Below are positions 1 through 64,000 of a DNA stretch of 64,000 nucleotides, piece after piece. The translations under genes were made by a program, and so were the position numbers. Within the stretch, counting starts at the first letter, position 1. Every line of letters begins with the position of its first letter. The DNA lies in the NCBI GenBank assembly GCA_013298715.1, contig JAAFIQ010000004.1, positions 62,001 to 126,000 on the forward strand, in the 5' to 3' direction. Under the pieces are notes generated by a model. The model did not search any database and was not told the DNA's origin. It saw only the letters and a program-made list of their open reading frames with translations. This stretch comes from Bacteroidota bacterium (GTDB lineage Bacteria > Bacteroidota > Bacteroidia > B-17B0 > Aurantibacillaceae).

Positions 1-749
1 TCACTTAAAAATTTTACAGTTTTAGTAATTAATAAATTTTGTACAAAGGCCAAAACACCAACTGAGGCAATACCTGCAATAATAAAGCCTTTCCAAGAAA
101 ATTTATATTTTTTGAAATAAATTACAAAACCAATTGCAGGAATTACGAGTAAATTTAATAAGTGAACACCAATTGATAAACCAACTAAATAGCAAATTAA
201 AACTATCCAACGTAAGGCAGATGTAGGATTTATTGAATCCTCTTCGTCCCATTTTAAAATTGCCCAAAAAACAATTGCTGTAAAGAAAGAAGACATGGCG
301 TATACCTCACCCTCAACAGCGCTAAACCAAAACGAATCAGAAAACGTATAAGCTAAACCGCCAATTGCGCCTGCACCAAGCACTGCAAACTGTTGTGCCT
401 TGGTTAACGTAGTAGTGGATTTAGAAATGGTTTTTAAAGCTAAACGGTTAATAGTCCAAACTAAAAATAAGATGGTAAACGAACTACTCAAAGCGCTCAT
501 AATGTTTATCATCATGGCTGCTGCGGCTGGGTCACTGCCACCAAACATGGCAAAAAATCTTCCAATGATTAAGAAAAATGGTGCACCAGGTGGATGCCCA
601 ACTTCCAATTTATAAGCACAGGCGATATACTCACCGCAATCCCAAAATGAGGCAGTAGGTTCAATAGTTGAGCAGTAAGTAAAAGTGGCTATTGCACAAA
701 TAATCCAGCCAACAATGTTGTTTAAGTTTTTAAATTCTTTTGTCATCAT
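1..749 (-). CDS. DUF2723 family multi-pass membrane protein (C-terminus cut off by window edge)
   Basis: The minus strand is open from an ATG at 749 (or the adjacent ATG at 746) to the window edge, giving about 249 codons of a longer protein. The N-terminus MTKEFKNLNNIVGWIICAIA is followed by a segment resembling the DUF2723 signature: a Glu-Pro-Thr-Ala-Ser-Phe-Trp-Asp-Cys-Gly-Glu stretch, then KLEVGHPPGAPFF, then several hydrophobic helices. In Bacteroidota these are large inner-membrane proteins, thought to relate to GT-C type (O-mannosyl-like) glycosyltransferases. The substrate is unknown. The early acidic and HPPG residues expected of the family are present. The full protein should continue left of the window. 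Family call fairly sure, function inferred. Confidence 0.85.
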   Translation of the reverse strand, partial: MMTKEFKNLNNIVGWIICAIATFTYCSTIEPTASFWDCGEYIACAYKLEVGHPPGAPFFLIIGRFFAMFGGSDPAAAAMMINIMSALSSSFTILFLVWTINRLALKTISKSTTTLTKAQQFAVLGAGAIGGLAYTFSDSFWFSAVEGEVYAMSSFFTAIVFWAILKWDEEDSINPTSALRWIVLICYLVGLSIGVHLLNLLVIPAIGFVIYFKKYKFSWKGFIIAGIASVGVLAFVQNLLITKTVKFLS

Positions 750-813
750 AATTTAGTGTTGCGAAGTTAATCTTTTCTCTAGATTAATTTGAACGATTTT
801 TTTTAAAATTTAT

Positions 814-842
814 TTGTAGACAAAAAATTATTATTATCTTTG
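814..842 (+). promoter_or_regulatory. Bacteroidota-type promoter for tRNA-Gln
   Basis: TTG at 814-816, an 18-base spacer, then TATCTTTG at 835-842. This fits the Bacteroidota primary-sigma consensus (TTG, about 17-23 bases, TAnnTTTG). Transcription would start near 849, about 20 bases before the tRNA. Confidence 0.7.
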
Positions 843-869
843 CATCCTCGATTTGAGTTCTTTTAACAA

Positions 870-940
870 TGCCCGATCGTCTAATGGCAGGACTTCAGTT
901 TTTGGTTCTGACTATGTTGGTTCGAATCCAGCTCGGGCAA
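870..940 (+). tRNA. tRNA-Gln (anticodon TTG)
   Basis: A cloverleaf can be drawn by eye. The acceptor stem TGCCCGA (870-876) pairs perfectly with TCGGGCA (933-939). The D-arm is GTC/GAC with a TAATGGCAG loop. The anticodon arm TCAG/CTGA has a T-T mismatch at the loop-closing pair and a 7-base loop TTTTGGT, which reads anticodon TTG. The T-arm is GTTGG-TTCGAAT-CCAGC. The discriminator base is A at 940 and the next bases are CAA, so only CA of a CCA tail is encoded. A promoter lies just upstream and a terminator hairpin at 961-993, so it is probably transcribed alone. Confidence 0.95.
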
Positions 941-960
941 CAAAATTTAGATTGAGAATT

Positions 961-993
961 AAAAAAGCCTTGTTTTTGCAAGGCTTTTTTTTT
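961..993 (+). terminator. Terminator after tRNA-Gln
   Basis: A-rich stretch followed by AAAAGCCTTG, a short T-rich loop, and CAAGGCTTTT running into a T tract. This is a classic intrinsic terminator 20 bases after the tRNA. The A and T tracts on both sides would also let it work for the other strand. Confidence 0.85.
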
Positions 994-1066
994 GATTTTT
1001 TGGCGATAGAGTCTCAATAAAAAAAGCCACAATAAATCGGAGCTTTTAATACTAATTTTTACCAGT

Positions 1067-3334
1067 TTATTTTGTAACTATAATTTTCTTAACAATAGCT
1101 TGGTTGTTTACAACTACCTTAATAAAATAAACCCCTTCAGGCTTATCAGTTAAATTAAGTTTAACCACATTATTACTTACATTTTCAAGTTTATTGTCTC
1201 CAATAACTTGCCCAATTGCGTTATACGTTATTACATTACACTTAACGGTTTCATTAAAAGTAAATGCAATATTAAATTCGCCATTATTGGGATTAGGGAA
1301 AATGTCTACGTTCGATTCTAATTTGTTAGTATTTTCATTAATACCCACAATAGGGCGGCAACTTACAAGCGGGACATAAGCCATACGCACTTTTGAATTT
1401 CGGTGTTTTTTCAGTGTTTTCCAACTGTTAGAACCTGTAAATACCCAAGCAGATGAATCGTTAATGGTTGTATAACGTGTTGATGTAAAAATTTTAATTG
1501 AATCTAAAGGTGAGTTAAATGGTGTAGTTACCCCAACATAAAAACCATTCGCTCCAATTGCAACAGGATTACTTAGTACAAATTTAAACGGAATAATTTT
1601 AGTTGCCATAATTGTATAGGTTGGCGATCCTAAAAATTTAATCGTTGTTGTTTTGGTGCTGGCTGCAATCTTACCTAAACTATCCGTTCGGTCTGTCATA
1701 AATGCCTGAGGACCTGATGTGGCATTACCTCCATAAATTTTACAAGTAATAGGAGTGGCCAAAGTACCAGCAGTTGCCTTAGTACCAAGACTATCGAAGA
1801 GTACAATAACTGCATGTACTTGCGGTGTAGGAGTATCGCTGTATGAATTTGGAGAAATGTATTGTGCAAATTCTTTATCGCCATAACAATTTGTACCGGT
1901 AAAGAAGCCTGGATTGCCAGATTGACAACCTATTACAGCTTGATCATTCATGGCATTGTATGATCTCAATGTATCCGTCGTTAAAAATATTTTGGCTGTA
2001 TCTAAACAACGCGGACATTTACCCACATTAATTACGGTAGAAGAACTTGAAGTTCCTGCGGTATTGGTTACAACTAAAGTTAGTGTATAAGTACCACCTG
2101 CGGTGAAGGTAATACTAGGAGTTGGTACTGTATTGTTAGGTGCAAATGAAGCTGTAGCAGGGCTTGATGCCCATGCATAAGTTAATGGATTATCGCCTGT
2201 AGATTTATCAATTGGTATAAACGGCTGACCTATACACGGTTTACCACCTAAGGCAAATGAAGATACTGCCGGACCCGGAATTGGTGGCGGTGGTGGTGGA
2301 CCATTTGTACACAAACCGTGTGTTCCTAGTTGTGAACGATAAGTACCTTGGGTCATAGCTGTCATCATGCGTGTTTTTTGATCGTTAGAGAACATGTACA
2401 TGCAAGCGTCATCTGTGTAATCCATAAAGTTCATTGTCATTTCTCCATTAGGACTTTGACCTGCACCGCATTGATTAACATGATGAGGTGCGGCAGGGCA
2501 ACCAAAATGAGCTGCCTCTGCAGGAGGAATATCGGCACATTGGTCTGTAATGCAATTACCATCACCCCAAACGTGAATTAATCCTAACCAGTGACCAATT
2601 TCGTGGGTGGTTGTTCTTCCTTTATTATACGGCGGTGCAGTTGCTGAGCCTATGCTCCCAAAAGCTGTGTTTAACATAACAACCCCATCGTTTGTAGCAT
2701 TTCCTCCGCCAGCTACACCAGGTAAACTTGTTCCTGCGGGAAATGTAGCGTAACCTAAAAGTCCGCCTCCTAAATTACAAACCCACATGTTACAATACCG
2801 TGTTGGATCCCAAATTGTAACAGGTTTAATTGTTCCATTAACGTAAGCAGTGTTGTAAGGCCCGTTGTTCCATCCTTTATCGTTTCTATTAATTCTATTG
2901 ATACCAGGTTCTGGCAAAATACCACCTGTGGGGTCTTTAACGGCTAAACAAAAACTTATTGGTGTATTAGCAATAACTGGAACAAAAGCTGTAGGTGCAT
3001 TTCCAACATTTAAACCAGTTCCTGCAAAATCGGCATTTAATGTGTTTATTTGGTCAATAACTTGTGCTTGTGAAATATTATCTCCAACGCCAACAGCTTG
3101 ACCATTATGAATAATATGTACTACAACAGGAATTGTCCAAGGCGCAGGTTGCGCTTTATTTGCAGAGAGTGATGCTTTATATCTTTCAACAGCTTCATTA
3201 AATGAGGTTTGCCACTCAAGAGAAGGAACTTCGGTTGCACAGGTTCTTCCTTTTTGAGGATCTAAATTAGGTTGGGCAAAAACTTTACCAATTAATAGTA
3301 TGCTTGGTATTATTAAAAATAGTTTTTTAATCAT
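1067..3334 (-). CDS. Secreted M43 (pappalysin-like) zinc metalloprotease with PKD and T9SS sorting domains
   Basis: A 755-residue secreted protease. Residues 1-20 are a signal peptide ending in VFAQ. At about residue 243 lies HEIGHWLGLIH, the HExxHxxGxxH zinc site, and about 50 residues later NFMDYTDDACMYMF contains the Met-turn expected of metzincins in family M43. A proline-rich linker (NGPPPPPPIPGP) leads to a PKD-like domain (about 350-440). A beta-rich region of unknown function follows. The last ~80 residues (VDIFPNPNNGEFNI ... KPEGVYFIKVVVNN ... KKIIVTK) are a T9SS type A sorting domain, so the protein should be exported to the surface or medium. The catalytic residues are all present. 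It probably degrades external protein. It is transcribed alone. Confidence 0.93.
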   Translation of the reverse strand: MIKKLFLIIPSILLIGKVFAQPNLDPQKGRTCATEVPSLEWQTSFNEAVERYKASLSANKAQPAPWTIPVVVHIIHNGQAVGVGDNISQAQVIDQINTLNADFAGTGLNVGNAPTAFVPVIANTPISFCLAVKDPTGGILPEPGINRINRNDKGWNNGPYNTAYVNGTIKPVTIWDPTRYCNMWVCNLGGGLLGYATFPAGTSLPGVAGGGNATNDGVVMLNTAFGSIGSATAPPYNKGRTTTHEIGHWLGLIHVWGDGNCITDQCADIPPAEAAHFGCPAAPHHVNQCGAGQSPNGEMTMNFMDYTDDACMYMFSNDQKTRMMTAMTQGTYRSQLGTHGLCTNGPPPPPPIPGPAVSSFALGGKPCIGQPFIPIDKSTGDNPLTYAWASSPATASFAPNNTVPTPSITFTAGGTYTLTLVVTNTAGTSSSSTVINVGKCPRCLDTAKIFLTTDTLRSYNAMNDQAVIGCQSGNPGFFTGTNCYGDKEFAQYISPNSYSDTPTPQVHAVIVLFDSLGTKATAGTLATPITCKIYGGNATSGPQAFMTDRTDSLGKIAASTKTTTIKFLGSPTYTIMATKIIPFKFVLSNPVAIGANGFYVGVTTPFNSPLDSIKIFTSTRYTTINDSSAWVFTGSNSWKTLKKHRNSKVRMAYVPLVSCRPIVGINENTNKLESNVDIFPNPNNGEFNIAFTFNETVKCNVITYNAIGQVIGDNKLENVSNNVVKLNLTDKPEGVYFIKVVVNNQAIVKKIIVTK

Positions 3335-3429
3335 AGCTAAATTATTTATGGCTAAATTAAAAATATAAATGCAATCAACAAAAAAATTAACTCATTAATT
3401 GTTAGCATTTAATAAGTATACTAAATTAT

Positions 3430-3942
3430 TTAGAATTTAAGGTGTAAAGTTTTATCAGGATTATTAAGCTTACCGCTATATTTCTTTCCATCTTTCTCAA
3501 AATGAATGATGTTGGTTTGTTCTTTAATGAAATCATTAAGTAATGAATTTTCGAAGGTTATTTGGTTTGTAAGTTGAGTGCTATTACTCTCGATATATAT
3601 CCAAATAGCCTCACCTTCGGGTTCATATCCAATTACTTTATAGTTAATTAGTGTGTTACTAGTACTCATTTTGAATCGTTCAAAAACATAATTTTTTATG
3701 TAATTTAAATTTTTGTTTTTATCTGAATCATTAATTAAATCAATTTTAACATTGTTCAGTTTTTTTAAGGCTGCCTCAAAATCGTTTGTAAAAAGTTTTA
3801 TTGAACCCTCAATATTTTTAGATTTTGAGTTATATTTAACCTCGCTAACCGAAAGGTAAAAAGGATGTGCTGAAAAATTAATAAATAAAACAACTATTAA
3901 AAGTATGAATACCTTTGTTAATGCGTTAGTTATATTTTTTAT
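3430..3942 (-). CDS. DUF6702-like exported protein with no canonical start codon
   Basis: The first ATG (3669) would give only 79 residues, starting in the middle of the domain. The same frame is open upstream to a stop at 3960-3958. It encodes a hydrophobic signal-like helix (VFILLIVVLFINFSA) followed by HPFYLSVSEVKYNSKSKNIE, which reads like the start of the mature domain in the DUF6702 family. No ATG, GTG or TTG occurs in that upstream part. The best-looking start by context is ATA at 3942-3940 (I-K-N-I-T-N..., where Met-Lys-Asn would be normal); ATT codons lie at 3954 and 3951. Either a rare start is used, the start codon has mutated, or there is a sequence error. It is divergent from the HupE-like gene with only about 30 bases between. 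Function unknown. Confidence 0.6.
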   Translation of the reverse strand: MKNITNALTKVFILLIVVLFINFSAHPFYLSVSEVKYNSKSKNIEGSIKLFTNDFEAALKKLNNVKIDLINDSDKNKNLNYIKNYVFERFKMSTSNTLINYKVIGYEPEGEAIWIYIESNSTQLTNQITFENSLLNDFIKEQTNIIHFEKDGKKYSGKLNNPDKTLHLKF

Positions 3943-3971
3943 TGGATTAATAATCTGCTAATTTAAGGAAA

Positions 3972-4562
3972 ATGAGTGATTTTTTAATCTGGTTCACAAC
4001 TGGTATAGAGCATATTTTAAATTTTAATGGTGCAGACCATATATTATTTATTGCGTTACTAACCCTTACCTTCCCAATTAAAAGATGGAAAGGTTTGATA
4101 ATTCTTATCACAGCATTCACATTAGGGCATTCTTTGTCATTAGCACTTAGTTGTTACAGGATTATCCAACTTAACCAAAACTTTGTTGAATTTTTAATTG
4201 CATTTAGCATTTTAATTACTTCTATTTATCACTTGGCGAACATTAAAAATGTAGCCAAGCTAAAAATTAAATTCATGTATTTTATTGTTACCGTTTTTGG
4301 ATTGATTCATGGCTTAGGATTTTCATACTTGTTGAAGTCTATGTTTGAAACAAGCGAATCGCTCATATTACCGCTTTTAAGTTTTAATTTAGGATTAGAG
4401 GTTGGACAGCTGGCCGTAACTTTGATAGTTATAATTATTTCTTTTGGTTCGGCATTTTTATTTAAAGTACCTTTTCAATTATTTAAATTAATTAATGTGG
4501 TTTTAATTGGCCTTTTTTCAATCTATTTATGCATTGTAAGGTTTCTCGAAATCATCAATTAA
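3972..4562 (+). CDS. HupE/UreJ-like membrane protein
   Basis: A 196-residue protein with about six hydrophobic helices. Residues 10-50 contain GIEHILNFNGADHILFIALL, with the His and Asp residues in the first helix typical of the HupE/UreJ_2 family, and AFTLGHSLSLAL and LIHGLGFSYLL follow. HupE/UreJ proteins are thought to move nickel or cobalt ions for metalloenzymes, but the Bacteroidota members are mostly uncharacterised and no hydrogenase or urease genes are visible nearby. The neighbour on the other strand is a DUF6702-like gene. The 3' end overlaps the convergent Sua5-like gene by 8 bases. Confidence 0.8.
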   Translation: MSDFLIWFTTGIEHILNFNGADHILFIALLTLTFPIKRWKGLIILITAFTLGHSLSLALSCYRIIQLNQNFVEFLIAFSILITSIYHLANIKNVAKLKIKFMYFIVTVFGLIHGLGFSYLLKSMFETSESLILPLLSFNLGLEVGQLAVTLIVIIISFGSAFLFKVPFQLFKLINVVLIGLFSIYLCIVRFLEIIN

Positions 4563-5178
4563 GTATATCTAAACTACCCAATCCCTCTCTTATTATAACT
4601 ATTTCTTCGCCGCTACAATCAATAACGGTGCTCGCATAAATATTACCAAATCCACCATCAATAACAGCATCAACCTTATCTTGGTATTGTTGAAAAATTA
4701 CTTCAGGGTCGCTAAAGTACTCTAGAATGTCATCGCTGTTATCATGCAAACTGGTACTAATTATAGGATTACCAAGGGCTTCAACAATTGCTTTTGTTAT
4801 TGAATTATCGGGCACACGAATACCAACCGTTTTTTTATTTTGTTTTAAAAGTTTAGGCACATTGTTATTTGCTTCTAAAATAAAGGTGTAGGGGCCGGGC
4901 AAGGCTTTTTTCATTATTCTAAAAACAGAGTTGCTGATTGGTTTTGCGTACTCACTCAAATGACTTAAATCGCTACACACAAAACTAAAATTACTTTTTT
5001 CAGGTTTAATTCCTTTAAGTGCGCAAATACGTTCAACAGCCAATGGTTTTGTGATATCGCCACCCAACGAGTATACAGTATCAGTAGGATAAATAATAAT
5101 GCCTCCGTTTTTTAAAAGATTTACAATTTTTGTTATTGCAATATCATCAATATTATTTTCGTTTAACCGTAGTAGCAT
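4555..5178 (-). CDS. Sua5/YciO/YrdC family protein (threonylcarbamoyl-AMP synthase-like)
   Basis: A 207-residue single YrdC domain. Residues 28-50 (GGIIIYPTDTVYSLGGDI) carry the family's YPTDTVYGLG-like signature, then LKGIKPEKSNFSFVCSDLSHLSEYA, LPGPYTFIL, VGIRVPDN and PIISTSLH. YrdC/Sua5 proteins bind threonine and ATP to make the intermediate for the t6A tRNA modification. The length and the KPEKSNFSFVC stretch look closer to the YciO-type subgroup common in Bacteroidota, whose exact role is less certain. A CAAAATTA at 5183-5190 (TAATTTTG on this strand) could be part of its promoter. It converges on and slightly overlaps the HupE-like gene. Confidence 0.85.
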   Translation of the reverse strand: MLLRLNENNIDDIAITKIVNLLKNGGIIIYPTDTVYSLGGDITKPLAVERICALKGIKPEKSNFSFVCSDLSHLSEYAKPISNSVFRIMKKALPGPYTFILEANNNVPKLLKQNKKTVGIRVPDNSITKAIVEALGNPIISTSLHDNSDDILEYFSDPEVIFQQYQDKVDAVIDGGFGNIYASTVIDCSGEEIVIIREGLGSLDILN

Positions 5179-5257
5179 ACCTCAAAATTAACTAATTAAA
5201 AAATAAGATACGTTTTAAAATTTATACATAGTTTTGGAATATCTATTAAAATGAATT

Positions 5258-6508
5258 ATGAGTAACAAATTACTTTTAAAAAATATAAAATCATTATTAA
5301 GTGTTTATGAAATTGCTCCGCTAAAACTAACCGGAACTGAAATGGCAAAACTTCCAACACTAGATAACGCTTGGCTTGCAGTGGAAGATGGAATTATTGT
5401 TGACTTTGGCGATATGGAAAATTTTCCTGGAATAACCGATTGGAAAAATTTAGAAGTAATTGATTGCAGCGGAAAAATAGTAATGCCCGGTTTTGCTGAT
5501 AGCCACTCGCATATTGTATATGCTGGGAATAGAGAGCAAGAGTTTGTGGATAGAATAAATGGTTTGAGTTATGAAGAAATTTTTGCACGAGGCGGTGGCA
5601 TTTTAAATTCAGCAAAAAAACTAAATGAAACAAGTGAAGACGAATTATTTGAACAAAGCAAACAACGCCTTTACGAAGTTATAAAATTAGGGACTACAGC
5701 TATAGAAATTAAAAGTGGTTACGGATTAAGTTTAGAAAGCGAACTAAAAATGTTGCGTGTAATAAAACGTTTAAAAGATTTGAACTTGATACCTGTGAAA
5801 TCAACGTTTTTAGGGGCGCACGCAGTTCCATTAAATTTTATAGAAAATAAACAAGGGTATATTGATTTATTGATTAATGAATTGTTACCAATAATTGTTG
5901 ATGAAAAATTAGCAGATTTTATAGATGTGTTTTGCGAACAAAATTATTTTACGAAAGAAGAAACTATAAAAATTTTAGAAGCAGGAAATAAATTTGGATT
6001 ACAAGGTAAAGTACACGCTGAGCAATTGAGCCACAGCGGGGGCATACAAGCCGCAGTAAAATGTAATGCAATAAGCGTTGATCATTTAGAATTTTGTAAC
6101 GAAGATGATATGCATTTACTGAAAGCAAGTAACACCATGCCAACAATTTTGCCCGGTGCGGCTTACTTTTTAAACTTACCATTGCCTCCTGCAAAAAAAA
6201 TGATTGAGTTTGGTTTGCCTGTTGCTTTTGCAAGCGATTTTAATCCGGGTAGCTGCCCCAGCGGTAACATGATGCAAGTAATGAGTATGGCCTGCGTGCA
6301 ATACAAACTCACACCAGAAATGGCGATTAATGCAACAACCATAAATAGCGCTTACGCCATGAGCTTAAGTAATGAAGTTGGCACAATTACAGCTGGTAAA
6401 AAAGCAAACTTTATCATTACAAAAGAAATTAGTAGTTATAATTATTTGCCTTATGCCTTTGGCAGTAATTTGATTGAAAGTGTATTTATTAGTGGAGTAA
6501 AATTTTAA
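5258..6508 (+). CDS. hutI: Imidazolonepropionase
   Basis: A 416-residue amidohydrolase-fold enzyme that opens imidazolone-5-propionate to N-formimidoyl-glutamate in histidine breakdown. The metal site HSHIVYAGNRE is at about residue 82. GTTAIEIKSGYGL (about 145), HAEQLSHSGG (about 253) and ASDFNPGSCPSGNM (about 327) match the HutI subfamily closely. The length is normal. The other hut genes (hutH, hutU, a formimidoylglutamase) are not in the window, so the pathway must be scattered or incomplete. It is transcribed alone and converges on the cupin gene. Confidence 0.96.
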   Translation: MSNKLLLKNIKSLLSVYEIAPLKLTGTEMAKLPTLDNAWLAVEDGIIVDFGDMENFPGITDWKNLEVIDCSGKIVMPGFADSHSHIVYAGNREQEFVDRINGLSYEEIFARGGGILNSAKKLNETSEDELFEQSKQRLYEVIKLGTTAIEIKSGYGLSLESELKMLRVIKRLKDLNLIPVKSTFLGAHAVPLNFIENKQGYIDLLINELLPIIVDEKLADFIDVFCEQNYFTKEETIKILEAGNKFGLQGKVHAEQLSHSGGIQAAVKCNAISVDHLEFCNEDDMHLLKASNTMPTILPGAAYFLNLPLPPAKKMIEFGLPVAFASDFNPGSCPSGNMMQVMSMACVQYKLTPEMAINATTINSAYAMSLSNEVGTITAGKKANFIITKEISSYNYLPYAFGSNLIESVFISGVKF

Positions 6509-6521
6509 CTCAATATTGAAC

Positions 6522-7007
6522 TCATCTTGTTAACTCATCAATAATTTTTTTGTGTTGAGGAAATTCGTTTTGTAACGAAATTTTATCGGCCAAAACAAAA
6601 TCTCTAAAATCAAAACCAGGCCAAACGGTGCAGCCAACAAAACTAAACTGGCCACCTTTTTTTACTCTGCTAGCGAACCAATTGCCCGCTTTTACAGTAT
6701 ATTGAAACACTTCACCTGATTCAATATTATTCCCAATGGTAGTAGTAATTAACTTACCTTCAAGTGTAATTTCTATAACTTCTAGTGGATCACCTCCATA
6801 AAAATGCCACATTTCATCACTTTTAATTTTATGAAAAGCACTAAAATTTGTTGCTTCTATTAAAAAATAAATTCCTGTTGCATAGTTTCGTTTACCTTCA
6901 AAATTTTCGAAATTAGCCTCACTCCCGCTCCTATAAGTTTCTTTATAATAGCCACCCTCAGGGTGCTTTTGCATATTGAATTTTTCTACTAAATCTCTTA
7001 CTCCCAT
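6522..7007 (-). CDS. Cupin domain protein, DUF985 family
   Basis: A 161-residue cupin. The start LVEKFNMQKHPEGGYYKETYRS and the later FLIEATNFSAFHKIKSDEMWHFYGGDPLEV are typical of DUF985. The His and Glu residues in the latter stretch could bind a metal. VGCTVWPGFDFRDFVLADK is the usual C-terminal part. Biological function is unknown. It is the last gene of a three-gene operon (8757 down to 6522), starting 1 base after the serine hydrolase stops. Confidence 0.85.
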   Translation of the reverse strand: MGVRDLVEKFNMQKHPEGGYYKETYRSGSEANFENFEGKRNYATGIYFLIEATNFSAFHKIKSDEMWHFYGGDPLEVIEITLEGKLITTTIGNNIESGEVFQYTVKAGNWFASRVKKGGQFSFVGCTVWPGFDFRDFVLADKISLQNEFPQHKKIIDELTR

Positions 7008-7008
7008 T

Positions 7009-8403
7009 TTACTTTTTTAAATAATTATAAATACTAAGTGGTAACGCATCTGTTTGAGGACTAGAATTTGTGAGCACAACAAAACCAATGTTCTTTTCTT
7101 TAATCAATCCAACAAAACTTGCAAAACCACCAGTACCACCGTTGTGCCATATTAGTTCAGCGTCTGTTTTGCGCTTTAAAAAATGCCAAGCCAACGATAA
7201 TTTATTCCCATTTGTAAAAGTTGGTGTGAAAAGTAATTTATTTAACTCTGTCTCTTTTAAATTTTCTTTTAAATAAAGTGACATTTCTTCTGTATTAGAA
7301 CAAATGGCTCCTGCTGCTTGTAGCGAGGCAAATTCCCAGTTGGGTGTTTGTGTTCCTTTATCGTTATATCCCATCACAACTTTATCTAACATGGTATTTG
7401 TTATACCAGTTTCTTTCATACCAATTACGTTTGTAACTTTTTCTTTCATTAATTCTGAAAAAGATTTTTTATAAACGGTTTCTAAAATATAACCCAACAA
7501 ACCCATTCCTAAGTTTGAGTATTCACAAACTTCTCCAGGATTTTTAGTAAGAACAACTGTTTTTAAATACGATAGCAAATCTTTATTTGTATAATTTTTG
7601 TATGGATTTTTCACTTCAAACCCTTCCTTTGTAAACAAATCTTCTGGAGCCCTTGGAAGCCCGCTACTGTGGTTAGCCAAATGTTTTACTAAAATTGGAT
7701 TACCGTTGTATTCTAACTTCAAAAATTCATTTCCTAAGTATTTTCTAATATCATCTTCTAAACTAATTTTATTTTCTTGAATCGCAATTGCCAACAATCG
7801 ACCACAAAATGTTTTTGTAACCGAGCCTATTTCATAAATGGTTTTGTTAGTTGGCAGCTGATTGTTCCCTTTTTTTGTTTCGCCATAATTGTAAAAAATA
7901 AATTTATCGTTCTCTACAATACCTATGCTTAATCCACAATTGCGCGTATCTTCCATATACGTCTTAACCAATTTATCAACAACTGAATCTAAAGTGGTTG
8001 TTTTTTTATTATCACTTAAATAAGTGCTTCGTTTAGCATTTGTTATTGGCGGAAATGGCGTAAAGTTAAAATCTTCAAATAAATTATCCTTGCCCAAAGC
8101 GCAATTAAGTTGCAAACTATCTTCATCAAAATAAGCTGCAAATAAATAGGTGTTATTTTCATGTTTAAGTTCTTTAAAGCCATTAAACTTTCCTAGGCTA
8201 GGTCTTAAATCTGAGGCAAAAAAATTGCTTAATTCTTTTTCAGTAATTGTATTTTTTGCTACACTGTTCAAGAGCTTATAAATGGAAGCATATTCTTTAT
8301 TATTATAATTAGTTTGTAGTTGTTGAACTAACTTAGTAACTTTTTCTTGAGCTTTTAAAAAGCTCCCTGTTATCACTAAAAGGTATAGAAAAAAATATTT
8401 CAT
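7009..8403 (-). CDS. Exported serine hydrolase, beta-lactamase (class C/PBP4*) family
   Basis: A 464-residue protein with signal peptide (MKYFFLYLLVITGSFLKA). The N-terminal ~130 residues (LVQQLQTNYNNKEYASIYKLL...) look like a small NTF2/DUF3887-type domain. The catalytic domain then shows SVTK (S-x-x-K, about residue 195), YSN (Y-x-N, about 298) and HNGGTGG (in place of K-T-G, about 420). All active-site motifs are present, so it should be active on an ester or D-amino-acid peptide; it need not be a true beta-lactamase. It is the middle gene of a three-gene operon, abutting the Spx/ArsC-like gene. Confidence 0.88.
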   Translation of the reverse strand: MKYFFLYLLVITGSFLKAQEKVTKLVQQLQTNYNNKEYASIYKLLNSVAKNTITEKELSNFFASDLRPSLGKFNGFKELKHENNTYLFAAYFDEDSLQLNCALGKDNLFEDFNFTPFPPITNAKRSTYLSDNKKTTTLDSVVDKLVKTYMEDTRNCGLSIGIVENDKFIFYNYGETKKGNNQLPTNKTIYEIGSVTKTFCGRLLAIAIQENKISLEDDIRKYLGNEFLKLEYNGNPILVKHLANHSSGLPRAPEDLFTKEGFEVKNPYKNYTNKDLLSYLKTVVLTKNPGEVCEYSNLGMGLLGYILETVYKKSFSELMKEKVTNVIGMKETGITNTMLDKVVMGYNDKGTQTPNWEFASLQAAGAICSNTEEMSLYLKENLKETELNKLLFTPTFTNGNKLSLAWHFLKRKTDAELIWHNGGTGGFASFVGLIKEKNIGFVVLTNSSPQTDALPLSIYNYLKK

Positions 8404-8757
8404 TTATATAATCGTTTTTTTAATGGTTTCAATTACAGATTTACTATTTCCAACAAAAACAGTATCCTTATAAAAAATTACAGGGCGTTTTAAAAAGGTG
8501 TATTCCTGCAATATTAATTGTTTGTAATCTTGTTCTTGTAAATTTTTTTCGGCAAGTTTTTGTTCTTTGTATTTTCTAGCAATTTTACTAAACGCATTTT
8601 CATAACTACCAACTGTTTGCTTCACTATTTCCAAATCGTGTTCGCTAATAATGTTTTGTTTAATATCAATAAACTCAAAATCTTTTTCTTTTAACTCAAG
8701 TTCATTAATAATCCGTTTGCACGTTTCGCAGGTTGATAAATAATATATTTTTTTCAT
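8404..8757 (-). CDS. Arsenate reductase/Spx family protein
   Basis: A small thioredoxin-fold protein of 117 residues from the ATG at 8757. An ATG at 8766 is also in frame, but a candidate -7 element (TATATTTG on the minus strand, 8771-8764) lies over it, so 8757 is preferred. It begins MKKIYYLSTCETCKRII, with the CxxC and Lys-Arg typical of the ArsC/Spx family, and ends with FLKRPVIFYKDTVFVGN (the RP-cis-proline region). It could be a glutaredoxin-dependent reductase or a Spx-like regulator; context does not decide. It heads the operon with the serine hydrolase and cupin genes. Confidence 0.82.
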   Translation of the reverse strand: MKKIYYLSTCETCKRIINELELKEKDFEFIDIKQNIISEHDLEIVKQTVGSYENAFSKIARKYKEQKLAEKNLQEQDYKQLILQEYTFLKRPVIFYKDTVFVGNSKSVIETIKKTII

Positions 8758-8800
8758 TGACCTCAAATATAAAATAATGTATTTTTAGTTTTTTATATTT

Positions 8801-9652
8801 ATGTTAACATTAAATCCCAAAGAACTTAGCGTACAAGTTTTGCAAAAATACCTGCAAAATGCTATTGCGCCACGCCCAATATGTTTTGCTAGCACTATTG
8901 ATAAAGAGGGAAATCCTAACTTAGCACCCTTTAGTTTTTTTAATATATTTTCGAGTAACCCACCAATTGCCGTTTTTTCTCCTGCTTATAGCGGACGCAC
9001 TGGTGCTGCAAAAGATACGCTATTAAATGTATTAGAAGTTCCTGAGTGTGTTATTAATATGGTGAATTACGACATGGTTCATCAAATGAGTTTAGCCAGT
9101 AGCCCTTTTGCTAAAGGAATAAATGAATTTGAGAAAGCCGGCTTCACGCAGTTAGCATCAGATTTAGTTAAACCTTATCGTGTAAAAGAAAGCCCGGTAC
9201 AACTAGAGTGTAAAGTAATTGAAGTAAAAGAACTTGGCAAACAAGGTGGCGCAGGCAATTTGGTAATTTGTGAAATAATAAAAATTCATATAAATGAAAC
9301 TATTTTAAACGAGGCCAATCAAATTGATACAAAAAAAATTGATTTGGTGGCGCGCATGGGCGATAATTGGTATTGCAGAGCAAGTGGCGAAAGTTTGTTT
9401 GAAGTACAAAAGCCAATTACAAGCATTGGCATAGGTATTGATGCAATACCAGATGCAATAAAAAAAAGTAAAATTTTAACAGGAAATAATTTAGGTTTGC
9501 TTGGAAGCATTGAAAAACTGCCAGATACAGAACAGATAAGTATGTTCAAAAAAAGTTTACCAAAATTTGAGTCTATCGAAGCGCAACATTCTTATGCTAA
9601 ATCACTTTTAGATGCTAATAAATTAGAGGCCGCTTGGATGGTTTTGCTTTAA
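8801..9652 (+). CDS. Flavin reductase-like protein, FMN-binding split barrel
   Basis: A 283-residue protein with an N-terminal split-barrel flavin-binding domain: AIAPRPICFASTIDKEGNPNLAPFSFFNIFSSNPP (about residues 22-56) is the flavin reductase family pattern, and CVINMVNYDMVHQMSLASSPFAKGINEFEKAGF follows. The C-terminal ~80 residues after VARMGDNWYCR are an extension common in Bacteroidota versions. It is expected to bind FMN and act as an oxidoreductase; the substrate is unknown. Divergent from the Spx/ArsC-like gene. Confidence 0.88.
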   Translation: MLTLNPKELSVQVLQKYLQNAIAPRPICFASTIDKEGNPNLAPFSFFNIFSSNPPIAVFSPAYSGRTGAAKDTLLNVLEVPECVINMVNYDMVHQMSLASSPFAKGINEFEKAGFTQLASDLVKPYRVKESPVQLECKVIEVKELGKQGGAGNLVICEIIKIHINETILNEANQIDTKKIDLVARMGDNWYCRASGESLFEVQKPITSIGIGIDAIPDAIKKSKILTGNNLGLLGSIEKLPDTEQISMFKKSLPKFESIEAQHSYAKSLLDANKLEAAWMVLL

Positions 9653-9753
9653 TTTTGTTAACATCTTGCTACAAACTCAAGCAACAAATAAAAATTATTT
9701 TTTGTAATTTAGCTAATCGTTTTATAAAAAAATCAATAAAATCAATATATATC

Positions 9754-10155
9754 ATGGAAGTAGTAGGAACACTTAAAGTAAAATTCGACACACAAAAAGT
9801 AAGTGAACGTTTTACAAAACGCGAATTTGTATTAACAACTGAAGCCAGCACACCTTACCCGCAACACGTTAGTTTTCAAATTACACAAGACAAATGCTCT
9901 ATTTTAGACCAATACAACGAGGGCGAAGAATTAAAAGTTCAATTTAATTTACGTGGGCGCGAATGGAATGGGCCGCAAGGGATAAAGTATTTTAATACCC
10001 TTGAAGCATGGAGAATAGAGCGTTTGCAAGGTAGTAATAACGGCGGCGCTAGTCAAAATAACACAATGCAACAAACAAATAATGTTGCTTCTAGCACACC
10101 TGCTAATACATTTGCAGGTGGCAATTTAGATGACACAGATGATTTACCGTTTTAA
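9754..10155 (+). CDS. DUF3127 family OB-fold-like protein
   Basis: The gene should start at the ATG at 9754 (MEVVGTLKVKFDTQKVSERF), giving 133 residues. A longer frame from 9634 overlaps the flavin reductase gene and adds a non-conserved leader. The core up to about residue 90 (FTKREFVLTT ... YPQHVSFQIT ... LRGREWNGPQGIKYFNTLEAWRI) is the DUF3127 domain, often likened to single-stranded DNA-binding OB folds. The tail is rich in Asn/Gln and ends in an acidic DDTDDLPF, like the C-terminal tip of SSB proteins that recruits partners. A DNA-binding role is an inference. A strong terminator follows. Confidence 0.85.
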   Translation: MEVVGTLKVKFDTQKVSERFTKREFVLTTEASTPYPQHVSFQITQDKCSILDQYNEGEELKVQFNLRGREWNGPQGIKYFNTLEAWRIERLQGSNNGGASQNNTMQQTNNVASSTPANTFAGGNLDDTDDLPF

Positions 10156-10174
10156 AAGAAAAAAATAGTATTTT

Positions 10175-10203
10175 AAAAGCGGAGAATTTACTCCGCTTTT
10201 TTT
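10175..10203 (+). terminator. Intrinsic terminator after the DUF3127 gene
   Basis: AAAAGCGGAG - AATTTA - CTCCGCTTTT: a perfect 10-base stem with a 6-base loop, followed by further T. It starts 20 bases after the stop codon and ends 12 bases before the asparaginase start codon. Confidence 0.88.
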
Positions 10204-10214
10204 GTAAAAATAAT

Positions 10215-11237
10215 ATGCCAAAAACTAAAGTTTTATTAATATACACCGGAGGAACAATAGGCATGATGCAAGATGCCAAAACAGGAGCACTAAAACCCTT
10301 TAACTTTAAAAGTTTAACAAATCAAATTCCAGAGCTTAATAAATTTGATGTTGAACTTTCATCCATTTCATTTAAACATCCAATTGATAGTAGCGACATG
10401 CACCCTGACGTTTGGATTGAGTTAGCCACTATTATAGAAAGCAATTATAATAAAGTAGATGGCTTTGTTATTTTGCACGGTAGCGATACAATGAGTTTTA
10501 CAGCCAGCGCATTAAGTTTTATGTTACAAAATTTAAGTAAGCCTGTAATCCTTACTGGCTCGCAATTACCCATTGGTGTTATAAGAACAGATGGCAAAGA
10601 AAATTTAATTACAGCTATTGAAATTGCCTCAAGCAAACAAAATGGTAAACCAATTATAAACGAAGTGTGTATTTATTTTGAATATAAATTATACCGCGGA
10701 AACAGAACAATAAAATATAACTCGCTTCATTTCGATGCCTTTAAATCGCCAAACTACCCGCCATTAGCAGAGGCTGGCGTTGAGATAAAATACAATTATA
10801 ATTATTTGAACAAACCTTCAAAAAATAAATTGCTTGTAAGTAAAACGTTAGACAACGATATTGCAGTTTTAAAATTATTTCCTGGAATAAGTAAAAAAAT
10901 AACAAGCGCAATTATCAACACGCATGGTATTAAAGCACTCATTATAGAAACCTTTGGATCAGGAAATGCAAGCACGCAGCCTTGGTTTATTAACGAATTA
11001 CAAAGTGCAATTAAAAAAGGAATTGTTGTTTTAAACATTACCCAATGTCTTGAAGGCGAGGTGGTTCAAGGCAAATACGCCACAAGTACTCAGCTTAAAG
11101 AAATTGGCGTTATAAGTGGTGGCGATATGACCTTTGAAGCTGCAATTACAAAATTGATGTTTTTGTTTGGTAAACAATTAAATTTAAAAGAAATTAAAAT
11201 AAACTTACAAAAAAATATGTGTGGTGAAATGAAATAA
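10215..11237 (+). CDS. ansA: Type I (cytoplasmic) L-asparaginase
   Basis: A 340-residue enzyme that hydrolyses asparagine to aspartate and ammonia. The N-terminus VLLIYTGGTIGMM holds the first catalytic Thr, and DGFVILHGSDTMSFTASALSF holds the second Thr-Asp pair. There is no signal peptide, which together with the length points to the cytoplasmic type I group. KPVILTGSQLPIG and LIIETFGSGNAS are also typical. It begins just after the terminator of the upstream gene and is followed 8 bases later by the DUF1801 gene, with which it may form a pair. Confidence 0.94.
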   Translation: MPKTKVLLIYTGGTIGMMQDAKTGALKPFNFKSLTNQIPELNKFDVELSSISFKHPIDSSDMHPDVWIELATIIESNYNKVDGFVILHGSDTMSFTASALSFMLQNLSKPVILTGSQLPIGVIRTDGKENLITAIEIASSKQNGKPIINEVCIYFEYKLYRGNRTIKYNSLHFDAFKSPNYPPLAEAGVEIKYNYNYLNKPSKNKLLVSKTLDNDIAVLKLFPGISKKITSAIINTHGIKALIIETFGSGNASTQPWFINELQSAIKKGIVVLNITQCLEGEVVQGKYATSTQLKEIGVISGGDMTFEAAITKLMFLFGKQLNLKEIKINLQKNMCGEMK

Positions 11238-11245
11238 TAAATAAA

Positions 11246-11677
11246 ATGGAGCATTTATTAAATAATTTTTTTCTGCAACTACCCGAAGAAGAACAAAGCG
11301 TATTATTATTTATGCGTAAGCACATTCTACAGTTTAGCGAGCACTTTACCGAGCATTATAAATTTAATACGCCATTTTACTATTACAAAGGCAAATGGAA
11401 TTGCTACTTATACCATAATAAAAAAAGTAAACGTACTTATATCGCTTTTTTGAATGGTTATTTGATGAAACACAAAGCACTTTTGGCAGAAGGAAGAACC
11501 CAAGGTCGGGTATATTATTTTGATTGCAAAAAAGATATTGATATAAAAACAATTAATGAACTTCTTGACTTAACAATCATAACACAAGAAAAAAAACTGT
11601 CGAACAAAAATTCTTCTCCAAAAAAAAGCAAGAAGACTTTAACTCTTAACAAAACAAAAAAAGCTGCTTCAAAATGA
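11246..11677 (+). CDS. DUF1801 domain protein
   Basis: A 143-residue cytoplasmic protein. HYKFNTPFYYYKGKWNCYLYHNK and RTYIAFLNGYLMKHKALLAEGRTQGRVYYF match the DUF1801 pattern (YdhG-like fold). The last ~30 residues are a Lys/Ser/Asn-rich tail, probably disordered and possibly nucleic-acid binding. Its function is not established. It lies 8 bases after ansA, and its stop codon is within a bidirectional terminator shared with rpoD. Confidence 0.78.
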   Translation: MEHLLNNFFLQLPEEEQSVLLFMRKHILQFSEHFTEHYKFNTPFYYYKGKWNCYLYHNKKSKRTYIAFLNGYLMKHKALLAEGRTQGRVYYFDCKKDIDIKTINELLDLTIITQEKKLSNKNSSPKKSKKTLTLNKTKKAASK

Positions 11678-11690
11678 AACAGCTTTTCTT
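11657..11690. terminator. Bidirectional terminator between the DUF1801 gene and rpoD
   Basis: AAAAAAGCTGCTTCA-aa-TGAAACAGCTTTTCTTTT: a stem with one mismatch, A tract on one side and T tract on the other, between two converging genes. A very similar hairpin occurs at 24733-24763. Confidence 0.8.
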
Positions 11691-11705
11691 TTATTAAATT
11701 AAATA

Positions 11706-12569
11706 TTACCCTAAATATTGTTGTAACAACTTACTACGGCTGCTGTGGCGCAAACGGCGAATAGCTTTTTCTTTAATTTGACGAACACGTTCGCGAGTTA
11801 AATCAAATTTATCACCAATTTCTTCGAGTGTTAAACCATGGTTTAAACCAATTCCAAAAAATAATTTCACAACATCGCGCTCACGTTCAGTTAAGGTACT
11901 TAAAGCACGATCAATTTCTTTGCTTAAACTTTCGTTCATTAGGCCAGTATCAGCTTTTGGTGAATCTAAATTTACCAACACATCTAATAAACTACTCTCT
12001 TCTCCATTAGCAAAAGGCGCATCCATACTCACATGGCGTCCACTTACTTTCATGGTATCACTTACCTTATCAATTGGTAAATCTAAAATATCTGCTAACT
12101 CTTCAGCACTTGGCTCACGCTCAAATTCCTGCTCTAACTTACTGTAAGCTTTATTAATTTTATTTAATGAACCTACTTGATTTAGTGGTAAACGCACAAT
12201 ACGGCTTTGCTCAGCCAATGCTTGTAGAATCGATTGACGAATCCACCATACGGCATAAGAAATAAATTTAAAACCACGCGTTTCGTCAAAACGGCGTGCC
12301 GCTTTAATTAAACCTAAATTACCTTCATTAATTAAATCTGGCAAACTTAACCCTTGATTTTGATATTGTTTTGCAACTGAAACAACGAAACGTAAATTTG
12401 CACGAGTTAGTTTTTCTAAAGCACGCTGATCACCATCCTTAATTTTTTTAGCTAATACTACCTCTTCTTCGGCGGTAATTAATTCCTCGCGACCAATTTC
12501 TTGTAAATATTTATCTAACGAAGCACTTTCGCGATTGGTAATCGATTTGGTAATTTTAAGTTGTCTCAT
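11706..12569 (-). CDS. rpoD: Primary RNA polymerase sigma factor (sigma-70, RpoD/SigA)
   Basis: A 287-residue sigma-70. It lacks region 1.1, as is usual for the Bacteroidota housekeeping sigma. Visible parts are region 1.2 ([27 protein letters not shown]), region 2 ([42 protein letters not shown] and [17 protein letters not shown]), region 3 and the region 4 helix-turn-helix ([30 protein letters not shown]). This factor is expected to recognise the TTG / TAnnTTTG promoters noted elsewhere. TAACTTTG on the minus strand (12601-12594) could be its own -7 element, but no well-spaced -33 TTG was found. Confidence 0.96.
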
Positions 12570-12964
12570 TATGCAATTAATTGTTTAAGAGAGCAAAGTT
12601 AGTTAAAAAAATCAAAGTTTTTTTAATTATTTATTAGAAAAATATATTAAAAATAGAACATTTTTTTGTTAAATAATAGCTAAATATTCAAATTTTGCAC
12701 GATAATTGTTTCTTTTTTAGAGGTTTCATCAATATTCTAAAACAAGTAATCTTGTTAACTAATTTACAAAAAATAAATAAATTTGTTTAGATATTTTTCG
12801 ACTTATTAGCCCTGAACACCCTACCAACAGAGGATTTTACCTAATCATTTAATTAACAATTCAGTATTAATAACCTTACACGTAATTAACATTCCATTGT
12901 TTGGTTATACCTGTAAACCGTTGTTTTACAAGCCATTTACTGACTTATTTTAGCATAAACATAA
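12570..12964. other. Gene-free divergent region between rpoD and the coiled-coil gene
   Basis: About 395 bases, very AT-rich, with no convincing open frame on either strand. It must hold the promoters of both flanking genes. TTG at 12752-12754 with TAAATTTG at 12778-12785 (23-base spacer) is a candidate rightward promoter; it would leave a leader of about 170 bases before the coiled-coil gene. I see no recognisable riboswitch or known small RNA in that leader. Confidence 0.4.
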
Positions 12965-15634
12965 ATGCGTTTTATTATGAACGGCGAAAATTTAAAATCA
13001 GAATTACAAGAAGTACTAAACAACGATATTGCGTTGCGCAAAGAATTTACTGAGCTAAAACGCTCATTAGGCGATTACCGCAACCAACTAATTATGCGCG
13101 AGGAAGACTGCAAGCGCCTGCAAGTAACCATTGATGTGCTAAACACAAAGCTGGCGGTAATTGAGCGTGATAATACCAATTATAAAGCAGAATTAACAGC
13201 GTTTAAAGAATTAAGAAGTTCTATAAAAGAGCAATTGCAAGCAAAGCAAGATGAAATTGAACAACGTTTATCCGAAATTGAAGCATTAAAAGTTGAACTA
13301 AATAGCATTGCAACTACCTATGAATTGCAAATTGAAGAAATGCACTTAACCGCTCAAGCTAACATTGACGAGGTAAAACAAAGTTATGAATCACAACTTA
13401 ACGAATTAAAAAGCAATTCGCACTACAAAGAAAGTGGTATTAAAAATGAATTTGAGAATCAATTAAACGATTTAAATCAAGGGTTTGCACTAAAGGAAGA
13501 AGCGTTGATGCACAAACACCAAGATGAAATAACATCGATTAAAAATAATTACGAAACTCAAATTACATTTTTAAAAAACGATTACAGCTCACAAATTAGC
13601 ACTCTTACTCAAAGTTCAGCAGACGAGCTAAAGAATTTAACACATTCGCACAAAGTAACAATTAGCAAATTAGAATCTGAATTTGAACAAAAGTTAGAAG
13701 CAAGCGAATACACTACTAAAAATGAAATTGCAACTTTAAAATTACAATTAGAAGAGCAACGCTTTGCTCTAACAAACGAATACACAAGTAAATTAGAAGA
13801 AATTACGAATTCATTCAACTCAGAAAAAGAAAATTTAATTTCAAGTTACGAATCAAAAATAGAATCGCTTACAAGTTCTAATAGTGCTTCTTCACAAGAA
13901 CTAAGTTATAATTTTGAAATAACCATTGCAGAATTAAAAAGTTCGCACCAGAATTTAATAGATGAGTTAACAGCTTCGCACCAAAGTATTACAGATGCCT
14001 TAACCCAATCGCACAATAACAGTACCGAAGAATTAACTGCGCAGCACACTAATTTAGTTGAAGAACTAAAATCGTCGTACGTATCTCAAATTAATGAATT
14101 AACTTCAAATCATAACTCTGAGTTAACTTCTACTAAAAATGAGTTAACTGAAAAAATAAATTCTCTAACGGCAGATTACGAAACACGTTTATCTAATTCT
14201 TTAATTCATGCCAACGAACATGCTTCAAAACTAACAAATGAGTTAAACACTGCTTTGTTAGAAAGTGATACTTTACGTGAAGAACTAAAATCAGTTAATC
14301 TTCAATTAAGCGAAGTAAATGATTCGTTAACATCTTTAAGAGAGCATAATGCTAATTTACTAATTGAATTAGAAAACAAAAAAGAAGAATGTTTCCAAAT
14401 CACATCAGAGTTTGAAGCGTTTAAGCAAACTTCCTCGTTAACTGCTACTGAGCAAGTAAATCAATTAAACTATCAAATTGAATCGTTGAATTTAGAACTT
14501 CAAAATTTAGGTGGTGTGTTTGAAATTACAAGCAATAATTTAAGTGAAGTAGAAAACAAACTTGCGACGTTAGATATTGAGAAAGAAAATTTAGTATCCC
14601 AAAATAATGAATTGCAAAACACAGTTTCAGATTTGAGTGGTCAAGTAAATTATTTATCTCAAGTTAACGCAACAAATACTGAAGTGATTTCAAGCGCAAA
14701 AGCTGAAATTGAAGAACTCTCCATATCAAATACATTTTTACAAAACGAGGTTGCTCTACTGCAAACTTCATTATCAACCTCACAAGAGCAATTTGATACT
14801 ATTAAAAATGAAATTGAAAGCAGCTCTCGCCAACTACTTTTGAATAAGGATATTGAGTTTCAAAAACTAATAGCTGAAAACGAAAATTTAATTAATGAAA
14901 TTGAGAGTGTTCAATCAAGTCTTGAAGCAAAAGAAAGTGAATTATCAATTATTAATGCTGAGTTAAGCGAACTTTCGTCTACCTACCAAGGCAAGGTAGA
15001 AGATTTAAAAGAAACGTTGCAAACCAAAAATTTTGAAATCTCAACTTTAGAAGGAAACAATGCGGCTTTAACCACCGAAGTAACTCAATTAAAATCTGAA
15101 ATTTCTGAATTACAATCTAAATTAATTCAAAGCGAAAATTTAAACGAAAATTACACCGCTTTGCAACATAATTTTGAAACCTTAAGCAACGAGAAAAATT
15201 TACTGTTAGGTGAAATTTCAGGAATGCAATATACAATTACCGATTTAAACCTCAACATTTCTGATTTGAATTCTAAAATTGAAGATTTTGAAACCCAAGT
15301 TCAGGCTTCATCAACACAAACTAATACCGAAGAAACAGAGGCCTTTATTGATAGACTATTTAAACAAATTGATATTTTGAGCGATGAGCGTTTGGCGTTA
15401 TTAAATGAAAAAGAACAAATGGCTAATCAATTATTAAAAATGAACGATGTGGTGGGTGAATTGTCTCAACAGGTTGATAGCCAAAACATTAATGTTCAGG
15501 ATTTGAATAATTACAGAAAAAACATTATTTTAGCCAACGGTTCACAACCTCAAACTAAAAATGGGGAAATGAAACAACAAATAAACGAACTTGTGCGTGA
15601 AATAGATAAGTGTATTGCGTTATTAAGTGCTTAA
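12965..15634 (+). CDS. Very long coiled-coil protein upstream of zapA
   Basis: An 889-residue cytoplasmic protein (or 885 if the in-frame ATG at 12977, MNGENLKSEL, is used). It has no signal peptide or membrane helix. Almost all of it is Glu/Leu/Ser/Asn/Lys-rich heptad-like coiled coil with loosely repeated blocks such as ELTASHQS, ALTQSHNN, ELTAQHTN, ELTSNHNS (about residues 320-390). The last ~95 residues (DILSDERLALLNEKEQMANQL ... INELVREIDKCIALLSA) look like a separate end domain. In other Bacteroidota a short coiled-coil protein usually sits before zapA and ends much like this one, so it may be an enlarged form of that ZapA partner. The gap to zapA is 18 bases. Role in division is inferred. 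Confidence 0.75.
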   Translation: MRFIMNGENLKSELQEVLNNDIALRKEFTELKRSLGDYRNQLIMREEDCKRLQVTIDVLNTKLAVIERDNTNYKAELTAFKELRSSIKEQLQAKQDEIEQRLSEIEALKVELNSIATTYELQIEEMHLTAQANIDEVKQSYESQLNELKSNSHYKESGIKNEFENQLNDLNQGFALKEEALMHKHQDEITSIKNNYETQITFLKNDYSSQISTLTQSSADELKNLTHSHKVTISKLESEFEQKLEASEYTTKNEIATLKLQLEEQRFALTNEYTSKLEEITNSFNSEKENLISSYESKIESLTSSNSASSQELSYNFEITIAELKSSHQNLIDELTASHQSITDALTQSHNNSTEELTAQHTNLVEELKSSYVSQINELTSNHNSELTSTKNELTEKINSLTADYETRLSNSLIHANEHASKLTNELNTALLESDTLREELKSVNLQLSEVNDSLTSLREHNANLLIELENKKEECFQITSEFEAFKQTSSLTATEQVNQLNYQIESLNLELQNLGGVFEITSNNLSEVENKLATLDIEKENLVSQNNELQNTVSDLSGQVNYLSQVNATNTEVISSAKAEIEELSISNTFLQNEVALLQTSLSTSQEQFDTIKNEIESSSRQLLLNKDIEFQKLIAENENLINEIESVQSSLEAKESELSIINAELSELSSTYQGKVEDLKETLQTKNFEISTLEGNNAALTTEVTQLKSEISELQSKLIQSENLNENYTALQHNFETLSNEKNLLLGEISGMQYTITDLNLNISDLNSKIEDFETQVQASSTQTNTEETEAFIDRLFKQIDILSDERLALLNEKEQMANQLLKMNDVVGELSQQVDSQNINVQDLNNYRKNIILANGSQPQTKNGEMKQQINELVREIDKCIALLSA

Positions 15635-15652
15635 TTTTAACCAACTCTTTAA

Positions 15653-15967
15653 ATGAGTGACGTAACCATAAAAGTTGACATTGCAGGAAGTAATTTCCCT
15701 GTAAAGGTAAACGTGGATGACGAAGCAAACATTAAAGAAGCAGTTGATTTGATAAATAAAAAAATTGCAGAATTTGAAAAAAATTATGCAATAAAAGATA
15801 AAAAAGATGTGTTGAGTATGGTAATGCTGCAATTGGTGGCGCAATTGTACAAACAAGCCAACACCGCTGAATCAGAGTTAAGCAATTTAAAACAAATATT
15901 AGAAGATGTTAAGGAAATGTTGCACCAACATAACCTAAACATTAGCAACATACCATCTCAAGAGTAA
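15653..15967 (+). CDS. zapA: Cell division protein ZapA
   Basis: A 104-residue ZapA. The N-terminal half ([63 protein letters not shown]) is the ZapA dimer head, and the C-terminal half is a coiled-coil helix. ZapA binds and cross-links FtsZ filaments at the division ring. It follows the coiled-coil gene by 18 bases and precedes rny, an order often seen in Bacteroidota. A hairpin with a T tract lies between zapA and rny. Confidence 0.9.
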
Positions 15968-15986
15968 ATTTTACTCTTATAAAAGT

Positions 15987-16038
15987 AACGCACAATACAA
16001 TAAAGAAAGTCTTTATTGTTTGTGCGTTTTTAATTTTT
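15987..16038 (+). terminator. Long hairpin with T tract between zapA and rny
   Basis: AACGCACAA-ta-CAATAAAG, loop AAAGT, CTTTATTG-TTTGTGCGTT, then TTTAATTTTTT. The stem is near-perfect over about 17 pairs. It ends about 15 bases before the rny start codon, so it can be a zapA terminator or an attenuator or processing site in a zapA-rny transcript. Confidence 0.75.
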
Positions 16039-16052
16039 TAAAAAGTATAAAA

Positions 16053-17603
16053 ATGGATTTAATAACAATTGTGTGCATAGTAGTAGCCTTAATAATAGGC
16101 GTGGTGGCTGGCTTTTTAATTGCCGGAAGCAAATTAAATGCTAGTGCAGCTAAAGAAAAAGAAAACTTAATTAAAGAAGCCGAAGTAAAAGCTGAGGCAA
16201 CCAAACAAGAAAAAATTTTACAAGCAAAAGAAAAATTTATTCAATTAAAGTCAGAACATGAGAAATCGGTGCAAGAAAAAAATGCTCAAATTGCCCAAAC
16301 CGAAAACAAAGTAAAACAAAAAGAAAGCGATTTAAATAAAAAAATTGAAGATTTAAATCGTAAACAAAAAGAAGCTGATGAAACCAAAAATCAAGCTAAT
16401 ACACAAATTGAATTGTACAAACAGCGTTTTGAAGAAGTTGAAAAAGGGCACCGTAAACAAGTAGAATTATTAGAAAAAATTAGCGGCTTAAAAGCAGACG
16501 AAGCTAAAACCCAATTAGTAGAAAGTATAAAAGGCGAAGCTAAAACCCAAGCAATGGCTTACATTAAAGACATTATGGATGAAGCCAAACTTACTGCTAA
16601 TAAAGAAGCTAAAAAAATTGTAATTCAAACTATTCAGCGTGTAGCAACAGAGGCAGCAATAGAAAATAGCATCTCTGTTTTTCATATTGAAGGTGATGAA
16701 ACAAAAGGACGCATTATTGGGCGTGAAGGTCGTAACATACGTGCTTTGGAAGCAGCAACTGGCGTTGAAATTATTGTAGACGATACCCCAGATGCCATTA
16801 CCTTAAGTTGCTTTGATAGCATTAGAAGAGAAATTTGCCGATTGGCCCTGCACCAATTGGTTACAGATGGTCGTATACACCCTGCCCGCATTGAAGAAGT
16901 AGTTGAAAAAACTAAAAAAATGCTGGAAGAAGAAATTATCGAAACAGGCAAACGTACATGTATTGATTTAGGCATACACGGCTTGCACCCTGAATTAATA
17001 CGAATGGTTGGTCGCATGAAATACCGCAGCAGTTACGGACAAAATTTATTACAACATAGCCGCGAAGTTGCAAATCTTTGCGCTATTATGGCTAGTGAAA
17101 TGGGCTTAAATCCTAAGGTTGCAAAACGCGCTGGCTTACTACACGATATTGGAAAAGTACCTGATGAAGAACCAGAATTACCACATGCCTTGTTAGGAAT
17201 GAAGTTGGCGGAGAAGTACAAAGAAAAACCAGAAGTTTGTAACGCCATTGGTGCTCACCACGATGAAATTGAAATGACGAGTTTGTACTCACCCATTATA
17301 CAAGTGTGTGATGCCATTAGTGGTGCCCGCCCTGGTGCACGCCGCGAAATTGCAGAGCAGTACATGAAACGCTTAAAAGATTTAGAAGCATTAGCGCAAA
17401 GCTACGATGGTGTAGAAAAAACGTATGCCATACAAGCTGGGCGTGAATTACGTGTAATTGTAAGTAGCGATAAAGTGAACGATGGTCGTGCAGAACAATT
17501 AGCCTTTGAAATAAGCCAACGCATCCAAACCGAAATGACCTACCCAGGCCAAGTAAAAGTTACTGTAATTCGTGAGGTGCGAGCTACGGGGTATGCGAAA
17601 TAA
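16053..17603 (+). CDS. rny: Ribonuclease Y
   Basis: A membrane-anchored endoribonuclease that starts mRNA decay; 516 residues from the ATG at 16053. An upstream in-frame start at 16020 would lie inside the hairpin and is rejected. Order: one N-terminal membrane helix ([25 protein letters not shown]), a long charged coiled coil to about residue 190, a KH domain ([33 protein letters not shown]), then the HD domain with LLHDIGKV at about residue 363 and [10 protein letters not shown]. All catalytic His/Asp residues of the HD site are present. Length is normal. It is the last gene of the coiled-coil/zapA/rny cluster. Confidence 0.96.
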
Positions 17604-18037
17604 GACACTATAATTTAAACGATATTTAGCTATAGAAGTTAATTTTACCAACGAACTAGCTGCCTTAATAAGGATATCCGCGACATAAAGTCGGACAGAT
17701 TTAGATTTATACCAAGTACATTTACTACTTAGTCCAATGTAGTGTCGAGTAAATGTTGCCTTGGTAACTGAGCTTGCCGAAGTTGCCTCTTGTAAAATTG
17801 TATCGAGACAATTGAAGTTTATTATCCTCATTCTTTATTGCGTTGGTGTCTCGATACGTTTTTGCCAAAGAATCATATTCAAGCAAAAACTACTCGACAA
17901 GACTAATTAAATTATTGGACTATTTAATATTTGAATTTGGTATTATTAGCTATCAGGGTTCTTGTGAGAGATTTTTCTGAAAATTTATTTTGTTGTTTAA
18001 TAGCTTACAGTACTTTTTTTGAAGCTTCTTTTTATGG
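17604..18037. repeat. Gene-free region with nested inverted repeats, related to 24.26-24.70 kb
   Basis: About 434 bases with no credible gene. TGTCGAGTA (17743-17751) pairs with TACTCGACA (17891-17899). Inside it GTATCGAGACA (17800-17810) pairs with TGTCTCGATAC (17847-17857), and GTTTTTGC (17858-17865) pairs with GCAAAAAC (17883-17890), so the whole can fold into a branched structure. Two short segments, TTGGACTATTTAATA (17915-17929) and GATTTTTCTGAAAAT (17970-17984), recur in the same order at 24266-24280 and 24645-24659, each 14 of 15 identical. A dispersed intergenic repeat is the likeliest explanation. Confidence 0.65.
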
Positions 18038-18952
18038 TTAAAAAAACACGCTCAATAAGTTTTGCCACAAAACCAAATAAACACCTATAACAGAAATTAC
18101 GGCGGCTACTATTTGAAAACGTTTTAATTTTTCTTTTTTGTAAAAATGATTAATAACTAAAATAAAAAATGGTGCTAAACTAAAAATAGATTGTGCAAAC
18201 ACACTAGGCATAACTGTAAGGGCATATAAAGAGCAACAGACAGCCGTAATATTCCCCAAAAAAGTACTCGTAAAAAAATAAATATTGGCTTTGTTTTTAT
18301 TTTGCAAAAGATCTTTAGTCCATTGAACTAATTTTTTTCGCGATAAGGCCATAACCAGCATGCATACAACTGCACCTACTATTCGGATGTAAGCTATTTC
18401 ATATGGTTTAAATACATCACCCGTTTTGGTGATAGCCATTTTTGAAAAAACCAAAGCAAGGCCTTGTGCAACTAAACAAAGTAATAATAAAAGCAATTCT
18501 TTATAATTCATAGGCTCATTTTTAGATTGATAACTAAACTGAGTAAAAAGGATGAGCCCGATTATTGTTAAAAATAAACCTATGAGTCCAATAAAATTTT
18601 GATGTTCATCTAACATTAACCATCCAAAAAGCAAACCAATAGCGGGTTGGCAAGCAGAAAAAAAACTAACCATTTTAATACCCAGCTTTTGTAAAGCCCT
18701 CAATCTAAGTGAATCACTTAGCACTAAGCCTAACACACCTGATGTAAAAATGATAAGTAGATTAGTCCAACTACTACTAAATAAATGACCTATAAAATTT
18801 GGTTGTAAAATAAATACTAAAATACCTAACACCAAAAAAGCAATAAAATGCCTAAAAAAATTAACTGATTGGTGCCCAATCCTCGAAACAGCCTCGGTTA
18901 CAGGAAATACAGCAATTGACCAACAAATACAAGCTATTAGCGCAGCAATCAT
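18038..18952 (-). CDS. EamA/DMT family transporter
   Basis: A 304-residue inner-membrane protein with about ten hydrophobic helices in two EamA repeats (first about 1-138, second about 150-300). Examples are ALIACICWSIAVFPVTEAV, LGLVLSDSLRLRALQKLG and LIGLFLTIIGLILFTQF. The drug/metabolite transporter superfamily exports or imports small metabolites; no substrate can be told from the sequence. It lies 38 bases downstream of the PIG-L lipoprotein gene on the same strand and may be the last gene of that cluster. Confidence 0.87.
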   Translation of the reverse strand: MIAALIACICWSIAVFPVTEAVSRIGHQSVNFFRHFIAFLVLGILVFILQPNFIGHLFSSSWTNLLIIFTSGVLGLVLSDSLRLRALQKLGIKMVSFFSACQPAIGLLFGWLMLDEHQNFIGLIGLFLTIIGLILFTQFSYQSKNEPMNYKELLLLLLCLVAQGLALVFSKMAITKTGDVFKPYEIAYIRIVGAVVCMLVMALSRKKLVQWTKDLLQNKNKANIYFFTSTFLGNITAVCCSLYALTVMPSVFAQSIFSLAPFFILVINHFYKKEKLKRFQIVAAVISVIGVYLVLWQNLLSVFF

Positions 18953-18990
18953 AACTTGAAATTACTGTTTATTATAAAAAAAACAAAATT

Positions 18991-19884
18991 TCAATTATCA
19001 CTATATATAATTCTAAAAAACTCTCTATTAAATACTTTAAAATAGGTTTGAGCATCAACTGTTTCAAAATAAGGAATAAATTTCCGGATGTTTCTTCTTA
19101 CATCCTCATTATAAGCCAACAAGTATTTCATTTTTTGATCGGCAAATTTTGAAATAGTTACTTGAACATTTGGTTCGGGCATACCTTTTACATCGTATAG
19201 TTTGTTTGAGATTAAACTTAGGTTAGGGTGATTCCAATCTTTTAGTTGCATGTCTAACCATTTATAAACAATTTCTCTTTCCATGTGTGGTGTATAAACC
19301 GATTGATAAATTCGTTTACAAGAAATTAAATCTTCTTTGAACAACTTTACCACGAGTCTACTTACAAATACATGTTCTGGATGACCGTAACCACCTTTAA
19401 TATCATCTAATGTAAAAATAACACTTGGCTTAAATTTATTTATTTTATCAACTAACGCTTCAGAAACTTTGGCGGTATAAAATTGTTTATCAATTTCTGC
19501 ATAAGCTAAAGGATAAGCGCCGTAAGTTAGCGTATCCATGCCTAATCTATACACACCATCTTTTAAGAGTAACTCATTTCCATCACAAGTGATATGTGAT
19601 GGATGAGTTAATGTATCTAGCCCTTTGTGTTTTTGTAAACTAAATTGTTTTATTACCCAGCCTTGCGTTTTTAATTTTGCTATAGTCCCTGCCATAACGC
19701 AATCATCATCGTCGTGTGCAACAATGATGAGTGCGCGTTTAGGAGTAACTGTATCTAAATAATTATCTGTAGGATATGTTTCTGTGGCGGCGAATTTTTT
19801 AAGATCCTCACTACTTATATTATTTTTACAGGCTAAAAATACAACTGCAAAATTTATAGTTATAAGTATTTTTAATAATTTCAT
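18991..19884 (-). CDS. PIG-L family deacetylase-like lipoprotein
   Basis: A 297-residue protein. The N-terminus ends in a lipobox (VVFLAC), so it should be a lipoprotein. IVAHDDDDCVMAGTIAKLKTQGW (about residue 54) is the PIG-L metal motif, usually AHPDDE; here Pro is replaced by Asp and the final acidic residue is Asp. GYGHPEHVFVSRLV (about 165) supplies the second His-containing motif. PIG-L enzymes remove N-acetyl groups from amino sugars. Whether this altered site is active is uncertain. It is 6 bases downstream of the SGNH-like gene, so the two are probably co-transcribed. Confidence 0.82.
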   Translation of the reverse strand: MKLLKILITINFAVVFLACKNNISSEDLKKFAATETYPTDNYLDTVTPKRALIIVAHDDDDCVMAGTIAKLKTQGWVIKQFSLQKHKGLDTLTHPSHITCDGNELLLKDGVYRLGMDTLTYGAYPLAYAEIDKQFYTAKVSEALVDKINKFKPSVIFTLDDIKGGYGHPEHVFVSRLVVKLFKEDLISCKRIYQSVYTPHMEREIVYKWLDMQLKDWNHPNLSLISNKLYDVKGMPEPNVQVTISKFADQKMKYLLAYNEDVRRNIRKFIPYFETVDAQTYFKVFNREFFRIIYSDN

Positions 19885-19890
19885 GCAACA

Positions 19891-21081
19891 CTAATCCGTA
19901 ACAACGATTTTTTTAGTGTGAACAAACTTACCTTTGTAATGCACTAAATAAGTTCCTGCTTTAAGTTCGCTCACATCCATTACCTTCGTGTTTCTATCAG
20001 TTAAAAGTGTTTGGCCCAGAAGATTAGTTATTTCTATTTCAAAGTCATTATCTAATGCACCGATAAATAACTTGTCGGTAACGGGATTTGGAAAAATCGA
20101 AATGTTTTTTTCATCATTCATTTCATTTATTGAAGTAATAGTGTTCCCTCTTAATACAGTCCACATGTAATCTACAATTTGCTGATAGTTATTAATTACA
20201 GTTGCATCAACGTTCCACACAGGATTAAATGTAAACGTGGAAGATGGCTTTTCATTAAAAAGTTCAATATATTCAGCAATTGCAGCCAAACAATACCACG
20301 TAGAGCGACCATGTGGTGCTAAATCTTCAAAAAGAGTTGTTAAGGGAATCGTCCCAACAGCTGTGTTAGCGTGCGTCATCAATAAAGCTTTATTGATATT
20401 ATGCAAACGTATATCTAAATTTGGTCGTGCAGTTTTTAATTTAGCTACCAAAAGTTCCATCCAAGCTTGATAGGAACCTAACCCTAAGTTTCTCCAATTA
20501 ATCAATTGAGCTGGTGTAATTGTTGCAGGATTTCCGCCCGAACCACCAAATCCATTATTCATTTGAGGCCATCCTGCGTATACCACATATTTTCTGTTAG
20601 GATTAGGAGCATTCGTTTCCCAAGCATCTATCATAGTTAACAACCTTGTTTCGTAAGCCATGCCCATATTGGTGTTAACAGAGGGATTGAAGTTATAACC
20701 ATCAAAATTATCTGGTACAAACCCAACGTGATTAATGTTTTGCGCGCCCGTCCAAGATGGAGTCCATTTTGCAATAAGAGTTGTGGTAAGCTCTGAATGG
20801 AATTGATTGGCTTGCGAAGGCGTAACCCATTGTGTAAAAAATCCAAACATAGAACCTAACGAAACAGTATTGGAGAGTGGTGCTGCTGCTGAAAATCGTG
20901 CAATCCAATTTCCTACATTGGTACTTGGGTTGGCCTGATTATTATTTGTTTGTAAATGATTATACAACGAATTTTTGTAATAATACATGTGTGCAGTTTT
21001 TCCGCCTACTGGTGTACCATTTTGCGCTAACATACTTTTACTAAGTAAAAGAATTCCGATAATGATTTGTTTCGTTTTCAT
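19891..21081 (-). CDS. Secreted SGNH-hydrolase-like protein with T9SS sorting domain
   Basis: A 396-residue secreted protein: signal peptide (MKTKQIIIGILLLSKSMLAQ), a central domain, and a T9SS sorting domain (ISIFPNPVTDKLFIG ... VSELKAGTYLVHYKG). The central domain recalls a poorly described SGNH-like family: KYVVYAGWPQMNN, then LGSYQAWMELLVAKLKTARPNL and DLAPHGRSTWYCLAAIAEY, the last fitting the C-terminal Asp-x-x-His catalytic pair. The N-terminal GxS nucleophile motif expected in that family is not seen: the corresponding stretch is GGKTAHMYYYKNSLYNHL. It may therefore be inactive, or the call may be wrong. Probably co-transcribed with the PIG-L lipoprotein. Confidence 0.55.
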   Translation of the reverse strand: MKTKQIIIGILLLSKSMLAQNGTPVGGKTAHMYYYKNSLYNHLQTNNNQANPSTNVGNWIARFSAAAPLSNTVSLGSMFGFFTQWVTPSQANQFHSELTTTLIAKWTPSWTGAQNINHVGFVPDNFDGYNFNPSVNTNMGMAYETRLLTMIDAWETNAPNPNRKYVVYAGWPQMNNGFGGSGGNPATITPAQLINWRNLGLGSYQAWMELLVAKLKTARPNLDIRLHNINKALLMTHANTAVGTIPLTTLFEDLAPHGRSTWYCLAAIAEYIELFNEKPSSTFTFNPVWNVDATVINNYQQIVDYMWTVLRGNTITSINEMNDEKNISIFPNPVTDKLFIGALDNDFEIEITNLLGQTLLTDRNTKVMDVSELKAGTYLVHYKGKFVHTKKIVVTD

Positions 21082-21133
21082 AAATTTAATTTTAAAGGTT
21101 AATACTAAAACTTGTTGGGATGTTTAACCATGC

Positions 21134-22525
21134 TTATTCTGACTTTATGAATTTAATTGTCTTTAAACTTTTATCTGTTGAATAAAATTCTGCAAAATAC
21201 AATCCACTCGGCCATTCGCTTGTGTTAATTGTATGGGAAGCTTCTGGATTGTTAATGGTTAAAATTTTACTTCCTGTAACTGAGTAAAAGTTTATGATTT
21301 GAACATCACCTTTACTTTTAATATTTAGTTCATACTTACAAGGTGAAGGGAATAACTCCAAAGAAAAATTAGAATGCTTTGAATACAAACCTGTAGTTAC
21401 TAAACTAACACTAACCGTATTTGAAGTTGAGAAACAATTTGTACAATTTCTTGTTAATACCTTGTAATTACCGCTACTCGTAGCAACGTGGGTTTGAAGT
21501 GTTGCTCCAGAAATAGCATTATTATTGAAATACCATTGGTATGCTAAGGCATTGGGTAAAGCCGACAAAGTAGAAGCGTTAACCGTTACAGATGCGGCGC
21601 CATTATGCTTCAGCATGGCATATAATTGAGAATAGCTGGCTAGGTTAAATGTATCTACATAAGGAGCAGATGGAGTTGCTGGGAAAGGTGTATGTAAACC
21701 AGGACTATTAGTAAGCTTTAAGAAAGATTTTACATTTTGATTTTGCAGTTGGGTATAAATTTGTTGGCTACCTCCTCCGCTGTTATGCGGCACCGTGGCA
21801 TCGCTCGTATTATGCACCGCACCAAAAGGGCTTGTTTCTCCTGTTAAGAAATTCAAATCCCATAGCGAACCAGCTTGCGAAACACAACCTGCAACATTAT
21901 ATGGCTGGCTTAAATTAACTGTTGGGGTACTCACATTGTAATTACCACCTTGGTTTGCTAAGGCAACTGGAAAAGCTTCAGTCTCATCCATAAAAGCTGT
22001 ATGATTTGCTATTATTGCACCAGCCGAGGAGCCTCCAACAAAAATTTGTGATGTATCTGCACCAAATGCGTTTGCATTGGCCCTTACAAAACGTATTGCA
22101 GCCACCATATCTTGCACACCTCTAATTAATGCTTCTTGGTATTGTTGATTATTAGCAGGTGTTCCAGGCCATAAGCGATAGCGCATGGTAATAGCAATGT
22201 AACCTTTTCTTGCGAACTGAGTCATCATGTCGGTTGTTTTTTGTTCAAGGTAGCTACCGGTTACAAAGCCGCCACCATGCGCCCAAATAATTACTGGGCG
22301 ACATGTATTCACATCTCCGGATGGTGTGTATACCCTTGCTACATTAGTTGTTGAATTAACACCGTAAGTAATTTGAGTAGTGTTAGTTGTTGCAAAGGCA
22401 AAACTAGTTAAACCAGGGGCAAAACGTCCAAATGAACAAGTATCGCCAACTGCTGTTTGTTGCGCTCTTATACTAATTGTTGAAGCTGCTGAGGCAATTA
22501 GTAATAAATAATTAAGTTTTTTCAT
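21134..22525 (-). CDS. Secreted alpha/beta hydrolase (carboxylesterase-like) with T9SS sorting domain
   Basis: A 463-residue secreted esterase. After a signal peptide comes an alpha/beta-hydrolase domain with WAHGGGFVTGSY (oxyanion hole, about residue 80) and FVGGSSAGAIIANH (nucleophile Ser in G-x-S-x-G, about 163). LHTPFPATP is a candidate region for the catalytic His. An Ig-like stretch (YQWYFNNNAISGATLQ) and a T9SS sorting domain (LELFPSPCKYELNI ... WPSGLYFAEFYS) follow. It probably cleaves esters outside the cell. TAATTTTG on the minus strand (22585-22578) is a candidate -7 element. Downstream are two more hydrolase-like genes on the same strand. Confidence 0.87.
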   Translation of the reverse strand: MKKLNYLLLIASAASTISIRAQQTAVGDTCSFGRFAPGLTSFAFATTNTTQITYGVNSTTNVARVYTPSGDVNTCRPVIIWAHGGGFVTGSYLEQKTTDMMTQFARKGYIAITMRYRLWPGTPANNQQYQEALIRGVQDMVAAIRFVRANANAFGADTSQIFVGGSSAGAIIANHTAFMDETEAFPVALANQGGNYNVSTPTVNLSQPYNVAGCVSQAGSLWDLNFLTGETSPFGAVHNTSDATVPHNSGGGSQQIYTQLQNQNVKSFLKLTNSPGLHTPFPATPSAPYVDTFNLASYSQLYAMLKHNGAASVTVNASTLSALPNALAYQWYFNNNAISGATLQTHVATSSGNYKVLTRNCTNCFSTSNTVSVSLVTTGLYSKHSNFSLELFPSPCKYELNIKSKGDVQIINFYSVTGSKILTINNPEASHTINTSEWPSGLYFAEFYSTDKSLKTIKFIKSE

Positions 22526-22683
22526 AAAGCTAATTTTTGTTATGATAAAATTAGTTCGTATGAAAGCAAAACAAAAACAAAATTAGTTTATAAATATTAT
22601 TTTAAAAACTTATTTTTACACATAAATTATTATTAATCAATATTTTATAAAAATATAAATTGTAATTTAGAAGTATAAATACT

Positions 22684-24105
22684 ATGAAAAAGCAAGATAA
22701 CACAATTAAATTATTGATAGATAAAATGACTATGGCAGAGAAAAGGATGTTTAAAGTTTACTCATCTGCTTACGGTAATAACAAAAATTATATTGAACTA
22801 TTTGATGCAATTGAAAAACAAAAGATTTATAATGAAACTGAGTTGAAACATAAATTCAAAAAAAATTTTGCTTCTCTTAAAAAATATTTGTTCGATAGCC
22901 TAATCGATTCAATTAAAATATGCGGTGATTATAAAGATTTAGATTCAAATCACATTCATGAAATAGAAAAATACAAAATTCTTCGACATAAAGGATTAAG
23001 CAATGCAGCAGAAATACAACTAAGACGAACAAAAAAAATTACCTTAGAAGATGAAGGTTATATTAAACACCTTTATGCTTTAAACCAAGAGTATGTGTCG
23101 GCTTTCATTAAAGATACAAATTTAGAAACCAGTGAACTAAAAAACATTATACATGAACGTAAAGAAATTTTTAAAGTAATACTAAACTACAGCGAAATTT
23201 CTGATGTGTATTTCACCCTGAGATTAGCTTTAAAAAGTATGTATTACTGTAAATCGCAATCTGATAGAAAATTATTAAATACTATCATATTACCAATAAA
23301 AAAATTAAAAGAGGAACACCTACTTTCTGATACCGCAAAAAGCTTATTCTATATGTCATGGAATGAGTATTATACCGCAGTTGGAGAGTATGAGAAGGCA
23401 TTAACTACAAGTAAACTATTTTTAGAAATAAATCGAGCAAAAAAAGTAAATACGGTAGAGCTGCAAACCATTTTAGAACAGGCGAGTTATTTACTCCTTT
23501 CGTTAAAGTGTTTTAAGTTAGTAGAATTTAATCCAAAACTTAATTGGCTTGAAACTATTATGAATTCATCTACCCAGGATTACAGATTCTTATTTTGTTA
23601 TGAAAGATGGTACGTTATAAAACTTCGCTACAACCAATTATTCGAAAACAAAAGTAACGAACAGAAATTTATTGAAACAGAGCAAACAAGATTTAAAACT
23701 TACAGTCCTAACTTTAGCATAAAGTACAAAGCAGCAGCCTTTTATTTTAACGCTATTAGCTACTATTTGAATGGTGATTATAAAAGCGCCTTGTTCAATT
23801 GCAATAAAATAATAAATGAAGTAAATTCAAATATTGAAGAATACCTATACGCACGTATAGTAAGGCTGCTAATCTTTGACAAAACAGATAACTCTAACCT
23901 CATTGAGTACGATGCAAGAAATTTAATACGTTTAATTAAATCAGAAATGTCGATAAGAAATAATGAACTAAAAATTGTTCAATACCTTCAAAAAAATTTA
24001 ACTGTTAATGACACTAGCTTTAATAAATGGATGAGAGCTAATTCTAAAGACTTTATTAATGACAAAAACTTTATTTATTACCTTGGATCGATTATTAAAT
24101 CCTAA
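22684..24105 (+). CDS. Hypothetical helical protein, Bacteroidota-type
   Basis: A 473-residue cytoplasmic protein with no signal peptide or membrane helix. The start (MKKQDNTIKLLIDKMTMAEKRMFKVYSSAYG...NYIELFDAIEKQKIYNETELK) resembles a recurrent but unnamed Bacteroidota protein type. The rest is alpha-helical and tetratricopeptide-like (for example YEKALTTSKLFLEINRAKK, about residues 240-260; KAAAFYFNAISYYLNGDYKSALFNCNKI, about 350-378). I do not recognise a named family and assign no function. A strong terminator lies about 100 bases after the stop. Confidence 0.75.
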   Translation: MKKQDNTIKLLIDKMTMAEKRMFKVYSSAYGNNKNYIELFDAIEKQKIYNETELKHKFKKNFASLKKYLFDSLIDSIKICGDYKDLDSNHIHEIEKYKILRHKGLSNAAEIQLRRTKKITLEDEGYIKHLYALNQEYVSAFIKDTNLETSELKNIIHERKEIFKVILNYSEISDVYFTLRLALKSMYYCKSQSDRKLLNTIILPIKKLKEEHLLSDTAKSLFYMSWNEYYTAVGEYEKALTTSKLFLEINRAKKVNTVELQTILEQASYLLLSLKCFKLVEFNPKLNWLETIMNSSTQDYRFLFCYERWYVIKLRYNQLFENKSNEQKFIETEQTRFKTYSPNFSIKYKAAAFYFNAISYYLNGDYKSALFNCNKIINEVNSNIEEYLYARIVRLLIFDKTDNSNLIEYDARNLIRLIKSEMSIRNNELKIVQYLQKNLTVNDTSFNKWMRANSKDFINDKNFIYYLGSIIKS

Positions 24106-24203
24106 ACAGACAGTTTAGATAAAGAACCACAGGTTTAAGGCTAATAATAATTATTACTTTTATATAGTCAAATCTACTTGTTCTTTTTCATTTATGCTCC
24201 TTC

Positions 24204-24245
24204 AAAAAAAATCTTCCGTAGTTATAACTGTGAAAGATTTTTTTT
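24204..24245 (+). terminator. Strong intrinsic terminator after the 473-residue hypothetical gene
   Basis: AAAAAAAATCTT (24204-24215) pairs perfectly with AAGATTTTTTTT (24234-24245), giving 12 pairs; the loop contains the palindrome AGTTATAACT. The right arm ends in a T tract. Confidence 0.75.
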
Positions 24246-24281
24246 CATCATCTAACTTTACATATTTGGACTACTTAATAA

Positions 24282-24547
24282 TTAGGGTTCACTCAAAAAC
24301 GCAAATATGCCAACTGATAAGAGATGTAAGGGTTAAATCCATTTTTATGTGCAAAGTTTTTTGAACTATTTTGAGAAAATCCTTACAGAGAAAAATAGAG
24401 TTTTATTTGCGTTTTTGGCTTGATAAAAATTAACTGACTCGTCGTTAGCTCAGCTCGAAGTATTTCTATACATCTTCACTTCGCTGCCCGTGCCCGCCGT
24501 AGGCAGGTCGATTCAGTTAATTTTTATACATTTTGAGTGAACCCTAA
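24282..24547. mobile_element. Palindromic 266-bp element with 17-bp terminal inverted repeats
   Basis: TTAGGGTTCACTCAAAA (24282-24298) and its perfect complement TTTTGAGTGAACCCTAA (24531-24547) bound a stretch without genes. Inside are two further perfect long pairs: CAAAAACGCAAATA (24294-24307) with TATTTGCGTTTTTG (24404-24417), and ATAAAAATTAACTGA (24423-24437) with TCAGTTAATTTTTAT (24513-24527). A shorter pair is TGTAAGG (24325-24331) with CCTTACA (24381-24387). A GC-rich stretch with CTGCC/GGCAG lies at 24484-24508. The layout, an outer stem enclosing two arms, resembles a non-autonomous palindromic element (MITE- or REP-like) or a structured RNA. No transposase is nearby. Confidence 0.6.
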
Positions 24548-24732
24548 TCAACCGCAATTAGACAGTAGAAGTCGAGTTATCGACGAACTATCTGTCTTAT
24601 TGCGGGTTATCCCGATTTAGCAACTGTTAGGATTTCTTACAAACGATTTTTCTGGAAATCCTTACATTTGCTTAATCGTAGACAGTTCTTTTTTTGAACT
24701 GTCTGTTTAGGGATTAAAATTGGATAAAACAA

Positions 24733-24763
24733 AAAAAGCTGTTTCATAATGAAACAGCTTTTA
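24733..24763. terminator. Terminator for the 315-residue lipoprotein gene
   Basis: AAAAAGCTGTTTCA-ta-ATGAAACAGCTTTT: a perfect stem with A and T tracts on either side, 18 bases from the lipoprotein stop codon. It is nearly the same sequence as the terminator at 11657-11690. Confidence 0.85.
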
Positions 24764-24780
24764 TTAAAATTGAATGTTTA

Positions 24781-25728
24781 TTATCTTAAGGTGATGTTGT
24801 AAAAGTTTCCGTTAATAGTAACTGTTGCTGCGTTATCACATGCACCATTACCATAATCAATTGTTCTGGTTGGTTTATTACCTGGTGTAAAATTTAATAC
24901 CCCTTGAATAAAATGCGCTCTGCGGTTATTGCTTGTGGTGCAAGTTCCAAAATCTTTAACCAATTGTGATACTATATTTGCAGAGTAATTTAACCCATTT
25001 GCAGTTGTGCCAGAAGCCGAACCTGTGATACCAATTCTTGCTTTACTCCAAGCAATAGGCGTACTTTCATTCACATAAACTGTATTATCATTTGTATTCA
25101 ATAAAGTTTTAGTTCTGTTAATGCTTGAAGTAATTGTTCCACCATTACTAGGTTTAATAATTGAAAGATTTGATGTAACATTCCAACTTAAATTAGTTGC
25201 GCTAGGGTTAAAACCAACTGGCGTGGTGTTTGTAACTGTTTTGTTATTTATAATCACAGTATAACTATCTACCACATAATTTTGAGAAGTAATTACACAT
25301 TTAAAACCAGGATGACGGTAACGTGTTGGGGTAAATGTTCCACTTGTAATGGATTGGCTGTAATCATAAATTAAAGAACCTGAACGTGTTCTGCCATCTA
25401 AACATTGGCTTCCGTTAAATGTAACTGTAACAATTTTAGCTGCTAAATCAGCCGATACTGTAGCACACGCTAATAAAGGTGCGTATACACTTTCAGTTCC
25501 ATTCATTTTGTAAGTATTCAATTGTCCGTTTGTGCTCTCGCAAGCTTGACTACCAATATTTGAAATATCATTGGTAATAGTTTCCGACGAACCGTTATCT
25601 TCTGCCTCACTTGTATCTCTATCAACTTCTTCTTCGGTTTTTTTATCTTTTCTACATGAGGTAGTTAAACCTACACTTAAAGCAAGTACCATTGCTGTAA
25701 GTATTACTGAAATTTTATTCGTTTTCAT
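24781..25728 (-). CDS. Hypothetical lipoprotein
   Basis: A 315-residue exported protein. The N-terminus MKTNKISVILTAMVLALSVGLTTSC gives a signal peptide and lipobox Cys, followed by a strongly charged RKDKKTEEEVDRD stretch. The remainder is Thr/Ser/Asn-rich and beta-like, with two parallel stretches (VTVTFNGSQCLDGRTRSGSL and RTIDYGNGACDNAATVTING) that suggest a repeated element. I recognise no named family. It is monocistronic, with its own terminator. Confidence 0.75.
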   Translation of the reverse strand: MKTNKISVILTAMVLALSVGLTTSCRKDKKTEEEVDRDTSEAEDNGSSETITNDISNIGSQACESTNGQLNTYKMNGTESVYAPLLACATVSADLAAKIVTVTFNGSQCLDGRTRSGSLIYDYSQSITSGTFTPTRYRHPGFKCVITSQNYVVDSYTVIINNKTVTNTTPVGFNPSATNLSWNVTSNLSIIKPSNGGTITSSINRTKTLLNTNDNTVYVNESTPIAWSKARIGITGSASGTTANGLNYSANIVSQLVKDFGTCTTSNNRRAHFIQGVLNFTPGNKPTRTIDYGNGACDNAATVTINGNFYNITLR

Positions 25729-25838
25729 AATTTTTAGTTTTTGTGTTATTTGCTACTATGACTAAAGAAATAAATTGAAGTTTAATTAAAGCTTCACGAT
25801 TTTTAAAAATAAATCGTATGTTATTAAAAATCAAATCG

Positions 25839-26300
25839 TTAAAATTCATTAAACTCAGTTAATTTGCAATTAATCCATTCGCTATCAAAGTGCGAATTAT
25901 ACTTTTTATAAAAATTTATCGCAGGCTTATTCCAATTTAATACTTGCCATTCCATACGCCTCACCTTCTTCTCTTTAGCAACTTTTGCGACAGCTTCAAA
26001 TAATAGTTTTCCATACCCATTACCGCGCTCGCTTTGGGTAACAATAATATCTTCTAAAAAAATACACTTACCTTTCCATGTGCTGTATTTACAGTAATAC
26101 AAGGCTAATCCAATAATTACATTATTTTTTTCAAGCACAAAAAAATCAAAAACTTTATCTGAACCAAAGCCCCATTCAAGCATTTCAGCTTCAGTAACCA
26201 CTACATCGTTTGGTGCTTTTTCATATATAGCAAGCTCAGTAATTAAAGCCAATGCCGCTTTTATATCTTTCTTCTCCCCTACTCTTAATGTTGTTTCCAT
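25839..26300 (-). CDS. GNAT family N-acetyltransferase
   Basis: The gene should start at the ATG at 26300 (METTLRVGEKKDIKAALALI), giving 153 residues; a longer in-frame start at 26327 lies inside phoH. It begins 1 base after the phoH stop codon, so the two are surely co-transcribed. The GNAT signature is clear: CIFLEDIIVTQSERGNGYGKLLFEAV is the acetyl-CoA binding motif A (Q/R-x-x-G-x-G/A), and MEWQVLNWNKPAINFYKKY is motif B. The PF00583-like small size suggests a diamine or small-molecule acetyltransferase; the substrate is unknown. Confidence 0.88.
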   Translation of the reverse strand: METTLRVGEKKDIKAALALITELAIYEKAPNDVVVTEAEMLEWGFGSDKVFDFFVLEKNNVIIGLALYYCKYSTWKGKCIFLEDIIVTQSERGNGYGKLLFEAVAKVAKEKKVRRMEWQVLNWNKPAINFYKKYNSHFDSEWINCKLTEFNEF

Positions 26301-26301
26301 T

Positions 26302-27252
26302 TTATTTTGATGCTTCGTAACGTTCAATAATTAATTTCACTAATCGGTGGCGTATCACATCTACATTATTCAACTCAATAATATCAATACCCTCGGCACT
26401 TTTCAAATAACGTAATGCTTGTAATAAACCACTTGGTTGCTTGTGCGGTAAATCTATTTGACTAACATCGCCTGTAATAATAAACTTTGCATTATTACCC
26501 ATACGTGTTAAAAACATTTTCATTTGGCTTTCTGTTGTATTTTGTGCTTCATCCAGAATAACAAATGCATTATCGAGTGTTCTTCCACGCATAAAAGCTA
26601 AGGGTGCAATTTGTATTATTCTGTTTTCTAAATACTGATTCAATTTATCGGCAGGAACCATATCGTTTAAAGCATCGTACAATGGTTGCATGTATGGGTC
26701 TAATTTTTCTTTTAAATCTCCTGGCAAAAATCCCAAATTTTCACCAGCCTCTACCGCTGGGCGGGTTAATATGATACGTTTTACCTCTTTATTTTTTAAA
26801 GCTTTCACCGCTAGGGCAACAGCCGTGTAGGTTTTACCAGTACCAGCAGGTCCAACAGCAAACAACATATCATTTTTAGTTATACTACTAATCATTTTAC
26901 GTTGATTTTCGGTTTTAGCCTTTATTACTAAACCATTGTTACCAAACAAAATAATATCATTACCATTTGCCTCATTCTGCTGTTCTAACATATTATCACC
27001 TGTTTGCCCTAAAAGTCGTTCAATAACCGTATCGGTGAGCACAGCTGTTTTGTGGTAATAATCCACTAACATTTCTAATTTTTTTTCAAAACGCTGAATT
27101 TCTAATTGATCGCCAATAACTTTTAAGCTATAGCCACGTGCCACTAATTTTAGTTTTGGGAAATATTTTTTTATGATGTTTAGTTTTACATCATTTACGC
27201 CATAAATCTCTACAGGTTCTACACTATCTAGAGTTATAATTTTTTCAGTCAT
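26302..27252 (-). CDS. PhoH family ATPase
   Basis: A 316-residue cytoplasmic PhoH-like protein. The N-terminal ~75 residues look like a small KH-like RNA-binding part. The ATPase core has Walker A FAVGPAGTGKTYTAVAL (about residue 133) and Walker B AFVILDEAQNT (about 230), with LTRPAVEAGENLGFLPGDLKEKLDPYMQPLYDAL between, all hallmarks of PhoH/YbeZ. These proteins are linked to ribosome and RNA metabolism, often with YbeY, which is not in view. It is the first gene of a pair with the GNAT gene. Confidence 0.92.
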   Translation of the reverse strand: MTEKIITLDSVEPVEIYGVNDVKLNIIKKYFPKLKLVARGYSLKVIGDQLEIQRFEKKLEMLVDYYHKTAVLTDTVIERLLGQTGDNMLEQQNEANGNDIILFGNNGLVIKAKTENQRKMISSITKNDMLFAVGPAGTGKTYTAVALAVKALKNKEVKRIILTRPAVEAGENLGFLPGDLKEKLDPYMQPLYDALNDMVPADKLNQYLENRIIQIAPLAFMRGRTLDNAFVILDEAQNTTESQMKMFLTRMGNNAKFIITGDVSQIDLPHKQPSGLLQALRYLKSAEGIDIIELNNVDVIRHRLVKLIIERYEASK

Positions 27253-27300
27253 TTTATAATTGTTTATAAACTTGTTAATGTAAGTGTAATGTTATATAAT

Positions 27301-27328
27301 TTGCCCCACTTTATTTTGGTTATTTTTG
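27301..27328 (+). promoter_or_regulatory. Candidate promoter of the SAM hydrolase gene
   Basis: TTG (27301-27303), 17 bases, TATTTTTG (27321-27328). Transcription would start about 3 bases before the ATG at 27338, so the message would be almost leaderless. The element covers the alternative TTG start at 27326, which argues for the ATG. Confidence 0.45.
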
Positions 27329-27337
27329 AACAACAAC

Positions 27338-28147
27338 ATGATTACATTAACAACAGATTTAGGTTACCGCGACCCCTATTTAGCAATTGTAAAGGCTAAG
27401 TTATATTCAGGTAACCCAAATGCAAATGTTATTGATTTAAGTTGTGATTTAAAATCGTACAGTATTGGGGACGCTGCTTTTATTTTAAAAAATGCTCTGG
27501 CTTATTTTCCTGAAAACACAGTGCATTTGGTGGCGGTTAAATTTATTACTAATTCATCCCTAGGGCAAACATCTAACATAGACAACACAAGGTATTTAGC
27601 CACAAAATATAAAAACCAATTTATTATTACACCCGATAATGGCCTGTACACCTTAATTGACAAGGGGTTTAGCGAACCTGTTTATCAATTGTTTTATCAA
27701 TCGAACGAACAACACCGCTTTTTTTTGAAAGATATTTTTGTAGATGCAGCCTTACATTTAGCAGCAAATAAATCGATAAATGATATTGCAGGCCCCACCC
27801 AAGATTACTACAAAGCCTCGCAATTTGAAGCATTTGTAAGTGGAAACATGATAAAAGCCAAAGGAATTTATGTAGACGATTTTGGAAACATAATTACCAA
27901 TTTAGAAAAACAATTTTTTAATGATGTGGTAGGCAATAAGCAATTTGTAATTTATTTGCCAGGCGATAAAATAGGTACCATAAGTACTAATTACGACGAT
28001 GTAAAATTTGGACAAGCGCTTGCTCTATTTAACTCCTTTGATAATTTAGAAATTGCTATAAACGGAAAGAGTGCTTATAATATGCTTTGCCCAAGAGATA
28101 TTGGGAGTAAATTTGATTTTAATTTAATGATAGAATTGTATGATTAA
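27338..28147 (+). CDS. S-adenosyl-L-methionine hydroxide adenosyltransferase (DUF62 family)
   Basis: A 269-residue member of the family that also contains fluorinase and chlorinase. MITLTTDLGYRDPYLAIVKAKLY is the typical N-terminus, and ITPDNGLYTLI, FFLKDIFVDAALHLA and VDDFGNIITNL are the other conserved blocks. Most bacterial members hydrolyse SAM to adenosine and methionine. The start at the ATG 27338 is chosen because the frame before it lies over a promoter-like element. The next gene overlaps its end by 8 bases, so a short operon with the ABM and MFS genes is likely. Confidence 0.9.
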   Translation: MITLTTDLGYRDPYLAIVKAKLYSGNPNANVIDLSCDLKSYSIGDAAFILKNALAYFPENTVHLVAVKFITNSSLGQTSNIDNTRYLATKYKNQFIITPDNGLYTLIDKGFSEPVYQLFYQSNEQHRFFLKDIFVDAALHLAANKSINDIAGPTQDYYKASQFEAFVSGNMIKAKGIYVDDFGNIITNLEKQFFNDVVGNKQFVIYLPGDKIGTISTNYDDVKFGQALALFNSFDNLEIAINGKSAYNMLCPRDIGSKFDFNLMIELYD

Positions 28148-28430
28148 ACGTATTGTAAAAATGAGTTTTGAATATGAAAAAATTGAAGACTTTAAAAAAA
28201 TATTTGAAACTAATTGGCAAAAAATAAAATCGTTTGATGGCTGCTCACACGTTGAATTATTGCAGGATACAAATAACCCAAGTATTTTTTTTACATTTAG
28301 CATTTGGGAGAACGAAGAAGCTATAGAAAATTACAAAAATTCAGAACTCTTTAAAAACGTTTGGGCACGAACAAAAATTTTATTTAATGATAAGCCAATG
28401 GCTTGGAGCCTTAACCAACTATTATTTTAA
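28140..28430 (+). CDS. Antibiotic biosynthesis monooxygenase (ABM) domain protein
   Basis: A 96-residue ferredoxin-like ABM domain: VKMSFEYEKIEDFKKIFETNWQKIKSFDGCSHVELLQD, then FFTFSIWENEEAIENYKNSELFKNVW. Such small proteins include cofactor-free monooxygenases, heme-degrading enzymes and many of unknown role. The start overlaps the upstream SAM hydrolase gene by 8 bases and the MFS gene begins 3 bases after its stop, so translation is probably coupled. Confidence 0.8.
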   Translation: MIKRIVKMSFEYEKIEDFKKIFETNWQKIKSFDGCSHVELLQDTNNPSIFFTFSIWENEEAIENYKNSELFKNVWARTKILFNDKPMAWSLNQLLF

Positions 28431-28433
28431 ACT

Positions 28434-29627
28434 ATGACAAGAAAAGAAATATTTTTATTACTCACACTAGCTTTTTTGCAGTTTACAGTAATTGTAGATT
28501 TTATGGTGCTAATGCCTTTAAAGCCAATGCTAACAAACCTTTGGGGTATTACGCCAACACAATTTGGAATTGCGGTTTTTGCTTATGGCTTCGGCGCATT
28601 TGTTTCATCCATGCTATGCGTAAATAAAGTTGATGGCTTTGATAGAAAAAAAGTATTGATTTTAATTTATGCCGGATTTACAATTGGTACATTTTTTTGC
28701 GGCTTAGCTAGTAATTATTATTTATTAGTTACAGCGCGCTTGGTAACAGGTTTATTTGGGGGTGTTTGTGGCTCTATTATTCAAAGCATTGTGGGCGATG
28801 CTATACCAAGCCAACGCCGCGGACAAGCCATGGGCATATTAATGATGGGCTTTGCTTTAGCCAGCGTAGTTGGTGTACCTGGAGGATTATATTTAGCGGC
28901 TCATTATCATTGGTACACACCCTTTTTAGTGTTGGCGTTTATTTGTATTGCTGTATTTTTTAGTACAACCTTTTTTGTTCCTTCATTCACAAATCATTTA
29001 CAAAATTACAAAAAACAATCGTTTAACGAAGTTATTACAGCAGTGCTAAGTAACCCAAACAGACGTTGGGCTTTATTGTTAACAGTAATCATAATGCCAT
29101 CGCACTTTTTTATAATTCCTTTTTTAACAGATTACTTCACAGCCAACTTAAAATTTAGTTATGCCAGCACTGTACCTCTGGTTTACATTGTAGGCGGTTG
29201 TTTAAGCGCACTAACCTCTCCGTTAATTGGCAAATTGAGCGATAAAATTGGACGCTTTAAGGTGTTATTAGGTTTAAGTATTCTATCAATTTTTCCATTA
29301 ATTGGTATTCCAAATTTGAATACAGATAATAAGTATATTTTGCTTTGCTTTACTGCTTCGTTTTTTATTTTTAGCGGAAGCCGCATGATTATTGCCTTAG
29401 CGCATGTAACCTCAACTGTTGAACCGAATATTAGAGGCGCATTTTTGATAATTAACTCTTCTATTCAGCAACTTGGAACCAGCTTAGCATCGCTAATTGG
29501 CGGATTTATTGTGGTGCAACAAACAGATAAATCCTTGTTGCATTATCCAATTTTGGGTTACATTTCTGTTGTGTTTATTGCATTTTCGCTCATCGTATTT
29601 CCTAAGGTGAAAGCGCTAAAAGTCTAA
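28434..29627 (+). CDS. MFS transporter
   Basis: A 397-residue inner-membrane protein with about twelve hydrophobic helices. The first half has FGFGAFVSS-like packing and VNKVDGFDRKKVLILIYAGF at the loop 2-3 position, which in the family carries the G-x-x-x-D-R-x-G-R/K-K motif. ARLVTGLFGGVCGSIIQSIVGDAIPSQRRGQAMG is motif C-like, typical of drug efflux (DHA) members. GKLSDKIGRFKVLL repeats the loop motif in the second half. It is probably an exporter of small molecules; the substrate is unknown. Third gene of the cluster starting at 27338. Confidence 0.88.
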   Translation: MTRKEIFLLLTLAFLQFTVIVDFMVLMPLKPMLTNLWGITPTQFGIAVFAYGFGAFVSSMLCVNKVDGFDRKKVLILIYAGFTIGTFFCGLASNYYLLVTARLVTGLFGGVCGSIIQSIVGDAIPSQRRGQAMGILMMGFALASVVGVPGGLYLAAHYHWYTPFLVLAFICIAVFFSTTFFVPSFTNHLQNYKKQSFNEVITAVLSNPNRRWALLLTVIIMPSHFFIIPFLTDYFTANLKFSYASTVPLVYIVGGCLSALTSPLIGKLSDKIGRFKVLLGLSILSIFPLIGIPNLNTDNKYILLCFTASFFIFSGSRMIIALAHVTSTVEPNIRGAFLIINSSIQQLGTSLASLIGGFIVVQQTDKSLLHYPILGYISVVFIAFSLIVFPKVKALKV

Positions 29628-29688
29628 TTATTTTTATATTTTTGTAATACAACATTATTAATTTTAAACTTTAAATAAATTAAATAGT

Positions 29689-30555
29689 ATGAAAGGAATT
29701 ATTTTAGCTGGAGGTTCGGGCACACGCTTACACCCACTTACATTGGCAATGAGCAAGCAAATGATGCCCATTTACGATAAACCAATGATTTATTACCCAC
29801 TATCAGTTTTAATGATGAGTGGCATAAATGAAATTTTAATTATTAGCACACCACACGATTTACCACATTTTGAAAGGCTTTTAGGATGTGGAGAAAACAT
29901 TGGTTGTAAATTTACTTACGCCGTACAAGAAGTGCCAAATGGATTAGCGCAAGCTTTTGTTATTGGCGAAAAATTTATTGGCGATAGCAAAGTGGCTTTA
30001 ATTTTAGGCGATAATATTTTTTATGGCGTAGGCTTAGGCCGTATGCTTCAAAAAATAAATAACCCTGAAGGTGGCGTTGTATTTGCTTACCACGTAAGTG
30101 ATCCTGAGCGGTATGGAGTGGTGGAATTCGATAAAGATAACACGGTACTTTCAATTGAAGAAAAACCAACAACGCCAAAAAGTAATTATGCTGTGCCAGG
30201 TTTGTACTTTTACGATAACAGCGTAGTTGAAATTGCAAAAAATTTACAACCTAGTCCGCGTGGCGAGTATGAGATTACTGATGTAAACAGAGAATATTTA
30301 AAACGCAAACAACTTAAGGTAAGCATTATGGATAGAGGTACTGCGTGGTTAGATACTGGTACCTTCCCATCTTTAATGCAAGCAGGGCAATTTGTGCAAG
30401 TAATAGAAGAACGCCAAGGTTTAAAAATTGGATGTATAGAAGAAGTTGCTTTTAAAATGGGTTATATAACCAAAGAACAACTTATAAAAGTTGCAACTCC
30501 ATTAACTAAAAGCGGATACGGTACTTATTTGTTGGAAGTAGCGAAGCATAGTTAG
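29689..30555 (+). CDS. rfbA: Glucose-1-phosphate thymidylyltransferase
   Basis: A 288-residue nucleotidyltransferase making dTDP-glucose from dTTP and glucose 1-phosphate, the first step to dTDP-rhamnose and related sugars. [18 protein letters not shown] is the nucleotide-binding motif, followed by [65 protein letters not shown] and [10 protein letters not shown], all matching RfbA/RmlA. The rest of the rfb pathway (rfbB, rfbC, rfbD) is not adjacent. TATTTTTG at 29637-29644 is a possible -7 element. Confidence 0.95.
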
Positions 30556-30646
30556 TTGATTTATTTTATAATTTAGATTGAATTAAAAATAGGCAATCAA
30601 TTTCTTAAAAAACAAAAATTAGCTTTCCAATTCAATACATTTTCAA

Positions 30647-31627
30647 GTGAAAAATTACACCCATCTTTTACAACTATTTTTACAACATTTAGAAAACTAT
30701 AATTCGGGTTTAAAAACCAAATTACCTAAAGAATTATATGAACCTGAAATTTATATTTTAAATTTAGGAGGCAAGCGTCTGCGTCCGCTATTGGCTTTAA
30801 TTGCGGTAGATTTGTTTGACAAAGCGCCCGAATCAGCGTTAGACTCGGCTTTAAGTGTAGAGTTATTTCATAATTTTTCGTTGATACACGATGATATATT
30901 AGATGCGGCACCACTGCGCCGAAACCAACCAACAGTGCATATAAAATGGAATACCAATATTGGAATTTTAAGTGGCGATGTGATGTTAGCAAAGGCGTTT
31001 CAGGTTTTGCAAAATTATGATGCTGTTGAATATGCCTCGCTTAGTAAACTTTTCAGCAAAACAGCTATTGAGGTTTGTGAAGGTCAGCAAGAAGATATGA
31101 ATTTTGAAACGCGCAACAGTGTTAGTGTAGAAGAGTACATTGAAATGATTACCAAAAAAACAGCAGTTTTGCTTGGCTGTAGCTTACAAATGGGGGCAAT
31201 CAACGCAGGTGCTTCAAACAAAGAACAAGAATTGCTTTACGAGTTTGGAAAACATATTGGTATAGCCTTTCAATTACTAGATGATATGCTAGATGCCTTT
31301 GCTACTGATGCCGAAAAATTTGGCAAACAGGTAGGTGGCGATATTATTGCGAACAAAAAAACATTTTTATTGCTTAAGGCTTTAGAATTGGGTAATGAAA
31401 TTCAACAAGCAGAAATAAAAAAATTGTTTACTGAAAATAATACTTCAAAAAAAGTAAGTGAAATGCTAAAACTTTACACTACACTCAATGTAAAACAATT
31501 ATGTGAAGAGGAAGCAAACAAACATACATCAATTGCCATACTTGCATTAGAGAAACTTCAAGTTAATGAAACAAAAAAAGCAAACTTAAAAAAGTTTGCT
31601 TTTGAATTACTAGGAAGAGATACTTAG
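30647..31627 (+). CDS. Polyprenyl (long-chain) diphosphate synthase
   Basis: A 326-residue all-helical prenyltransferase starting at a GTG. The first aspartate-rich motif is HDDILDAAPLRRNQPT (about residue 85) and the second is FQLLDDMLDAFA (about 215); GGKRLRP is the usual N-terminal motif. These residues bind Mg-diphosphate for head-to-tail condensation of isoprenoids. The product chain length cannot be read safely; a role in the menaquinone side chain is a reasonable guess. It follows rfbA by about 90 bases. Confidence 0.92.
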   Translation: MKNYTHLLQLFLQHLENYNSGLKTKLPKELYEPEIYILNLGGKRLRPLLALIAVDLFDKAPESALDSALSVELFHNFSLIHDDILDAAPLRRNQPTVHIKWNTNIGILSGDVMLAKAFQVLQNYDAVEYASLSKLFSKTAIEVCEGQQEDMNFETRNSVSVEEYIEMITKKTAVLLGCSLQMGAINAGASNKEQELLYEFGKHIGIAFQLLDDMLDAFATDAEKFGKQVGGDIIANKKTFLLLKALELGNEIQQAEIKKLFTENNTSKKVSEMLKLYTTLNVKQLCEEEANKHTSIAILALEKLQVNETKKANLKKFAFELLGRDT

Positions 31628-31631
31628 TTGT

Positions 31632-31781
31632 TTATAGTACCTCAACGGCCAATGGATATTTACTCATCCATTTTTTTAAGCTTTCTTTATTTCTTACCAT
31701 AATTACTGTTTTTTTATCAATGCGTAATTTGGTTAAATAAGTAGCTCCTTTAATCTCGGGTTTTTTAGCTATTGCTTTCAT
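31632..31781 (-). CDS. Small 49-residue protein
   Basis: A short open frame below the usual length cut-off. It starts ATG (31781) and encodes MKAIAKKPEIKGATYLTKLR, then IDKKTVIMVRNKESLKKWMS and KYPLAVEVL, with a TAA stop. It is basic, has no membrane helix, and seems foldable as strand-strand-helix. Support for a real gene is its protein-like composition and its fit into a gap between the polyprenyl synthase stop (5 bases away, convergent) and the rplT terminator. I do not know the family. Confidence 0.6.
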   Translation of the reverse strand: MKAIAKKPEIKGATYLTKLRIDKKTVIMVRNKESLKKWMSKYPLAVEVL

Positions 31782-31960
31782 TTTATATTAGTTTAGTACT
31801 AGTTTGTTTAATGGTAGTTCCACAAAATAATAACGTAAATAAAGGTATTTTGTTTGGATAATAAACGTTAAATTAGTAAAAAGCTAAAATCATTTCGACA
31901 TACAAGCGTTTGACCCATTTCTAGTTACCAAATAACTCGTTGTAAATTAATAAACCTCAA

Positions 31961-31992
31961 AAAAAAACCTCTAAAATTTAGAGGCTTTTTTT
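31961..31992 (-). terminator. Terminator of the rpmI-rplT operon
   Basis: On the minus strand AAAAAAAGCCTCTAAA-tt-TTTAGAGG then seven T: a perfect CCTCTAAA/TTTAGAGG stem with T tract, about 18 bases after the rplT stop. Confidence 0.88.
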
Positions 31993-32009
31993 AAACTTTA
32001 AACGTAATT

Positions 32010-32354
32010 TTATTTTACTTGGTTTATTACAGCTTTGAAGGCTTCAGGGTGATTCATTGCTAAATCAGCTAATACTTTACGGTTTAATTTTAAACCTTTA
32101 GCATTTAATTTTCCCATAAACTCACTGTAACTCATTCCTTCGGCTCTAACACCTGCATTAATACGTTGTATCCACAAACCACGCATGGTGCGTTTTTTGT
32201 TTTTACGGTCGCGGTATGCGTAAGTTAAACCTTTTTCTAATGTGTTTTTTGCAATGGTCCATACATTACCTCTTGCTCCCCAGTAACCTTTGGTAAGGTT
32301 TAGGATTTTTTTTCTGCGTGCCCTGCTGGCAACATGATTGACTGAACGTGGCAT
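32010..32354 (-). CDS. rplT: 50S ribosomal protein L20
   Basis: A 114-residue protein with the highly conserved start [20 protein letters not shown], then [47 protein letters not shown], diagnostic for L20. It binds 23S rRNA early in 50S assembly. It lies 139 bases downstream of rpmI in the same transcript. The intergenic stretch may hold a regulatory RNA structure, as L20 controls its own operon in other bacteria, but I could not identify one. Confidence 0.98.
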
Positions 32355-32493
32355 TTGTTTGTTTTTTTACTTTTAGCTTTTTGCTTTAAGTACGTTTTTA
32401 AATGTTAGTGGTAACTTTTCCTAGGTTACACTTTTTTACTAAAATTTTGGCCTTTTGGGCCGTTAATCGGTTAATTTTAAAGAACATTTGCTT

Positions 32494-32688
32494 TTAGATA
32501 GCTAACATAAATTTTACGTTAGGCGTATCTGCATCGCTAACTAAACCAGTTTTAGCTAAACCGCGTTTGCGGTCTTTCTCTTTTTTGGTTAATATATGAC
32601 GCTTATAAGCATGCTTTCTTTTAATTTTACCGCTTCCAGTTAAAGCAAAACGCTTTTTAGCACTGGAATTAGTTTTCATTTTTGGCAT
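32494..32688 (-). CDS. rpmI: 50S ribosomal protein L35
   Basis: A 64-residue basic protein: [20 protein letters not shown], then [24 protein letters not shown], the L35 signature. It forms an operon with rplT. infC, which usually lies directly upstream, is absent: the upstream gene is a SiaC-family protein. A well-formed promoter lies at 32710-32739. Confidence 0.97.
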
Positions 32689-32709
32689 CTTTTAAGTTTT
32701 TAAGGACGG

Positions 32710-32739
32710 CAAAGGTAGTGATATTTTGGATTTGAGCAA
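32710..32739 (-). promoter_or_regulatory. Promoter of rpmI-rplT
   Basis: On the minus strand TTG (32739-32737), a 19-base spacer, TACCTTTG (32717-32710): an ideal Bacteroidota promoter. The start would be near 32703, giving a leader of about 15 bases to rpmI. It separates ribosomal protein expression from the signalling operon upstream. Confidence 0.72.
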
Positions 32740-32763
32740 ATATATTTTAATTAAAATCGAAAT

Positions 32764-33141
32764 TTATTGTGCCTTAAAGGTAAACGGTAAACTCACTAAT
32801 TCCGCATACTCTTCCCCTGCCTCTTGCATATCATCATCATTTTTATCGTAATGCCAGTTAATTGTAATGGATGCGCCTTTGTTTTCAGCAACTTCATCCA
32901 ACTTCATTAAAATATCCAAAATAATTTTTGAGGATGCTGTATTGAAATATTCTAGTTTAAAATCAAAGCTAAAATTATTGTTTGGTGCATTTCCAAAAGC
33001 TTCTAGCCAATCTATGGTTGGTTTGTAAAAAGTAACTACATCTTCTGGTAATGAGCGACCGCTGATTTCAAACGTGTTTGTAGTTTTATCAAGTATTATA
33101 CTTGGTGTATCTTCGGTTCCGTTAATTTTGTAAGTTTCCAT
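32764..33141 (-). CDS. SiaC family (DUF1987) regulatory phosphoprotein
   Basis: A 125-residue cytoplasmic protein: TEDTPSIILDKTTNTFEISGRSLPEDVVTFYKPTIDWLEAF, then FDFKLEYFNTASSKIILDIL, which is the DUF1987/SiaC pattern. SiaC of Pseudomonas is an anti-sigma-antagonist-like switch phosphorylated by SiaB and dephosphorylated by the PP2C enzyme SiaA; the Thr in the FNTASSK stretch is the likely phosphosite here by motif position (inference). It is the last gene of the eight-gene operon. No SiaD-type diguanylate cyclase is adjacent, so its output partner is unknown. Confidence 0.88.
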   Translation of the reverse strand: METYKINGTEDTPSIILDKTTNTFEISGRSLPEDVVTFYKPTIDWLEAFGNAPNNNFSFDFKLEYFNTASSKIILDILMKLDEVAENKGASITINWHYDKNDDDMQEAGEEYAELVSLPFTFKAQ

Positions 33142-33152
33142 GTTATATTGTA

Positions 33153-33707
33153 TTAATTATTTTCGCTTGTGTGTTTAGAAATTGTGCTTAAAAAAATGAA
33201 GTAGTATAAGTCATCCTTTATTAAATCGAATTGAAATTTAAGTTTGGATTCAGATTTACGAGCAATATCAACAAAACCCAATCCAGCACCGCCTGCCTCA
33301 GAAATTGTGGCGCTTAATCTTAAATCTCTGAATAGGAGCTTTAATCCATCTTTATCTTTGCTATTTATTAAGTTCAATTTTTCTTCTATTGCTGCAATTT
33401 TATTTTGTTGAATGGTGTTGCCACTTATTACAAAAAAATGCTCTTCGTCTTCGCCAATCATAAATACAGCGGTTTTAGCATCATCACTCGAAGAGGCTTG
33501 ATGTTTACAAATATTTTGTAAAACTTCTACCATTACGTTGTAAATTTTTTTCTTAATACCCGCCTCTACAGAATCTTTATCAAGATTACGTTCTGTCATG
33601 GCTAAAACACCTTTTGTTATCTCTTGTGTAAACTCTCCTTCATAAAGCATTATTAATTTATTGCTTTCCATGAGTTGGTGGAACTGGCGTATTGATGTAA
33701 CTTCCAT
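33153..33707 (-). CDS. SiaB family protein kinase (DUF6272), second copy
   Basis: A 184-residue protein. NVMVEVLQNICKHQASS is an N-box-like stretch (Glu, Asn, Lys-His) of a GHKL ATPase fold, and GGAGLGFVDIARKSESKLKFQF is the later Gly-rich block. It resembles SiaB, the kinase that phosphorylates SiaC. It lies 2 bases after the other SiaB copy and 11 bases before siaC. The two copies are clearly paralogous (matching MVE-LQNI-KH and G-LG-VDIA-KS blocks) but well diverged, so they may have different partners or act as a heterodimer. Confidence 0.82.
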   Translation of the reverse strand: MEVTSIRQFHQLMESNKLIMLYEGEFTQEITKGVLAMTERNLDKDSVEAGIKKKIYNVMVEVLQNICKHQASSSDDAKTAVFMIGEDEEHFFVISGNTIQQNKIAAIEEKLNLINSKDKDGLKLLFRDLRLSATISEAGGAGLGFVDIARKSESKLKFQFDLIKDDLYYFIFLSTISKHTSENN

Positions 33708-33709
33708 AA

Positions 33710-34249
33710 TTAATTATTGTTTATAAATGTTTTAAGGGCAAAATAGGTTTTATCATTTTCTTCAACAAACGAAAAGTCTAATTTGTTTCCTGATTTTTTT
33801 GCGATATCAACTATTCCTAAACTCGCACCAATTCCTTCATTCAAACTTCCTTCAACTAAAAGTCGTTTATGCAACTCCGAAATTTCTTCTTTGCTCATTA
33901 CATTAATTGCCTGAAGCTTGTTTTTTAATGCTTGTACTTTTTCGTTTTCAATTACATTACCACTATATACAACATATTTCCCTTCATACGAACCAATCAT
34001 AAAAATACTTTCATTAGCATGTTTATTTTTAGTGTTGTGTTTGCTAATATTTTGTAAACACTCCACCATAACATTGAAAACCTTTTTTTTCACTGCAATT
34101 TCTGCCACCTCGGTACTCAGCTTTTTTTCAGTAAGATTTAACAATGCTTTAATAGTTTCTTGTGAAATTTTGCCTCGGTAGCTAAACACAAAATTGTGTT
34201 CCCTCATTTTACCGCTTATCTCGGTTACAAATCCTAATTCCTTTTCCAT
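33710..34249 (-). CDS. SiaB family protein kinase (DUF6272), first copy
   Basis: A 179-residue paralogue of the next gene. NVMVECLQNISKHNTKNK is the N-box-like stretch and GIGASLGIVDIAKKSGNKLDF the Gly-rich block; EISGKMREHNFVFSYRGKISQETIKALLNLTEKKL is the N-terminal part common to the family. By analogy with SiaB it would phosphorylate the SiaC-like protein. It starts 3 bases after the phosphatase gene stops, giving a phosphatase-kinase-kinase-substrate gene order. There is no membrane segment. Confidence 0.82.
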   Translation of the reverse strand: MEKELGFVTEISGKMREHNFVFSYRGKISQETIKALLNLTEKKLSTEVAEIAVKKKVFNVMVECLQNISKHNTKNKHANESIFMIGSYEGKYVVYSGNVIENEKVQALKNKLQAINVMSKEEISELHKRLLVEGSLNEGIGASLGIVDIAKKSGNKLDFSFVEENDKTYFALKTFINNN

Positions 34250-34252
34250 TCA

Positions 34253-36808
34253 CTAAAATTTAATTCCAATTAATAATACATCATCCATCTGCTTGTAATT
34301 TCCTTTCCAGTTGTTAAACTCTTTCTCAAATTTATCCCCCATTTCTGTCATGTTTAATTCAAGATTTTCAACAATTGTACTTTTTACCCTCGAACTTAAA
34401 AATTTTTCTTTACCTAATGCACCTCCAAATTGATCTGGCAAGCCATCTGTATTTATAAAGATTGCATCGCCTGAATTTAGTTTTATAGTATAATTTGTAA
34501 ATGGTTTACGCGTTTTGTAATGCATACCTGCAATTGGGTATTTATCTCCTTTTAATTCTTCTAGCGCTTTATTTTTTACCAAGTAACAAGGGCGATGTGC
34601 GCCAGCATACTCTAAAACGTTGTTTTTTGTATCAATTACGCAAAGTGCTATATCCATTCCATCCTTTGCATCAGATTTACCGCTATCTTGTTTTAATGTA
34701 GCTTGAACTTGCGCATGCAGCTCATCCAAAATTTCACTGGCGCTTCGTGGTATACCATCGTTCATAATTTGATTAAGAGTAAAGTGCCCTATAAAACTCA
34801 TTAAGGCACCCGGAACGCCATGGCCTGTGCAATCTACCGAAGCAACCGTAATTTTATTGCCGTTTTTATGTATGTATGGGAAATCGCCACTCACCACATC
34901 TTTTGGTTTATAAAACATAAACGAGTTTTCAAAATAACCTTTTAATACAGCCTCTGTAGGCATTAACGAGCTTTGAATGCGGTAACTGTAATTTATACTT
35001 TCGGTAATTTTTTTATTTTTATCTAAAATAATTTCTTCTGATTTTTTTTGTAAGCTTACATTATGTGCTACAATTAAAATTGTTTCAAGTTCTTTGTTAT
35101 TATCAAATTCAGGTATTGCAGTAATTTTATAAAACTCAACCTCATCTACTTTTTTAATTTTAATTTCGGAACTAATTGGTGCTGGATTTAATCGGTTTAA
35201 TTCAATTATTTTTAAATATTCTTCCTTTAATTCTTTAGGAAGTAAATCGCCAGTTTTGATATTATAATTGCTTAACAAACTTGCCTTTAAGCCTGTAACC
35301 GATTCAATTACTGGGTTTACGTATTGTAAATTACAATCCAAGTCTACTCTACTTATTAAGTCAACTGAATTTTCAGATAAGGCTTGCATTTTTGCTCTTA
35401 CACGTTGCTCTTCTTCAGCTTTTCTCTCCTCAGTAATATCACGGCTATTCATCACCAAACCCTTAATTGTACTATCTTCTAACAAATTGGTGAGGGTTGA
35501 TTCTAGCCAAATAAGGCCTCCGTTTTGCTTAATATATCTGTACTGAAATTGTTTGGTTGTATTTGCTATTTTTTTAACTTCACTCAAAGCATTGATGAAA
35601 ATGGATTTATCTTCCTCAAAAATTTTTGATGTTTCGTTTATTCCAAGAAGCTCATTTGCATCATAACCTAATATTGATTTAACCGAAGGGCTTTTGTAAC
35701 GCACTTGTCCATCTGCTTCGTAGATAGTAATTATTTCTGACGCTTTTTCTAAAAGAATTTGTTGCCGCTTGTTTGCTTTATCAACCTCTTCAATTTTTTC
35801 GCTTAAAGCTGTTGCATTTTCAATGAGTTGACTGCGCTGAAATTCTAGCTCACTTGTCATTTTACGTGATTCATTTAACAATTTAAATGTTTCTTCGTTT
35901 ACAGAAATATTAAAAATTGTTCGCGCAATAATATCACTAATTGCGTGTAAAAAATCGCGATGTAGTTTGGGTACTTCATTTAAAAAAGCCAACTCTATAG
36001 CGCCATAAGCCTTTTGATTTGTAATTAGTGGTGAAATAAAAATAGCGCTTGGTTTTTTATCGCCTAATAAGCCAGATTTTATGGTTACATAATCGCCAGG
36101 TATTTCGGTTCTGTATATGCTATCTTTTTCTATAATTGATTGTCCAACCAATCCTTGACCATTTTTAAACGAATTGCTTAAATACTTTTTGCGTGAAAAC
36201 GCAAAACTATTTGTTAAATGAATTGTATCTTCATTACCTTCAACAAATTCTACCACATAAAAAGCCGCTTGAACGGCATTCAACTTCTTACAAAGAAAAA
36301 CAATTAGTTCATTTCCTAACTCAACAACCTTTGTATGCGTTCTTAGCATTGCCGAAACTTCGGCCGAACCGGTGCTTATCCATTTAGCTTCCTCTTCCTT
36401 TAAATCTGCTAACTGCAAATTAGCCCGCATTTGTGTAAGGGTTTGTCCGAGTTGATCATTCTCCTCAGCCACATAATCTATATTCAAATTTCCATTCCCA
36501 ATTTTTGAAACAAACTCTGTATTTTTTGAAATAATTTTTTCGTAGGTACTAATTTGTTGAGTAGCGGATTTAAAGTTTTTTTTGATTCGAATAGCTGAAA
36601 AGAGAGCGCCGATAAAAAGTATAAACGGTATAGAAAGAATAAAATAGCTTGATGTGTTTATGAACAAAAGTCCTTTAACACCTGAATAAACACTTATAAC
36701 AAAAAAATAATTAAATAATGCATATAGTGCAATAATTAAAAAACCTAGTAAAAAATAGTTTAGTATGTATAACAATAAATTAGGTGTATGTTTTGCAACT
36801 TTATTCAT
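34253..36808 (-). CDS. Membrane GAF-PAS-PAS-SpoIIE (PP2C) phosphatase, SiaA-like
   Basis: An 851-residue protein. Two or so N-terminal membrane helices (LLLYILNYFLLGFLIIALYAL, then SSYFILSIPFILFIGALFSA) have almost no periplasmic domain. Then come a HAMP-like helix (about 80-140), a GAF domain (about 165-310), coiled coil, two PAS domains (about 350-590) and a C-terminal SpoIIE-type PP2C domain (from about 610) with FYKPKDVVSGDF, VASVDCTGHGVPGALMSFIG (about 650) and KQMDDVLLIGIKF. The metal-binding Asp residues appear present. It should dephosphorylate the SiaC-like protein. It overlaps the GAF gene upstream by 8 bases. Confidence 0.9.
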   Translation of the reverse strand: MNKVAKHTPNLLLYILNYFLLGFLIIALYALFNYFFVISVYSGVKGLLFINTSSYFILSIPFILFIGALFSAIRIKKNFKSATQQISTYEKIISKNTEFVSKIGNGNLNIDYVAEENDQLGQTLTQMRANLQLADLKEEEAKWISTGSAEVSAMLRTHTKVVELGNELIVFLCKKLNAVQAAFYVVEFVEGNEDTIHLTNSFAFSRKKYLSNSFKNGQGLVGQSIIEKDSIYRTEIPGDYVTIKSGLLGDKKPSAIFISPLITNQKAYGAIELAFLNEVPKLHRDFLHAISDIIARTIFNISVNEETFKLLNESRKMTSELEFQRSQLIENATALSEKIEEVDKANKRQQILLEKASEIITIYEADGQVRYKSPSVKSILGYDANELLGINETSKIFEEDKSIFINALSEVKKIANTTKQFQYRYIKQNGGLIWLESTLTNLLEDSTIKGLVMNSRDITEERKAEEEQRVRAKMQALSENSVDLISRVDLDCNLQYVNPVIESVTGLKASLLSNYNIKTGDLLPKELKEEYLKIIELNRLNPAPISSEIKIKKVDEVEFYKITAIPEFDNNKELETILIVAHNVSLQKKSEEIILDKNKKITESINYSYRIQSSLMPTEAVLKGYFENSFMFYKPKDVVSGDFPYIHKNGNKITVASVDCTGHGVPGALMSFIGHFTLNQIMNDGIPRSASEILDELHAQVQATLKQDSGKSDAKDGMDIALCVIDTKNNVLEYAGAHRPCYLVKNKALEELKGDKYPIAGMHYKTRKPFTNYTIKLNSGDAIFINTDGLPDQFGGALGKEKFLSSRVKSTIVENLELNMTEMGDKFEKEFNNWKGNYKQMDDVLLIGIKF

Positions 36809-37235
36809 TTAGGCGTTTTAGCAAATCGTTATTAATAGAGTTAAAGAACGTAAGTGTTTCTTGATTAAAATCAAATCCTGCAAGCTCTATTACAGCGCTT
36901 ATTTTTTCATTTAAAGAAAATGGATGTATGTAAAGTACACTTGGTGTTTTTTTACCTAGCCCTGAAGTAATTTCTAAATATCCAGCAGGAACAGAATCAA
37001 TTAACATAGGTTTGTTATCTGCGGCAACTTGCCCAGTAAAACCATCACCTATTTTGATAGTAATATTTGGGAGTTCAGTTGTAGGCAATGCGTAACCAGC
37101 AACTGGTAAAAGTATATCATTTCTCAACTTAAATAAAATTCCTTGGCAGGCGTTTATTTGTTTACAGCAGTGCCATAAAAACCTTCGGTAGAATTCATTT
37201 GTATCTTTAATTGCTATGATTTCAGCTTCAGACAT
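36801..37235 (-). CDS. Stand-alone GAF domain protein
   Basis: A 144-residue cytoplasmic protein that is essentially one GAF domain: RFLWHCCKQINACQGILFKLRNDILLPVAGYALP, then GDGFTGQVAADNKPMLIDSVPAGYLEITSGLG and PSVLYIHPF. It shares the V/I-P-x-x-Y-x-x-I-x-SGL block with the GAF domains of the sensor and of the phosphatase in the same operon. It may bind the same ligand and act as a soluble sensor or adaptor. It overlaps the phosphatase start by 8 bases and follows cheB by 1 base. Confidence 0.82.
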   Translation of the reverse strand: MSEAEIIAIKDTNEFYRRFLWHCCKQINACQGILFKLRNDILLPVAGYALPTTELPNITIKIGDGFTGQVAADNKPMLIDSVPAGYLEITSGLGKKTPSVLYIHPFSLNEKISAVIELAGFDFNQETLTFFNSINNDLLKRLNE

Positions 37236-37236
37236 A

Positions 37237-37812
37237 TTAAACTTCTATTTTAATTGAATCATGTGAAAGAATGTACTCGATAATTTCATCAATATTTAAT
37301 TGCTTTATATCTGGCATTAAATGAATGGCAGCCTCGGGCATAGTTTTTATTGTTGCCTCAGCTGGACTTTGAGTAATAACCTTTGCTCCACGCTTTTTTG
37401 CCATATACAACCCCATTGCCCCATCTGAATTTGCACCAGAAAGTATAACTCCTAACATTTTTTCTTTAAAAATATAAGAGAAGGTATCAAACGCTACGTT
37501 TATGGAAGGCCTTGAAAAGGACACCATATCTGAGGTGGATAATGAAAAAATATTCCCAATGTCGGCCATTAAATGATAATTAGCGGGTGCAAGATAAACC
37601 CTGCCTTTTTGGATTTTTTCTTTGTCATCCGGTTCAATAATTTGTTTTGCTGATTTTAAGTTTAAAGCTTCAACAAACCCATGCCTTATATGCTTTAACC
37701 TATGGAGACACAATACTATAGGTGTGTTGTAACTTGCAGGTAATTTTGCCAACAGCTTTTGTATGAGTGGAAAACTTCCGGCAGATCCTCCTATAACTAT
37801 TATTTTATACAT
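37237..37812 (-). CDS. CheB-type methylesterase domain protein without receiver
   Basis: A 191-residue protein consisting only of the CheB methylesterase/amidase domain. IIVIGGSAGSFPLIQKLLAKL holds the nucleophile Ser (G-G-S-A-G), CLHRLKHIRHG the catalytic His region, and VILSGANSDGAMGLYMAKKRGAKVITQSPAEA the catalytic Asp block. It lacks the N-terminal receiver of classical CheB, so it cannot be controlled by CheA phosphorylation in the usual way. It presumably removes methyl groups added by the adjacent CheR. It starts 1 base after cheR stops. Confidence 0.9.
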   Translation of the reverse strand: MYKIIVIGGSAGSFPLIQKLLAKLPASYNTPIVLCLHRLKHIRHGFVEALNLKSAKQIIEPDDKEKIQKGRVYLAPANYHLMADIGNIFSLSTSDMVSFSRPSINVAFDTFSYIFKEKMLGVILSGANSDGAMGLYMAKKRGAKVITQSPAEATIKTMPEAAIHLMPDIKQLNIDEIIEYILSHDSIKIEV

Positions 37813-37813
37813 G

Positions 37814-38650
37814 CTAAGAGCCTAAAGTAGTAATTTTTTGGTAAATTTTTTCTTCGGCACTAATAGTTTTAAAATGGTTGGATGCAGCACACCAGGCAAT
37901 ACTCTCTTTAGAACCAATTGCTAAATAGGAACCGGAGAATAAACTTTGCTCAATAAGGCTTAACACTTTATTTTGGAGACTCATGTTAAAGTAAATCATT
38001 ACATTTCTACAAAGCACCAAATCAAATTTAGAGAAGGGTGTACCTATTACTAAATCATGTTTTCTAAAATGAACATTTCGTAGCAAATCCGGGTTCATTT
38101 TAACAACATCTACGCTAAAATGATTGTAATATTTTTTAAAGTCAACGCCTCCCAAAAACCTATTATAATTTTGGGTATTCAACTCCATATTTCTGTTTAA
38201 GTAAAGACCACTTTTAGCTTTCTCAATTACTTCATCGTTTATATCTGTTGCTATAATTGAATAGTTAGAAATACCCATTTCGTTTAACAAAATTGCCATG
38301 GTGTAAACTTCTTCACCACTACTGCATGCTGCATGCCAAATACGAATGGTACTGAGTTTCGCTAATTCAGGTAGAATATCTTCACGTAATTTGCGCCAAA
38401 AGCTAGGGTCGCGAAACATTTCGGTAGTGTTTACTGTAATTTCGCGAACGAGCTCCTCAGTAAAATTTTTATCTGATTTTATTTTAACAATCAACTCAGC
38501 ATTGCTGCCTATTCTGAAAATTTCTTTTGCCCGCGATATACGTCGCATAAACGAAGTGGTTGCATACTCGCTAAAATCGTAGTTCCAAGATGATTTTAGT
38601 ACACCTGAAATTTCTTTGATTGCATTTAAATCTATATCTTCTGCAATCAT
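37814..38650 (-). CDS. CheR-type protein-glutamate methyltransferase
   Basis: A 278-residue complete CheR. The N-terminal helical domain holds YDFSEYATTSFMRRISRAKEIF, and EITVNTTEMFRDPSFWRKLRE is the typical link. The SAM-binding motif is IWHAACSSGEEVYTMAILL (about residue 105); IIATDINDEVIEKAKSGLY and LVLCRNVMIYFN complete the Rossmann site. It methylates Glu side chains of receptors using SAM. The start overlaps the sensor gene by 4 bases (ATGA-type), so translation is coupled; the sensor is the obvious substrate candidate. Confidence 0.93.
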   Translation of the reverse strand: MIAEDIDLNAIKEISGVLKSSWNYDFSEYATTSFMRRISRAKEIFRIGSNAELIVKIKSDKNFTEELVREITVNTTEMFRDPSFWRKLREDILPELAKLSTIRIWHAACSSGEEVYTMAILLNEMGISNYSIIATDINDEVIEKAKSGLYLNRNMELNTQNYNRFLGGVDFKKYYNHFSVDVVKMNPDLLRNVHFRKHDLVIGTPFSKFDLVLCRNVMIYFNMSLQNKVLSLIEQSLFSGSYLAIGSKESIAWCAASNHFKTISAEEKIYQKITTLGS

Positions 38651-40827
38651 GCGCCTTTAAGTTTAGCAATTTCGGCAATATAGCCTTGTTCTTTTTTAGA
38701 AAATTCTTCTTCGAGCGCTTCGATTTTTGAGAACTTTTCGGAATTTGAAATCTCTAATAATTTTTGTTTTGTAATATCCTTTGCAAGTTTAATTACTTTA
38801 ACAACATTTTTATTCTCATCAAATACTGGTGCGTAAGAGGCTTCTAACCAAACAATATGACCATTTTTTGTAACACGCTCGTATTGATTTACTAGAGTTT
38901 CTCCGCTTTTTAAACTTTTCCAAAAGTTAATATAGGCAATAGAACTGGCATACTCCTTAGTAGCGAATATTCTATGGTGTTTACCTAAAATCTCCTCTTT
39001 AGAATCATACTCCATGGTACGACAAAATATATCGTTCGCATTTAGTATTAAACCTTCAGGGGTAAAATCAATAAAGGCATAAGATGTATCAATGGCATTA
39101 AATTGAGCTTTCATTTCTGATTCTGATTTCCTGAAACGATTTGCTAGGCGCTCTTGTTCTTCTTGCGTAGCGTGCAACTCTTCCATATTTTGCCGCATTT
39201 CTTCTTCTTGTGCACGCATTTCTTCTGCTTGTTGTTGTGTTTGATGTAGTAATAAAGTTGTTCTTATGTTTACCCTAATTGTTGTAACTGTTGAAGCAAT
39301 TGACTCAGCAATTTTTTTAAGGAAGTCAACCTCATACTCTTCAAAAACCTTAAAGGAAGCAATTTCTAATACACCATTTGTTAAATCATTTATTTTAAGC
39401 GGTACAAGAATTATGCAATTTGGCGTTGCTTCTCCCAAACCTGAGGTAATAGTAGTGTATTTATCTGGTACATCTGTCATATAAATAATATCGTTCTCAA
39501 TAAAACACTGTCCAGCCAAACCTTCGCCTAATAAAATTTTCTTAGTTAAAAACTTCTTCTTGTCGTAAGCGTAACAGGCTTTTAATTCTAAAAATTGTTC
39601 TGACTTATTATCATCGTTCAATAAAAACAACGAGGCTTGGTTTGCCTTGGTGTATTTGGTTACAAAACTTACTATATTGTCGAACAACTCTTGTTCATTG
39701 TTGCTATTATAGTTGCTTCTCAAAGTTTCACTAATTTGTGCCAAACCGGCAATTGCCCAGTTACGTCGTTTATCCTCGTCGGCCACCTTTTTAAGGCTGT
39801 CGCGCATACTATTTAAGGAGGTTCCTAAAGCACCCTTACCCTCAAAAACAGTTACGTCAGAATCGAACTTTCCTTCACCAACTTCGTCAGCAAAATTCTT
39901 AACCATGTTAAGATTTGAAGTAAGGTTGTTTAAAGAATTGACGATTTGCCCAATCTCATCACTACTTGAATTTTGTTTAATATTAGGTAAATCTCCAGAT
40001 GAGAGCGTATCTAAAAACTCTTTTGTTTCAATTACTGGGCGCTGAATTCGTTTAGCAATTAGTAAGCTTAGTAGAGTAGTAAAAATAATAGAGAGAATAA
40101 TTAAACTAATAAGAATTATTCGGCTATTTTTTGCTGCGGCCTCTGAATTTTGTTGTTCATCTGCTGTAGCTTCTAAGATAAGCTTACTCAGCTCTCCATT
40201 CTCAGTTACTAACGATTCAAATAGTGAATAAAATAATTTCATTTTGTCTGAAAATTGTTCGTTAATTATTTTTTCACAATACTCGTTTATATGTTCGTAA
40301 TTATATTTTTCTTCAGCTAAAAGCTTAACTGACAATGAATCAGTAAACATGCTTAACTTGGCAATTTTATTTGTTAGTTCTACCTCAGATGCCTTTAAAA
40401 GACTATCACCAGAGCGTTTAAAATGAATTATTTCCTTGGCGAAATTTATGTAATCATTCAGCATAGGTTTAACTCTATTTAATTGCTCTCGTTTCTTTTG
40501 ATCTAAATCGAGTTTTTCCATCTCGCTTATATCAGTTAAAAATTGATTTTGGTGTTCGGTAAAATCAGAAAATACTGTATTTAACTCTTCTGTTTCTTTA
40601 AAGTTTTTTAATTGAGATAATAATACATCCGCCCTGATGGCATCGTGCATCATATCTCCATCCTGAAAATAATACAAGGCCTTTTGATTTGTAACAATTT
40701 TGTAGGTTATAGCCTGCTGATTATTTAAGATTAAATAAAACAATACACCTAAAACAACTAAAAAAACGAGGCTGATAATAGCAATCAAGAGCAATTTTTG
40801 CTGTAATTTTAAATTTCGAAAATTCAT
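38647..40827 (-). CDS. Membrane sensor with HAMP, GAF and PAS domains (no kinase domain)
   Basis: A 726-residue protein from the ATG at 40827 (MNFRNLKLQQ); an upstream in-frame ATG at 40887 adds a poorly fitting leader. Order: membrane helix (LLLIAIISLVFLVVLGVLFYLIL), a periplasmic helical sensor region of about 200 residues, a second helix (IILISLIILSIIFTTLLSLLIA), HAMP (about 265-320), GAF (about 375-530), a Gln/Glu-rich coiled coil with repeated EEMR units, PAS with WLEASYAPVFDENKNVVKVIKLAKDITKQK (about 580-695) and a final helix. There is no histidine kinase or methyl-accepting chemotaxis signalling tip. It heads the eight-gene operon and is probably its input and the CheR/CheB target. 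Confidence 0.88.
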   Translation of the reverse strand: MNFRNLKLQQKLLLIAIISLVFLVVLGVLFYLILNNQQAITYKIVTNQKALYYFQDGDMMHDAIRADVLLSQLKNFKETEELNTVFSDFTEHQNQFLTDISEMEKLDLDQKKREQLNRVKPMLNDYINFAKEIIHFKRSGDSLLKASEVELTNKIAKLSMFTDSLSVKLLAEEKYNYEHINEYCEKIINEQFSDKMKLFYSLFESLVTENGELSKLILEATADEQQNSEAAAKNSRIILISLIILSIIFTTLLSLLIAKRIQRPVIETKEFLDTLSSGDLPNIKQNSSSDEIGQIVNSLNNLTSNLNMVKNFADEVGEGKFDSDVTVFEGKGALGTSLNSMRDSLKKVADEDKRRNWAIAGLAQISETLRSNYNSNNEQELFDNIVSFVTKYTKANQASLFLLNDDNKSEQFLELKACYAYDKKKFLTKKILLGEGLAGQCFIENDIIYMTDVPDKYTTITSGLGEATPNCIILVPLKINDLTNGVLEIASFKVFEEYEVDFLKKIAESIASTVTTIRVNIRTTLLLHQTQQQAEEMRAQEEEMRQNMEELHATQEEQERLANRFRKSESEMKAQFNAIDTSYAFIDFTPEGLILNANDIFCRTMEYDSKEEILGKHHRIFATKEYASSIAYINFWKSLKSGETLVNQYERVTKNGHIVWLEASYAPVFDENKNVVKVIKLAKDITKQKLLEISNSEKFSKIEALEEEFSKKEQGYIAEIAKLKGA

Positions 40828-41021
40828 AAAATAGTTTGAGTCATAAAAATAAAACAAATTGGTTGAAGTTACAATAGAGTAAAACACCTATACAAAAAAA
40901 TCAACATCGAATTTTAAACAAATACAGATTGGTTAGCTCTTCCAATGCTAATTGAGTAGCATCTTGTGTATCTAAAAAAATTTAAATTAATAACTTGATA
41001 GTAATAATTTAAACTGTATTC

Positions 41022-43514
41022 TTAAAATAATTTTCCGAGGCAGGCCTTAACAATTTTAATTTCCTCAAAACTAATTGCGTTGGGTAAACTATTTTTAATT
41101 TCGTTTAATGACTGCGGTTCTTCAGATTTAATTAATGCTGCTTGAATTAAGTCAAAATTTTCTTTTGAAACAAATTGATGTACATCCAATTGCTTATCTA
41201 CAATATAGGGTAATAAATGATTTATAATTGTGCCGTGCGTAAAATTTCTAATTTTTGCAATTTCTTCAATAGTGTTACCTTGTTGATATAGTTCAAAACT
41301 TTGTTTTTTAGAATCTGTTTTTTGAGTTTTAATTTTTTCTTTCTTAACAGTTTCTTCAAAAACGAGTTCATTTGTCTCGACATTAAATTCAGCAATATAA
41401 TTATTTATTAGATCTAAAAACCGGTCGCCAAATGCATTTACTTTAGCTTGACCAAAGCCGCTAATTTTTAATAATTGATTGCTATTAATTGGCAACATAT
41501 CGCACAACTGAGTTATGGTTTTTGCATTCGCTACAAAAAATATTGGCTTTTGTGTTTCTTCACAAAGCTCATCTCTAAGTTCAACCAAGCGTTTGTAAAG
41601 TATTGGATGGTTAGTATGAGCTGACTGGCTTGCGGTAGCAGTTTTAATCTGTTTTTTTGCTGTGGCGTAAATATTCATTTTTAATGAAAGCGCTGCATCT
41701 TTGAGTTTTGCTTTAGAATATAATTGTAAATTAAACCCATTAATACAGGATGTAATAAGCACACTCCTATCTGACAAATAGTCGAATATCTCTTGTAGCA
41801 ATTGATTACAATCTGAAGCAGCTTCTTTGCTTTCTGTTATTAAATCGCAATTTTTTAAAAGGGTTAACGCATTTGTAATTTCTAAATCAAAGTATGCAGA
41901 AGCCTTGCTGATGCGTTGATTAATAAATTCTTGTTTGGTTTCAAAATCGTTAAAAAGCTCATGCAACTGTGCTTCAAACTTTAATGAGGTATCACAAATT
42001 TGATTAATTTTTTGAGCTAACAAAGTTGTCCAATTAATTCCAGCCTCTGCAAAATGTTTTTTGTGTAAAGCACATAAACCTAACAATTCTTTATTCGTTT
42101 TAGCTAGAATTGAAAAATCAAAAATAAATTGAATACACTCTTTGGTAAACTCAAGTTGAGAAGCCGAAAACAGATTTTTAATAGTTGCATCATCTTGTCT
42201 TGAATTATTAAACGCAACTATTTCATCGTTATTAAACAATTTTTTTGAATCAATTTCACTACTTAAAATTAAACCACTCAAACTTCTACACCTGCTTAAA
42301 GCAACATAAACTTGACCAGCACTAAATGCTTCAGCAGCATCTATAATTAATTTATCAAAAGTTAGCCCTTGGCTTTTATGAATGGTTATTGCCCAAGCGT
42401 GCCTGAGTGGAAACTGAATAAATTTTCCAATTACATTTTCTTTAATTTCTTTGCTTGATTTATCAACATCGTAGGTTACATTACTCCATACTTCTTTTTC
42501 CACTTTTATCTCAGCAAAATCTTCTTCACACTTCACCGTAATACTATCCTTTTCTAACGCTGTTACTATTCCAATTTTTCCGTTGTAATAATTTTTTTCT
42601 GAATTATTTTTTAAAAACATAACACGCGCTCCTACTTTTAATAGAAGAACTTCATCTGCCGGATACGTTTTTTCGGAGAACAATCCTTCTACAGCGGATT
42701 TGTAGGTAAATAATTTACTTGACAAAGCATTTAGCGCAGATTGATTAATTGTATCTGCCTTTCGATTATGCGTGGTTAAAGTTATATTACTTTCATAATC
42801 TAGCTTCGTTAAATTTCTGTTATAACACGCGTTAAGAACATTCAAATTTTCTAAACTCAATTTGTTATTTCTTACCTCATTTAAAATTTCAACAAACTTA
42901 TTCTCCTTTTGACGATAAATTTTTGTAAGTTCAATAAAAACAGGATAGTTTTCTCTTACTGCATAGCTATCAAAAAAATATGCGCTTTTATAACTATCTA
43001 CTAGTGTGCGCCATTCCTCATCACTCACAATTGGGGGAAGCTGAAACATATCGCCAATAAACAAAACTTGTACACCACCAAAAGGTCGTTTATAATTTTT
43101 TCTTACTTGCCTTAATGTTACATCTATTTGATCAATCATATCGCTCCGTACCATGCTTATCTCATCAATAATTAATAAGTCAAGGCGCTTTAATAAATTT
43201 ATTTTATTGATGTTATATTTTTGAACATGCAAAGGGCGATGTAAATAATTTATTTGATTAGTGTTTGTAAAGTTTGGTAAAAATGGTCCGAATGAAAATT
43301 GAAAAAAGGAATGTATTGTTGAACCACCAGCATTAATAGCCGCAACACCCGTTGGTGCTATAATAGCCAGTTGTTTAAAAGTATTACTTTTTATGTATTT
43401 AAGTAATGTGGTTTTACCAGTTCCTGCTTTACCAGTTATAAAAACCGATTTATTGGTTTGATTTACAAAATTTAAAACTTGCTCAAATTGCTCGTTAATC
43501 TCAATATTTTCCAT
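41022..43514 (-). CDS. Pif1/RecD-like DNA helicase with HRDC and helix-turn-helix domains
   Basis: An 830-residue SF1 helicase. Walker A SVFITGKAGTGKTTLLKYI (about residue 28), LAIIAPTGVAAINAGGSTIHSFF (motif Ia), LLIIDEISMVRSDM (Walker B) and HAWAITIHKSQGLTFDKLIID plus VYVALSRCRSLSGLIL (motifs V/VI) match Pif1-type helicases. The C-terminal part carries an HRDC-like domain (LVELRDELCEETQKPIFFVANAKTITQL ... ISGFGQAKVNAFGDRFLDLI) and an HTH_40-type helix-turn-helix (FELYQQGNTIEEIAKIRNFTHGTIINHLLPYI). It is likely a DNA-repair or replication helicase. It is divergent from the aldehyde dehydrogenase gene with 38 bases between. Confidence 0.9.
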   Translation of the reverse strand: MENIEINEQFEQVLNFVNQTNKSVFITGKAGTGKTTLLKYIKSNTFKQLAIIAPTGVAAINAGGSTIHSFFQFSFGPFLPNFTNTNQINYLHRPLHVQKYNINKINLLKRLDLLIIDEISMVRSDMIDQIDVTLRQVRKNYKRPFGGVQVLFIGDMFQLPPIVSDEEWRTLVDSYKSAYFFDSYAVRENYPVFIELTKIYRQKENKFVEILNEVRNNKLSLENLNVLNACYNRNLTKLDYESNITLTTHNRKADTINQSALNALSSKLFTYKSAVEGLFSEKTYPADEVLLLKVGARVMFLKNNSEKNYYNGKIGIVTALEKDSITVKCEEDFAEIKVEKEVWSNVTYDVDKSSKEIKENVIGKFIQFPLRHAWAITIHKSQGLTFDKLIIDAAEAFSAGQVYVALSRCRSLSGLILSSEIDSKKLFNNDEIVAFNNSRQDDATIKNLFSASQLEFTKECIQFIFDFSILAKTNKELLGLCALHKKHFAEAGINWTTLLAQKINQICDTSLKFEAQLHELFNDFETKQEFINQRISKASAYFDLEITNALTLLKNCDLITESKEAASDCNQLLQEIFDYLSDRSVLITSCINGFNLQLYSKAKLKDAALSLKMNIYATAKKQIKTATASQSAHTNHPILYKRLVELRDELCEETQKPIFFVANAKTITQLCDMLPINSNQLLKISGFGQAKVNAFGDRFLDLINNYIAEFNVETNELVFEETVKKEKIKTQKTDSKKQSFELYQQGNTIEEIAKIRNFTHGTIINHLLPYIVDKQLDVHQFVSKENFDLIQAALIKSEEPQSLNEIKNSLPNAISFEEIKIVKACLGKLF

Positions 43515-43552
43515 TTGTTGAGTAAAGATATTACTTTTACCTTTTATTATTT

Positions 43553-44962
43553 ATGATTACTTACAAAATTTATAGCTGTGGTAAATTTATTGCAACAAAA
43601 AGTAAACTAGAAGTTACAAATAAATATACTTTAAAAAGATATGCTACCACCTACCAAGCAAATGAAAAAGAATTAAATGCTGCAATTAGTCATTCACTAA
43701 AAATTAAGCAAAAGTGCGCTCAACTGAGCGTTTCTAAAAAAGTTGAGGCTTTAGAATTTATTGCAGCCGAAATCTTAAAAAACAAAAAACATTTAGCAAA
43801 AATTTTATGCACTGAAAGTGCAAAACCCATGATTTATGCATTAGCCGAAATAGAGCGTGCAGCTAATGTTTTTAATATCTCTGCGACGGAGTGTAAAAAA
43901 AGTAATACAGAAATTATTGCCTTTAACAAAACCGCCTACGGAACAGTAAACTATTTTCCTATAGGAATTGTAGGAGGAATTTCTCCATTTAATTTTCCAT
44001 TAAACTTAGCAGTACATAAAATTGCACCAGCAATTGCTGCTGGTTGCCCAATAATTCTTAAACCGGCTAGCTTAACCCCATTAAGTACTTTAGAACTTGC
44101 AAAAATTATTCACAGGAGCAAGCTCCCTAAAGGTATGGTAACAATTTTACCAATGGATAGAGTAACAGGAAATATATTGGTTACACATCCAAAAATAAAT
44201 TTATTAACTTTCACAGGTTCACCTGATGTTGGTTGGAAATTGAAAGAACAATGTGGCAAGAAAAAAATTGTATTAGAGTTAGGTGGTAACGCGGCCACTA
44301 TTATTAGCGAACACACAAATCTTAACGACTGCATTGCTAAATCAGTATACGGAGCCTATGCTTACAGCGGACAAATTTGTATTCATGCCCAACGTTTTTA
44401 TGTGCATAAGAAACATTTTTCGTCTTTCGTAAAAAAAATGAAGGAGGAAACTCTGAAATTAAAATTTGGAAATCCATTAAACATAAAAACTAAAATTAGT
44501 AATGTAATCGATGAAGCTAATGCCAACCGTATAGAAGCTTGGCTTGATGAGTCACTAAAACAAGGCGCAAAATTAATTTGTGGTGGCAAACGAAAGGGAA
44601 ATTTCGTTGAACCTACAATTTTAACCAACACCACTGCAAAAATGAAAGTGAATGCCGAAGAAGTTTTTGGGCCAGTTATATGCATTGAATTCTACGAAGG
44701 AAAGATTGATAACGCAATTAAATTAGTAAATTCCAGTAAATTTGGTTTGCAATGCGGCATTTTCACAAACAATAAAATAGAGTTAGAAAAATGTTATAAA
44801 CTTATTGAGGTTGGTGGCATAATACACAACAATGTGCCCACCGTTAGGTTTGATGCAATGCCTTATGGAGGCGTTAAAGAGAGCGGACTTGGAAGAGAAG
44901 GTGTAAAATATGCTATTCAAGATATGCTCGAGGCTAAAGTGCTGGTGCAAGATATGATTTAA
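43553..44962 (+). CDS. Aldehyde dehydrogenase family protein
   Basis: A 469-residue NAD(P)-dependent aldehyde dehydrogenase. GIVGGISPFNFPLNLAVHKIAPAIAAGCPIILKPASLTPLS is the cofactor-binding region, LLTFTGSPDVGWKLK the Rossmann turn, IVLELGGNAATII the catalytic Glu block and YSGQICIHAQRFYV the catalytic Cys block (about residue 280). EEVFGPVICIEFYEG and PYGGVKESGLGREG are also typical. The substrate is unknown. The 3' end overlaps the convergent HsdR-N-like gene by 4 bases. Confidence 0.93.
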   Translation: MITYKIYSCGKFIATKSKLEVTNKYTLKRYATTYQANEKELNAAISHSLKIKQKCAQLSVSKKVEALEFIAAEILKNKKHLAKILCTESAKPMIYALAEIERAANVFNISATECKKSNTEIIAFNKTAYGTVNYFPIGIVGGISPFNFPLNLAVHKIAPAIAAGCPIILKPASLTPLSTLELAKIIHRSKLPKGMVTILPMDRVTGNILVTHPKINLLTFTGSPDVGWKLKEQCGKKKIVLELGGNAATIISEHTNLNDCIAKSVYGAYAYSGQICIHAQRFYVHKKHFSSFVKKMKEETLKLKFGNPLNIKTKISNVIDEANANRIEAWLDESLKQGAKLICGGKRKGNFVEPTILTNTTAKMKVNAEEVFGPVICIEFYEGKIDNAIKLVNSSKFGLQCGIFTNNKIELEKCYKLIEVGGIIHNNVPTVRFDAMPYGGVKESGLGREGVKYAIQDMLEAKVLVQDMI

Positions 44963-45357
44963 TTCATCCCAAAATTTTCTAAATCAATAACCCGTTTATT
45001 TTCCTTTAATACCAATTGTTTTAGCCCATTTGTTATTAATACGAACTTAGCATTTAAAATTAAATTGTAGCGCAAGGCTTGTTCAAATGTTGCTTCAGAT
45101 AATTCTACGTAAGGGGCCTTACACTCTACAATTAAATAAATACTTAAATCATTTTTGTACACAACAATATCATACCTCCTCTTAGTTCCGTTTAGGTTAA
45201 TTTCTTTTTCAATAGAAATTAAGCTTTCAGGAATGTTTTTCTCTTTTACTAAATAGCTTACAACATGCTGTCTCACCCACTCTTCGGGCGTTAGCACCAA
45301 CCACTTTTTACGTATGCTGTCAAAAACAAACGGTTTATCGTTTACTTTTTTAAGCAA
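44959..45357 (-). CDS. Type I restriction enzyme R N-terminal-like (HSDR_N) protein, start uncertain
   Basis: A small PD-(D/E)xK nuclease-fold protein. KKWLVLTPEEWVRQHVVSYLVKEK, then RRYDIVVYKNDLSIYLIVECKAP (Asp ... Glu-x-Lys catalytic pattern) and FEQALRYNLILNAKFVLITNG match the stand-alone HSDR_N proteins common in Bacteroidota. The annotated start is a TTG at 45357 (132 residues). The frame stays open upstream to a stop at 45417-45415 and encodes ALNLIYPSINPLLKK, which resembles the family's normal N-terminus. No ATG, GTG or TTG exists there; ATT at 45399 and ATC at 45393 are the candidates. No HsdM or HsdS genes are near, so it is not part of a visible restriction system. Confidence 0.82.
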   Translation of the reverse strand: MLKKVNDKPFVFDSIRKKWLVLTPEEWVRQHVVSYLVKEKNIPESLISIEKEINLNGTKRRYDIVVYKNDLSIYLIVECKAPYVELSEATFEQALRYNLILNAKFVLITNGLKQLVLKENKRVIDLENFGMN

Positions 45358-45513
45358 AGGATTAATAGAAGGATATATTAAATTTAACGCGATATTAATT
45401 TTTTTTAAATATATTTACAATACAACTTAACTAAAAAACAGATAAAAATTCATGCATTATAATGTTTGATGAGTGCTACCCGTATTAATAAAATTTAAAT
45501 TTAATAAACACAC

Positions 45514-46287
45514 ATGAAATCTAAAGAAGAAATTGTAAACAATTGGTTGCCACGCTATACTGGAAAAAAACTAGAAGAATTTGGAAAATATATTCTGCTA
45601 ACAAATTTTGGAGGTTATGTAAAATTATTTGCCGATTGGAATAATGTACAAGTTGAAGGAACCGACCGCCCCATGCAAACCGCCACAGCAAATGGAATTA
45701 CGATTATTAATTTTAGTATGGGCAGCGCCATGGCAGCAACTATTATGGATTTGCTTACCGCTATTCATCCAAAAGCAGTTTTGTTTTTAGGAAAATGCGG
45801 AGGCTTAAAAAAGAAAAACCAACTTGGCGATTTAATTTTACCAATTGCAGCTATACGTGGCGAAGGAACAAGCAATGATTATTTACCACCCGAAGTACCT
45901 GCTTTGCCTTCCTTTAATTTACAAAAGGCTATCTCATACACTATACGTTTAAAAGGCTTAGATTATTGGACAGGCACCGTGTTTACAACCAACAGACGCG
46001 TTTGGGAACACGATGAACATTTTAAAGAATATTTAAGAACCATGCGCGCCATGGCAATTGATATGGAAACAGCAACCATTTTTAGTGTTGGTTTCCACAA
46101 CGAAATACCAACAGGAGCCTTGTTATTGGTGAGCGACCAACCCATGATACCAGAAGGTGTTAAAACGGAAGAAAGTGATAAAAAAGTCAGCAGCGAATTT
46201 GTAAACAACCATTTACAAATAGGAATTGATGCGCTTAAAGAAATTGAAAACAAAGGTGTTTCAGTAAAACATTTGCGTTTTGAATAA
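45514..46287 (+). CDS. amn: AMP nucleosidase
   Basis: A 257-residue purine phosphorylase-fold enzyme that splits AMP into adenine and ribose 5-phosphate. MKSKEEIVNNWLPRYTGKKLEEFGKYILLTNF is the Bacteroidota-type N-terminus, and NFSMGSAMAATIMDLLTAIHPKAVLFLGKCGGLK the phosphate/nucleoside site. MAIDMETATIFSVGF holds the ribose-binding Met-Glu. It is shorter than the E. coli enzyme because it lacks the N-terminal regulatory domain, which is normal for this group. Monocistronic and convergent with an AraC-type regulator. Confidence 0.93.
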   Translation: MKSKEEIVNNWLPRYTGKKLEEFGKYILLTNFGGYVKLFADWNNVQVEGTDRPMQTATANGITIINFSMGSAMAATIMDLLTAIHPKAVLFLGKCGGLKKKNQLGDLILPIAAIRGEGTSNDYLPPEVPALPSFNLQKAISYTIRLKGLDYWTGTVFTTNRRVWEHDEHFKEYLRTMRAMAIDMETATIFSVGFHNEIPTGALLLVSDQPMIPEGVKTEESDKKVSSEFVNNHLQIGIDALKEIENKGVSVKHLRFE

Positions 46288-46302
46288 TCCAACCTGAAAC
46301 AA

Positions 46303-47160
46303 TCATATCTTAGTGTTTATTAAAGCACTTGGTGGCAATCCAAACTCCTTTTTAAACGACTTACTAAACACTGCCAGGTCAGAAAAATTTGCAATTTCGG
46401 CTGTTTCAGAAATTGAAACATTACCTTTTTGTAAGATTTCCTTTGCAAATTGCAATTTCTTTTTTTTGAGTAATTGATATGGACTTATACTGAATACCGT
46501 TTTATATAATCTAAAAAAATGAAATTCAGAAATACCTACCTCATCCGAAATTTGTGAAATGCTATTAACCTCAAGAAAAGAATTTAAAATTATCGAATTC
46601 GCCTGCAGCAACTTTCTAAGCAACTCTTTTTTAGTTCCTGATTTAACGGCTTTTATTGCCTTAAAGCGTTTAAAATTTGAAAAATTATCTTCAACAAGTT
46701 TTTCTGCTAATTGAAAATAAAATTCATTTTGAAAAGAAAAGTTGCAATGAGAATTTGATTCAAGTTCTTTTGATATTCGGTTGAGATAACCCCCCAATAA
46801 AGTATAGTTTGAATTGTATTTGTTTTCTAAAAAATCAGATGAATTCAAATATTTATCTAATTCAGCATAGTGCAAAGTTTCTGATGGATTTAATATGCTT
46901 GAAGTAGCAATACCAACAATTTCAGGAGATAAATCAATGCATAATCCCTTTACGCTGTTATCGCAATCAACAATTACTTCGCCCGAAGCATGTTGGTTTG
47001 TAATCAAATATTCTGATGAATTTAACTTATAATTCTTCCCATTAACAACATAATATTCTGTTCCGCTTATCACATGTTTTATTGAGAAACTTCTGAACGG
47101 ACGTTTAGAAAAAAACTGATTTAATACGGGGTAGTTTACTAAATTGACACCTGTTGGCAA
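46303..47160 (-). CDS. AraC family transcriptional regulator
   Basis: A 285-residue protein. The C-terminal ~100 residues hold two helix-turn-helix motifs: FLEVNSISQISDEVGISEFHFFRLYKTVFSISPYQLLKKKKLQFAKEIL and VSISETAEIANFSDLAVFSKSFKKEFGLPPSALI, the AraC pattern. The N-terminal ~180 residues form a sensor region of no recognised family (KHVISGTEYYVVNGKNYKLNSSEYLITN suggests a cupin-like start). Its target is unknown; the divergent neighbour on the right is the secreted SBBP-repeat gene. Confidence 0.88.
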   Translation of the reverse strand: MPTGVNLVNYPVLNQFFSKRPFRSFSIKHVISGTEYYVVNGKNYKLNSSEYLITNQHASGEVIVDCDNSVKGLCIDLSPEIVGIATSSILNPSETLHYAELDKYLNSSDFLENKYNSNYTLLGGYLNRISKELESNSHCNFSFQNEFYFQLAEKLVEDNFSNFKRFKAIKAVKSGTKKELLRKLLQANSIILNSFLEVNSISQISDEVGISEFHFFRLYKTVFSISPYQLLKKKKLQFAKEILQKGNVSISETAEIANFSDLAVFSKSFKKEFGLPPSALINTKI

Positions 47161-47352
47161 CTCCTCGTGTTCTAATTTATTTGTTTCAGATAAAATCCTT
47201 AATCACTTGCAAAAGAACAAAAAAATTATTAACCCAATACTTTGATAAAGTTTATAAATTTATTACTTAGCAAAATTTGGCTTTCAAATTAGCAGTTTTT
47301 GACAAATAAATTCAATACTCCTTTAGGTAAATTTGATAGACAATTTTAACTA

Positions 47353-49973
47353 ATGAAACATACAAACAAAATCAAAGTTTTTGCTACATATTACTTTGTA
47401 ATATGTTATCTGTTTGGTTTCAGCCAATCTCCAAGCTTTCAATGGGCCAAAAAATTTGGCGGATCAAGTAATAAAGAAGGGAATTCAGTAACTACAGATG
47501 GCTTAGGTAATGTTTACACCACGGGTTACTTTGAAGGCACTACAGATTTTGACCCTGGAGTTGGGGTTTTTAACTTAACATCTTCAGGCTCTTCTACAGA
47601 TATTTTTGTATGTAAACTTGACGCTGCCGGAAATTTTTTATGGGCAAGAAATTTTGGAAGTTCTAGTTTCGATACTGGAACAAATATAAAATGCGACCAA
47701 AATAATAATGTAGTAGTTGCAGGAAACTTTAGAGGTACTGTTGATTTTGATCCAACTGCTGCTACATTCACTATGGCTTCATCTGGATTAAGCGATGACG
47801 ATGTTTTTATTTTAAAACTCGATCCAAATGGGAATTTAGTTTGGGCTAAGCAATTTGCTGGAGGCGGTTCTTTCGTAAATCCGAACGATTTAAAGATTGA
47901 TCCATTTAACAACGTAATTGTTTTTGGAGAATACCGAGGTATTATAGACCTAGACCCGGGAGCAGGCACTTTTTTTCTTTCTAGCCAAACTTGGTACAGC
48001 AATGCGTATTTATGCAAACTTAACAGCGCGGGTAATTTTGTGTGGGGCGGTCAATATACCGGGTTAAATAACACTGGAGACAATCGAGGAAATTCAGTTG
48101 ATATAGATGCCTCTAGTAATATTTATACAACTGGTCAATTTGTATTTAGCAGTGTTGTAGATTTTAATATGGGACCAACGACTTCAACTCTAGTAAGTAA
48201 TTTTTATGGGAGCACCTATATTTGTAAACAAGATGCGAATGGGAATTTTTTATGGGTGAAACAATTTTTGGGTTCTGGCGCAAACAACCCATTTGGAATT
48301 AAGGTGAATACTAACTCAGAGATTATTATCTCAGGCGAAGTATCTAATACCTTTGGTGTTATTGATTTTGATCCAGGTATAGGAACTTTTACTCTAAATA
48401 CCTCGCTTTTATCGCCTGGATATTTATGCTGTTTTGACACTAATGGTAATTTTAATTGGGGATTTGCCGCTCCTATTGCAAATGAAATTACTTCCGATCA
48501 ATCCTCCAATTTATATCTTACAGGAAATTTTAGCGACATAGTAGATTTCGACCTTTCTCCTAATAGCTTCACATTATCTGCCCCTGGTACTTTACCTAAC
48601 ATTTACATTTGCAAATTAACTTCAACTGGCAACTTGCTATGGGCTCAACAAATTGGTAACACCAACGATGGCAGAGCTTATTCCATAGCCCTCAACAGTG
48701 CAGAAGATGCTATTTACACAACCGGAAAATTTCAAGGGAGCCTTGTTGACTTTGACCCAACAGCAGGAGTTTTTACCATGAACGCAACAAGTACCGAAGA
48801 TTTTTTTATTCAAAAAATGAGCCAATGTGCGCCTTTATTAACAAGTATTGCATCAACCAGCATTGCGTGTAATAGCAATACCAATGGCTCGGCAACTATT
48901 ACGGCAAATGGAGGTTCGGGGTTTTCTTATACCTGGAGTCCATCGGGAGGGAACGCTGCAATCGCATCAGGCCTATCAGTAGGTGTTTATACTTGCGTAG
49001 TTACAAATAGCTGTGGTAGCGCATCCACCAAAACAGTTAATGTTACGGCACCAAGTCCCATCAACTTAACAATTACGGCCACAATACATTAGTTTGTTCT
49101 GGCAAACCAAGTACCTTAACGGCCTCTGCAAACGGGGGCTCCGGAGCAATAAGTTATAATTGGGTAGCCGGTCCTTCGGCAAGTGTAAACATTATTAATC
49201 CGCTAGTATCTACTACTTATACTGTTAACGCATCAGATGCGAATTCTTGTATAAAAACCCAAACCATAAACATCGCCGTCAATCCACTCCCTACCGTTTC
49301 TGTAAATAGCGGTAGTATTTGTTCAGGCAATTCATTCACCATTTTGCCATCGGGGGCTAATGCCTACACCATTCAAGGGGGGCTTAATATAGTGTCGCCA
49401 ACATCCAGTACAAACTATACTGTAATTGGTGTAAGTGCTGCTGGCTGTTTGAGTGCTAATTCTGCAACATCATCCGTTGCCGTTAATCCATTACCTAATG
49501 TAACCATAGCAACATCAAATACTTTAATTTGTGTTGGCCAATCTGCTAGTTTAACGGCAAACGGTGCCAGCACCTACACTTGGAGCAATAACTCATCTGG
49601 TGCTACAATTGTTGTTAACCCAACTGTAACAGCTTCCTTTACAGTTTTTGGTACCGCTGCTAATACTTGTACAAGTTTAGCCACCCTAAATCAAAACGTT
49701 TCTCCTTGCACTAATTTCGGCGCTACCATTAAAGGTGATTTCTCCGATATTATAGTATATCCAAATCCATCAAATGGCGTAGTATTTATTTCTGGTTTAA
49801 AAGCTAATGAAAAAATAAACTTATATAACTCAATCGGAATTGAAGTTCCGTATTTGATATCGAATTCAGACACTATTTTTCGTTTGGAAATAAAAAACAA
49901 TTCGAACACCTCTAATGGAGTATATTTCTTAAAAATAAACAACTCTATTTACAAATTACTTCTTTTATTTTAA
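47353..49973 (+). pseudogene. SBBP-repeat T9SS surface protein interrupted by a frameshift near 49083
   Basis: One reading frame (47353-49092, 579 residues) breaks off at TAG 49090-49092, and the rest continues in another frame to 49973. Adding one A in the ACAATA at 49081-49086 restores TATNTLVCSGKPSTLTASA and a product of about 873 residues. The first part has a signal peptide and about seven SBBP/beta-propeller-type repeats, each with a NVYTTGYFEGTTDFDPG-like and a FVCKLDAAGNFLWARNFG-like half. Ig-like SprB/PKD-type repeats and a T9SS sorting domain (IIVYPNPSNGVVFIS ... NGVYFLKINN) follow. Without the second part the protein would lose its sorting signal. It may be a recent mutation or a sequencing error. 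Confidence 0.8.
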
Positions 49974-50024
49974 TTTGGGCAAAAAAATTGTTTCACCACA
50001 ATTTTCAGGAATTATTCTTGCGAT

Positions 50025-51206
50025 TTATTTAATTCCATTAAACAAATTCGGATTTCGCTTTGCTAACTTTAAACCCACGGCACGCATTACAGCCTTTTCG
50101 CCAAAGCGTTTACGCAAATTATCCATTGCAGAATATAATTGCATTTGCTCGGTAGTGTCGTTAAATAAATCAAATTGATAAGTACCTTGTATTAAATGAC
50201 TAAAGCGAATGCCTACCAAACGTATGAGCATTCTTTTTTGAAATAGTTTATTAAACAGTTCTTTTACTTTTTCTATAAGCACCGTATCTATTGCTGTATA
50301 AGGTATGCGGGCTTGCATGGTAAACGTATTAAAATCAGAATATCGAATTTTTACAGTTACGCAAGCCGTCAATTTTTCTTCACTTCGTAATTGAAATCCT
50401 AGTTTCTCCGTCATGCTTACCAACACACTATTCAAATGTTTTACATCAATTGTATCTTGCTCAAACGTACATTCTGTTGAAATAGATTTCCGTTCATTGT
50501 AGGGCTCTACAGGAGAGTTATCAATCCCTTGAGCTTTTTTCCAGATACTTATACCGTTTTCGCCCAACACCTGTTGTAAAGCTTTTACGGGCATTTCTTG
50601 CAAAGTTTTAATTTTTTCTATCCCTAAATTACGCAATTGTAAATAGGTTTTTTCACCTACCATTGGTATTTTTTTTACAGATAGTGGTGCTAAAAAATCT
50701 TTTTCAAACCCAAGGGGTATTTGTTTTTGCCCATTTGGCTTAGCCTCGCCAGTACCAACTTTTGATACTGTTTTGTTGGCAGATAAAGCAAAAGATATTG
50801 GTAAATTGGTTTCTTTAATTATTTTTTGCCGTAATTCAGTTGCTAATTTATAACAACCAAAAAATTTATCCATCCCTGTTAAATCCACATAAAACTCATC
50901 AATGGATGATTTTTCGTAAAGTGGTACATTTTCCTTGATAATATCAGTTATAACATTGCTGTAATAACTGTATTGTTCATGATCGCCACGCACTATAATT
51001 GCTTGCGGGCATAATTGCTTTGCCATGCGTATAGGCATTGCAGAATGTACTCCAAAACTTCGGGCTTCGTAACTGCACGATGCCACAACCCCTCTGTCAC
51101 TTGTGCCGCCAACAATTACAGGTAAACCAAGTAATTTTGGATTTATTAATCGCTCCACCGATACAAAAAAACTATCCAAATCCATATGTATTACTTGCCT
51201 ATCCAT
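50025..51206 (-). CDS. dinB: DNA polymerase IV (Y-family translesion polymerase)
   Basis: A 393-residue Y-family polymerase. MDLDSFFVSVERL (metal-binding Asp), GVVASCSYEARSFGVHSAMP (finger), YEKSSIDEFYVDLTG (second acidic pair), KVGTGEAKPNGQKQIP and the helix-hairpin-helix region KKIPMVGEKTYLQLRNLGIEKIKTLQEMP are all as in DinB. The little-finger domain occupies about 240-350. It ends without an obvious beta-clamp binding motif that I can point to. It copies past DNA lesions with low fidelity. Monocistronic. Confidence 0.95.
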   Translation of the reverse strand: MDRQVIHMDLDSFFVSVERLINPKLLGLPVIVGGTSDRGVVASCSYEARSFGVHSAMPIRMAKQLCPQAIIVRGDHEQYSYYSNVITDIIKENVPLYEKSSIDEFYVDLTGMDKFFGCYKLATELRQKIIKETNLPISFALSANKTVSKVGTGEAKPNGQKQIPLGFEKDFLAPLSVKKIPMVGEKTYLQLRNLGIEKIKTLQEMPVKALQQVLGENGISIWKKAQGIDNSPVEPYNERKSISTECTFEQDTIDVKHLNSVLVSMTEKLGFQLRSEEKLTACVTVKIRYSDFNTFTMQARIPYTAIDTVLIEKVKELFNKLFQKRMLIRLVGIRFSHLIQGTYQFDLFNDTTEQMQLYSAMDNLRKRFGEKAVMRAVGLKLAKRNPNLFNGIK

Positions 51207-51328
51207 AGTATAAATGTACTACAAAAAAGGGTAATGGTTTGCTACAAATTGTAGAGTGTTGATAAATTGAATTTACTAAAACAACGTATAAAAAACGGGT
51301 TTGGATAGTTTAGATAACTGAATGACCA

Positions 51329-52177
51329 CTAAATTTTAAATTCTTTGCTTGCTAAAATTTCTTTATCTGTTTTCAATTCGATTTTATAATCGCCTGTTTT
51401 TAATCCCACCAAAGGATAATTCAAATCGTAATGGTTTGTTCCTTGCAGCGTCCACTGTTTTATAATTTTACCAACCTCTTGTCCTTTATTATTTACAACA
51501 GATAAAGTAGTATAGGTATCTTTTCCATTACTATACTCTAATTTACCTCTTAAGGCAATTGGCGTGGTTTGTATTGCACCATTACTAAACACATAGGTTT
51601 TTATAATTAATGTGTACCAAGGTATAGGTTCATTTTTAATAGTTGCAACTAAATTACGTAAACCCTGCAACAAAGTATCGTTTTGACTACTTATTGCGGC
51701 TGTTGGGCGTTTATCACTAATAGCCCAAATAGCATTTTGTGCGGCATCGTTACTAAATGTGTTTGTATTTAAATGCTGTGCTAATAAAACAAGTGCTGTT
51801 TCAGCTAATTTATTTACATCGTACTTAGCACCCTTAGAGGGGCTATGATTATTGGCTTGGCAGCAAAAACCTTTAATGCTTTTAGTAGCACTTTGATTTT
51901 TAGCTAAAACAAAAAACGTTTGTTGCGTAACTAAAATATCTTGATTTTTTTCATCAATAGAATTAAAACGACGCCCTGGCTCTACTTCAACAATTAACGA
52001 ATCTGGACTTATATTTTTTAATGTAAGATCTATACAATTTCCTTGATGCCCTCCATTACTAAAAACTTGGGAAGAGACATAGTGATTATCCAACGCCTTT
52101 TGTAAGGTGATGTTTTGTTTTTTTGCTACACCTGAAGTAGCTACTATTGTTGCTGCTAGCATCATTAAATTTTTCAT
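51329..52177 (-). CDS. Exported hypothetical protein
   Basis: A 282-residue protein with a short signal-like N-terminus (MKNLMMLAATIVATSGVA). The middle contains ISPDSLIVEVEPGRRFNSIDEKNQDILVTQQTFFVLAKNQ, then a stretch with several Cys (KSIKGFCCQANNHSP) and SNDAAQNAIWAISD. The C-terminal part (YDLNYPLVGLKTGDYKIELKTDKEILASKEFKI) resembles an Ig-like or FlgD-like beta domain, sometimes a degenerate sorting end. I do not recognise the family and give no function. Confidence 0.7.
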   Translation of the reverse strand: MKNLMMLAATIVATSGVAKKQNITLQKALDNHYVSSQVFSNGGHQGNCIDLTLKNISPDSLIVEVEPGRRFNSIDEKNQDILVTQQTFFVLAKNQSATKSIKGFCCQANNHSPSKGAKYDVNKLAETALVLLAQHLNTNTFSNDAAQNAIWAISDKRPTAAISSQNDTLLQGLRNLVATIKNEPIPWYTLIIKTYVFSNGAIQTTPIALRGKLEYSNGKDTYTTLSVVNNKGQEVGKIIKQWTLQGTNHYDLNYPLVGLKTGDYKIELKTDKEILASKEFKI

Positions 52178-52263
52178 ATAAAACCTTCTTATTTTATAAC
52201 TAATAATGAACAGGTATTTAAAAGTTACAAGCTTTTTTGTATTTTTCTGATTTAAAATAATGT

Positions 52264-53529
52264 ATGGATAGATTTACTGGATTAATAGGTGTTGTGGTAA
52301 TTTTTGGAATAGCATTTTTACTATCTAATAATAAAAAAGCAATTAATTACCGTTTGGTTATAAGCGGTGTTTTATTACAAGTAGTAATTGCAGTATTAGT
52401 TTTAAAAGTGCCTTTTATTACTAACTTTTTTGCTTTCTTAGGCAGAGGAATGAGCAAGATTGAGCAATTTGCAACGCAAGGCGCATCGTTTGTATATGGT
52501 GGGATTATGGTAGATACACATAAAGACTCAGCTAGTTCATTTGGAACACCACACACGTTTGTATTTGCATTTAGTGTAACAGCAACCATTATTTTAGTAT
52601 GTGTTTTGGTGGCAATCTTTTATCAATTAGGAATTATGCAACGTATTGTAGCTATAATTGCAAAGGCTATGAATTTTATAATGCGCGCCAGCGGGGCAGA
52701 GGCCTTAAGCAATATTGCAAGTGCTTTTGTTGGTCAAGTAGAAGCACAGGTTATGATTCGACCTTACCTTGCTACTATGACAAAATCTGAACTACTTTCG
52801 AGTATGGCGGGTAGCATGGCTTGCATTGCTGGAGGTATTTTAATTGTGTATGTTAATATGGGTGCTAAAGCCGAATATCTTTTAACCGCAAGCTTAATGG
52901 CGGCACCCGCAGCTATTGTTATTAGTAAGATTATTTTACCTGAAACCGAAACCCCAGTAACACAGGGCACAGTGCGGTTAGAAGTAAAAAAAGAACACTC
53001 AAACTTAATTGATGCTATTAGCCATGGTGCTGCAGATGGGATGAAAATTGCGTTAAATGTTATTGCCATGCTTATAGGTTTTATTGGCTTAATAGCATTA
53101 CTAAATTATTTACTAGGTTTTATAAGTTGGACAGAGCTTGTAAATGGTAACTACACAGAGGTACACTTATCATTAGATTATATCTTTGGGAAACTATTTT
53201 ACCCAATGGCTTGGTGCATGGGCGTTCCAAGTGAAGACGTAAATCAAGTAGCAACACTAATGGGACAAAAATTAAGTATTAATGAATTTATAGCGTTTGA
53301 CAATTTAACACATCATTTAGCAAAACCATTGTCAGAAAAAGCAAATATTATTGCAACATTTGCAATATGTGGCTTTGCCAATTTTAGTAGCGTGGGTATG
53401 CAAATTGGAGGTATTGGTTCATTAGTGCCAGAGCGTAGAGCAGATTTGGCAAAGCTTGGCATCAGAGCTTTAATAAGTGGCACCTTAGCAAGTTATTTAT
53501 CTGCTACAATTGCAGGTATGTTAATGTAA
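52264..53529 (+). CDS. NupC/CNT family nucleoside transporter
   Basis: A 421-residue inner-membrane protein with about ten hydrophobic segments. The concentrative nucleoside transporter pattern is visible: IAKAMNFIMRASGAEALSNIASAFVGQVEAQVMIRPYL, SSMAGSMACIAGGILIVYVNMGA and CGFANFSSVGMQIGGIGSLVPERRADLAKLG. CNT proteins import nucleosides with Na+ or H+. It lies 4 bases before a PAP2 phosphatase gene on the same strand, so the two are probably one transcript, though the link in function is unclear. Confidence 0.92.
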   Translation: MDRFTGLIGVVVIFGIAFLLSNNKKAINYRLVISGVLLQVVIAVLVLKVPFITNFFAFLGRGMSKIEQFATQGASFVYGGIMVDTHKDSASSFGTPHTFVFAFSVTATIILVCVLVAIFYQLGIMQRIVAIIAKAMNFIMRASGAEALSNIASAFVGQVEAQVMIRPYLATMTKSELLSSMAGSMACIAGGILIVYVNMGAKAEYLLTASLMAAPAAIVISKIILPETETPVTQGTVRLEVKKEHSNLIDAISHGAADGMKIALNVIAMLIGFIGLIALLNYLLGFISWTELVNGNYTEVHLSLDYIFGKLFYPMAWCMGVPSEDVNQVATLMGQKLSINEFIAFDNLTHHLAKPLSEKANIIATFAICGFANFSSVGMQIGGIGSLVPERRADLAKLGIRALISGTLASYLSATIAGMLM

Positions 53530-53533
53530 TTTA

Positions 53534-54118
53534 ATGAAGCAAGGCTTAATAATACTTTCAATTTTTGTTTACGGAATTTTTAATGCGCAAGATTTAGATA
53601 TTCGTATATTAAAAAATATTAATGGCAAACCAAACTCAAACTGGGATGGATTTAACAAAGGTGTTTCATTTTCAATTTATCCTGCAATGCCCACCTGTGT
53701 TATTGGAACTTGGGCACATGGTTATTATACAAAAAATAGTGATTTAAAACGCAGTGCCTTTAAACAAGGAATAACAATGTGTTTAGCGGTTGGTATTACA
53801 ACCACTTTAAAATATTCTATTCAGCGCAAACGGCCATTTGTACAATACCCAAATGATATTGATAGGCGAGACCACGTAGGGCCTTTATCTTTCCCCAGTG
53901 GGCATACAACCGCTGCGTTTGCCACAGCTACTGCACTTAGTTTAACGTATAAAAAGTGGTATGTTACAGCGCCAGCTTATGCTTACGCAAGTTTTGTTGG
54001 ATACTCAAGAATGCGTTTGGGTGTGCATTTCCCTAGCGATGTATTAGTAGGAGCTCTGATTGGCACAGGTTGTGGCTTTTTAACTTGGCAATTGGATAAA
54101 ATACTATTTAAAAAATAG
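53534..54118 (+). CDS. PAP2 superfamily phosphatase (exported/membrane)
   Basis: A 194-residue protein with a signal peptide or N-terminal helix (MKQGLIILSIFVYGIFNAQ). The three PAP2 acid phosphatase motifs are visible: KYSIQRKRPF (K-x6-RP), SFPSGHTTAAFA (PSGH) and YSRMRLGVHFPSDVLVGAL (SR-x5-H-x3-D). It likely removes phosphate from a lipid or isoprenoid diphosphate at the periplasmic side. Four bases after the nucleoside transporter. Confidence 0.9.
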   Translation: MKQGLIILSIFVYGIFNAQDLDIRILKNINGKPNSNWDGFNKGVSFSIYPAMPTCVIGTWAHGYYTKNSDLKRSAFKQGITMCLAVGITTTLKYSIQRKRPFVQYPNDIDRRDHVGPLSFPSGHTTAAFATATALSLTYKKWYVTAPAYAYASFVGYSRMRLGVHFPSDVLVGALIGTGCGFLTWQLDKILFKK

Positions 54119-54136
54119 ATATAAAATTTAAAAATC

Positions 54137-54179
54137 AAAATGGAAATAAATGGTAAAATAAGATAGATATTTCCATTTT
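54137..54179. repeat. Palindromic repeat unit R1
   Basis: AAAATGGAAATA (54137-54148) and its complement TATTTCCATTTT (54168-54179) around a 19-base centre. The same arms occur three times on the other side of the ATPase gene (55621-55840). It lies 6 bases before the ATPase stop codon end and may act as its terminator. Confidence 0.8.
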
Positions 54180-54184
54180 AATTT

Positions 54185-55609
54185 TTAATTAAATAAATCA
54201 TCAAGTGTAATATTATGCGCTACAACCTCATTAAAATAAGAGTTTTTAAGCATAGGCTCATTAGTAATATAAACTACATGAATATTTTTTTTGATGGAAT
54301 TTATAAGTCTAAAATTTGCAATTTTTGTTTTTAATTCTTGGTACTTTTTTTTATCTAATCCAATAGGATCTTTGTTAAATTTAATTTCGCAGTACGTAAT
54401 TGTATTATCTGCTCGTTCAATCAATAAATCAATTTGCTGATTATTGCTTTTATTACCCAAATAATAATGTACACTAATGTTGCTAGAAATACCACTAATA
54501 CCTAACTTTTGCATTACTTGTTCTATGTGCCTATAAACTAAAAATTCATAGGCGTAACCACACCAAATTGTGTATGTGTGCGATGTGCTTAATTTATCCC
54601 AAACACCTTTACTTAACGAGTGCTTATGTTTAATAAACTTATGATAAAATAAAGTATACTCATCTGTAAGGCGGTAAAGCTCTTCACGTTTGCGTTTATT
54701 ATATTGCGAAATAGTTGAAATAAATCCACAAGTAACAAGCTCATCTAAAGCTCTATTAACAGAACCATTACTTATTACTTTTAAATGTGCTAAAATTTGA
54801 TTGCGTAATAAACCTTTTTGTGATGAAGATAAAATAGAAACAATCTTTTGATGAATACTTGGATTATAAAATAAAGCTTTATACAAATGATCGTACTCTT
54901 TAGCCAGCTTACTTTCTTTAGAAAATAAAATACGATTAATGGCTGTTGTGGCGCTATCACCAACCCTTACATCTTCCAAATAATAAGGAATTCCGCCAAT
55001 TGCCATATAAATTTTTGCTATGTCAACGTGTGTTAGTTCAATTTTTTTTGACTTAAAAAATTGTTTTGTTTCTTTTAACGTAAATGGATGGACGTGCACA
55101 ATATCTGTTAATCTATTATGTAAGCCTCCTCTATCTGCTGAAATATTTTTGGCTAGCCAAGAGCTTGCCGAACCACATACAACTAGAATAAAATTTTTTT
55201 GTTTACTTAAAAAATCATTCCAAAAATTAGCCAATTGTTGCAGGCAACCACTTCGCTGAGTAGCCATCCAAGGTAATTCATCTAAAAAAATAACATATTT
55301 CTTTTTTCTTTTTGGTAACTTTGATAAATACATCTCTAAATAATAAAATGCCTCGCCCCAATCGTAAGGTATTTCTTTCTTTAAAAAAACTTTTGAATAC
55401 TTACATAACTTTCTATAAAAATTTGCAAGTTGTTCCTGCATATTTTCATCTTGAATTCCAGAAATTTGAAAACAAATCTGATTAGAAAACGCATTATCAA
55501 TTAAGTAGGTTTTTCCAACACGTCTTCGTCCCATAACTGCTACAAATTCAGATTTTTTAGATGTTTGAAGCAATTCTATTTGCTCTAGTTGTTTTTCTCT
55601 TCCTATCAT
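54185..55609 (-). CDS. AAA ATPase of the archaeal-ATPase/DUF234 type
   Basis: A 474-residue cytoplasmic protein. MIGREKQLEQIELLQTSKKSEFVAVMGRRRVGKTYLIDNAF has the Walker A motif (GRRRVGKT) and KKKYVIFLDELPWMATQ the Walker B. A winged-helix region (LLRNQILAHLKVISNGSVNRALDELVTCGFISTISQYNKRKREELYRL) is followed by a C-terminal DUF234-like domain with QQIDLLIERADNTITYCEIKF, a PD-(D/E)xK-like D ... ExK pattern. Such ATPases are widespread in archaea and anaerobes and their role is unknown; many occur in variable copies. Here the gene is enclosed between matching palindromic repeats, which hints at mobility or at a repeat-dependent function. Confidence 0.87.
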   Translation of the reverse strand: MIGREKQLEQIELLQTSKKSEFVAVMGRRRVGKTYLIDNAFSNQICFQISGIQDENMQEQLANFYRKLCKYSKVFLKKEIPYDWGEAFYYLEMYLSKLPKRKKKYVIFLDELPWMATQRSGCLQQLANFWNDFLSKQKNFILVVCGSASSWLAKNISADRGGLHNRLTDIVHVHPFTLKETKQFFKSKKIELTHVDIAKIYMAIGGIPYYLEDVRVGDSATTAINRILFSKESKLAKEYDHLYKALFYNPSIHQKIVSILSSSQKGLLRNQILAHLKVISNGSVNRALDELVTCGFISTISQYNKRKREELYRLTDEYTLFYHKFIKHKHSLSKGVWDKLSTSHTYTIWCGYAYEFLVYRHIEQVMQKLGISGISSNISVHYYLGNKSNNQQIDLLIERADNTITYCEIKFNKDPIGLDKKKYQELKTKIANFRLINSIKKNIHVVYITNEPMLKNSYFNEVVAHNITLDDLFN

Positions 55610-55620
55610 AAAATAATTTT

Positions 55621-55840
55621 AAAATGGAAATATCTTCTAATTTTAGCTAGATATTTCCACTTTAAATTTACAAAATATTTTAATAGTAGAGTATTAAATA
55701 ATAAATCAAAATGGAAATATCTATACTTTTTTACCTCTTATTTCCATTTTAATTTTTATTATAATAAATTAAATTTACAAGTTATCAAAAAATCAAAATG
55801 GAAATATCTATACTTTTTACCCACTTATTTCCATTTTGAT
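55621..55840. repeat. Three palindromic repeat units (R2-R4) at exact 87-bp spacing
   Basis: R2 starts 55621, R3 55708, R4 55795: 87 bases apart. Each unit is about 43 bases with arms AAAATGGAAATA / TATTTCCATTTT (R2 right arm has one T to C change; R4 arms extend to 15 pairs, ATCAAAATGGAAATA with TATTTCCATTTTGAT). R3 and R4 also share the loop beginning TCTATACTTTTT. The 44-base stretches between units are AT-rich and partly alike. Because 87 is 29 codons, a plus-strand frame stays open across all three and repeats KWKYL...YFHF; this looks like a by-product. I see no gene in 55610-55902. Confidence 0.8.
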
Positions 55841-55865
55841 TCTTAACATATCATATTCTTTGTTT

Positions 55866-55895
55866 TTGTTTAATCTGTTATTAGCCTTATATTTG
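55866..55895 (+). promoter_or_regulatory. Promoter of meaB
   Basis: TTG (55866-55868), 19 bases, TATATTTG (55888-55895). The expected start is about 7 bases later, at or next to the meaB ATG (55903), so the message would be leaderless or nearly so. Confidence 0.65.
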
Positions 55896-55902
55896 TGCTG
55901 TA

Positions 55903-56868
55903 ATGATTAAGTTAAATAATCCTTCCTATTATATTAATGGCGTTTTAGCTGGAAATATTTCTATACTTAGTAGGGCAATAACTATAATTGAATCTGCCTT
56001 GCCAGCGCATCAAAAAATAGCTCAACAAATTTTAAGCGGAATTGCTAAACATAACAACACTTCGTTTAGGTTAGGAATTACAGGCGTTCCAGGAGTTGGG
56101 AAAAGCACTTTTATAGAAAGTTTTGGGAAAATTTTAATTCAAAAAAATTACAAAATAGCTGTATTAGCAATAGACCCGAGCAGTAATATAAGTAAAGGAA
56201 GTATTCTTGGAGATAAAACACGTATGGAAGATCTCTCCAAAGAAAAAAATGTTTTTATTCGTCCATCACCCAGTAGCGGAACCCTAGGCGGTGTAGCTAA
56301 GGCCACGTACGAAACCATGCTTTTATGTGAAGCCGCAGGATATGATTTTATTATTATAGAAACGGTTGGTGTTGGTCAAAGCGAAACCATGGTAAGTCAG
56401 CTAACCGATTTCTTTTTATTGCTAATGCTTGCAGGGGCTGGAGATGAGCTACAGGGCATAAAACGCGGTATAATGGAATTAGCAGATGCTATTGTAATTA
56501 CAAAAGCAGATGGCGCTAACATAAATAAAGCAAATAGTGCCAGAGCAGAGTATGCACATGCACTTCATTTATTTCCACCAAATTTAAGCGGATGGATACC
56601 TCAAGTACTAACTTGCTCAAGTACCGAAAATAAAGGGTTAGAGCAAGTGTACACCATTTTAGATAATTATAAAAACTACGTAACTAATAATGGTTACTTT
56701 TTTCAAAAACGTAAAAATCAACTCTTAGATATTTTTCATTATTTCCTACTTGAAAAAGCTAGAGAAACATTTTACAATAACGAACAAAATAAAAATAAAA
56801 TAGCCTTAGCCATCGAATCCATTAATAACGGAAATACTTCTGTTTTTAACCTAATTAATAACATTTAA
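55903..56868 (+). CDS. meaB: Methylmalonyl-CoA mutase-associated GTPase MeaB
   Basis: A 321-residue G3E-type GTPase that protects and loads cobalamin-dependent methylmalonyl-CoA mutase. Walker A is RLGITGVPGVGKSTFIESFG (about residue 60). Then come VLAIDPSSNISKGSILGDKTRM, IRPSPSSGTLGGVAKATYETM, FIIIETVGVGQSE and IVITKADGAN, all diagnostic. Length is normal. The mutase genes are not in the window. A good promoter ends 8 bases before the start codon. Confidence 0.95.
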   Translation: MIKLNNPSYYINGVLAGNISILSRAITIIESALPAHQKIAQQILSGIAKHNNTSFRLGITGVPGVGKSTFIESFGKILIQKNYKIAVLAIDPSSNISKGSILGDKTRMEDLSKEKNVFIRPSPSSGTLGGVAKATYETMLLCEAAGYDFIIIETVGVGQSETMVSQLTDFFLLLMLAGAGDELQGIKRGIMELADAIVITKADGANINKANSARAEYAHALHLFPPNLSGWIPQVLTCSSTENKGLEQVYTILDNYKNYVTNNGYFFQKRKNQLLDIFHYFLLEKARETFYNNEQNKNKIALAIESINNGNTSVFNLINNI

Positions 56869-56991
56869 TTGCATTGTTAACTTGCGATTAAATTGTTAAT
56901 TAATTTTTTGTGTTTCTAAAACCATATAGTAATATTCTAATCCAATAAGGTAATTGAAATAACGTATATTTGATTTTAAAATTTTTATCAA

Positions 56992-59900
56992 ATGAAAAAA
57001 CTATTTACTTTTTTGTTTTTGTGTGCGTTTATATTTTCCAAAGCAAACGATTTAGCAGTAGAAAATAAATACAATCAATCTTTTAAAAAAGCCTACATAA
57101 TTTACCCCTCAATACCAAAAGGTGTATTAGAAGCGGTTTCGTTTACACAAACCCGTTTTGAACATTTGGATAATTCTGGAGAGCCAAGTTGTATTGGTTA
57201 CCCTAAAGCCTATACCTTAATGGGCTTAATTGCAGATGGCAAAAATTATTTTAGAAATAATTTAACTATGGTTTCTCAACTTTCTGGATACGGGGTTGAA
57301 CAAATTACTGAATCTCCCGAATTATCTGTACTTGCCTATGCAAAAGCATTTAATACTTTACAACAACAAAAAAATTGTTTCGGCAATAATTTAAAAAATT
57401 ACACGTCTATTTTTATTGCGTTAAGTGAATTGCCATTGAATAACGATTTGCAAAATGATTTTGCAATGAATTCACATTTGTATCAATTGTACTGGTTTTT
57501 AAATCAAACGCAATTTCAAGAATCTTATGACTTTCCAAATTATAATTTAGATCTGAGAGATGTTTTTGGAAACAATTACAACATATTAAGTTCAAAAAAT
57601 ATTAATATAACCACAAACGCTATTACAAATGAAGGCGGCTTAATGTATAAATTATCAAACAACTCAAATATAATGGCCGCGCCTGATTACCCGCCGGCAA
57701 TTTGGGATCCTACAACGTGTAACTATAGTAGCAGAAATGGTACTACAATAAGCGCCGTGACCATTCATTTTGTGCAAGGTTCTTACGCCGGTTGTATTAG
57801 TTGGTTCAAAAATTGTTCAGCAAATGCATCTGCACATTACGTGATTAGAAGTAGCGACGGACAAGTAACACAAATGGTTTTAGAAAGCAATAAAGCTTGG
57901 CATGTAGGGAGTGAAAACCCTTATACAGTAGGCATTGAGCATGAGGGTTATGTAGCTTCAATAAGTTGGTTTACTAATGCTATGTACAATTCATCAGGTG
58001 TGCTTACACGTGATATTTGTAATGATAATTCAATTAATAAGTTACGTACTTATTTTGGAGCATCTTGTAGTGGTACGTCGCAACAATGTTTGCAGGGCAC
58101 ATGTGTTAAAGTAAAAGGTCATCAAATGTACCCAAACCAAACCCACACGGATCCAGGACCGAATTGGAATTGGGAAAGATTTTATAGAATAATAAATAAT
58201 ACATTCTCAATTACAGCTACCTACACCGCTAGTACAGGAAGCTTTTTTGATACCGGAGGCTCAGGAGCTAATTACTCTAACGACGAAAGAAAGTTTTGGT
58301 TATTTACAAAACCTGGTGCAAACAATATAACACTTAGTTTTACAAATTTTAATTTAGAAAACAATTACGATTACTTATTTATTTATAATGGGGGTTCTAT
58401 AAATTCTCCTTTAGTTGGCGTGTATACAGGAACGGTAAGCCCCGGACCGTTAGTATCAGTTAACGATTCAATACTCGTTGAATTTAGAAGCGATTGTGCT
58501 ACAACAGCAGCTGGCTGGGTGGCAAATTATACAATGAATGGCACCATAACACCAACACCAACTGATAACATCGCACCTACAACACAAGTTAACACAACTA
58601 ATCCATGGAAAACTGCGGCATTTACTGCGTCTATTACCGATGTTGATAATATAAATGGCACAGGTGTTGAAAAAGGTTATTACCAAGTGATTGATAATAA
58701 CGGAACAGAATGGAGAGCTAATTATACCAAAGGGTTTTTAGCAGATAATTTTGACAACAACATTCACCCTGAGTGGACACAAGCAGTTGGCACATGGACC
58801 ATTCAAAATAATGCCTTGGTACAAACAGATGAAGCAAGTGGCGTAGCTGGCAATACTAATATTTACGCTAGTTTAACACAAAGTTTATCTAACCGATATT
58901 TATATCATTTTCTGGCTAAATTTGAAGGTACTGGAAATACGCGTCGTGGCGGCTTACATTTTGCTTGCGATAATCCAACATTGCCCAACCGAAACAACTC
59001 TTATTTTGTATGGTTTAGGTTAGACGATCAAAAAGTTGAAATTTATAAAACGGTAAACGATGTAATTGGAGCACCAAAAATTTCTAATACACATACATTC
59101 TCTACAGGGCAATGGTACGATATTAAAGTAATTTTTGATAGAATAACTGGTAAAATTTCTATTTATTGGAACAACAGTTTCTTAGCAAGTTGGACAGACA
59201 ACACACCTTACCAAACAGGCACTTCAGTTAGTTTTAGAAGTGGTAATTGCAAAATGAGTATTGATGAGATTAAAGTATATCGCTCTAGACCTGCCACGGT
59301 GAATGTAAATCTAGGAAACGGATTGGCAAATGAATTACGTTATCAAAATACAAATCCAGCAAATACTGCCGGCAAAATAAAATCTATTTGTCAAGATAGC
59401 GCTGGAAATTTATCATCTATTTTTTATCATAATTTAGATGTGGATTGGACGACACCAAACAATATTCCGTTTGTGAATGATGGAGTAGCAAACGATATTG
59501 CTGTTGTAAATACTACAGATTCTTTAAGAGCAAATTGGGGTTCGTCATTTGACACAAACTCCGCAATTGGCTCGTATTGGTATAGTATTGGAACATCACC
59601 AGGAGCTACAAATACCAAACCTTGGACTCAAAATTGGGCAGCTACAAGTGTTACAGCAAAAACATTAACATTAGTGCATAATACAATTTATTATTTTAAT
59701 GTAAGGGCCGAAAATGGAGCAGGATTGTTAGGAAATATAATTAGTAGTAATGGCCAAAAAGTAGACACAACATCAATTATAACAGCATTAAAAGATAATT
59801 TGTATAATAATTTAATTGCCGTTTATCCGAATCCGTTTAAAAACACTATAAGTGTTGCTGTAAATTTATTACTAAACAAAAATGTAAAAATTACTTTAAA

Positions 59901-60057
59901 CGATGTACTTGGAAGAGTGATTACAAGTCTTGATTTTACTGAAGATTCAGGAAAAGTAGAAAAAACCATATCGACTTCAAACTTAGCCACTGGTGCTTAC
60001 TTTTTAAAATTTGAAGTGGATGATAAAATTTACAGATATAGAGTTATTAAGGAGTAA
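56992..60057 (+). CDS. Secreted N-acetylmuramoyl-L-alanine amidase with CUB-like and T9SS sorting domains
   Basis: A 1021-residue exported enzyme. After the signal peptide, residues about 20-220 are a helical region of unknown type. The Amidase_2 (PGRP-like) domain spans about 240-400: SAVTIHFVQGSYAGCISWF (first zinc His), ASAHYVIRSSDGQVTQMV, KAWHVGSENPYTVGIEHEGYV and KGHQMYPNQTHTDPGPNWNW (last His-x-Asp). A CUB-like domain (about 405-515), a concanavalin/LamG-like domain (about 580-770), a fibronectin-type region and a T9SS sorting domain (IAVYPNPFKNTISV ... NLATGAYFLKFE) follow. It should cut the peptide from peptidoglycan outside the cell, more likely acting on other bacteria than on its own wall. 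TATATTTG at 56965-56972 is a possible -7 element. Confidence 0.9.
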   Translation: MKKLFTFLFLCAFIFSKANDLAVENKYNQSFKKAYIIYPSIPKGVLEAVSFTQTRFEHLDNSGEPSCIGYPKAYTLMGLIADGKNYFRNNLTMVSQLSGYGVEQITESPELSVLAYAKAFNTLQQQKNCFGNNLKNYTSIFIALSELPLNNDLQNDFAMNSHLYQLYWFLNQTQFQESYDFPNYNLDLRDVFGNNYNILSSKNINITTNAITNEGGLMYKLSNNSNIMAAPDYPPAIWDPTTCNYSSRNGTTISAVTIHFVQGSYAGCISWFKNCSANASAHYVIRSSDGQVTQMVLESNKAWHVGSENPYTVGIEHEGYVASISWFTNAMYNSSGVLTRDICNDNSINKLRTYFGASCSGTSQQCLQGTCVKVKGHQMYPNQTHTDPGPNWNWERFYRIINNTFSITATYTASTGSFFDTGGSGANYSNDERKFWLFTKPGANNITLSFTNFNLENNYDYLFIYNGGSINSPLVGVYTGTVSPGPLVSVNDSILVEFRSDCATTAAGWVANYTMNGTITPTPTDNIAPTTQVNTTNPWKTAAFTASITDVDNINGTGVEKGYYQVIDNNGTEWRANYTKGFLADNFDNNIHPEWTQAVGTWTIQNNALVQTDEASGVAGNTNIYASLTQSLSNRYLYHFLAKFEGTGNTRRGGLHFACDNPTLPNRNNSYFVWFRLDDQKVEIYKTVNDVIGAPKISNTHTFSTGQWYDIKVIFDRITGKISIYWNNSFLASWTDNTPYQTGTSVSFRSGNCKMSIDEIKVYRSRPATVNVNLGNGLANELRYQNTNPANTAGKIKSICQDSAGNLSSIFYHNLDVDWTTPNNIPFVNDGVANDIAVVNTTDSLRANWGSSFDTNSAIGSYWYSIGTSPGATNTKPWTQNWAATSVTAKTLTLVHNTIYYFNVRAENGAGLLGNIISSNGQKVDTTSIITALKDNLYNNLIAVYPNPFKNTISVAVNLLLNKNVKITLNDVLGRVITSLDFTEDSGKVEKTISTSNLATGAYFLKFEVDDKIYRYRVIKE

Positions 60058-60216
60058 TTTAGAATGTATTTTTTAGATAGTTTAATTAATAGACTAATCC
60101 TCTAAATAGTTTTTGTTATAATTAAGAACTTAATAAAAACTTATTTGGAAAAACTAAGTACTTTCTAAAAATATAAATTTAACTCTGTGTTCTTGGTATA
60201 TAATTTATTCAATGTA

Positions 60217-60729
60217 TTATTTAAACCAACTACCATACATTAAATAATTATTCGCAATTCTATTAATTTCTCCACTAATTAATTCTTTGCTAATATCTTT
60301 CACTTTTTTTGCTGGCACTCCTGCATAAATACATCCTTCAGGAACTATTGTACCTTCAGTTACCACCGCTCCAGCAGCAATAATAGAGTTGCTACCAATT
60401 TCACAATTATCCATAACAATAGCGCCCATACCTATTAACACATTATCATGCACTGTGCAACCATGCACAATAGCATTATGCCCAATAGAAACGTTATTAC
60501 CTAAGTTAACTTTTGTTTTTTGATAGGTGCAATGCAACACAGCTCCATCTTGTATATTTACTTTATTACCAATTCTAATTGAATTTACATCGCCACGAAC
60601 AACAGCGTTAAACCAAACACTACAATCATTCCCCATAATTACATCTCCCACCAGTGTGGCGTTTGGCGCTATAAAACAGTTATCACCATATTTTGGCAAC
60701 ACGCCATTTACTTCTAATATTAAGGCCAT
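60217..60729 (-). CDS. Gamma-class carbonic anhydrase family protein
   Basis: A 170-residue left-handed beta-helix made of hexapeptide repeats. GDNCFIAPNATLVGDVIMGNDCSVWFNAVVRGDVNSIRIGNKVNIQDGAVLHCT holds the first zinc His, and NVSIGHNAIVHGCTVHDNVLIGMGAIV the other two. It is of the YrdA/PaaY type, which forms trimers; carbonic anhydrase activity is established for some members only. Monocistronic. Confidence 0.92.
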   Translation of the reverse strand: MALILEVNGVLPKYGDNCFIAPNATLVGDVIMGNDCSVWFNAVVRGDVNSIRIGNKVNIQDGAVLHCTYQKTKVNLGNNVSIGHNAIVHGCTVHDNVLIGMGAIVMDNCEIGSNSIIAAGAVVTEGTIVPEGCIYAGVPAKKVKDISKELISGEINRIANNYLMYGSWFK

Positions 60730-60901
60730 ATTATCTTTTAAATTATTTTTTTGAATGTACTTAATTTTTTAATACTTTAGCTGTGCTTGATTAAAAATAC
60801 GTCATATATCTGTTGGCGACCGATGCAATACAGCATCTGTGTGAATTTTATTAATTCATAATTCAATTTTTTAAATCTTTTAACCTTATTGACCTTAAAT
60901 T

Positions 60902-62065
60902 ATGGAAGTACTGGATAGTATTCAAGAACAAATTTTAAATAAAATAAATGCCTTAGTTGTAGTTTTAAATAAAAACGGCGAGGCAGATTATGTTAATAGG
61001 CAAGCCACCAAACTATTTGGTTATAGCCAAAATGAATTACTGGGTGAAAATTGGTTTAAGATAACAAGATTTAACTCGGCTGAAGGGCAAGCAATTAAAC
61101 AGAAATTAATGGCAATGTTTATTAATAAAGAAATTGGCGATACCGTTTTTGAACATGAATTTAAAACACAAGCTGGTGCAAAAAAATGGATTAAGTGGAA
61201 CATCTCCTTTTTGAACGACAATCAAATAATTTCAATTGGCACCGATGTAACCGATAAAAAAAATACCGAAGAAAAACTTTTGGTTACCAACGCGAACCTA
61301 ATTGACTTAAATAAATCATTGGTTGATAGTATCACCTATGCCAAAAGAATTCAACATTCTATTTTACAATCTTATGATTACATAAAAACAATTTTTAATA
61401 ACCATTTTGTTTTTTATAAACCAAAAGACATTGTTAGTGGAGATTTTTATTTTTTCTACCAAAACGACGATTATAAATATGTAATTGTTGCAGACTGCAC
61501 GGGACATGGAGTTCCAGGAGCAATGATGAGCATGTTGGCCAATGGCATTTTAAAAGAAGTGTTACAAAATAAACGGATTGTTTCACCTGCGCAAATATTA
61601 TATGAAGTTGATAAGGAACTACAACACACAATTAATCAATATACCAATCAACAAAACTCTGATGGTATGGATATGGCTGTTGTAGCGGTGAGTAAACGAA
61701 ATAACCGTTTGCACTATGCGGGAGCATTTAATTCTGCCATACTTATTAAGGACAATAAAATAAAGGAACTCAAAGCAAGTAAATTTCCTATAGGATTTTT
61801 TCACGATACAAATAAGGTATTTGAAGAGCAAGTTATTTTACTAAACCCAAACGATCAATTGTTTTTATTTAGCGATGGTTATGCCGATCAATTTGGTGGT
61901 GATAGAAACAAAAAAATGAACAATAAAATTTTTAAAGAAATTTTATTAGCAGCCAAGGAGCTTGATATATCAGAACAAAAAGCATTTATTGAATACAATT
62001 TTAATAATTGGAAACAACAAGAACCTCAGACAGATGATGTTGTAGTTGTTGGGATAAAGTTGTAA
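60902..62065 (+). CDS. PAS-SpoIIE (PP2C) serine phosphatase, soluble
   Basis: A 387-residue cytoplasmic protein: an N-terminal PAS domain (about 5-120: ALVVVLNKNGEADYVNRQATKLFGYSQNELLGENWF ... IGTDVTDKK), a short coiled coil, then a SpoIIE-type PP2C domain with FYKPKDIVSGDFYFFYQ, VIVADCTGHGVPGAMMSMLANG and QTDDVVVVGIKL. The metal-binding Asp residues are present. It is closely similar in its catalytic half to the phosphatase at 34253-36808 and may act on the same or a sister switch protein. It stands alone, with no kinase or substrate gene next to it. Confidence 0.92.
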   Translation: MEVLDSIQEQILNKINALVVVLNKNGEADYVNRQATKLFGYSQNELLGENWFKITRFNSAEGQAIKQKLMAMFINKEIGDTVFEHEFKTQAGAKKWIKWNISFLNDNQIISIGTDVTDKKNTEEKLLVTNANLIDLNKSLVDSITYAKRIQHSILQSYDYIKTIFNNHFVFYKPKDIVSGDFYFFYQNDDYKYVIVADCTGHGVPGAMMSMLANGILKEVLQNKRIVSPAQILYEVDKELQHTINQYTNQQNSDGMDMAVVAVSKRNNRLHYAGAFNSAILIKDNKIKELKASKFPIGFFHDTNKVFEEQVILLNPNDQLFLFSDGYADQFGGDRNKKMNNKIFKEILLAAKELDISEQKAFIEYNFNNWKQQEPQTDDVVVVGIKL

Positions 62066-62075
62066 CCAATGTTAA

Positions 62076-62543
62076 TTAACTATCTGTTAAGAGAGACTTT
62101 TCATCCGTATCAATTACAATAGTAACTGGTCCATCATTTACCAACTCAATTTTCATATCCGCAGCAAACCGTCCCGTTTTAATAGGTTTGGTAAGATATT
62201 GTGAGATTGCATCACAAAAATTTTCGTAAAGCGGGATTGCAATTTCGGGTTTAGCAGCTTTTATAAACGAAGGTCGATTGCCTTTTTTAGTGTCAGCAAA
62301 TAAGGTAAACTGACTTACTACTAAAACATCTCCATCAATCTCTTTAACCGATAAATTCATTTTACCTTGTGCGTCATTAAAAATTCTGAGGTTACAAATT
62401 TTCTGAACCAAATAATCTATATCTACCTTACTATCATTCTCTGCAACCCCAAGCAAAAGTAGTAACCCAGCATTTATCCCCGAATAAATTTGCTCATCAA
62501 TTATAACTTTTGCTTTTAATACACGCTGTAAAACTACTTTCAT
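62076..62543 (-). CDS. dtd: D-aminoacyl-tRNA deacylase
   Basis: A 155-residue protein starting MKVVLQRVLKAKVIID, with DGDVLVVSQFTLFADTKKGNRPSFIKAA (the SQFTLFA motif) and KIELVNDGPVTIVIDT (the Asn-x-Gly-Pro-Val-Thr motif). DTD removes D-amino acids wrongly attached to tRNA and is dimeric. Normal length. The 3' end is 10 bases from the convergent phosphatase gene's stop. Confidence 0.95.
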   Translation of the reverse strand: MKVVLQRVLKAKVIIDEQIYSGINAGLLLLLGVAENDSKVDIDYLVQKICNLRIFNDAQGKMNLSVKEIDGDVLVVSQFTLFADTKKGNRPSFIKAAKPEIAIPLYENFCDAISQYLTKPIKTGRFAADMKIELVNDGPVTIVIDTDEKSLLTDS

Positions 62544-62606
62544 GAATAAGAAATTTATTGTAAATTTATTTAAATTATTTTCTTGTATTTAATTTAAAAA
62601 CGCATT

Positions 62607-63581
62607 ATGAAAAAATTAATCCCTCTTGCTTTAGTATTATTATTTATTGCTTGTAAAAAAGAAAAAGCTGAAGAAGCGCCTCAGCCAGAGCCTGCATCAC
62701 AAAGCAATTGTCCAACATGTACATTGCCTGATACCGTTTATCAGGACAATGTTACTGGTCCTAAATTGATTTTAAAATTCAAATTTGATAGTACACAGTT
62801 TCGATTAAACAATTTAGCGCAACCAACCGTTGTAGCCAGCGGAAATGCGGCTCAATCACCACGCTTTAATGGTATGAGTTCACATTATGTTGAGTTAGCG
62901 CAAAGCGATATTACACCAGTTGGCGGAGGAAAAGTTATTTACCACGCCGAAGAAACAAATTGTAAAGGTAGTAATGCCATTATATTTTGTAAATCGGTTG
63001 TAGTTAAAAACAACGAAGTATTTTTAACCTTTCCTTTAAACCAAATACCAGCCGGCAGTTACAAATGGTTGCGTGTAAGTTTGGCTTATCAAAATTTTGA
63101 CATAAAGGTAAAAACAACCTCTGCTGGAATTATAGATGGAACTGTGGCTTCGTTTGTAGGATTTAATACCTATGTAACGCAATACAGAATGAAAGGTGCT
63201 GTAATGACACCAACAGCAGGCGGAGGCCCTGGTAACCACCCACAAGGCTATTGGGGCTTTTATACAATCAACCAAAACATTGTATTTAAATCAGATGGAA
63301 GTGCGCCCGCTACAACTGTTGTAAATCCTATTAATGCTACATCACCAATTCCTCCAGGAAGTTGTTTGGCAACTGGTTCTTTTGTTACAAATGCAAATCC
63401 AACTGTCAGCGCACCATTAGTAATTACTGGTAACGAAACAAATAATATTACAGTTACCGTTTCATTAAGTACAAACAAAAGTTTTGAGTGGAAAGAAATA
63501 ACCGCTGATGGCTATTGGCAACCAGAAATAGGCGAAAGCGTTGTAGATATGGGCTTAAGAGGTTTAGTAGCAAAATACTAA
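62607..63581 (+). CDS. Hypothetical lipoprotein
   Basis: A 324-residue exported lipoprotein: MKKLIPLALVLLFIACKKEK gives signal peptide and lipobox Cys, followed by a charged, Pro-rich linker and SNCPTCTLPD. The main part is beta-like (QFRLNNLAQPTVVASGNAA, VFLTFPLNQIPAGSYKWLRVSLAYQNFD, NITVTVSLSTNKSFEWKEI). I recognise no named family. Four bases separate it from the next small gene, so they are probably one transcript. Confidence 0.72.
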   Translation: MKKLIPLALVLLFIACKKEKAEEAPQPEPASQSNCPTCTLPDTVYQDNVTGPKLILKFKFDSTQFRLNNLAQPTVVASGNAAQSPRFNGMSSHYVELAQSDITPVGGGKVIYHAEETNCKGSNAIIFCKSVVVKNNEVFLTFPLNQIPAGSYKWLRVSLAYQNFDIKVKTTSAGIIDGTVASFVGFNTYVTQYRMKGAVMTPTAGGGPGNHPQGYWGFYTINQNIVFKSDGSAPATTVVNPINATSPIPPGSCLATGSFVTNANPTVSAPLVITGNETNNITVTVSLSTNKSFEWKEITADGYWQPEIGESVVDMGLRGLVAKY

Positions 63582-63585
63582 TAAC

Positions 63586-63849
63586 ATGAAATTAAATGTT
63601 ATTTATAAACTTACAGGTTATTCCTCAATTGTACTCGGGTTAATTGCTACACTCAGTATTTATAGAATTCAATATGTAAAAATTGGTATTGCAATTGCTA
63701 TTTTAGGTTTTATAACTGCTGGAATAAATATTTTTTTGAACACTAAATACTTTTACGATTACGAAACTTATCCAAAAGGCTATTGGGGAATGTTTTTAAG
63801 TTCGCTACCTGTTTTATTTTTGTTATTTTTTATTATGAAACATAGGTAA
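63586..63849 (+). CDS. Small membrane protein
   Basis: An 87-residue protein with about three hydrophobic helices (YSSIVLGLIATLSIY, IGIAIAILGFITAGINIFL, MFLSSLPVLFLLFFIM). No named family is recognised. It begins 4 bases after the lipoprotein stop codon. Confidence 0.68.
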   Translation: MKLNVIYKLTGYSSIVLGLIATLSIYRIQYVKIGIAIAILGFITAGINIFLNTKYFYDYETYPKGYWGMFLSSLPVLFLLFFIMKHR

Positions 63850-63915
63850 GAATGAGAAGCATATTTTTAGTCAAAATGTTTCCTTAAAACCATAACGCAA
63901 AAATTAAAACAAAAT

Positions 63916-64000
63916 ATGACGCCAGAAGAAATTCTTAAAAAAGAAAACATCTATTTAGGTGAAGAAACTATAAATGGAATAACATGTTCAATTGGTTATA
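63916..64000 (+). CDS. Unidentified gene cut by the right window edge
   Basis: ATG at 63916 opens a frame that runs out of the window after 28 codons (MTPEEILKKENIYLGEETIN, then GITCSIGY). The start is typical of a cytoplasmic protein, but there is too little to name a family. Confidence 0.55.
   Translation, partial: MTPEEILKKENIYLGEETINGITCSIGY

Follow-up and report, generated by a model that had tools for sequence, protein, structure and literature searches.

What could a chemotaxis-type methylation pair do in an operon that also encodes a SpoIIE-SiaB-SiaC partner switch? Receptor methylation is known mainly as an adaptation device of chemotaxis. The locus lies in a 64,000-nucleotide stretch of a Bacteroidota contig (JAAFIQ010000004.1), here called the window. 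The first-pass annotation had described eight tightly spaced minus-strand genes, and all eight were found in place, separated by −4, 1, 1, −8, 3, 2 and 11 bases in order from the sensor gene to siaC. The features are as follows.

38647..40827, minus strand: sensor, 726 aa, with a transmembrane segment (hydropathy count), a 4HB_MCP_1-like N-terminus, HAMP, GAF, a Glu-rich helix and PAS (Pfam)
39145..39255, minus strand: S-helix within the sensor (residues 525-561), proposed as the methylated segment, carrying EE pairs in four successive heptads; methylation is putative
37814..38650, minus strand: CheR methyltransferase, 278 aa, with motifs TTEMFR and SSGEE (Pfam, motifs)
37237..37812, minus strand: receiver-less CheB methylesterase, 191 aa (Pfam, alignment)
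36801..37235, minus strand: single-domain GAF protein, 144 aa (below the Pfam cut-off; family model built here; match to the sensor GAF)
34253..36808, minus strand: TM-GAF-PAS-SpoIIE/PP2C phosphatase in the SiaA role, 851 aa (Pfam, motifs)
33710..34249, minus strand: SiaB-family kinase a, 179 aa, motif VECLQN (Pfam, NCBIfam)
33153..33707, minus strand: SiaB-family kinase b, 184 aa, motif VEVLQN (Pfam, NCBIfam)
32764..33141, minus strand: SiaC phosphoprotein, 125 aa (Pfam)
32938..32940, minus strand: codon of SiaC Thr68, which aligns with the phosphorylated T68 of Pseudomonas aeruginosa SiaC

Pfam recovered most of the domains that had been assigned from the sequence by eye. The exceptions were two GAF assignments, in the single-domain protein and in the SpoIIE protein, which both stayed below the cut-off, and one of the two PAS domains claimed for the SpoIIE protein, although its paralogue showed two PAS stretches. 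The lone GAF protein also occurred in the loci of relatives. Scans for Bacteroidota-type promoter motifs and sigma-70 promoters gave no excess over chance, and terminator-like sites numbered 8 against 5.3 expected. Because these signals were uninformative, we infer a single transcription unit from the gaps and the conserved gene order. The eight-gene operon is real.

The phosphatase carried a SpoIIE domain (71 bits, Pfam) with the motifs SGDF, DCTGHG, TDG and MDD, including the catalytic Asp of PP2C enzymes. Both DUF6272 proteins (123 and 115 bits, Pfam) were SiaB-family kinases: they scored 142.5 and 140.4 bits with an NCBIfam subfamily model (cut-off 85), stayed below the SiaB equivalog cut-off of 225 (60 and 66.6), and contained the SiaB N-box E..QN. 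SiaC (140 bits, Pfam; 90 against an NCBIfam equivalog cut-off of 150) kept the phosphorylatable Thr68. The pattern E..QN...H was absent from 12 of the 42 SiaB proteins compared, and 6 of the 43 SiaC proteins lacked NT[AS]S; both SiaB copies and the SiaC of the window have them. SiaABCD of P. aeruginosa likewise joins a SpoIIE/PP2C phosphatase, a SiaB kinase and a SiaC with Thr68 in one operon (PMC7647112, PMC8457831). Compared with SiaABCD, the present operon has two SiaB genes, adds a CheR/CheB pair, an extra sensor and a lone GAF protein, and showed no SiaD or GGDEF protein.

Canonical chemosensory systems combine CheR and CheB with a 4HB-HAMP sensor whose Glu pairs are evenly spaced, and the operon shares these parts. 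Its CheR domain scored 147 bits and its CheB methylesterase domain 141 bits (Pfam), and CheB residues S10, H37 and D130 were invariant among 11 aligned sequences. In contrast to the canonical systems, the operon has no CheY, its CheB has no receiver, and the CheW domain, taken as the marker for both CheA and CheW, and the MCPsignal domain each gave 0 matches in the genome (46 contigs, estimated 99.99% complete). GGDEF also gave 0 matches there; the first-pass annotation had described CheW and GGDEF as locally absent. Because none of these domains was found, neither a chemotaxis array nor a SiaD-type cyclase is a likely partner. That CheR and CheB serve a distant array had been named, together with separate transcription of the genes, as a finding that would overturn the operon's interpretation; since CheW and MCPsignal matches are missing and the genome has no second CheB, we regard the chance as close to nil. 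We found no evidence in this genome supporting an array; this reading stands refuted, barring an entire array in the missing sequence. A diguanylate cyclase controlled by SiaC, as in Pseudomonas, would fit the SiaABC parts and the conserved T68, yet the lack of GGDEF matches makes it highly improbable; a GGDEF-type cyclase is refuted as the SiaC target unless it is encoded in the missing sequence. Among genomes with a stand-alone or SpoIIE-fused CheB, 52 of 56 had no CheW. Three of the four CheW-bearing genomes (G105, G168, G195 and G221) carry Sia-linked loci, and the enzymes there could therefore also serve an array.

The first-pass annotation had called for a search for co-occurrence of these genes in Bacteroidota, and the genes did prove to form a conserved module. 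SpoIIE lay within 8 kb of 32 of the 75 CheB genes that stand alone or are fused to SpoIIE, and of 0 of the 39 other CheB genes; for SiaB/SiaC the counts were 23 of 75 and 1 of 39. The relatives counted are not independent of one another. In a CheB tree of 100 rows, all 23 Sia-linked CheBs fell within one group of 32 (SH-aLRT 99). The 79 named loci contained CheR (77), SpoIIE (69), SiaB (66), SiaC (64) and an ABC transporter gene (63). A recount leaving out six contigs common to both locus sets gave, for the 73 loci new relative to the earlier set, 71, 63, 60, 59 and 59, with the same conclusions. The same-strand order CheR-CheB-GAF-SpoIIE-SiaB-SiaC was present in 54 of the 79 named loci, and the ABC gene came next in 47. 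Among cultured relatives, Ohtaekwangia koreensis DSM 25262 (locus L242) has the complete set. Each of the two CheR genes of the window's genome lies in an operon with a sensor, GAF, SpoIIE and SiaC. The operon thus belongs to a conserved Bacteroidota module; our literature search found no paper describing a gene set of SiaABC with CheR/CheB.

The methylation target is suggested by the sensor, whose N-terminus was barely recognized as 4HB_MCP_1 (27.3 against a cut-off of 27.0, Pfam) and whose start may be GTG at 40887 or ATG at 40827. The Glu pairs at heptad spacing on the helix after its GAF domain are probably the methylation sites. Such EE heptads were found in 39 of 368 proteins longer than 250 aa near CheB (after removal of 5 CheB-CheR fusions), versus 3 of 378 other proteins. 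The nearest known mechanism is the RsbM-RsbK-RsbY system of Bacillus cereus, in which RsbM is a CheR-type enzyme. RsbM methylates the S-helix after HAMP-GAF in the sensor RsbK and so controls RsbY, the PP2C of a partner switch; its authors call it an orphan, with no cognate methylesterase (PMC4574943). The likeness lies in the methyltransferase, the HAMP-GAF-S-helix sensor and the PP2C partner switch, and here too a sensor of this type with Glu pairs adjoins the methyltransferase gene. The systems also differ: RsbK is a hybrid histidine kinase and RsbY has a receiver, whereas Pfam found neither feature here and the operon has no kinase of that type; a CheB is present here; the switch here is SiaB/SiaC; and the output is sigma-B there but probably a transporter here.

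The EE motif is not exclusive, because a third EE-helix sensor (contig C25) and a PAS protein (contig C40) of the genome have no adjoining CheR, and CheB-CheR fusions carry EE coils too. An EE protein was present at just 34 of the 79 named loci and a separate GAF sensor at 32. CheR and CheB might be general modifiers of many EE-helix proteins, placed here for co-expression only, with SiaABC running without methylation. Several Sia loci of the genome have no CheR, and stand-alone CheR-CheB pairs elsewhere in Bacteroidota lie beside large GAF or hybrid-kinase proteins with the same EE helix. However, the neighbours of those pairs are of the kinase type, and their CheBs (such as those of loci L057, L060, L072 and L074) fall outside the Sia-linked group; moreover, CheB-SpoIIE fusions exist (four loci and one contig-end fragment), and SpoIIE was never seen at the other CheB loci. 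We consider this explanation rather improbable.

The output of the switch had previously been left unassigned. Because of the conserved neighbourhood and a natural SiaC fusion, it is likely an ABC transporter of about 1030 aa, mostly accompanied by a lipoprotein gene. In two genomes of one genus, a single protein joins a SiaC domain to a homologue of the ABC N-terminal region (E 4e-16), and the first 25 ABC residues had a mean conservation of 0.90 (59 sequences). Of the 19 genomes that have a Sia-linked CheB, 17 carried the transporter, versus 11 of 25 others. A structural model of the SiaC fusion (pLDDT 85; helical N-terminal part, then beta) had 8 matches with an E of no more than 0.001, all to P. 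aeruginosa SiaC chains over about 125 columns each, and was uninformative on docking. An FHA-like fold for the beta part had no support among the 50 matches listed. The lipoprotein of about 300 aa had no Pfam match (three copies scanned), and its mostly helical model (pLDDT 80) matched 0 PDB chains at E 0.001 or better. The literature matches listed for the transporter held nothing relevant.

In the window's genome the transporter gene lies outside the operon, after a duplicate siaB-siaB-siaC set on contig C4, and a second transporter gene set lies beside the second CheR operon on contig C3. SiaC might instead act on a kinase, a transcription regulator or another SiaB, with CheR/CheB still tuning the switch and the transporter being a co-regulated neighbour. 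Genes for a histidine kinase and for a regulator of the LuxR type lie 228 bases past the second CheR operon. Of the 18 genomes whose CheB has neither Sia nor SpoIIE genes nearby, 4 carry the transporter. The two f62 genomes, both with a Sia-type locus, gave no match to this ABC transporter, and in the three f41 genomes tested the only match was at 34-35% and lacked the first 87 or more residues. The window's genome holds 12 SiaC, 9 DUF6272 and 37 SpoIIE matches (two of the last in a single reading frame), which may leave room for many partners. Against these observations stand the SiaC fusion and the frequent position of the transporter gene directly past siaC, and we judge a target elsewhere unlikely, though worth weighing.

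We favour, at somewhat above even confidence, a CheA-independent module in which the adaptation half of chemotaxis feeds a SpoIIE-SiaB-SiaC switch that controls an ABC transporter. A signal would be sensed by the membrane sensor, and perhaps by the SpoIIE protein through its homologous GAF region. CheR would methylate, and CheB demethylate, the Glu pairs on the post-GAF helix, setting the signal's gain or memory, and the methylation state would control the PP2C phosphatase. The SiaB pair would phosphorylate SiaC at Thr68 and the phosphatase would remove the phosphate; we infer that methylation determines how far SiaC is phosphorylated, with the sign of each effect presumed. Unphosphorylated SiaC may then bind the N-terminal region of the transporter, which would move a presumed substrate with the help of the lipoprotein and of a small secreted protein; these three genes come after siaC in most named relatives. 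DUF1987 proteins have been suggested to act on adjacent proteins (PMC8457831). More tentatively, at a little under an even chance, a CheR and CheB methylation memory without CheA may gate the transporter post-translationally through SiaC docking in Cytophagales and other Bacteroidota.

If this model is true, a methylation writer-eraser pair would be wired to a Ser/Thr-type phosphorylation switch, and SiaC proteins would gain a target outside c-di-GMP signalling. It would offer testable roles for DUF6272 proteins, SiaC-family proteins and the lipoprotein, and would let these bacteria regulate export or envelope remodelling adaptively, in the manner of chemotaxis.

The eight close-packed minus-strand genes claimed by the first-pass annotation were present, with gaps of -8 to 11 bases, as follows.

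40827-32764, minus strand: eight-gene operon (sensor, cheR, cheB, GAF, SpoIIE phosphatase, siaB, siaB, siaC), with intergenic gaps of -4, 1, 1, -8, 3, 2 and 11 bases

Pfam and NCBIfam agreed with the domains assigned there, except that both GAF calls (the lone GAF protein and the SpoIIE protein) fell below the Pfam cut-off and that, of the two PAS domains assigned to the SpoIIE protein, Pfam detected one. On the same strand, rpmI (read by eye) and then rplT lay 3' of the operon. A segment 5' of rpmI (32710-32740, minus strand; TTTG-N19-TACCTTTG) resembled a Bacteroidota promoter under the consensus that we assumed, and such matches were not above chance in the window. CheB residues S10, H37 and D130, which we take to be the catalytic triad, were unchanged in 11 of 11 sequences (alignment A1). 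The window CheR kept the SSGEE and TTEMFR motifs, the SpoIIE protein kept its Asp motifs, and both SiaBs contained E..QN; the pattern E..QN...H was matched by 30 of the 42 SiaBs from the regions that we fetched and missing from 12. Residue 68 of the window SiaC was Thr, aligning with T68 of Pseudomonas aeruginosa SiaC, and NT[AS]S at this position was kept in 37 of 43 SiaC proteins. According to two reports, P. aeruginosa T68 is phosphorylated by SiaB and dephosphorylated by SiaA (PMC7647112), and SiaC phosphorylated at this residue is prevented from binding the SiaD helical stalk (PMC8457831). We infer all functional steps proposed for the operon.

CheB was found in 97 of the 296 genomes of the class. 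We fetched 80 regions, picked by open-frame length, which comprised stand-alone CheB, CheB fusions of about 608 aa, four same-genus CheB-CheR fusions, pieces from contig ends and two stretches of filler. The test set consisted of 75 CheB genes, each either under 260 aa or part of a SpoIIE fusion, including that of the window and two contig-end pieces from one genome. The control was 40 regions round receiver-bearing CheB or CheB-CheR fusions, of which 39 were used and one, with no CheB frame called, was dropped. To recognise each protein family in the relatives we used models derived iteratively from the proteins of the window's genome. Within 8 kb of the 75 test CheBs we found CheR in 71, SpoIIE in 32, SiaB or SiaC in 23 and both SpoIIE and Sia genes in 22, all counts being inflated by kinship among the genomes. 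In the control, SpoIIE occurred in 0/39 loci and SiaC in 1/39 (Fisher p = 1e-7 for SpoIIE and 2e-4 for Sia, kinship uncorrected). The Sia-linked loci came from 11 families.

We placed 100 CheB domains in a tree, obtained by a quick search with no bootstrap and with the root not known. All 23 Sia-linked CheBs (SiaB or SiaC within 8 kb) fell into a single group of 32 (SH-aLRT 99). The other nine members were three SpoIIE-only loci and six more, namely L073, L076 and L084, which had neither SpoIIE nor Sia genes, L094 and L113, near contig ends, and L112. CheB-SpoIIE fusions formed their own group of four (SH-aLRT 100); those in L122, L123, L124 and L125 were 608-aa genes, all adjoining CheR, and L126 held a fragment. 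These fusions are a second, independent joining of methylesterase and phosphatase, in one chain.

We also scanned genome contigs with an 11-row CheB alignment, drawn entirely from loci linked to Sia genes or SpoIIE but using no neighbour information, and kept the best 80 of at least 554 matches. Many titles among these 80 were Cytophagales, and cultured carriers included Ohtaekwangia koreensis, Chryseolinea lacunae, Pseudochryseolinea flava and Xanthocytophaga flavus. After L216 was dropped (no CheB frame called), 79 named loci were counted, several cut by contig ends; six were contigs also fetched under other ids, and counts for the remaining 73 are in parentheses. Among these best matches, CheR was present in 77 (71), SpoIIE in 69 (63), SiaB in 66 (60), SiaC in 64 (59), an ABC transporter gene in 63 (59), a lipoprotein in 58 (54) and a small secreted protein in 49 (45). 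An unbroken same-strand order CheR-CheB-GAF-SpoIIE-SiaB-SiaC occurred in 54 of the 79; the ABC gene came directly next in 47, and the lipoprotein after it in 46. Median gaps from CheR through the small protein were 1-87 bases.

The genome of the window (4.01 Mb, 46 contigs, 99.99% complete) contained one CheB and two CheRs. The absence of CheW and GGDEF noted in the first-pass annotation extended to the whole genome: CheW, MCPsignal and GGDEF gave 0 matches each at E 0.001, and the same searches were positive in 7, 7 and 8 of 14 control genomes, respectively. CheW was absent in 52 of the 56 genomes searched with stand-alone or SpoIIE-fused CheB. Three of the four CheW-positive genomes (G168, G195, G221) had Sia-linked loci, so the enzymes there could also serve an array. 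The second CheR belonged to a paralogous set.

Contig C3: SiaC, 4HB-HAMP-GAF sensor, CheR, GAF and GAF-PAS-PAS-SpoIIE

This set had neither CheB nor SiaB, and a histidine kinase and a LuxR-type regulator lay 228 bases beyond it. Its proteins shared 37 (sensor), 41 (CheR), 38 (GAF) and 52% (SpoIIE) identity with those of the window. The genome totals were 12 SiaC, 9 DUF6272 and 37 SpoIIE matches (two of the latter in one frame), so the window operon has many Sia-type counterparts in the genome, only one of which also carries CheR. This large Sia-type network, in a genome with zero GGDEF matches, included a SiaC-SpoIIE pair on contig C2 (L266:7436-11568). A separate 387-aa SpoIIE protein was encoded in the window beyond the operon (60902-62065, plus strand).

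The ABC protein, the proposed output of SiaC, combined an ATPase and an ABC-2 membrane part with an N-terminal region. The window's genome had two copies, one on contig C4 directly after SiaB-SiaB-SiaC (51, 61 and 64% identical, in order, to the window trio) and one on C3, close to the operon of the second CheR; Pfam detected TerB at the N-terminus of the C3 copy but not of the C4 copy. The transporter occurred in 28 of 44 genomes searched (E 1e-100). With lineage uncontrolled, it was present in 17/19 genomes with Sia-linked CheB, 7/7 in which CheB had SpoIIE nearby or fused to it but no Sia genes around it, and 4/18 with neither at CheB. Residues 1-25 of the transporter had a mean conservation of 0.90 over 59 sequences, just below the 0.91-0.96 of the best ATPase blocks. 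In two genomes of the window's genus (G039, G107), a homologue of this N-terminus was fused to SiaC in a 374-377-aa protein encoded directly upstream of the ABC gene.

L174:6828-7952 and L179:6797-7930 (contigs as in L050 and L051): fusion of the ABC N-terminus homologue with SiaC

The N-terminal part of the fusion matched the L077 ABC copy with E 4e-16 and the two window-genome copies with 2e-7 and 3e-5 (phmmer). Tandem SiaB-SiaB proteins of 380 aa in L107 and L111 matched the two adjacent SiaB genes of the window, which suggests that the two SiaB proteins may work as a pair.

The helix after the sensor GAF (residues 525-561), the putative methylation site, had EE at four successive heptads. 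At least three EE, EQ or QE heptads were found in 39 of 368 proteins longer than 250 aa encoded close to CheB and in the same orientation (five CheB-CheR fusions removed), kinase-type proteins outside the Sia group included, versus 3 of 378 others, which were the C3 sensor beside CheR, the L071 sensor and an L120 SpoIIE protein. Among Sia-locus proteins with an anchorable helix, duplicates removed, EE occurred at heptads 3, 4 and 5 in 26, 24 and 22 of 29 sensors; of 70 SpoIIE proteins, 53 had EE at heptad 4 and 51 at heptad 5. A homologous GAF is common to the sensor, the SpoIIE protein and the lone GAF protein. The mean EE number in SpoIIE proteins was 2.1 (n = 49) where the locus lacked an EE sensor and 1.6 (n = 22) where it had one, a slight difference. 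The helix of the window's SpoIIE protein had a single EE pair, which makes the sensor the better candidate methylation target here. A separate GAF sensor was present in only 32 of the 79 named loci (best 80 of at least 554 matches). A third HAMP-GAF-type sensor with an EE helix, on contig C25 (L262:8140-9780, minus strand), was convergent with a 1271-aa SpoIIE protein (L262:4305-8120, plus strand), and a protein with tandem PAS-type repeats and identical EE coil segments lay near the end of contig C40 (L264:2666-3691, minus strand). Neither had CheR in the stretch read; the EE motif is thus not exclusive, and the count of separate sensors also tells against exclusivity.

In Bacillus cereus, the S-helix of RsbK, a hybrid kinase of HAMP-GAF type, is methylated by RsbM, and RsbK acts via RsbY on the RsbV/RsbW switch; RsbK-like kinases are cited there in 10 phyla, and RsbM is termed an orphan without cognate methylesterase (PMC4574943). 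In contrast to that orphan methyltransferase, the CheR of the window operon is accompanied by a CheB, and the switch is of the SiaB/SiaC kind. The first-pass annotation knew of no described system with this gene set, and we likewise found no description in the literature searched, whose coverage left out preprints and most subscription papers. The parts and the principle are already known; what we did not find described there is a matched CheR/CheB pair acting on SiaB/SiaC, or the linked transporter.
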